In this document: positions 1 to 32,074 of the stretch, one piece after another | Layout: each line of letters starts with the position of its first letter | Numbering within the stretch: position 1 is the stretch's first letter | DNA from: Actinomycetota bacterium | GTDB lineage: Bacteria; Actinomycetota; Thermoleophilia; Gaiellales; Gaiellaceae | Assembly (NCBI GenBank): GCA_003170155.1 | Contig: PMZQ01000071.1 | Span: 1-32,074 of the forward strand | Direction of reading: 5' to 3' | Length of the DNA stretch: 32,074 nt | Notes under the pieces: model-generated | Told to the model about the DNA's origin: nothing | Databases searched by the model: none | The model's input: the letters and a program-made list of their open reading frames with translations, nothing else | Made by a program: the position numbers and the translations under genes

Positions 1-44
1 CGGAGAGATCCAGTCTCGTTGTGACGCCGCTTCTGCCGGCGGCG

Positions 45-50
45 TATAAA
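45..50 (+). promoter_or_regulatory. -10-like hexamer before the sigma factor gene
   Basis: TATAAA lies 4 nt before the GTG start at 55, and no Shine-Dalgarno is visible. The expected transcription start falls within 2 nt of the start codon, which suggests a leaderless or nearly leaderless mRNA. No good -35 is seen at the usual spacing. Confidence 0.4.
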
Positions 51-54
51 CGAC

Positions 55-576
55 GTGACCGTGGCAACGCTCGAGAGGAAACCGGAGTTCGCGCAGGCAG
101 TGCGCGATCACCTCGAGGCGGTACACGCCTACGTCGCCTACTTGGTCGGGAACCGCTCGGTCGCCGAGGATCTGACCGCGACGACCTTCGAGAAGGCTCT
201 TCGCCACTGGGCGCGCTTCGACCCCAGAAGGGCCAGCGCGAGGACGTGGCTGTGTGCGATCGCGCGTAGTGTCGCGCTCGATCATTTCCGCTCCGAGGAC
301 AGGCGCCGGCGGCGCGAGGACGCCTACGCGCTCAGACAGGAGTTCGAGATCGCCGACCCAGGGTTCGGCGACGGACTCTCGCCCGAGCTCGAGAGCGCAC
401 TCGCGTCGCTGAGCGCCGGCGAGCGCGAGGTGATCGCGCTGCGCGTTCTGCTCGAGATGGAGGCCGAGACCGCGGCACACCTGCTCGGCATCAGCCGCAG
501 CGCCTGCTCGATGAGATTGAGCCGGGCGCTGGAGAAGCTTTCGGAAAGGGTGGCAAGCGATGTCCAGGCCCGATAA
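55..576 (+). CDS. ECF-type RNA polymerase sigma factor (sigma-70 family)
   Basis: The 173-residue product has the two-domain layout of ECF sigma factors. Region 2 spans roughly residues 20-85, with AEDLTATTFEKAL and the RTWLCAIARS -10 recognition helix. Region 4 spans roughly 112-168, with LSAGEREVIALR followed by a helix-turn-helix around HLLGISRSACSMRLSRA. It would direct core RNA polymerase to a small regulon. The GTG start at 55 sits just after a TATAAA; a second in-frame GTG at 61 is possible. The stop overlaps the next gene, which encodes a membrane protein with a basic cytoplasmic tail, by 17 nt. That arrangement is typical of a sigma factor with its regulator. The ECF subgroup cannot be assigned by eye. 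Confidence 0.88.
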   Translation: MTVATLERKPEFAQAVRDHLEAVHAYVAYLVGNRSVAEDLTATTFEKALRHWARFDPRRASARTWLCAIARSVALDHFRSEDRRRRREDAYALRQEFEIADPGFGDGLSPELESALASLSAGEREVIALRVLLEMEAETAAHLLGISRSACSMRLSRALEKLSERVASDVQAR

Positions 577-1747
577 CGAGAACCCTAAAGACCGTCTCGA
601 AAAGACAGCGCGCGAGCTGCACAAGCACCGGCCGCGCCCGTCCGCGGCGCTGGTCGCCCGCGTCGAGCGGATTGCCGAGCGCCAGGCCGAGCGGCGCCCG
701 GCTCGGCCGCGGTTGAGCCGGCGCAAGCTGGTCTTCGCCGTGGCTGCGGCGCTCTCCGTCGCTGCGGCCGGTGCGATCGTGGCCGGCGAACTGGGTCAGT
801 CGCCGAAGACGTCTGCGTCCAGGGCGACGCCGGAAAGGCATCAGGTCGCCCTTAAGGCCGCGAAGACTCGCGCCAGCATTAAGCAGTTCGCTCAAGGGGT
901 GGGGGCGGGTTCCGCCGAGCTCTCCCCTCCCTTGAATGGAGTCGCCGGACGAGATCTCAAGACGACGAACGGTGCCGTACCCGGCATTCTCGGTAAATCC
1001 GAGCCTTCGGGCAGCAGCGGTTCGATCAAGGCGGATAAAGTGCTTGCTGGGGTCACAACCGGCAACCGCCTGGCCGAGCTGCACGCAACTCTGCTGCTCA
1101 AGGTCGCTAACAGCGACCTGCTCTCGCGGCGAACCGCCGAGGCGATGAAGATCGCCCGCTCGCTGAGCGGCTACGTCGTCTCGACCCGGGTGAACGCGCC
1201 CAGCCGCGGCGTCGCCACTTCGTACCTCGTGCTCAAGGTTCCCGCCAAGCGCTCGCAGGAGGCGCTGATCCGCATCTCCGAGCTGGGCAAGATCCTGAGC
1301 CAGCAGGTCTCGCTGGTCGACGTCAAGGGCACCGTCACGAGCGAGGGCAACGCGATCCAAGCGCTCAAGCGCGAGATCGCCTCACTCGAGCAGACGCTGA
1401 GCAATCAGTCGCTGACGGCGCAGGCCCGCTCTCAGCTCGAGATCCAACTCGCCAACGATCGCGCCCGTCTCAATTCGCTTCGAGTCCAGCGCACGACGGA
1501 CATTCTTCGCGGCCGCCTGGCGACGATCACGCTCACCCTCACGACCGGCGACCTGCCCAAAACCCCCACGCACCCGAGCCGCGTGCACAAGGCCATCGAC
1601 CGGGCCTGGAACGGGCTTTCCGCTGAGATCTCCTGGGCTGCGACGGGAATCATCGTCGCCTCGCCCTTCCTCCTGGTCGGGGTCGTGCTCCTGGCTCTGC
1701 TTCGCCTTCGGCGCCGCCGCGAAGAGCGCCGCCTGCTGGAGAAGTAA
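560..1747 (+). CDS. Membrane-anchored DUF4349 protein, candidate regulator of the ECF sigma factor
   Basis: This 395-residue protein has a charged cytoplasmic N-terminus (1-55), a first membrane segment (about 56-77), a large extracytoplasmic part, a second membrane segment (about 359-382) and a very basic tail. The central region (about 165-345) matches the DUF4349 pattern: a beta-rich part with RTAEAMKIARSLSGYV and YLVLKVPA, then a coiled coil (about 260-305) rich in Glu, Leu and Gln, then a strand ending in TITLTL. DUF4349 proteins often sit next to ECF sigma factors in actinobacteria. The 17-nt overlap with the sigma gene suggests translational coupling. A role as anti-sigma factor or signal sensor is inference; the N-terminus does not show a clear zinc anti-sigma HxxxCxxC motif. 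Confidence 0.8.
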   Translation: MSRPDNENPKDRLEKTARELHKHRPRPSAALVARVERIAERQAERRPARPRLSRRKLVFAVAAALSVAAAGAIVAGELGQSPKTSASRATPERHQVALKAAKTRASIKQFAQGVGAGSAELSPPLNGVAGRDLKTTNGAVPGILGKSEPSGSSGSIKADKVLAGVTTGNRLAELHATLLLKVANSDLLSRRTAEAMKIARSLSGYVVSTRVNAPSRGVATSYLVLKVPAKRSQEALIRISELGKILSQQVSLVDVKGTVTSEGNAIQALKREIASLEQTLSNQSLTAQARSQLEIQLANDRARLNSLRVQRTTDILRGRLATITLTLTTGDLPKTPTHPSRVHKAIDRAWNGLSAEISWAATGIIVASPFLLVGVVLLALLRLRRRREERRLLEK

Positions 1748-1768
1748 CCTCCTCGACCAACCGCCGCA

Positions 1769-1803
1769 CGCTTCGCCCGGTCTCCCCAGGCCGGGCACAA
1801 GCG
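1769..1803 (+). terminator. Hairpin terminator after the DUF4349 gene
   Basis: CGCTT-c-GCCCGG, a 10-nt loop, then CCGGGC-ac-AAGCG forms an 11-bp interrupted stem that begins 22 nt after the stop codon. There is no strong T-run, as is common in GC-rich actinobacteria. Confidence 0.5.
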
Positions 1804-2020
1804 TATTGGGCTACTGCGCAAGCGATTCCCCGCCAACGCCTGTTGGACGGATCACCCCTCACCGGTTCCCGTCAGGTCGAGCCTCGGCTGTGAGCGAGCG
1901 GTCTGCTGTAGAAGTAGCGTCCGGCTCGCACTAGCCGGGACAGCTCCCGAGCCTGTGCCTGTTGAGCAGAATGATCGGCGGCGATTCCTGACAGATCGAG
2001 GTAGACCGCGAGCGGCCCGC

Positions 2021-3658
2021 TCAGCCGATGCGAAAGACGGGTCTTGCGACGCTGATCTTGCGAACGCTCGACCAGACCATTTCTTGCGCCGCGGTGGGCA
2101 TTCCTAGGTCGATGCCGCGCACTCTGTAGTACCAGGTGCCGGGCTCGAGCGGCAGGGTGGCTGATGTAGCAGGCGTGACAGTGCTCCCGGCTTTTGTGAA
2201 CGGGTAGCGGGTACGACTCCACTCGATCTTGTACTCATCCGCTCCCAACGGCGGCGACCACGTGACCAGCGGCGAACCGTAGACACGAGGGGAGCGGCTC
2301 GCGCTCGAACTCATCACTCGCCCAGCGACGGAGAGACCGACCACATAAGACGTCGTGCTCCCGGTCGGAATGGGCTGGCTGACGCGGCCGAAAGTTCCGA
2401 TCCGCCCGCGGGCGCAGGCGTCCTGGGGCAGTTCGACATCTTGGTACTCGAGCGCGTCTGTGATCGCGTTGATCCCGAACTTCACCGGGACGACTGTCCA
2501 GTAGTAAACACCGCTGGGCCAAGCGCGGTCCCAGAGATCTAGCCTCGGCTCAGCGCCGGTGGTTCCGCCCCCGCTGTCAGACGAAGCGCTCGGCACCGTC
2601 TCGCTCGGGGTGAGCTCCATATGCGCTAAGTCGAAGGTCCCGCTTTGATCGCCATCCTCGAGTATGGTGTTTCTAGCCGCGGCAATATCTTCAAGCGATG
2701 CCGGCAGTTTCAGAGGCCCGGACACGTGGGGCACCCAGGACGGACTTCCGACGACAGATCCTGTCAGAACGGGCTGGACGCAGTCGCTGTCGGAGAAGAC
2801 GTAGACGCGGTACAGCTCGTATGGCGTGCCGCTGAAAGACTCGTCTCCGCTCCAGCTAAAGCCGGGCATGAGCGCGTGCGCTGCGGGTGTGGCGACCGTC
2901 CCGATAACGTTGGAGACGGTGCTGCCGAGAGTTATTCGAGACGCGCTAGGCGGAATGGCGTGGGTGTAAAAGATGGGTGACCAGGCGCCGTAGCTAGTCG
3001 AGGGCTGCCCGTTCTGGGCCGTCCCATAGGTCGCGCGAATCGCTCGCACACGCCAAGAGGCCGTTCCGACCCAACTCAAGGTCTGATGGAAAGTGAACCA
3101 GTCGCGCATGTCGGTGACGTTGGTCGCCACCGAGTGAACTTTGGTGGCACCTCCACCGATATTGACCTCCCAGATCTGGTATCCGGTTGCGCCATCGATG
3201 GGCGTCCAGCGGAGCAGGCCGTTTGGCGCCGGGAGCGGCGCCGGAATCTGAGTCCAGCGAACATTAAAACCAAAGCTCGAGCTCCAGTGGGTAGTGCCGA
3301 GCTGTGTCTTCGCTCGCACCCGCGCAAAGAGCGAGTAGGGCTTGCCGGTGACCCAGGGGAGCGCGATCGGCACCGAGGTTGCGGGCGTCTTCAAGCCGGT
3401 CGCGCTCCAGACGACGCTGTTCTCACGGAATCGGCTCGACGTAGCTAGTTGGAACTCGTAGCTCAGGGCTCGCTCGAGCGGGTGCCAGGCGAAGGATGGA
3501 GTGCGCGAGAAGTTTCGGCTCGGGCTCTCGTCGAAGTTAAGTAGGAAAGCCTTCAGCCCGGTTGGGGCGTTCGGGAGCGCAGCCTGCCTTGCGGGCGCCG
3601 AGGCGGGAACCACAAGCGCGAGCGCGAGTACGGCTAGGACTGTCCGGCGTGCGAGCAT
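2021..3658 (-). CDS. Secreted protein with fibronectin type III-like repeats
   Basis: The 545-residue product begins with a clear signal peptide: basic MLARR, a hydrophobic stretch, then an Ala-rich cleavage region near residues 20-25. The mature part contains repeated beta-sandwich units in the Fn3 style. One is near 33-130 (AFAWHP-like, then YEFQLATS, then YSLFARVRAK). A second is near 137-215. The last is near 450-535 (PLVTWSPP, then YKIEWSRT, then GTWYYRVRGID). The W-P, Y-x-I/F-x-x and YxxRVRA spacing is what Fn3 domains show. No membrane anchor or catalytic motif is visible, so a surface or extracellular binding role is likely but unproven. No Shine-Dalgarno is evident before the ATG. 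Only a few cysteines are present. Confidence 0.7.
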   Translation of the reverse strand: MLARRTVLAVLALALVVPASAPARQAALPNAPTGLKAFLLNFDESPSRNFSRTPSFAWHPLERALSYEFQLATSSRFRENSVVWSATGLKTPATSVPIALPWVTGKPYSLFARVRAKTQLGTTHWSSSFGFNVRWTQIPAPLPAPNGLLRWTPIDGATGYQIWEVNIGGGATKVHSVATNVTDMRDWFTFHQTLSWVGTASWRVRAIRATYGTAQNGQPSTSYGAWSPIFYTHAIPPSASRITLGSTVSNVIGTVATPAAHALMPGFSWSGDESFSGTPYELYRVYVFSDSDCVQPVLTGSVVGSPSWVPHVSGPLKLPASLEDIAAARNTILEDGDQSGTFDLAHMELTPSETVPSASSDSGGGTTGAEPRLDLWDRAWPSGVYYWTVVPVKFGINAITDALEYQDVELPQDACARGRIGTFGRVSQPIPTGSTTSYVVGLSVAGRVMSSSASRSPRVYGSPLVTWSPPLGADEYKIEWSRTRYPFTKAGSTVTPATSATLPLEPGTWYYRVRGIDLGMPTAAQEMVWSSVRKISVARPVFRIG

Positions 3659-3815
3659 GACGAGAGAAGTTGTCGGCAGATGGGAGGAGCGGGGCCTCCC
3701 TCGTATGGGTGATACCAGTCGAGGTACGGGCTACCCGTTTCGCCGCGCGCACCTGTATGTCCTCCCCGAAACGTCGCCTGCGCTGGTCTCAACCCGCGCT
3801 CGACGGCGAAAACGA

Positions 3816-4193
3816 TCAGCAGACGATCTCGGTGCTCTCGAGTGCCTCGCGGATGCGCGCCAGCAGCTTGACGGGATCGAACGGTTTGGTGACGTAGTCG
3901 TTCGCGCCGGCGGTGAAGCCACGCAGCACGTCAATGCGCTCAGGGCGAGAATCGAGCAGAATCACCGGCGTGTCACAGGTTGACGGATTGCGTCTGATCT
4001 GCCCCGCCACGCGGTAACCGTCCAGCTTCGGTATGTGCACGTCGAGCACAACCACATCAGGGTGCTCGATCAGCGCGAGACGCAAAGCCTGTTCGCCGTC
4101 CCGCGCCCACATCGGGTCGAACTCGCCGGCGAGCGCTAAGCCGAGCATCACCAGCACCTCTTCGTCGGCATCGGCGATCAGCACAGTCGGCAT
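3816..4193 (-). CDS. Stand-alone response regulator receiver domain, atypical active site
   Basis: I place the start at 4193, where GGAG lies 6 nt before ATG; this gives 125 residues, the size of a single receiver domain. The open frame continues upstream to 4409, but that part has no receiver sequence and no ribosome binding site. The fold is clear: VLIADADEE at strand 1, the phosphoacceptor Asp51 in VVVLDVHIP, and Lys103 in DYVTKPFDP. Two pocket positions differ from the consensus. The second residue of the acid pair is Ala9, although Asp8 and Asp10 remain. The conserved Thr/Ser after strand 4 is Asp81 in VILLDSRPE. There is no output domain. Partner kinase unknown; no kinase is adjacent. 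Confidence 0.85.
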   Translation of the reverse strand: MPTVLIADADEEVLVMLGLALAGEFDPMWARDGEQALRLALIEHPDVVVLDVHIPKLDGYRVAGQIRRNPSTCDTPVILLDSRPERIDVLRGFTAGANDYVTKPFDPVKLLARIREALESTEIVC

Positions 4194-4468
4194 GTCGCGC
4201 TCCGGGACGAGCCAGAGCGGCATGTTATCGAGCGGGTATTCGCGCCTCATCGTGAGTGTCGTGTCACGTGCGCCACCTTCGATTAGCCGTAGAGCCGTTC
4301 GCTCTGGACTAGACGGCTTCGCGTGCCCGTGTCTAGACGAGCCCACCGTTGGAGTACCTTTCCGCATACCTTGGCAATCGACCGAGTTCATGAAGACTCC
4401 GATCCCCAAGAGGCGCGACCGCGCTACGTAGAAGCGTTAGCGAGCGTGCGCCTAACGAGCTAGCTCGA

Positions 4469-4642
4469 TCAGGCCGCGTCGAGTAAATCGAACGCTTGTG
4501 GCTCGCGCTCGATCGCGATCTCGAGCCAACGCCCGCCAGGCGGGTGCAGGCGATAGAAATCGAGCAACGTGCCACGAGCTTGCGCGAGACTCTCGAAACG
4601 ACCGAGTACCTGACCGGATTTCTTATCTGTTAGCACGTACAT
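4469..4642 (-). CDS. Small hypothetical protein, 57 residues
   Basis: A short ORF starts at ATG 4642, with a strong Shine-Dalgarno (GCGGAGG) 7 nt upstream, and ends in TGA at 4469. The product begins MYVLTDKKSGQVLGRF and continues with SLAQARGTLLDFYRLHPPGG and a C-terminal acidic half ending FDLLDAA. It is soluble, with no signal peptide, membrane segment or cysteines. The composition and the ribosome binding site look like a genuine gene rather than a shadow frame. It lies between the receiver gene on the same strand and divergent metH. I do not recognise the family. Confidence 0.6.
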   Translation of the reverse strand: MYVLTDKKSGQVLGRFESLAQARGTLLDFYRLHPPGGRWLEIAIEREPQAFDLLDAA

Positions 4643-4760
4643 CTCATATCCTCCGCTCCCAGTATCGGAGCCATGCCTGAAATCGACGTGAGCAGGGCTT
4701 AAGAGCTTCGTAAAGATCGTCTGGAAACGAACGGTTTTCGTGGTTGGCTAAGGTCTTGGT

Positions 4761-4780
4761 GAGCGCGAACACCCGCGCTC
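4761..4780 (+). other. Hairpin in the metH leader
   Basis: GAGCGCG, a 6-nt loop (AACACC), then CGCGCTC forms a perfect 7-bp stem. It ends about 21 nt before the metH start and just upstream of its GAGGG ribosome binding site. I see no cobalamin-box or SAM-riboswitch core in this 159-bp gap, so a regulatory role is only a possibility. Confidence 0.3.
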
Positions 4781-4801
4781 TATACCGATTGAGGGATTTC
4801 G

Positions 4802-8485
<3,684 letters not shown>

Positions 8486-8521
8486 TCGCCGGCTCCGCGA
8501 GGGCTTGCGCTGCTCGGGTGG

Positions 8522-8899
8522 TCAGGCGTTCTGCTTGGCGAGGAACGGAGCCAGCTCGGCGAGAACCTGGCCGAACACGCGCTCTTTCGCCTCGTCGTCG
8601 ACGAGGACGTGCTTCGCCTTGGCCACGCCGCGCTCGGCGAGCACGATCGAACTCGCGGGGCTGATTCCGTGACGCACGAGCATCGCCGCGCAGCAGCCGC
8701 TCGCACAGCCCGATATCGCTAGTACCGGGCGTCCGCTCGAGCTGGGTGCGCCGCCGTCTTCGGCGCCGACTTCGGTCAGGCAAACGAGCTCCGCCAATCC
8801 GAGCCGGTCGAGACGAAGTGCGATCTCGTTTGCGAGCTGACCCAGGTTCGACGCTCCCGAGCAGGCGTAAACGAGTACCTCAGGCGCTGAGTCGCGCAT
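8522..8899 (-). CDS. Putative zinc-binding protein, DGC-domain family
   Basis: The start is set at 8899 because GGAG sits 6 nt before that ATG; upstream in-frame starts lack a binding site. The 125-residue product opens with VLVYACSGASNLGQLANEIA, which matches the N-terminal signature of the DGC family (small proteins with conserved cysteines thought to bind metal). The later family motif, usually DGCxxxC, reads SGCASGCC here (Cys65, Cys69, Cys70); Cys13 and Cys40 are also present. The C-terminus is a helix with the VLVDDE/F pattern. It lies downstream of acetate kinase on the same strand, 113 nt away, so co-transcription is possible. Biochemical function is not established for the family. 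Confidence 0.75.
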   Translation of the reverse strand: MRDSAPEVLVYACSGASNLGQLANEIALRLDRLGLAELVCLTEVGAEDGGAPSSSGRPVLAISGCASGCCAAMLVRHGISPASSIVLAERGVAKAKHVLVDDEAKERVFGQVLAELAPFLAKQNA

Positions 8900-9012
8900 C
8901 GTGGTCTCCGTTTGTTTCTCTGTGTCGAGTGGGGACATGGGTCGAGTCTGGCGCATCTCGGTTAAAAACGACCTTACCTTCGCCGTCACGCCGCAGGCGT
9001 CTCCTCGAGCTC

Positions 9013-10068
9013 TCAGCCGGCGTCTATGAGGACATGACGTACGGCTCGTGCGACCATGAGTGCCTCGCGGGCGCGGATCACGAGAACGCGAACGGCCGCA
9101 CCGCCGGTCGCAATGTCGGCATCGAGCTTTGCTTCGGTGTTTCGGGCCGAATCGATTTCGACACCGAGGAACGAAAGGCGCTCGCAAACACGCGAGCGAA
9201 CGCGCGCGGAATTCTCCCCCACGCCGGCCGTGAAGACGATCGCGTCGAGCCCTCCCAGCGATGTCGCCATCGACGCAATAGCGGCCGCGATCTTGTGGAC
9301 GTACACCGAAAGAGCAAGCGCCGCCCGCTCGTCACCAGAATCCTCCGCCTTTTCGAGCTCGCGCACGTCGCCGCTGAGATCCGAAAGGCCCTTGAGGCCG
9401 GATTCGTTCTCGAGACCGTTCTCGATCTCCTCGCGACTGAGCCGCTCGGGAGCGAGAAGGTAGAAGATCGATCGCGGGTCGACCGATCCGGAGCGCGTCG
9501 CCATCGGGACGCCTTCAAGCGGGCTGAAGCCCATTGTCGTGTCGACGGAGCGTCCGGCGAGCACCGCGGTGATCGAGCAGCCACCGCCGAGATGACAAAC
9601 GACCAGGCGCTCGACCGGATGACCAAGTAGAGTCGGCGCTCGCTCGGCGGCCCAAGCGATAGAAAGCCCGTGAAAGCCGTAGCGCCGGATCCCGTACTGC
9701 TCGCGCCACCGACGCGGAATCGCATAGGTGAAGGCTTCCGGGGGGATCGTGACATGGAAGGCGGTATCGAAGACGGCGACCTGGGGCTCGGCCCCGAAGA
9801 GCTTGCGGGCCGCGCTGATCGCCTCCAACGCCGGCCGGTTCTGGAGCGGCGCCACGGCGCTCATCGCTTCGATCTCGGCGATCACGTCGCCGTCGAGAAC
9901 GACCGGCTCGCGGAAACGCTCGCCGCCGTGAACGACTCGATGCCCGATCGCCGCCGCCCTGCCCTTGGCCTCGCTCAGCGACGAGAGGATCTCGCTCTTT
10001 TCGCTGGCACTGACGAGCTCCAGCTTGAGGCTGGTCGAGCCTGCGTTGACGACGAGAACGGGCAGCAT
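9013..10068 (-). CDS. ackA: Acetate kinase, short form
   Basis: The product interconverts acetate plus ATP with acetyl phosphate plus ADP. Family motifs are all visible: VNAGSTSLK at the N-terminus, HRVVHGGERF, VFDTAFHVTIP, RRYGFHGLS, CHLGGGCSI, the DTTMGFSPLEG signature and FTAGVGENS. At 351 residues it is roughly 50 shorter than the enterobacterial enzyme. The missing part lies between the first motif and HRVVHGG, so the N-terminal domain is trimmed but the catalytic residues are kept. GAGGAG lies 4 nt before the ATG. No phosphotransacetylase (pta) gene is in the window. A propionate or butyrate preference cannot be excluded from sequence. Confidence 0.92.
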   Translation of the reverse strand: MLPVLVVNAGSTSLKLELVSASEKSEILSSLSEAKGRAAAIGHRVVHGGERFREPVVLDGDVIAEIEAMSAVAPLQNRPALEAISAARKLFGAEPQVAVFDTAFHVTIPPEAFTYAIPRRWREQYGIRRYGFHGLSIAWAAERAPTLLGHPVERLVVCHLGGGCSITAVLAGRSVDTTMGFSPLEGVPMATRSGSVDPRSIFYLLAPERLSREEIENGLENESGLKGLSDLSGDVRELEKAEDSGDERAALALSVYVHKIAAAIASMATSLGGLDAIVFTAGVGENSARVRSRVCERLSFLGVEIDSARNTEAKLDADIATGGAAVRVLVIRAREALMVARAVRHVLIDAG

Positions 10069-10201
10069 TGGTCTCCTCTTCTTACCTAGTGCCAGGCCGC
10101 TTTGCGAGTTCTTTCCGCTCCGGCGAGGTCCAGATGGACGAGCTCGGAACCGAAAGTGTGCATCACCGCGCCCGGGTCGCTCGTAGCCTTCCGGTCTGGC
10201 G

Positions 10202-10648
10202 TCAACTCTCGAGCGTTTCCAGTATGCCCCGCGTCCAGGCCTTCGCTCTCTCCAGCTCTCCCTTGGCGAGAGGTCCCCGCTTGCGCTTGACGAAGAAACC
10301 TTCCGCCTCCGCGACGAGAGTCCCGTCGCGTGCTGCCAGGCTGGCTGCGATCTTGTCTGCGGCGAAGCCGAAGACTCTCACCCATCTATTCGTGAGCCTC
10401 GTATCGAACGCGGCGACCTTGGCGCCGCCAAGGGACGGAAGTCGGTTGAGGTATTCCTGCATCGCCTGTGTCGGCCGGCCTCCCTGAGTCGGTGAGCCGA
10501 CAATGACGAGCCCGAACGAACCAAGCCCGGAGAGGTTGATGTCGCCAACGCGAGCCACCTCCAGATCGCCGGTCACGGCTTCGCCGATCGCTCTGGCGAG
10601 CAGCTCGGTGTTGCCGTAGAGCGAGTCGTAGATGATCAATGTGTTCAT
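10202..10648 (-). CDS. Flavodoxin-like FMN-binding protein
   Basis: A 148-residue single-domain flavodoxin fold. The phosphate-binding loop is TLIIYDSLYGNTELLA (residues 3-18), the second FMN loop is VIVGSPTQGGRPTQ (about 48-61), and the third region is VAAFDTRL. It carries electrons or acts as a small FMN-dependent reductase in the cytoplasm. A C-terminal basic stretch (VKRKRGPLAKGELE) resembles members annotated as flavodoxin family proteins rather than classical long-chain flavodoxins. No Shine-Dalgarno is evident. It is divergent from the PAS-LuxR gene, and an intergenic repeat sits between them. Confidence 0.85.
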   Translation of the reverse strand: MNTLIIYDSLYGNTELLARAIGEAVTGDLEVARVGDINLSGLGSFGLVIVGSPTQGGRPTQAMQEYLNRLPSLGGAKVAAFDTRLTNRWVRVFGFAADKIAASLAARDGTLVAEAEGFFVKRKRGPLAKGELERAKAWTRGILETLES

Positions 10649-10790
10649 GGTTGGCCGCAGATCGTGAGATCGAGTATGAACATTCGTTTCTTCTCGAATC
10701 CACTTCTGCTCAACCGGCGCGTTGCTATAACGCGCACCCGAACCCGAGCCGATCCCGCTCTGCCTCCGCGCTTATCTTCCGAACTGCTGA

Positions 10791-10938
10791 GAGCCTATTC
10801 CGCCAGGCCTGCACGCCCGAGGCGACCGATCCACGGAGCCGGCAACCGAAGGGCCGCTCACCTCACTACCAGTGCGCCTTCACAATTGGTATCCACGGCT
10901 TGACTCCCTCGAACGCACATTCCTACCGGAATAAACTC
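10791..10938. repeat. Intergenic repeat copy 1, with imperfect terminal inverted repeats
   Basis: This element occupies much of the 355-bp gap 10649-11003, which holds no gene. Its left end GAGCCTATTCCGCCAGG is inversely repeated at its right end (reverse complement GAGTTTATTCCGGTAGG, 13 of 17 identical). It shares a left block (26 bp, 3 mismatches) and a right block (about 47 bp, 6 mismatches, including TGGTATCCACGGCTTGAC and CGCACATTCC) with the copy at 12862-12950. The middle differs: this copy has about 58 extra nt. The rest of the gap is AT-richer and probably holds the divergent promoters of the flavodoxin and PAS-LuxR genes. Confidence 0.75.
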
Positions 10939-11003
10939 TACGTAATTATCCGAACGCTAAACGCGGAACCGGCACGATTCGCGCGGGCGTTCGATCGTAA
11001 AGA

Positions 11004-11585
11004 GTGCAACTCGTGACGGCCAAGTTAACTGTTCGTTCAGGCGATGCGGTATTTGGTTTCGACCGCGAGCTGATCGTACGTTCCTGGAACCATCAGGCCG
11101 AACTGCTCACGGGCCTGACCGCCGAGTCGGCGATCGGGCGCCCCTGCTGGGAGGCGATGGCCGCCGTCGACGAGGACGGGGCGATCGTCTGCCACTCTGG
11201 ATGCTCCTGCGCACGTCTCGCCCGCGAGGGCTGGCCGGTCCCGCGCAAGACACTGCTCGTGAAGTCGAGGACCGGTACGCGGCGACCGCTTTCCGTCTCG
11301 ACCATCTGCTTGAACCAGGACGGGCGCGAGTTCTTTTTGCACGTGCTCGAGCCTTCGACTCCGATCTCGCTGCTTCAGCAACCTACCCGGGTTGGGTTGA
11401 CGCCGCGACAGCGTGAGGTGCTGAGCCTGGTCGCCGACGGTTACTCGGCGCGCCAGATCGCCAGGCGCCTCGGACTGGCCGAGCCGACCGTTCGCAACCA
11501 CATCCGCGCCATTCTGGTCGAGCTCCGCGTGCACTCACAGCTCGCCGCCGTGGCGCGTGCCCGCAAGCTCGGGCTGGTCGCGTAA
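11004..11585 (+). CDS. PAS domain plus LuxR-type HTH transcriptional regulator
   Basis: The 193-residue product has an N-terminal PAS domain (about 12-115; FGFDRELIVRSWNHQAELLTG is the PAS entry pattern, split here by position) and a C-terminal LuxR/NarL helix-turn-helix (about 130-190; LTPRQREVLSLVADG, then ARRLGLAEPTVRNHI). The PAS domain contains CWEAM and CHSGCSCARL, giving four cysteines in a short span, which could bind metal or sense redox state. There is no receiver domain, so it acts as a one-component sensor. The start is uncertain: GTG 11004 gives the longest frame, but GTG 11013 has AAGAG at a better distance. It faces away from the flavodoxin gene, a possible target. Confidence 0.85.
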   Translation: MQLVTAKLTVRSGDAVFGFDRELIVRSWNHQAELLTGLTAESAIGRPCWEAMAAVDEDGAIVCHSGCSCARLAREGWPVPRKTLLVKSRTGTRRPLSVSTICLNQDGREFFLHVLEPSTPISLLQQPTRVGLTPRQREVLSLVADGYSARQIARRLGLAEPTVRNHIRAILVELRVHSQLAAVARARKLGLVA

Positions 11586-11701
11586 CGCCGAGCCGGCAGG
11601 GTCGGCCTGCTTCTCCATCCGCCGAGCAGGCGTCCGCCTTCGGCGGAGACCTTGAACTCGCGCATGATCGCTGCCCGACCTGTGAGCTGCTACACCTTGT
11701 T

Positions 11702-11724
11702 AGGGTTGTACTCGTAGCAACCCT
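11702..11724 (+). other. Inverted repeat upstream of the aldolase-like gene
   Basis: AGGGTTG, 9 nt, then CAACCCT is a perfect 7-bp inverted repeat. It lies 116 nt after the PAS-LuxR stop and 40 nt before the next ATG. It could be an operator for the downstream gene or a weak terminator of the upstream one; the sequence does not decide. Confidence 0.3.
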
Positions 11725-11763
11725 GCACATCTCCGCTCAGAGAAAGCGATTGCGGTACGAAAC

Positions 11764-12861
11764 ATGACTGATAGCTCACATTCGTCTGCCTCTCCAAGGC
11801 GGTTTGCCGTCACCGGAACGCCGGGCGGTCCCAACAGCAAAAAGTTCTCGGAGTCGGTCGCCCGAACGCTCGAGAGTCGCGGCATGGTTCGCGTCGAGGA
11901 TCCCGAGCAAGCCGATTTTGTCTTGCTTCTCTTCCCAACCGACAGTCCCTCGCCCTTCCGCCGTCGCTCTCGTGGTACCTACGTCGCGGCGATGCACGAG
12001 CGCTCCGAGATGCCGTCCGATCCTCTCGCAGCCGAGTATCCGCTACTCGTGCGCGCGCTCGCCAACTCCGTTCTCTGCTACGTGCCGGACAACGCCGTTC
12101 TCGTGACCACACCCGAGCGCGGGACTTTCCGCGCCGACGCGCCCGCCGCCGAGCTCGCCGAGCGCCTCGTCGATCGGATTCAGCCGCTCGCCACATCGAG
12201 ACTGGTGATCGACAACGAGTACCACACCGATCTCGAGCCCGAGCTCTGGCAAGGCGACGAGTTGACCAAGGAGCTTTCCTGGGCCGGCGAGCAGCTGGAC
12301 GGCTTCGGTCTTCTGCCCGCGCCCTTTCCCGTTCACGAGTTGTTGAGCGAGCGCGAGTTCAGGCATGTCAAGCGCCTCTGGGGTATCGGCGGTCTCTCCT
12401 ACGGAAACCTCTCGATCCGCAAGGACGAACAGCGCTACTGGATGAGCGCCAGCGGTGTCGACAAGAGCAAGCTCGTGGAGATCGGCCGCGACATTCTGAT
12501 GGTCTCGAACTACGACGCCGAGAAGGCCGCGATCATCCTCAGCGTTCCGCCGGACGTTGAGCCGCGCCGGGTCTCGGTGGACGCGATCGAGCACTGGATG
12601 ATCTACCAGAACCACCCCGAGGTCGGTGCGATCCTGCACGTGCACGCCTGGCTCGAGGGCGCCGCCGCGACCGAGGTCAACTTCCCCTGCGGAACCGAGG
12701 AGCTTGCACTGGCCGTCTCGGAACTGCTCGAAGCCGAGGACGATCCCGGCCACGCGGTCATCGGTCTACGCAATCACGGCATCACCGCAACGGGTGAGAA
12801 CCTGCACGAGATCATCGAGCGCATCCAGCCCGGCCTGCAACCGCAGGTGCCGATGACCTAA
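11764..12861 (+). CDS. Class II aldolase/adducin-like protein with extra N-terminal domain
   Basis: The C-terminal half (about 185-355) is a class II aldolase/adducin domain, the fold of fuculose- and ribulose-phosphate aldolases. It has GGLSYGNLSIR, the metal-ligand pair His292/His294 in LHVHAW, a third His338 in GLRNHGI, and an acidic residue in DAIEHWMIY that may be the catalytic Glu277. A zinc-dependent lyase or epimerase activity is likely; the substrate is unknown. The N-terminal part (about 12-150) is not part of that family. It starts RRFAVTGTPGGPNSKKFSES and continues with ADFVLLLFPTD and VLCYVPDNAVLVTT, which look like alternating strands and helices. No Shine-Dalgarno is visible. 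The gene stands alone, with an intergenic repeat directly at its 3' end. Confidence 0.8.
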   Translation: MTDSSHSSASPRRFAVTGTPGGPNSKKFSESVARTLESRGMVRVEDPEQADFVLLLFPTDSPSPFRRRSRGTYVAAMHERSEMPSDPLAAEYPLLVRALANSVLCYVPDNAVLVTTPERGTFRADAPAAELAERLVDRIQPLATSRLVIDNEYHTDLEPELWQGDELTKELSWAGEQLDGFGLLPAPFPVHELLSEREFRHVKRLWGIGGLSYGNLSIRKDEQRYWMSASGVDKSKLVEIGRDILMVSNYDAEKAAIILSVPPDVEPRRVSVDAIEHWMIYQNHPEVGAILHVHAWLEGAAATEVNFPCGTEELALAVSELLEAEDDPGHAVIGLRNHGITATGENLHEIIERIQPGLQPQVPMT

Positions 12862-12950
12862 GAGCCTATTCCGACAGGTCTGCTCGCCCCGCGCGGCTGC
12901 TGGTATCCACGGCTTGACCGCCTCGGTCGCACATTCCCACCGGAACAGGC
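12862..12950. repeat. Intergenic repeat copy 2, with imperfect terminal inverted repeats
   Basis: The 89-bp element begins immediately after the stop of the aldolase-like gene and fills the gap to the convergent epimerase gene. Its ends are an imperfect inverted repeat: GCCTATTCCGACAGG at the left and, as reverse complement, GCCTGTTCCGGTGGG at the right. Both end blocks match copy 1 at 10791-10938; the middle is shorter. Confidence 0.75.
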
Positions 12951-12957
12951 CCGAATT

Positions 12958-13908
12958 TCAGCGAAGCGAGTCACGAACGAAGCGAACCGTGTCACCGAGC
13001 GTCTCCTCGACCGGCCGTGGCTCGAAGCCGAGCTCGCGCGTGGCTTTGGCCGGATCGCAGTACCACCAGCGAATCGCGATCCGGGTGTAGCCGGGCGAAA
13101 CCGGCCAAGGGAAGACCTTCGTCAGCGCCAGCGCCAGCTTGGGTGGCAGGTTGATCTGGAGGCGCTTGCGTCCGGCAATCTCGCCGACCTTGCGGAAGAA
13201 CTCGACGTGGCTGAAGTTTCCCTCGCGGTTAGCGAGTACGTAGCGCTCGCCTTTCTTCCCGCGCTCCGCGATCGCGATCAGCCCCAGCGCCGTGTCGCGC
13301 ACGTCCACCAGGCAGAGCCCGCCGGTGACGACGAAACGCAAACGCCCGCGCAGGTACTCGCGAATCGGCCAGGTCGTACCGCCGCGGCTGTCGCCGGGCC
13401 CGATGATGTAGCTCGGGTTGGCGATGACGATGTCGCGCCCGGCGTGCGCCGCTTCGAGGGCGTAGCGCTCCCCGGCGATCTTGCTCGCCGAGTAGGGCAT
13501 GCGATCGACATCGGCGGGCGGAGTGTGGCTCTCGGTGATCAGATCGCCGGGGCCTGTGCCGGGGCCGAGCGTCGCGACGCTGGCGACGTGAACGAATCGA
13601 GCCATGGGATCGACGAGCTCGAGCAACCTTCGCGTGCCCTCCGCGTTTGTCGCCATCAGGCGATCCCGGTCTCGCTCCTCGTGCGCGACCAGCCCGGCGA
13701 CGTGATAGACGAGCTCGCAGCCGGCAGTGGCCTCTCGTAAACCCTCGCTGTCGTCCATCGATACACGTAAGGGCTCGGCCCCGAGCTTTGCGAGCTCCCG
13801 CAGCGTGTCCTCGTCGCGGCCGAGCGCTCGCACGGGCTCGTCCCGCTCACGCAGGAGCCGAACGAGCTCCGAGCCGAGGAACCCGGTCGCGCCGGTGACG
13901 CAGATCAC
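12958..13908 (-). CDS. NAD-dependent epimerase/dehydratase (extended SDR)
   Basis: The GTG start at 13908 overlaps the TGA of the VKOR gene by 4 nt (GTGA), giving 316 residues; the open frame extends further upstream but that is the VKOR gene in another frame. The nucleotide-binding loop TGATGFLG (residues 5-12) and the catalytic Tyr139/Lys143 in YSASK are intact, with Ser110 in VHVASVAT a candidate third residue. PSYIIGPGD and FEPRPVEETL are extended-SDR features. The sequence most resembles the HpnA/dihydroflavonol reductase-like branch, whose members act on sugars or small ketones; substrate not assignable. It is the last gene of an operon with the DsbA-like protein and VKOR and is probably translationally coupled to them. 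Confidence 0.87.
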   Translation of the reverse strand: MICVTGATGFLGSELVRLLRERDEPVRALGRDEDTLRELAKLGAEPLRVSMDDSEGLREATAGCELVYHVAGLVAHEERDRDRLMATNAEGTRRLLELVDPMARFVHVASVATLGPGTGPGDLITESHTPPADVDRMPYSASKIAGERYALEAAHAGRDIVIANPSYIIGPGDSRGGTTWPIREYLRGRLRFVVTGGLCLVDVRDTALGLIAIAERGKKGERYVLANREGNFSHVEFFRKVGEIAGRKRLQINLPPKLALALTKVFPWPVSPGYTRIAIRWWYCDPAKATRELGFEPRPVEETLGDTVRFVRDSLR

Positions 13909-14324
13909 GCGGGGGCGTCCTTCGGCCGCCACAAGAACCAGGCGAGCGCAATCGGCGCCAGAATGGCCGAGACGATCTCGTTCGAGACGCACCAGGTGCA
14001 GTAGCGGCCGATGTCGTGGGCCTGGACGTAGAGCAGGTAGGCGTTGAAGCCGAGCACGGTGACGGCCATGGTCGCGCCCGCCTGCTTGGCGAGGGGATGA
14101 CGCACCAGCGTCGTCGTCACGATGCTCAGGTAGGCAAGTAGGCCGAGGAGCGCTACCGGGATGCCGAACAGCTCCGACCAGCGCGATTTCTGCACGACCT
14201 CGCAGCCGCCCGTCAAGCAAATCGGGGCGCTGCCGTTGAAGTGCGTGTAGGTGAGGTAGCCGGCGATGCCCGCCCCGATCAGAGCGAGCACTCCGACGGC
14301 GACGCGGAGATTGCGCTCGCTCAT
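13905..14324 (-). CDS. Vitamin K epoxide reductase (VKOR) family disulfide-generating membrane protein
   Basis: The start is ATG 14324, which overlaps the stop of the DsbA-like gene by 4 nt (ATGA); a longer frame upstream is a shadow. The 139-residue protein has four hydrophobic helices (about 7-29, 53-74, 83-104 and 115-133). The loop cysteine pair is Cys36 and Cys41 in ICLTGGCEVV, and the active-site CxxC is Cys109/Cys112 in RYCTWC. In actinobacteria VKOR replaces DsbB: it reoxidises DsbA-type proteins and passes electrons to a quinone in the cytoplasmic membrane. The upstream partner fits this exactly. Confidence 0.92.
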   Translation of the reverse strand: MSERNLRVAVGVLALIGAGIAGYLTYTHFNGSAPICLTGGCEVVQKSRWSELFGIPVALLGLLAYLSIVTTTLVRHPLAKQAGATMAVTVLGFNAYLLYVQAHDIGRYCTWCVSNEIVSAILAPIALAWFLWRPKDAPA

Positions 14325-15046
14325 TTCTTCAGCTGAGCGTTGATGGCGTCGGTGAAGGCCTGGAGAGGCTGGGCTCCGACGATTGTCACGGTCGTCTTGG
14401 AACCCGTAGACCCGAGAAGAAAGGACGGCGTTTCCAGTTCCTTGAAGGCCTGGTCGGCCAGTGCCTTCGCGGCGTCCATTTTCGGCACGACGGCGCTGGT
14501 GTTCCAAGTTGCGAAGACCTTGCTAGCGTCCAAACCCGGGACGGAATTGACGATCCCTCTCAAAAGAGAGTCGGTGGCGTAGCCGGTGTTCTCCGTGCCC
14601 TGGTTCTCGTACTCCAACTCGACCACGTTCCAGAGCTTGTTCTGGAGCCCGGCGGCCTGCGCCAGCCTGAGCATGCGCTCGGAATCCTTGGGGCCATTCG
14701 CAACAAAGGAGTCGACGAACGACTGGCCCTGGTACTCGATGCGGAGCTTCCCTGTCCGCACGTAATCCTGGATGATCGCGGGGAGGGTGGTTCGCGAGAA
14801 ATCGCCGCAGGCCGGGCACTGCGGATCGGCGAACTCGACCATCGTCAGCTTGGCTTTGGGGCTCCCAAGCTCGATTCCCTTCTGCGGGATGCCGCTCAGC
14901 ATCGCGTTGACCGAGCCGACCTGGATATTGCCGGCGCTGGGCTTTTTCGTGTGGTGACCGATCTGGGTTGCCACCACGAGCGCCACCACCAGGACGATCG
15001 CTCCTCCTACGACTGCCAGGATTCGTACAAGATCGTCGCGCTTCAC
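14321..15046 (-). CDS. Membrane-anchored DsbA-like thiol:disulfide oxidoreductase
   Basis: GTG 15046 has AGGAGG 5 nt upstream. The 241-residue protein has a short basic N-terminus, one membrane segment (about 7-28) and a thioredoxin/DsbA-fold domain outside. The active site is Cys77-Pro-Ala-Cys80 in FADPQCPAC. The cis-proline loop is TPSFLLG near residue 206. The helical insertion between them (about 110-195) is of the DsbA type. It would introduce disulfides into exported proteins and be reoxidised by the VKOR encoded next. It is the first gene of the three-gene operon and is divergent from the histidine kinase gene. Confidence 0.92.
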   Translation of the reverse strand: MKRDDLVRILAVVGGAIVLVVALVVATQIGHHTKKPSAGNIQVGSVNAMLSGIPQKGIELGSPKAKLTMVEFADPQCPACGDFSRTTLPAIIQDYVRTGKLRIEYQGQSFVDSFVANGPKDSERMLRLAQAAGLQNKLWNVVELEYENQGTENTGYATDSLLRGIVNSVPGLDASKVFATWNTSAVVPKMDAAKALADQAFKELETPSFLLGSTGSKTTVTIVGAQPLQAFTDAINAQLKK

Positions 15047-15192
15047 TTCCGCCTCCTCGTTCGACCGACACCTCAGCTGGTTTGCCAGAGAAGAGTATTC
15101 GACGAGGCCACGCTCAGGGGCACAGAGTCGTTCTGGAGAACGGCTGCGCCGGCGGGCGCGGCCAGTTGTGATCGCAGTGAGCGGCCGGTGGC

Positions 15193-15198
15193 GATAAT
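15193..15198 (+). promoter_or_regulatory. -10-like hexamer before the histidine kinase gene
   Basis: GATAAT ends 6 nt before the ATG at 15205, so transcription would start at or next to the start codon. No Shine-Dalgarno is present. TTGTGA at 15166 is too far upstream to be an ideal -35. Confidence 0.4.
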
Positions 15199-15204
15199 GA
15201 GCAC

Positions 15205-16752
15205 ATGTCTACGCAATTCGAGCACCTCAGCCAGGACCGTCTGCGCGCCCTCGTCGGTGCCGGGATAGCGCTCAACTCCGAGCTCTCGCTCGAAGGCGTT
15301 CTCTCGCGTCTGGTCGAGTCGGCCGCGAGCCTCACCGGCGCCCGTCACGCGGTTCTGGGAGTGGTCGCGACCTCTGGTAGTGAGCTCGAGCGCTTCGTCA
15401 CCTTCGGAATCGAGCAGGGCACCGCCTTTAGCGCCGACGAGTTCCTTGGCGGGCCGGGAATGCTGAGCATCCCGATCCTGATTCGGGGCACGGCCTTCGG
15501 CAATCTCTTCCTGGCGGCCAAGCGGAACGCTCAGTTCTTCACCGCAGAAGACGAGGAGCTTCTACGCGTGCTTGCCGATCAGGCCTCGGTGGCGATCGAG
15601 AACGCGCGCCTGTACGAGTCGCAGGCGGGCTGGACGGCGCAGCTCGAATCACTGAACGAGGTGGGTAACGCACTCGTTCGCGAGACCGACCTCGCCAGGC
15701 TGCTCCAGCTCATCTGCCAGCGCCTGCGCGAGCTCTTACGGGCGCGGATGGTTGCGATCGGTCTGCCGGCGAGCGAGGAGGAAATGCGTTTCGCCGCCGC
15801 CGACGGCGAAGGCGCCACGGATGTGCTCGAGACGCGGATGCCGCGCGGCCGCTCGAAACTCGGGCTGGTGCTCGAGAGGCGCAGGAGCGAGCGCGTCGAC
15901 TCGGCGATCGACGATCCCGAGGTGAACCCCGAGATCGCTCGCCGGATCGGCATCAACGCCGGCCTGTGGGTGCCGCTGCTCGTGCGCGAGCGGGCGATCG
16001 GCGTGATCATGGCCGTCGATCGTGTCGGCTCCGATCCCCGTTTCAGCGACGAGGATCTTCGCCTGGCCGAGGTCTTCGCTTCCAGGGCCGCGGTCGCTGT
16101 GGAGATGTCCGAGCGTGTCGCCCGGGATGCGCTGCGCCGTGTCGTCGCCGCGCAGGAGCTGGAGCGCCGCCGCCTCTCGCGCGAGCTCCACGACGAGACC
16201 GGCCAGACGCTCACCTCGGTGCTGCTGGGCCTGAACGCGATCGCCGAGGCGCCCGGTTCGGAGCGGGTCGGCGCCGAAGTCGAGCGTCTACACGGACTGG
16301 TGACCCAGACACTCAAGGATGTTCGCCGGCTCGCAGTCGAGCTGCGCCCGAAGGCGCTCGACGATTTCGGGCTTGTGCCTGCGCTCAAACGCTTGGGGAC
16401 CGGCTTCAGCGAGCAGACGGGTATTCGTGTCGAAGTCGAGTCCTATCTGGGTGAGGATCGGCTTCCGAGCGAGATAGAGACCGCGCTCTACCGGATCGTG
16501 CAGGAGTCGTTGACGAACGTGGTCAAGCACGCTCGCGCTAGCTTGGTTAGCGTCCTGATCACGCGCAAGAACGGTAGTGTGATTGCGGTGATCGAGGATG
16601 ATGGACGCGGTTTCGACGCCGGAGCCAGGCGCGACGAGGGTCTCGGACTCGTCGGAATGGAGGAACGAGTGGCGCTTCTGAACGGAAGACTGCAGGTCGA
16701 ATCGAGCGAGGGTGCGGGTACGACCGTCGTGGCCGAGGTGCCACTGCCATGA
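15205..16752 (+). CDS. GAF-GAF sensor histidine kinase (DevS/NarX-like)
   Basis: The 515-residue cytoplasmic kinase has two GAF domains (about 27-137 and 150-302), a HisKA_3 dimerisation domain with the phosphoacceptor His329 in RRRLSRELHDETGQ, and an HATPase domain (N box ESLTNVVKHA with Asn438; G1 box DDGRGFD; G2 box GLGLVGMEERV). This is the architecture of DevS/DosS-type kinases. The first GAF is about 30-40 residues shorter than those relatives: FVTFGI is followed almost directly by LSIPILIRGTAFGNLFLA, so the loop region that holds the haem ligand in DevS is missing. The stop overlaps the response regulator start (ATGA), so the two are a cognate pair. Confidence 0.92.
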   Translation: MSTQFEHLSQDRLRALVGAGIALNSELSLEGVLSRLVESAASLTGARHAVLGVVATSGSELERFVTFGIEQGTAFSADEFLGGPGMLSIPILIRGTAFGNLFLAAKRNAQFFTAEDEELLRVLADQASVAIENARLYESQAGWTAQLESLNEVGNALVRETDLARLLQLICQRLRELLRARMVAIGLPASEEEMRFAAADGEGATDVLETRMPRGRSKLGLVLERRRSERVDSAIDDPEVNPEIARRIGINAGLWVPLLVRERAIGVIMAVDRVGSDPRFSDEDLRLAEVFASRAAVAVEMSERVARDALRRVVAAQELERRRLSRELHDETGQTLTSVLLGLNAIAEAPGSERVGAEVERLHGLVTQTLKDVRRLAVELRPKALDDFGLVPALKRLGTGFSEQTGIRVEVESYLGEDRLPSEIETALYRIVQESLTNVVKHARASLVSVLITRKNGSVIAVIEDDGRGFDAGARRDEGLGLVGMEERVALLNGRLQVESSEGAGTTVVAEVPLP

Positions 16753-17414
16753 GCATCCGCGTTCTCATCGTCGATGACCACGCGGTCGTCAGGGCCGGCT
16801 TACGGCACGTACTCGACGCGGAGCCGGACATCGAGACCGTGGGTGAGGCCGGAGACGCGCGCGAGGCAGTTTTCGAGGCGCGCTTACGGAAGCCGGATGT
16901 CGTCTTGATCGACGTCGTGATGCCCGGGAAGAGTGGCATCGAGGCGACGCCCGAGCTGCTCAAGGAGTCGCCCGCCTCGAAGGTGCTGGTGCTGTCGATG
17001 CAGGACGATCCCAGCTACGTGCGTGAAGCTTTCGCCGTCGGCGCGAGCGGCTACGTGCTCAAGGAGGCAGCCGGTAGCGAGCTGATCACGGCCGTGCGGG
17101 AAGTTGCGCGAGGCGGTCGCTACGTTCATCCGGAGCTGGGCGCGCGGCTGATCGAGGCCGAGGCGAAGGCTCGTGCCGATGCCGAGCTCGATCCCCTCTC
17201 GGAGCGCGAGCGAGAGGTGCTGCGCCTGCTCGCGCTCGGACATACCAACCAGGAGATTGCCAAGAAGCTCTACATCTCGGTCCGCACGGCCGAGACGCAC
17301 CGGGCGCACATCATGCAGAAGCTACGCCTGATGACCCGCGCCGAGCTGGTCCGCTACGCCCTCGAGCGAGGTCTCCTCGATGAGGTGCGTCGCGGCGAAG
17401 GCGAGAGCGCGTAG
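16749..17414 (+). CDS. NarL/DevR-family response regulator
   Basis: The 221-residue product has an N-terminal receiver with the acid pair Asp9/Asp10, phosphoacceptor Asp55 in VVLIDVVMPG, Ser83 and Lys105 in GYVLKEA, all consensus. The C-terminal LuxR-type helix-turn-helix (about 150-212) has LSEREREVLRLLALGHTN and KLYISVRTAETHRAHIMQKL. It begins inside the kinase stop codon and is certainly the output partner of that kinase. Target genes are unknown. The closest well-known relatives control hypoxia or redox responses. Confidence 0.94.
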   Translation: MSIRVLIVDDHAVVRAGLRHVLDAEPDIETVGEAGDAREAVFEARLRKPDVVLIDVVMPGKSGIEATPELLKESPASKVLVLSMQDDPSYVREAFAVGASGYVLKEAAGSELITAVREVARGGRYVHPELGARLIEAEAKARADAELDPLSEREREVLRLLALGHTNQEIAKKLYISVRTAETHRAHIMQKLRLMTRAELVRYALERGLLDEVRRGEGESA

Positions 17415-17484
17415 TTTCTCCCGATCGCCGATCAGAGGCGCGGACGATGAGCTCGCTCGTGGCGACGGCGACAATGCGATCGGG

Positions 17485-17802
17485 ATGGAGAGCTACGGAG
17501 TCGTATGGCAGGAAAACGACCGCGTGCCGGTGGCGGGAAAGCTGGAAATCGACTCTGTGGGACTGCGTCTGGAGGGGAACGACCGCAGTCATCTCACCGT
17601 TTACCTGCTTCCGATCTGCGAGCTGATCGGAGTTCGCGTCGGACGTGAGAGCCGCGATCGGCTGGACGAGCGGTCGACTCTCCTGCTCGAGCGTTCGAAC
17701 GGCGACACGATTCGCATCGCCGCGCTTACGCAGGCCGGAATCGTCGCCGAGATCGCCGAGCGCCTCGCGGGTCTAGAGCCGCGAATGAGCGCAACCGGCT
17801 AG
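17485..17802 (+). CDS. Small hypothetical protein downstream of the response regulator
   Basis: The likely start is ATG 17485 (105 residues). A longer frame begins at 17380 inside the response regulator gene, but its extra residues look like a shadow. The protein opens ESYGVVWQENDRVPVAGKL and has alternating strands (VGLRLEGN, LTVYLLPICELIGVRVG, STLLLERSNGDTIRIAAL) followed by a C-terminal helix (AEIAERLAGL). That pattern could be a small PH- or GRAM-like beta barrel with a capping helix; this is a guess from periodicity. The ribosome binding site is weak. The gap of 70 nt to the response regulator suggests one transcript. Family not recognised. Confidence 0.6.
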   Translation: MESYGVVWQENDRVPVAGKLEIDSVGLRLEGNDRSHLTVYLLPICELIGVRVGRESRDRLDERSTLLLERSNGDTIRIAALTQAGIVAEIAERLAGLEPRMSATG

Positions 17803-17857
17803 CCCGCCGCCGCGACCGGCAAGAGGGCGCGGCTCACGACGGCTCTCCTTCGGGTTC

Positions 17858-17904
17858 ACCGACGAAAGTCGCAATGCCCGCGCAGTGGGCGGACTTTCGT
17901 CGGT
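17858..17904. terminator. Long inverted repeat between convergent genes, likely bidirectional terminator
   Basis: ACCGACGAAAGTC at 17858-17870 and GACTTTCGTCGGT at 17892-17904 form a perfect 13-bp stem. The 21-nt loop can form a further GCCC/GGGC stem. It fills the gap between two convergent stop codons (17802 and 17907). No T-run follows on either strand. Confidence 0.6.
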
Positions 17905-17906
17905 TC

Positions 17907-20633
17907 CTACCAGCCCTTGAGTGGCGGGCCTTCGCGCACCGGCTCGACGCGGATACGCGCATCCACCGGCAGGTACCCCTCGGGCAGCGCGAACAACGGG
18001 TTGAGGTCGAGCTCGACGATCTCAGGCCGGTCGATAGCGAGCTTGGAGAGGCGAAGCACGAGATCGATCAACGCTGGCTCGTCGGCCGGCGGAGCTCCGC
18101 GGAAACCGGCCACCAGTCGCTTGGTGCGGCCGCTGGAGACGAGCTCCTCGGCATCTCGCGTGGTGATAGGCGCGATCCGGTAGGTCGTGTCGGCGATCAA
18201 CTCGGCGAACACGCCGCCTGGTCCCAGGCCCACCAGCGGCCCGAACAGCGCATCCTCGACAACGCCGGCGAGCAGTTCGACCTTGCCATCCACCTGCTGC
18301 TGGATCAGGGCGGGCAGGCCGATCCGATCGATCGTTTGCTTGAGCTCCTCATCGCTGGAGATGCCGAGCGCAACCAGGCCCTTGTCGCTCTTGTGCAGTC
18401 CGGCTTCGGCCGCTTTCACGACGACCGGGTAGCCGAACTCGTTAGCGGTCGTCAGCGCCTCCTCACGAGTGGTGGCGACTCGTTGCTTGACGAACGGGAT
18501 GCCGTAGGCGCCGAGCAGCTGCTCGATCTCGTTGGCTTCCAGCCAACCGTCGCCGCCGCGGGCGATCGCTGTGTCGATAACCGCGGCGCCGGTCTCGAAG
18601 TCGATGTCGTCGAGTTCGGGCACGGTGCCCAGAGGTCGCCGTAGCCAACGGCCGCGCTCGGCTGCGTGACCGAGCGCGTGTGCTGCCGACTCGGGGAAGT
18701 TGAAGGAGACGGAAAGTGATCCGAAGACCCGTTCGGGGCTCCCGGCGAAGACCGGAACGATCGGCTTAGTCGGCTTGTCTTCGGCCAGCACTTGCTCGAT
18801 TGCCTCGACGATCCGCTCGGTCTTGACGCTGACCATCGGGATCGTCATGACGATCACGGCATCGACACGAGCATCGGCGAGCGCGATACGGATCGCGTTG
18901 GCGAATACCTCTCCGGTCGCCGTCCCGAGCATGTCGATCGGGTTGCGAACGGTGGCCTCGGCGGCGAGCAGCTTACGCAGCAGCTGCTGGCTCTCCTCGG
19001 TCAGCTCGGGCAGAGTTAGGCCGGCCGCCTCACAGGCGTCGGCGCAGATCACTGCCAGGCCACCGGCATTGGTCACGATTGCCACCCTGTTGCCGGAGGG
19101 GAGCGGCTGACCGGCGATGAGGCGGGCAGTTTCGAGCAGCTCTGCGAAGGTCTCGGCTCGGATCACGCCGGCTTGGTGGAAAAGCGCCGTCGTCGCCGTT
19201 TCGGAGCTGGCGAGCGCCGCCGTGTGTGAGCTGGCTGCGCGCTTGCCGGCGGTGGAGCGCCCGCTCTTCAAAGCCAGGATCGGTTTCCGCCGAGCCACAC
19301 GACGGGCGATACGGGCGAATTTCTTCGGGTTACCGAACGACTCCAGGTAGAGCAGGATGAGGTCGGTCGTATCGTCGTCTTCCCACCACTCGAGCAGGTC
19401 GTTCGGGGAGACGTCGGCCGTGTTGCCGACCGAGACGAAGGCGGAGACTCCGAGGCCGCGTGCACGCGCCGCGTCGAGAAGCGCGACGCCGAGCGCACCG
19501 CTTTGCGAGGACAGCGCCAGCCTTCCCGGGGGAGGCTCAACGGCGCCGATAGTCGCGTTGAGGTGCGTTGCGGCCGATGAGAGCCCGAGGATGTTCGGGC
19601 CGAGCAGGCGGCCTCCATACATGCGCACGAGAGCCAGTAGCTCGTCCTGGAGGTCCTGCCCGTCGATGCCGACCTCGGCGAACCCGGCAGAGATGACCGC
19701 GACCGCGCGGACTCCCTTTCGCAGCGCCTCGTCGACCACGTCGAGCACGACTCGTGCCGGGGTACAGACGATGGCCAGATCGATCGAATCGTCGATCTCG
19801 CTGACCGAGCTGTAGGCGCGAACGCCCGCAACCGGAGTGGCGGACGAGTTCACGGGATAGACAACGCCAGTGAAACCGGCCGACAGGATGTTCCGGAAGA
19901 GGTCGCCGCCGACCGATCCTTCGCGCGCCGAGGCGCCGATGATGGCTACGCTCTTGGGGAGGAAGAAGGGCTTGAGCGAAGCGGCGACGGCTTCGTGATC
20001 TCTTGCGCCCACCCACTCGAGCAAGTGCTCGGTCGGCGCCAGCGAGATCTCCATCTCGACGATGCCCATGTCGAGCTCGCGGTGGAGGCTGAAGCCGCTC
20101 AAAGTCAGCATCTCGAGCGCCTTCATGTTGTCGCCCTTGACCAGCGCGACGAAGCTGCGAATTCCAACTGCCGACGCCCGCGCGACGAGTTGGTTGAAGA
20201 CCTGAGTCCCAAGCCCCCATCCCTGGAGGTGGTCGGAGACGACGAAGGAAACCTCGGCTCGGTCGCGCTGGCGCAGACGGTCGTAGCTACCGAGCGCGAC
20301 GACCTCTTCGCCCTCCTCGCCGGCGCGCATTGCAATCAGGGCACCCTGTTCGAGCCAGTCGCAGTCGACCATCCCTTTGAGCAGCGAGGCGTCGATCTTG
20401 GCCGCGCCGTGGAAGCGCTGCGTGTAGCTCTCGGGCGAGAGATTGCGCAGGAACTGGATGACGGGCTCGACCTCCTCTGCCAACGGCGGTCGAAGCCGGA
20501 CGGTGCTGCCGTCGCGGAGAATGACGTCGGTCGGGCCGGAGAGCAGCTCTCTCGCACGTGTTCGTTCGTTCTGCCCGTCCTCGGACGTGAGCTGCGGCCC
20601 GGCTGTGGCCGTGCTGTCAGCGCTCTCTGACAT
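17907..20633 (-). CDS. GNAT acetyltransferase fused to ADP-forming acyl-CoA synthetase (Pat-like)
   Basis: This 908-residue protein starts with a GNAT domain (about 36-195; acetyl-CoA loop LQGWGLGTQVF). A CoA-binding Rossmann domain follows (about 222-350; SVAIIGASAREGSVGG), then a ligase-CoA domain (about 365-510), and a C-terminal ATP-grasp subdomain (about 690-905; GYPVVVKAAEAGLHKSDKG). Protein lysine acetyltransferases of the Pat type pair these modules, but in the enterobacterial enzyme the GNAT is C-terminal and the synthetase part is inactive. Here the candidate phosphohistidine, His470 in AASSHTAAL, is kept, so acyl-CoA synthesis may still occur. GAGGAG precedes the ATG by 7 nt. The gene lies downstream of acs on the same strand; Acs is the classic Pat substrate. 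Confidence 0.88.
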   Translation of the reverse strand: MSESADSTATAGPQLTSEDGQNERTRARELLSGPTDVILRDGSTVRLRPPLAEEVEPVIQFLRNLSPESYTQRFHGAAKIDASLLKGMVDCDWLEQGALIAMRAGEEGEEVVALGSYDRLRQRDRAEVSFVVSDHLQGWGLGTQVFNQLVARASAVGIRSFVALVKGDNMKALEMLTLSGFSLHRELDMGIVEMEISLAPTEHLLEWVGARDHEAVAASLKPFFLPKSVAIIGASAREGSVGGDLFRNILSAGFTGVVYPVNSSATPVAGVRAYSSVSEIDDSIDLAIVCTPARVVLDVVDEALRKGVRAVAVISAGFAEVGIDGQDLQDELLALVRMYGGRLLGPNILGLSSAATHLNATIGAVEPPPGRLALSSQSGALGVALLDAARARGLGVSAFVSVGNTADVSPNDLLEWWEDDDTTDLILLYLESFGNPKKFARIARRVARRKPILALKSGRSTAGKRAASSHTAALASSETATTALFHQAGVIRAETFAELLETARLIAGQPLPSGNRVAIVTNAGGLAVICADACEAAGLTLPELTEESQQLLRKLLAAEATVRNPIDMLGTATGEVFANAIRIALADARVDAVIVMTIPMVSVKTERIVEAIEQVLAEDKPTKPIVPVFAGSPERVFGSLSVSFNFPESAAHALGHAAERGRWLRRPLGTVPELDDIDFETGAAVIDTAIARGGDGWLEANEIEQLLGAYGIPFVKQRVATTREEALTTANEFGYPVVVKAAEAGLHKSDKGLVALGISSDEELKQTIDRIGLPALIQQQVDGKVELLAGVVEDALFGPLVGLGPGGVFAELIADTTYRIAPITTRDAEELVSSGRTKRLVAGFRGAPPADEPALIDLVLRLSKLAIDRPEIVELDLNPLFALPEGYLPVDARIRVEPVREGPPLKGW

Positions 20634-20825
20634 CTTTCGCTCCTCGCTCTTTCTTCAGTTCTTGCAGAGTTCTCCGACCTCGCCAGTGGGACGCGGGTCT
20701 TTGCCTGCGGCGCCTCCGGAAGAGGTTGCTCTCCGAGCGCTCGCGACCAGTGTAGGCGCGAGCAAGAGCCAGTTCATGGTACCTGTGCGACCGCGCCTCT
20801 TTTTGCTTGATGCGAGCTCATGGAG

Positions 20826-20864
20826 ATCGCCGCCGGCCCGAAGCACTCCTGGGCCGGCGGCGAT
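20826..20864 (-). terminator. Strong hairpin terminator after acs
   Basis: ATCGCCGCCGGCCC, an 11-nt loop, then GGGCCGGCGGCGAT forms a perfect 14-bp GC-rich stem 27 nt past the acs stop (read on the minus strand). There is no T-run. It separates acs from the GNAT/synthetase gene, so the two are probably not a simple operon. Confidence 0.65.
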
Positions 20865-20891
20865 TCCGCGATCCGTGTGGATCTCTTGCGC

Positions 20892-22856
<1,965 letters not shown>

Positions 22857-23534
22857 TCCCGACCTCCTGGAGTGTCCGTCTCCGACGAGAGCTCAACGTC
22901 ATCTCGACTGACGAGCCTGGCTCCTGCCGGCGACGGTGTTTCCTTTGCCGAGCGGTATTCCAGTCAGCAAAAATGACCTGGTTATTTTCGGGCACAAGGC
23001 TATCACTGCCCATCTGTCGCCCGCAGGCTCTTCGGCGGCTCTCGGCCCCTCTTTTTAGCGGTCGCTTGGGCGAATGAAAAGCGCTCGACGAAGGGACCGG
23101 CGCAGTAACGACACGGGCTCGGAGAGGATCGTGCTGCCAGCGACCCGAGGCGATGGCGGAGCCGGGTTTCGCCCGGTGGTAGCCGCCGCCGACCAGTGAC
23201 GCGAGATGGGCCTCAGCGGACTGCTTTCAAACCCGCTGGAGCCGCTTGCCGAGCTACTCGAAAAGTCGCACAAGCCCCGCTTATAACCTAAGGACTGCTT
23301 CGATTGGAAGACACTCGTGCGCCCCATGGCAAATCCCGCGATGTCCGATAGCGTAATGCCTGCTATAAACACCTATTCGAGGCCATCGGCACGAGCTTTG
23401 CCAGCAAAGGCGTGACCGGTTCATCGCCCACGGAATCAATGAAGTAATGACCGTCGAGAGGTGAGAATGGCGCGTGCGAACAGAAACCTTGCTTGCATCG
23501 GCCGGATCGATAATCGAGCGTTTGCGTCCGGATA
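22857..23534. other. 678-bp gap without a convincing gene
   Basis: This stretch between divergent acs and the ABC operon has several short frames, none with a good start and coding-like composition. It should contain the acs promoter (right of 22857) and the ABC operon promoter; CGATAAT at 23508-23514 is a possible -10 for the latter. Its middle (23111-23260) contains a decayed copy of the tRNA-Met 3' flank described separately. Confidence 0.5.
23111..23209 (-). repeat. Decayed copy of the tRNA-Met downstream region (left copy)
   Basis: ACACGGGCTCGGAGAG (23111-23126) and GACGCGAGATGG (23198-23209) both recur exactly at 26356-26371 and 26447-26458, in the same order and orientation, with 71 and 75 nt between them. 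In both places a GC-rich hairpin lies between the blocks. A further GATGGCGGAGCCGGGTTT at 23152 matches the tRNA 3' end apart from one missing base. To the right, GAGCTACTC at 23251-23259 matches the tRNA 5' part, but the intervening sequence is not a foldable tRNA. Confidence 0.55.
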
Positions 23535-24554
23535 ATGGCGCTAATCGAGACACGTGGGATGACGAAGGTCTTCCGGACGCCGCTCAAGGGCCCCGGCCTC
23601 GCCGGTTCAGTGAAGCACCTGTTTACACGCCGATTCACTGACCGTGTCGCTGTCGCCAACGTTGATCTGACGATCGAGGCGGGCGAGGCCGTCGCCTACG
23701 TCGGGCCGAACGGCGCCGGCAAGTCGACGACGATCAAGATGCTCACCGGGATCCTTGTCCCGACCAGTGGAGAGGTGCACGCCAACGGCGTCGTGCCGCA
23801 CAAGCAGCGGATCCAGAACGCGCGCAACATCGGCGTCGTCTTCGGCCAGCGTACGCAGCTGTGGTGGGACATCCCCGTGCGCGAGTCGCTGGCGCTGCTC
23901 AAGGAGATCCATCGCATCCCGCAGGATCGCTACGAGGCGACGCTGCAGAGCTTCAACGAGCTGCTGGAGCTGGGGGAGTTGCTGCCAGTCATCGGAAGGC
24001 GGCTCTCGCTCGGTCAGCGCATGCGCGCCGATCTCGCGGCTGCGCTGCTCCACGACCCGAAGATCCTCTACCTCGACGAGCCGACGATCGGTCTCGACAT
24101 CTCCGTCAAAGACCGCGTACGGGCTTTCATCAAACAGCTCATCGCCGAGCGCGGAACCACTGTGATGTTGACGACGCACGACCTCGGCGACATCGAAGAC
24201 ATCTGCCGCCGAATCGTCATCATCGACGAGGGCCGGATCATCTACGACGGTGATCTCCAGGCCGTCAAGGACACCTTCGCCCGGGAGCGCTCGATGCACT
24301 TCCAGCTCCACCACCCGCCCGCCGACCCGGCAGCGATCGCCGCCCGTGTCCCCGGTGTCAAGCTGGTGGCGGGCGAGAAACCCGAGCAGCTTGGCGTTCA
24401 CTTCGATCGCTTCGAGGTCTCCGCCGCGGACGTGGTTGCGGCAGTGATGACCGAGGCCGACGTGATCGACTTCCACATCGACGAGCCGGCGATCGAGGAC
24501 GTCATCCGTAAGGTCTACGCAGGCCAGCTCGACCTCAGCGCAGCGGAGGCGTGA
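23535..24554 (+). CDS. ABC transporter ATP-binding protein (ABC-2 exporter type)
   Basis: The 339-residue ATPase has Walker A GPNGAGKST (about 77-85), the Q loop in VVFGQRTQLWWD, the signature RLSLGQRMRADLAAAL, Walker B KILYLDEPTIGLD and the H loop TTHDLGDIE. The RTQLWWDIP segment and a C-terminal extension of about 85 residues are features of the ATPase that partners PF06182-type permeases. It powers export across the cytoplasmic membrane. It is first in a three-gene operon: its stop overlaps the first permease start by 4 nt (GTGA). The start has no Shine-Dalgarno. The substrate is unknown; related systems are annotated as multidrug or daunorubicin-like exporters by homology only. Confidence 0.93.
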   Translation: MALIETRGMTKVFRTPLKGPGLAGSVKHLFTRRFTDRVAVANVDLTIEAGEAVAYVGPNGAGKSTTIKMLTGILVPTSGEVHANGVVPHKQRIQNARNIGVVFGQRTQLWWDIPVRESLALLKEIHRIPQDRYEATLQSFNELLELGELLPVIGRRLSLGQRMRADLAAALLHDPKILYLDEPTIGLDISVKDRVRAFIKQLIAERGTTVMLTTHDLGDIEDICRRIVIIDEGRIIYDGDLQAVKDTFARERSMHFQLHHPPADPAAIAARVPGVKLVAGEKPEQLGVHFDRFEVSAADVVAAVMTEADVIDFHIDEPAIEDVIRKVYAGQLDLSAAEA

Positions 24555-25357
24555 GCCTGATGCGTCGCGCCTACGTGATGCACGCGAAGCTCGGCCTGCA
24601 GCAGATGCTCGCCTATCGGGCCGGCTTCTTCCTCGGCCTGCTCGGCAACCTCTTCTTCCTACTCTCGATGTTCTACCTCTGGAGAGTCCTGCTCAAGAAC
24701 CCGCGCTTCACACATGCCCTCGGCTGGGACTGGTCGCAAATGAAGGCCTACCTCCTGATCGGCTTCATCACGGGGATTCTCGTCTCGACCTTCACCGACT
24801 ACACGATGGCGAATCGCATCCGCACGGGAGATGTCGCGCTCGACCTGGCGAGGCCGATCGATTATCAGAAGGCTCGCTTCTCGGAGACACTCGGCGTGGC
24901 TCTGTTCGAGTTCTGCACGGCAGTCTCGGTCTGCGCCATCGTCGTCGCCGTCTTCGGCGGCATGCAGCCGCCGACACTCCAAGCCGGGCTGCTCTTCACG
25001 GTTAGCCTGCTGCTCGTCGTCCCGCTCAAGTTCGGGATCGTCTACATGAGCGGACTGGTTTGCTTCTGGACGACAAACTACCTCGGTGTCTCCTGGTCGC
25101 GTCAGGCGATCGTGAACATCATGTCGGGCGCGCTGGTGCCGATCGTGCTCTTCCCGGTCTGGCTGCAGGGAGTGGCGAACGTCTTACCTTTCCAGGCAAT
25201 AGTCTGGACGCCCGCCAGGATCTACCTCGGCACGATCCACGGCACGGAGGCCGTCATGTGGCTCGCCATCGAAGCCGCCTGGGGCGTCGGGCTCTGGATC
25301 CTCGCGCGCCTGATGTGGAAGGTCGCCGTGCGCAAGCTAGTCATCCAGGGCGGATAG
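24551..25357 (+). CDS. ABC-2 type transporter permease, first subunit
   Basis: A 268-residue membrane protein with about six hydrophobic segments: FFLGLLGNLFFLLSMFYLW, then YLLIGFITGILVSTF, then two in the middle third, then IVLFPVWLQGVANVLPF, then MWLAIEAAWGVGLWILARL. The cytoplasmic loop NRIRTGDVALDLARPIDYQ is characteristic of the PF06182 ABC-2 family. The GTG start at 24551 lies within the ATPase stop (GTGA), so translation is coupled. It forms a heterodimeric channel with the next permease. Confidence 0.9.
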   Translation: MSLMRRAYVMHAKLGLQQMLAYRAGFFLGLLGNLFFLLSMFYLWRVLLKNPRFTHALGWDWSQMKAYLLIGFITGILVSTFTDYTMANRIRTGDVALDLARPIDYQKARFSETLGVALFEFCTAVSVCAIVVAVFGGMQPPTLQAGLLFTVSLLLVVPLKFGIVYMSGLVCFWTTNYLGVSWSRQAIVNIMSGALVPIVLFPVWLQGVANVLPFQAIVWTPARIYLGTIHGTEAVMWLAIEAAWGVGLWILARLMWKVAVRKLVIQGG

Positions 25358-25359
25358 GC

Positions 25360-26196
25360 ATGGTCGTCGCTTCGCGCATCGGTCGCCCGATCGTGCTCTA
25401 TGCGCGCTGCCTGGCCGTGCAGATCAAGGCGGTGCTCGAGTACCAGGCCGACTTCTGGATCCTGATGATGGCGTCGGTGTTGATGAACCTGGTTGGGTTC
25501 GTCTTTCTCTGGACGATCTTCAGCAAGATCCCCGACGTCGACGGCTGGACCTTCTGGCAGGTGGTCGTGATCTACGCACTCGTCTTCGTCGCCGAAGGCG
25601 TCGGCTCGCTGTTCTTCGAGGGCACCTGGAACCTCGCCTTCCTCGTCAACCGCGGTGAGCTCGACTTCATGCTGCTACGACCGGTTTCGCCCATCTCGCA
25701 GGTTATGAACTGCGCGGTTGGCATTAACGGGCTCGGCAACCTGCTGCTCGGCGGCACTCTGATAGGGCTCAGCCTCAGCCACCTGCACATCCATTGGACA
25801 CTGGGACGAGTCGCGCTCGCACTACTCCTGCTCGTATCGGCGATCGCGACCAAGATCGGGCTCAACCTGGCCACAAACGCGTCGGCGTTCTGGATCCAGA
25901 GTCCGTTCAGCGGTTTCGCCTTCTCAATGCACCAGCTCGGCGACCTCGCGCGCTACCCGATCACGATCTACGCGTCTGCCGTGCAAGCCCTGATCACGGT
26001 GGCGGTGCCGTTCGCCTTCATCAGCTTCTTCCCGGCGGCCGCTGTCTTCTCGAAAAACGGCTGGCGCCTGGGCGGTGTCGAGCTACCGCTGCGCTGGTTC
26101 GGTTTGGCCACGCCGCTGGTGGCCGTCTACTGCTGCTGGATGGGTGTCTTCCTTTTTCGACGTGGCCTGCGGCGCTACGAGAGTGCCGGGAACTAG
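25360..26196 (+). CDS. ABC-2 type transporter permease, second subunit
   Basis: The start is ATG 25360, only 2 nt after the previous stop, which gives 278 residues; a longer upstream frame overlaps the first permease and is spurious. About six membrane segments are visible, with ILMMASVLMNLVGFVFLWTI near the N-terminus and FGLATPLVAVYCCWMGVFLF near the C-terminus. The loop VNRGELDFMLLRPVSP parallels the GDVALDLARP loop of the first permease, so both belong to PF06182 and arose by duplication. It completes the exporter. Confidence 0.9.
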   Translation: MVVASRIGRPIVLYARCLAVQIKAVLEYQADFWILMMASVLMNLVGFVFLWTIFSKIPDVDGWTFWQVVVIYALVFVAEGVGSLFFEGTWNLAFLVNRGELDFMLLRPVSPISQVMNCAVGINGLGNLLLGGTLIGLSLSHLHIHWTLGRVALALLLLVSAIATKIGLNLATNASAFWIQSPFSGFAFSMHQLGDLARYPITIYASAVQALITVAVPFAFISFFPAAAVFSKNGWRLGGVELPLRWFGLATPLVAVYCCWMGVFLFRRGLRRYESAGN

Positions 26197-26355
26197 AGGG
26201 TTGACATAGAACTGCCCGCCGCCGTTGACAACGATGTAGCGCGGAGCTACCTGGAGCGGCAGCACTCGAGATGGAGCTAGTCAGATTCGAATTCAATGCC
26301 TCTCGCGTTCTCGGGGCGCCGTCGAGTGTGCTTCGCCGGAGAGCACAGTGTGGAC

Positions 26356-26458
26356 ACACGGGCTCGGAGAGCGAAGTGCACTAAGTGGTGTCAGACGGGC
26401 TCCGGAAGGCCAGTCACGCCTGGCCGCACGGAGCCCGCCGGCCGAGGACGCGAGATGG
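26356..26458 (-). repeat. tRNA-Met downstream region (right, intact copy)
   Basis: This is the sequence immediately 3' of tRNA-Met on the minus strand. It contains ACACGGGCTCGGAGAG (26356-26371) and GACGCGAGATGG (26447-26458, the last bases being the tRNA 3' end), the two blocks shared with 23111-23209. See the left copy for the comparison. Confidence 0.55.
26396..26437 (-). terminator. Hairpin terminator 3' of tRNA-Met
   Basis: CGGGCTCCG-gaa-GGCCAG, a 6-nt loop, then CTGGCC-gca-CGGAGCCCG forms a 15-bp stem with one symmetric 3-nt internal loop. It lies 19 nt beyond the tRNA 3' end. It could also stop the convergent ABC operon, which ends at 26196. Confidence 0.65.
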
Positions 26459-26529
26459 CGGAGGCCGGGTTTGAACCGGCGACCTACGGGTTATGAGTCC
26501 GTCGCTCTAACCAGCTGAGCTACTCCGCC
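26456..26529 (-). tRNA. tRNA-Met (anticodon CAT, elongator type)
   Basis: The reverse strand folds as a cloverleaf: acceptor GGCGGAG/CTCCGCC (7 bp, fully paired), D arm GCTC/GAGC, anticodon loop CTCATAA, variable loop AGGTC, and T arm GCCGG-TTCAAAC-CCGGC, with discriminator A at 26456. The perfectly paired first acceptor base pair argues against initiator tRNA. The sequence resembles elongator Met rather than the lysidine-modified Ile tRNA, but CAT alone cannot separate the two. The anticodon stem ACGGA/CCCGT has an A-C mismatch next to the loop (31-39). No CCA is encoded. Confidence 0.95.
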
Positions 26530-26618
26530 CGGAGCAATAGAGTAGTACGCGAGCGCAACTTACACGCAGTTTCAACGCAAGCTCACGAGTCCCGTTCTCC
26601 GGCAACTCGTCCGCGACG

Positions 26619-26648
26619 TTTACCGTCGTCGGGGAGCGGTCATAAACT
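26619..26648 (+). promoter_or_regulatory. Candidate promoter of the aldo/keto reductase gene
   Basis: TTTACC (26619-26624), 18 nt, then TAAACT (26643-26648) resemble -35 and -10 elements. The -10 ends 7 nt before the ATG at 26656 and no Shine-Dalgarno is seen, which suggests a leaderless transcript. Confidence 0.4.
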
Positions 26649-26655
26649 CCGCTAG

Positions 26656-27684
26656 ATGGAGATGCGCGTTCTCGGCCAGACGGGCGTGCGGGTGAGCCCG
26701 CTCTGTCTCGGCGCGATGATGTTCGGCGCTTGGGGCAACCCCGACCACGAGGACGGGATCCGGATCATCCACCGGGCGCTCGACGCGGGCATCAATTTCA
26801 TAGACACGGCTGACGTCTACGCGCGCGGAGAGTCGGAGGAGATCGTCGGCAAGGCGCTAGCCGGCAGCAGGCGCGATAACGTCGTCCTGGCCACCAAGGT
26901 GCACGGGACGATGGGCGAGGACGCGAACGAGCAGGGAAACTCGCGCCGCTGGATCATGCGCGAGGTGGAGGCGAGCCTGCGCCGGCTCGGCACCGACTGG
27001 ATCGATCTCTACCAGATCCACCGTCCCGATTCGTCTTGTGCGATCGAGGAGACGCTCGGCGCTCTGACCGACCTCGTCCGGGCCGGCAAGATCCGCTACT
27101 TCGGTAGCTCGACCTTCCCGGCGCACGAGATAGTCGAGGCGCAATGGGTCTCGGAGAAAAAGGGGCTCGGCCGTTTCGTCTGCGAGCAGCCCCCCTACTC
27201 GATGTTCGTGCGCGGGGTCGAGGCAGACGTGCTGCCCGTCTGCGAGCAGTACGGGATTGGTGTGATTCCCTGGAGCCCGCTGGCGGGAGGCTGGCTATCG
27301 GGCCGCTATCGAAAGAATGCGGAGCTACCCAGCTCCCACCGCGCGACGCTGATGGCCAGGAACTTCGACCTGTCGCTGCCCGTTAATCAAGCCAAGCTCG
27401 ACGCCGCGGACAAGCTCGCTGCTCTAGCCGAAGAAGCCGGTCTCTCGCTCGTTCAGATGGCGCTTGCCTTCGTGCTCGAGCATCCGGCTGTGACGGCGGC
27501 GATTATCGGTCCGCGCACGCTTGAGCAGCTCGAAGGGCAGCTTGGCGCGGACGAGATCAGGCTCGACCCACAACTGCTCGACCGCATCGACGAGGTAGTT
27601 CCGCCGGGGACGACGATCAACCCGGTTGACCGGGGCTGGGATCCGCCCCTGCTCGCCTCTGCGAAGTCGAGGCGCCGAAGTTAG
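26656..27684 (+). CDS. Aldo/keto reductase
   Basis: The 342-residue TIM-barrel oxidoreductase has the full catalytic tetrad: Asp50 and Tyr55 in FIDTADVYARGESE, Lys81 in LATKVHG, and His122 in YQIHRPD. The NADPH-binding C-terminal part is VIPWSPLAGGWLSGRYR and AIIGPRTLEQLEGQL. It belongs to the general-stress-69/YajO-like branch, which reduces aldehydes or small ketones with NADPH; the substrate is not predictable. Its TAG abuts the TAA of the convergent gene with no gap. A GAWGNPDH segment and an ANEQGNSRRWI loop are typical of actinobacterial members. Confidence 0.93.
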   Translation: MEMRVLGQTGVRVSPLCLGAMMFGAWGNPDHEDGIRIIHRALDAGINFIDTADVYARGESEEIVGKALAGSRRDNVVLATKVHGTMGEDANEQGNSRRWIMREVEASLRRLGTDWIDLYQIHRPDSSCAIEETLGALTDLVRAGKIRYFGSSTFPAHEIVEAQWVSEKKGLGRFVCEQPPYSMFVRGVEADVLPVCEQYGIGVIPWSPLAGGWLSGRYRKNAELPSSHRATLMARNFDLSLPVNQAKLDAADKLAALAEEAGLSLVQMALAFVLEHPAVTAAIIGPRTLEQLEGQLGADEIRLDPQLLDRIDEVVPPGTTINPVDRGWDPPLLASAKSRRRS

Positions 27685-28464
27685 TTAGCGCCGTGGGCGC
27701 AGCGAGAGCAGGCGCAGGGTGAAATCTTCGCTGTAGTGGACGCGCCCGACGAAGAGCGATCGGCTGGTGCGGCTCCGCATGGTGATGCGGAGCGGAAGGG
27801 AGTTGGCGGCGTTCAGCCACCAGTTGATGGTCTCGGTGCCGCCGGTCCCGCCACCGTGGATAGAGAGGGTTGTCCGGGCATGGACGTCCCGGACGAACTT
27901 GCTCCCGATCTTGATTGTGGCCCGCCCTAGGATGCGCACATCGCCAGTCTCCGACCCTCGACGGGTGCTGCAGCGGAACGGATAGACGGCTCCGTGCACG
28001 AACTTTCTGGGCAAGAGAAGACGGTCGTCGCAGGTGTAGGTCGTGTGGTCGTGCTGGCCGAAGAAGCTGTGCCTTTCGTCCGAGACGCGAAGCACGACTC
28101 CGACTGCAGTCGAACAGAAGGTCCAGATCGTCGATCGTCCCTGGAGTGCCGTCCAGCGTAACTGCACGCCGCAGGGCACCTCGATCGCTGTGATGCTCGT
28201 CGTGGTGGGATAGGTGTGGTGAGCGCCGCCCAGAGCATCGATCGACTCGTGACCCTTGGTCGCGTACAGATAGACGCCGTTGAGCGCGCTTGAGCCGTGC
28301 TTGCTGGTGCGGTAGTAGTGGAGCGCCTCCTTGATCGAGGCCGCCTGACTGGAATCGTGGAGGATGAGTCCCGTGGCCCAGGCGATCACGAGCGCCAAGA
28401 CGAAAGCCAACGCGCTGGCGCAGAGCCAGATCACGACACGCTTGAGGCGCTTACTGCGCTTCAT
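27685..28464 (-). CDS. Membrane-anchored exported protein of unknown function
   Basis: The 259-residue protein has a very basic start (MKRSKRLKR), one hydrophobic segment (about 10-34) and an extracytoplasmic domain. That domain is strand-rich, with periodic YLYATKGHESIDALGG, TTYTCDDRLLLP, DVRILGRATIKIG and a final YSEDFTLRLLSL. Outside the membrane segment it has four cysteines (98, 117, 145, 165), which could form two disulfides. A stretch of ETINWWLNAANSLPLRI suggests a DUF3108- or LolA-like beta barrel fragment, but this is only a resemblance. The last codon touches the convergent aldo/keto reductase stop. I do not recognise a named family. Confidence 0.7.
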   Translation of the reverse strand: MKRSKRLKRVVIWLCASALAFVLALVIAWATGLILHDSSQAASIKEALHYYRTSKHGSSALNGVYLYATKGHESIDALGGAHHTYPTTTSITAIEVPCGVQLRWTALQGRSTIWTFCSTAVGVVLRVSDERHSFFGQHDHTTYTCDDRLLLPRKFVHGAVYPFRCSTRRGSETGDVRILGRATIKIGSKFVRDVHARTTLSIHGGGTGGTETINWWLNAANSLPLRITMRSRTSRSLFVGRVHYSEDFTLRLLSLRPRR

Positions 28465-28598
28465 CGAGAAGACCCTAACCTCTATGGTTGATCTGTGCGG
28501 CGGGCACTGCCGGTCGCCTCGGGGCCAGCCGCAGGACGTCGTTTGCGGTTGCGGTCGCCGGGTAGCTACTCTCGAAGCACCGCCTGGGAGGGCGGTTC

Positions 28599-30023
28599 AT
28601 GGCACAAGAAACCGGTTCTGTAGACAGGCCGCGCGTCGGCCCCTCGTACTTGCCCGTTCAGGAGCGGTTGAAGACCTGGACCGAGTTCACGATCCTTCCC
28701 GACGACGAGGTGTTGAGTGAGCAGGCCGGTCGCTGCATCGACTGCGGCGTGCCTTACTGCCACACCCTTGGTTGCCCGCTTGGGAATCTGATTCCGGAAT
28801 GGAACGAGCTCGTCTCTCACGGCGACTGGTACGAGGCCTTTCTCCGCCTGGACGCGACCAACAACCTGCCGGAGATCACGGGCCGGATCTGCCCGGCGCC
28901 CTGCGAGGCTGCCTGCACGCTCGCCGTGAACACCGATGCGGTCACGATCGAGCAGATTGAGCTCGCCATCATCGAGCACGCCTTTGCGGCCGGATGGGTG
29001 GTTCCACGACCTCCGGCACAGCTGAGCGGTTGCAGCGTCGCCATCGTCGGTAGCGGGCCTGCCGGCCTCTCCGCCGCCCAGCAGCTTCGCCGTGCCGGGC
29101 ACGAGGTGACGGTATTCGAGCGATCGCCTCGTATCGGCGGTCTTCTCCGCTACGGCATTCCCGATTTCAAGCTCGAGAAGCGAATCATCGATCGGCGCCT
29201 GGAGCAGATGGCGGCCGAGGGAGTTGGCTTCGAGACCGGCGTAACGATCGGCGAGGATATCCGCGCCGCCGAGCTGCTCGAGAAGTTCGACGCCGTACTG
29301 CTGGCGATCGGCGCGGGCGAGCCCCGCGATCTGCCCGTTCCCGGGCGCGAGCTCGGCGGCATCCACTTTGCGATGGACTTCCTCGTCCCGGCCAACCGCT
29401 TCGGTGCCGGCGAGATCGACGCGAACGCGATCATCTCGGCAGAGGGCAAGGACGTGCTCGTGATCGGCGGCGGCGATACCGGCTCGGACTGCGTCGGCAC
29501 CGCCAACCGGCTCGGCGCCAAGTCGGTGCGCCAGATCGAGATTCTGCCCAAGCCGCTCGAGTGGGCCGAGAGGGGAAACCCGAACTGGCCCTATTGGCCG
29601 AACATCCTGCGCAGCTCCAGCTCGCACCTGGAAGGCTGCGAGCGCGACTGGTCGTTGACGGCGCGCAGCTTCGCGGGCAGCGAAGGACACCTTCGCGAGG
29701 CCGAGCTCGTGCGCGTGGAGTGGAAGTCGTCCGACAACGGTGGCCCGCCCCGGCCCGAAGAGGTGCCGGGCAGCGCCCATAGCGTCAAGGTCGACCTCGT
29801 GCTCCTCGCCATGGGCTTCGTCCACGTCGAGCACTCGAAGCTGGTGAAGGATCTCGGTCTCGATCTCGACGAGCGCGGCAACATCCAGGTCTCGGGTCAC
29901 GAAACCTCGGTCGCCGGTGTCTACACGGCCGGCGACGCCCACACGGGCGCCTCGCTCATCGTCACGGCCGCTCACCACGGCCGGGAGGCCGCTAGGGCGA
30001 TCGACGAGTTCTTGCGCGCCTGA
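28599..30023 (+). CDS. gltD: Glutamate synthase small subunit (NADPH, beta chain)
   Basis: The 474-residue flavoprotein feeds NADPH electrons to the large subunit, which makes glutamate from glutamine and 2-oxoglutarate. The N-terminal iron-sulfur region has the cysteine ladder Cys46, Cys49, Cys54, Cys59 (RCIDCGVPYCHTLGCP) and Cys98, Cys102, Cys106 (CPAPCEAAC). The FAD loop is VAIVGSGPAGLSAA, the NADPH loop VLVIGGGDTGSDCVG, and the C-terminal FAD contact GVYTAGDAHTGASLIV. GGAGG lies 7 nt before the ATG. The large subunit gltB normally lies directly upstream; it is not in the window. Related GltD-like reductases of other complexes share this layout, but the length and WPYWPNILR motif favour GltD. 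Confidence 0.9.
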   Translation: MAQETGSVDRPRVGPSYLPVQERLKTWTEFTILPDDEVLSEQAGRCIDCGVPYCHTLGCPLGNLIPEWNELVSHGDWYEAFLRLDATNNLPEITGRICPAPCEAACTLAVNTDAVTIEQIELAIIEHAFAAGWVVPRPPAQLSGCSVAIVGSGPAGLSAAQQLRRAGHEVTVFERSPRIGGLLRYGIPDFKLEKRIIDRRLEQMAAEGVGFETGVTIGEDIRAAELLEKFDAVLLAIGAGEPRDLPVPGRELGGIHFAMDFLVPANRFGAGEIDANAIISAEGKDVLVIGGGDTGSDCVGTANRLGAKSVRQIEILPKPLEWAERGNPNWPYWPNILRSSSSHLEGCERDWSLTARSFAGSEGHLREAELVRVEWKSSDNGGPPRPEEVPGSAHSVKVDLVLLAMGFVHVEHSKLVKDLGLDLDERGNIQVSGHETSVAGVYTAGDAHTGASLIVTAAHHGREAARAIDEFLRA

Positions 30024-30080
30024 GGGGAGGCCCGGACGCCTGACTTCTCGGCGCGCGTTCGGGAAGATCGTCAGGAGCGG

Positions 30081-30950
30081 CTAGGCGGCATCGAGCGCGC
30101 GGAGGCGCGACCCGGCTTCGGCGGCGAGCTCAAGCCGCTCGACCACGACGTCGAACACGTTCTCGTCGCTGTTGTAATCGAGCCCGAAGTCGGGGGCTGC
30201 GTTCACCTCGAGTACGCAGAAGCCGCCTCCCGGCAGCGGCAAGATGTCGACGACCGCGAGCTCGAGGCACGTCATCTCGACGGCCTCGAGCGCCAACCTG
30301 GCAGCGCGCGGCTCGACCGTCTCGGCGATGCGTTGGGCGCCGCAGGAGACGTTCGTTCGCCACTCGCCGTCACTTACCCGCCGCCTCACGGCGCCGGCAA
30401 CCGCTCCATGGGCGACGAGCACGCGTAGGTCGAAGCCGATCGGCGGAATGAGCTCCTGGGCGATCGCACCGCCGCGCTTGAGCCAGGGGCGACCTGCGAG
30501 TTTTTGCGCCAACCGGTTCAACCCACGGATCTCCTCGACGCGGAAGACGTCCATCCCCCAGCTGCCGAAACGAGGTTTGATCACCAGTGGTAGCAAGGAG
30601 GCGAGCGCGGTCCAGTCGTCGCCTACGAGCCGAGTCTGCGGTGTCGGTACGAGACCACTCTCGAGCAGGCGCGCGCTCAGAAGCTTGTCGTGCCCGGCGA
30701 GGAGTGCCTCGGGGCGATTGAAGACGCGCACACCGCGTCGTTCCAGCTCGACCAGATCGGAGAGACCGTGCTCGATTCCGTCCAGCGTTCGGCGCACGCC
30801 GAGGCGCGCGAGCACGATGTCGCCGGGGCCGAGGACGTGCAGCGCGGAGCGGGGGTCGAGTACGCCGTAGGACTCGCTCGCCCGCCAGGCCGAGGCCAGG
30901 GCGACGTTCGTCTCCGTGTGAGAGTGAGCGATGATCGCGAAGGCCATCAC
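30081..30950 (-). CDS. RimK-like ATP-grasp ligase
   Basis: The 289-residue protein has the RimK/LysX layout: an N-terminal Rossmann-like part (about 1-85), an ATP-grasp lysine strand in LPLVIKPRFGSWGMDVFRV (about 120-138), the second ATP loop in AIAQELIPP, and the Mg-binding end GGGFCVLEVNAAPDFG (about 250-265). ATP-grasp ligases of this group join an amino acid, often glutamate, to a carboxyl group on a protein, peptide or cofactor. The substrate cannot be called from sequence, and no carrier protein or cofactor gene is adjacent. The start could be GTG 30950 or ATG 30947; neither has a clear Shine-Dalgarno. It is divergent from the dCMP deaminase gene. Confidence 0.82.
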   Translation of the reverse strand: MMAFAIIAHSHTETNVALASAWRASESYGVLDPRSALHVLGPGDIVLARLGVRRTLDGIEHGLSDLVELERRGVRVFNRPEALLAGHDKLLSARLLESGLVPTPQTRLVGDDWTALASLLPLVIKPRFGSWGMDVFRVEEIRGLNRLAQKLAGRPWLKRGGAIAQELIPPIGFDLRVLVAHGAVAGAVRRRVSDGEWRTNVSCGAQRIAETVEPRAARLALEAVEMTCLELAVVDILPLPGGGFCVLEVNAAPDFGLDYNSDENVFDVVVERLELAAEAGSRLRALDAA

Positions 30951-31128
30951 CGCCAGCTTGACGCTTGCCGTTGCGTCCGTGTGGCGCCGTTACCAAGTTG
31001 TTCCAGTCCAGGCGCGAAGTTGTCACGTCCAGCGTTCGGGTTAGCTCGCCTCCGATCGCGATTGCCCCCGCAGCCATCTCGCGGCGACGGTTCCCGTGCA
31101 CGCGAGATGAATCGCCCGGCCGCGGCTT

Positions 31129-31134
31129 TACAAT
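31129..31134 (+). promoter_or_regulatory. -10 element before the dCMP deaminase gene
   Basis: TACAAT ends 6 nt before the ATG at 31141, which would put the transcription start on the A of the start codon. No Shine-Dalgarno is present. A -35 is not obvious. Confidence 0.45.
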
Positions 31135-31140
31135 CCCCGA

Positions 31141-31722
31141 ATGATGGCATCGGAATCGGTTCGCCCGGAGCATCCCGAGTACTTCATGCAGATCGCCATG
31201 GCGGTGCGTGAGCGGGCGAACTGCCTCGGTAGTCGCGTCGGCGCCGTGCTCGTCCTCGGCGATCGCGTGATCGCGACTGGTTACAACGGCACGCCCGAGA
31301 ACATGACCAACTGCGACGAGGGTGGCTGCGATCGCTGCGCCCATCGCGACCAGTACGAATCGGGCACGGCCTACGACGTTTGCATCTGCGTTCACGCCGA
31401 GCAAAACGCGCTACTTTCGGCCGCGCGCTTCGGCACCGCGGTCGAGGGTACCGTCCTCTATACGACCACTCGTCCCTGCTTCGGCTGTACCAAGGAGCTC
31501 CTGCAGGCTCACGTCAGCGCTGTTTACTACCTGCACGAATGGAGTCACCCCGACGAGCGGCTGGCGCAGGAGTACGAGCGGCTCCAGGGCCGCTTCCCCG
31601 GCGGTGTCAAGAAGGTGGAGATGCCCGATCCACGCGAAGCCTGGGCGCGCGGACTCACCGCCTCGACTCCGTTCGACATCGAGTTCGCCGCCGACGACGA
31701 CGAGCAGCCGCCGAGCCGCTAG
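31141..31722 (+). CDS. Deoxycytidylate (dCMP) deaminase family protein
   Basis: The 193-residue enzyme belongs to the zinc cytidine/deoxycytidylate deaminases: His85-Ala-Glu87 in CVHAEQNAL, and Cys113/Cys116 in RPCFGC, supply the catalytic zinc site. The segment YNGTPENMTNCDEGGCDRC between strands, with Cys58, Cys63 and Cys66, is typical of dCMP deaminases, which make dUMP for thymidylate synthesis. The C-terminal tail (about 160-193) is acidic and variable. The two ATG codons in a row at 31141 follow directly on a -10-like element. It is also annotated as ComEB-like in some genomes; a competence role is not implied here. Confidence 0.93.
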   Translation: MMASESVRPEHPEYFMQIAMAVRERANCLGSRVGAVLVLGDRVIATGYNGTPENMTNCDEGGCDRCAHRDQYESGTAYDVCICVHAEQNALLSAARFGTAVEGTVLYTTTRPCFGCTKELLQAHVSAVYYLHEWSHPDERLAQEYERLQGRFPGGVKKVEMPDPREAWARGLTASTPFDIEFAADDDEQPPSR

Positions 31723-31854
31723 CGCCAGACCCTGCGGACGAGCGCAAACACCACGAATACGCCCTCGTACAGCCCTGAGAGCCAGTAATACGGCTCACCG
31801 CTATGCCAGATCCCGCCGTTCAAAACCTCCGACAACGCCGACGCTCAGATCTGA

Positions 31855-32064
31855 GCGATCAAGGGCCTCCTGTCTCTCGGGCTCGAGCTGTTCACCGATT
31901 CCGATAACCTCGCCTCGCAGCGAGTCGCCGGGAAGGTGGGCTTCCAGCGCGAAGGCGTCCTCCGCTCGCACCTTCTTCATCCGGACGGTCGGCGCCGGGA
32001 CTCGGTGATGTTCCCGCTGCTCCCCGGCGAGCTGGTCCCTTCGCGCCGAGGGCGAAGAGCCTGA
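31855..32064 (+). pseudogene. Fragment of a GNAT acetyltransferase (RimJ/RimL type)
   Basis: The frame ending in TGA at 32062-32064 reads AIKGLLSLGLELFTDSDN, then LASQRVAGKVGFQREGVL, then RSHLLHPDGRRRDSVMF. This is the C-terminal third of a RimJ/RimL-type GNAT, with the NxxSxxVxEKxGFxxEG signature kept. A TGA at 31852 stops the frame directly upstream, the acetyl-CoA loop and N-terminal two-thirds are absent, and the region between AIKGLL and LELFTD is shorter than in intact relatives. No suitable start codon is present. I read it as a decayed remnant. The 130 bp between it and the deaminase (31723-31854) show nothing else. Confidence 0.65.
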
Positions 32065-32074
32065 CGTGGGCGAG

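Follow-up and report, generated by a model that had tools for sequence, protein, structure and literature searches.

The two intergenic repeats described here belong to a dispersed family of short hairpin elements, which is quite probably a genus-specific, non-autonomous, MITE-like mobile family that is moved in trans, whose insertions into coding DNA are purged and whose hairpin is under selection. Both repeats lie in the window, by which we mean the whole analysed stretch of 32,074 nucleotides, and about 50 copies of the family are dispersed over the 2.1 Mb source genome. Searches of this genome gave 45 matches with copy 1 (best non-self E-value 4.7e-40) and 49 with copy 2 (1.1e-13), and a scan for the end pattern RAGRGCCTATYYCGNTAGG that allowed two mismatches gave 42 forward and 34 reverse occurrences, 76 in all, against 0 for the reversed control. 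The repeats of the window are therefore not a chance similarity, and the genome search suggested by the initial annotation indeed returned many intergenic copies with matching ends. The full form of ~161 bp (161-163 bp) is bounded by the inverted ends AGAGCCTATTCCG...CGGAATAGGCTCT, which are complementary in well-ended copies, and it carries no transposase gene. Shorter members are internally deleted and keep the ends, ranging from the 93 bp of copy 2 down to 43-66 bp in forms that consist of the ends only.

In the window, the canonical orientation of the family corresponds to the minus strand, and the model ends of both copies fall within 1-3 bases of those annotated before (Table 1). The two shared blocks noted there were recovered (right block 89% identical over 45 bp, left block 88% over 32 bp), and the ends of each copy are inverted repeats of each other, as had been seen (AGAGCCTATTCCG / CGGAATAAACTCT and AAGAGCCTATTCCG / CGGAACAGGCCC). 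Compared with the 161 bp form, copy 1 is ~11 nt shorter in the apical part; it forms one long hairpin (-74.7 kcal/mol, z -5.1; opposite strand -47.8 kcal/mol, z -2.4). The differing middle reflects ~60 nt that are absent from copy 2, which the initial annotation had not recognized as a deletion derivative; an internal deletion is indicated because the orthologous site in the sister genome G005 carries a 161 bp member (L160:5821-5981). As initially described, copy 1 is placed between divergent genes and copy 2 between convergent genes, and the aldolase reading frame ends with a TAA stop codon (12859-12861) that lies inside the CTAAG target of copy 2. An Rfam search of the window gave nothing above the gathering score except one tRNA, a gene on the minus strand at 26456-26529.

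Table 1. Repeat copies, target sequences and flanking genes in the window.
Feature	Position	Strand	Basis
Copy 1, 150 bp member	10790..10939	- (canonical orientation)	nhmmer E 1.2e-40; covariance model 145.7 bits; own-genome copies
Copy 1 left target half CTGAG	10787..10791	+	empty-site alignment with G005 (there CTAAG)
Copy 1 right target half CTACG	10938..10942	+	empty-site alignment with G005 (there CTAAG)
Copy 2, 93 bp, internally deleted	12861..12953	- (canonical)	covariance model 61.6 bits; G005 orthologous site
Copy 2 target CTAAG, aldolase end	12858..12862	+	sequence
Flavodoxin-domain protein, flanks copy 1	10202..10648	-	Pfam
PAS/LuxR-type regulator, flanks copy 1	11004..11585	+	Pfam
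Class II aldolase-domain protein, flanks copy 2, stop codon at element junction	11764..12861	+	Pfam, ORF
NAD-dependent epimerase, flanks copy 2, stop ~5 bp from element	12958..14220	-	Pfam, ORF

From 22 copies we built a covariance model, which was searched against six genomes of the genus and 35 related genomes. It matched 59, 19, 52, 8, 28 and 57 times in the six genus genomes, with some matches counted on both strands, and 0 times in the 35 genomes from other genera of the same family and order. In the collections searched, the family is specific to a single genus, whose members are uncultured bacteria of peatland and permafrost. When named genomes were scanned with the pattern, the genus could be placed among the Actinomycetota bacterium MAGs fen_451, fen_544, fen_453 and palsa_644 and Thermoleophilia bacterium Chersky.2_42, five MAGs that are tied by locus identity to G005, G002, G004, G001 and G003. 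No match of the family was found in plasmid, phage and viral collections. One MAG of Pseudomonas and one of Methanomicrobiales (L105, L126) each gave a single exact pattern match, which may be due to chance or to mis-binned contigs.

Evidence for mobility comes from the comparison of copy sites, which were studied in sampled regions of the genomes. G005 is ~90% identical to the source genome (G000) and has an empty CTAAG at the site of copy 1; the site at L005 is likewise empty in G005, and two sites filled in G005 (L161:5300 and L161:18288) are empty in the source genome, these three with unbroken flanks. Only 17/141 sites in the sampled regions are common to more than one genome. In 73 well-ended copies the flanks follow the consensus CTWAG on either side, and 38 of these copies have identical middle bases in the two target halves, compared with 23.9 in shuffles (p 0.0005). 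The paired target copies at single sites are often unlike each other and unlike the empty site (CTGAG and CTACG vs CTAAG at copy 1), and some nested sites fit a duplication of 2 bp or zero, which leaves the length of the duplication somewhat uncertain. The elements thus combine the features of a MITE, namely short size, terminal inverted repeats without a transposase, a target duplication and presence or absence at orthologous sites. Together with the nested insertions described below, the many intergenic copies, empty sites and target duplication signal bear out the non-autonomous MITE-like reading of the initial annotation. As the copies are diverged, this evidence does not extend to recent movement.

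The nested insertions involve a second hairpin family of 167 bp with the ends AGAGCTCGTTTCGGAATGAAGACC...GGAACGAGCTCCT (for example L129:6483-6649, L153:1849-2015 and L085:2190-2353), which has 51 unique matches in the sampled loci. Both families can be aligned in the same orientation only (z 4.3; score 90 vs a shuffle maximum of 84, n=200), and judged by this alignment the second appears to be a distant relative of the first. Its copies follow the same hairpin plan, and in 12/12 of them the more stable fold is again on the same strand. Nesting occurs in both directions, with the first family inside the second and vice versa. One composite of the first family within the second is found in four species at different sites (L117:4065-4227, L021:1433-1595, L194:1624-1786 and L172:5283-5445), with inner elements that are ~90% identical, which suggests that composites of the two families move as a unit; the view that this four-species copy is a conserved RNA locus was rejected, as the composite lies at different sites. 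A 65 bp insertion in the source genome relative to G005 (L145:1255-1321 and L161:2686; ends TAGAACCTGTCTCGG...GAGACGAGTTCCTAG) probably represents the second family in a short form.

The whole element of the first family is one long imperfect hairpin with a consensus single stem of ~65-66 pairs. RNAalifold found this long stem in 22 copies, with two-sided changes at 12 pairs; with an unconstrained MAFFT alignment of 79 copies it gave almost no structure, and a profile alignment resolved the stem. A first alignment had been read as two subfamilies, which was wrong, since half of its matches were the same element in reverse, owing to the foldback. Two Watson-Crick types that differ on both sides occur at 14/66 pairs, compared with 3-6 in slid-partner controls, and interior pairs behave like those at the ends, so that covariation extends along the entire stem. 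Compensatory changes in the inverted ends, whose absence the initial annotation would have counted against its reading, are therefore present. In 96/96 full-length copies the canonical strand folds into the more stable structure (mean -102 vs -68 kcal/mol), although these are not 96 independent facts because the copies are homologous. Among pairs found by the folds of both strands, 339 cells are G.U and 170 A.C, and single-step changes in 29 closest-relative pairs show the same preference (112 G.U vs 64 A.C, p 0.0004). An origin of the wobbles in strand-biased C-to-T mutation is unsupported, as unpaired sites have no C-to-T excess. From the covariation, it appears that hairpin pairing, notably in one strand through G.U wobbles, is kept by selection; that selection acts on the folded strand is supported in part. 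The structured RNA that was initially offered as an alternative thus gains from the compensatory changes and the strong strand bias in folding, but the support is partial, and the two readings are compatible with each other.

The gene context of the copies was determined with a hexamer gene finder made for this analysis. Of 94 distinct full-ended sites only one overlaps a gene, whereas 858 of 1318 scored CTNAG sites (65%) are coding. At 35/94 sites an end of the element is no more than 3 bp away from a stop codon, compared with 87/460 (19%) of the CTNAG sites at which an insertion would not disrupt a gene; the initial annotation had not noticed this association. Stops at junctions are TAA 18, TAG 15 and TGA 3 times, while the called genes overall have 114 TAA, 286 TAG and 304 TGA; the dominance of TAA and TAG and the rarity of TGA at junctions are predicted by the CTWAG target. 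TAG is, by this gene finder, unusually common among the stops of genes called in the 133 copy-bearing loci. At 36/51 tandem sites the mRNA sense strand is the weaker-folding strand (36:15, p 0.005), and in 28/35 cases it is the canonical right end that forms the stop-codon junction (28:7, p 0.0005). The tandem bias is a moderate result because it is uneven among genomes (strongest in the source genome with 13:2, weak in G005 with 6:4 and G004 with 4:3) and weaker under stricter gene thresholds (p 0.04). Sense and antisense tandem copies are alike in folding energy (-101.3 and -101.5). This gives no support to a model in which a sense copy can persist only with a weaker fold, and it weakens the case for selection against strong mRNA folding.

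As to the enzyme that could move the elements, searches for DUF4096, DDE_Tnp_1, DDE_Tnp_1_2 and Y1_Tnp in the fragmented draft genomes gave few matches, without family ends around any of them, and a DUF4096 transposase was found in none of the six genus drafts. No transposase with the same ends as the family was found in these drafts. Y1-type (IS200/RAYT-like) transposase genes are present in G000, G002 and G004 (L245, L246, L247 and L248), and none were found in G001, G003 and G005, though all three carry the family. No match of the first or second family lies around the Y1 genes, and thus the flanking of a RAYT gene by its repeats, as expected for REP/RAYT systems, was not found. Elements of the IS1031/IS5 group have an IS5-type transposase and use a YTAR/TNA target, a pattern that the target of the family fits, whereas the search for DUF4096 transposases was negative in all six genomes.

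Based on these observations, we propose that the elements insert at CTWAG-like sites with a short target duplication (~3 bp, TNA) and that they would be moved in trans, by cut-and-paste, by a DDE-type transposase that recognizes their ends. Insertions into coding DNA would be purged, so that the surviving copies are intergenic. Where a TAA or TAG stop codon overlaps the target, the target duplication would restore it, and internal deletions that spare the ends would give rise to the shorter forms. Selection on the pairing would most likely mean that the transcribed hairpin matters, either because it helps the host to tolerate the element at the 3' ends of mRNAs or because it serves the element itself.

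A different weighting of the same data makes the elements primarily structured RNAs, that is regulatory hairpins serving the host in 3'UTR processing, termination or stability, with an ancient and incidental mobility. The very stable one-strand hairpin in all full-length copies of the first family and in the analysed copies of the second, the covariation beyond the ends, and the biases in gene orientation and stop side would all suit this. An orthologous pair from G000 and G001 also points in that direction with 15 changes from one Watson-Crick pair to another and 7 involving G.U vs 6 pair-breaking changes, but these two copies belong to different subfamilies, so that replacement or gene conversion is possible. 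We nevertheless find this explanation doubtful, given that few sites in the sampled regions are common to several genomes and several are empty elsewhere, that many copies are decayed or internally deleted, and that most neighboring genes have the better-folding strand as their antisense strand.

The strand-specific hairpin could instead be needed as single-stranded DNA in transposition or replication, as are the hairpin ends in IS200/IS605-type or REP/RAYT systems. Indeed, DNA parameters favor the same strand in 96/96 copies, so that an RNA role is not separable from a role of single-stranded DNA by folding, and three of the six genomes have Y1-type genes. Since neither family is found around these genes, Y1 was not found in three family-bearing genomes, and the ends and target duplication resemble a DDE-type element, we consider this improbable. 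Still further from the data is an origin in place, without mobility, as fixed intergenic repeats or as transcription terminators, which we regard as highly improbable: the location at gene ends and the hairpin shape would fit, but empty sites, nested insertion into another repeat and the target consensus speak against it. The junction sequences have no T-run after the stem and copy 1 lies between divergent genes, in agreement with the initial view that a plain terminator does not explain the copies.

The mobile MITE-like family preferred here is of a known kind. The bcr1 repeats of the Bacillus cereus group are intergenic, group-specific, MITE-like mobile elements of ~150-167 bp with a conserved secondary structure and a frequent location in UTRs (PMC2267715, PMC3446304). 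The new family shares their size, intergenic location, restriction to one group, mobility and structure. It differs in sequence and organisms and in its CTWAG target with stop-codon overlap, compared with TTTAT for bcr1, and is known from genome sequence alone. Correia/NEMIS elements of Neisseria have a long form of 153-157 bp, inverted ends, shorter internally deleted forms and a target duplication, and their hairpin in mRNA is bound or cut by RNase III (PMC2649163). Long and deleted forms, inverted ends and target duplication are also found here, but Correia/NEMIS has a TA target and other ends, whereas in the new family the entire length pairs and one strand is strongly favored. ERIC/IRU of enterobacteria is a 127 bp intergenic, hairpin-forming mobile repeat that occurs at the 3' ends of genes and affects their mRNA (PMC10969869, PMC2759123); by description, the new family resembles it as an intergenic, hairpin-forming mobile repeat often located at gene ends but has another sequence, host and target. 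RNA-level effects have been published for some of these systems (PMC3446304, PMC2649163, PMC10969869). With REP/REPIN and RAYT (PMC3116915, PMC3733652), the end-only derivatives share a resemblance to REP hairpins and the genus has Y1 transposases, but the ends have no GTAG/CGTC tag architecture and the full form is much longer, with a target duplication signal. Of the two classes named in the initial annotation, MITE-like is thus upheld and REP-like is less apt, because full copies are ~160 bp, have CTWAG ends and do not occur at Y1 transposase genes.

A literature search on Thermoleophilia with transposable elements and inverted repeats gave no description of such repeats, and we regard the family as an undescribed one with an unusual bias of folding toward one strand, set apart from bcr1, ERIC and Correia-like elements by their descriptions; it extends the mobile hairpin repeats of bacteria to the Thermoleophilia. 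Rather speculatively, the two anciently diverged families may share a long-hairpin design of which one strand is selected as RNA, with insertions at stop codons supplying a compact genome with portable 3'UTR hairpins and with selection for the orientation in which genes carry the weaker strand. If true, the 3' ends of mRNAs in this genus would be shaped by mobile elements. With its many diverged copies, a second family built alike and close genomes with empty sites, the genus lends itself to a natural test of the reasons for which small mobile elements of bacteria retain RNA-like folding.
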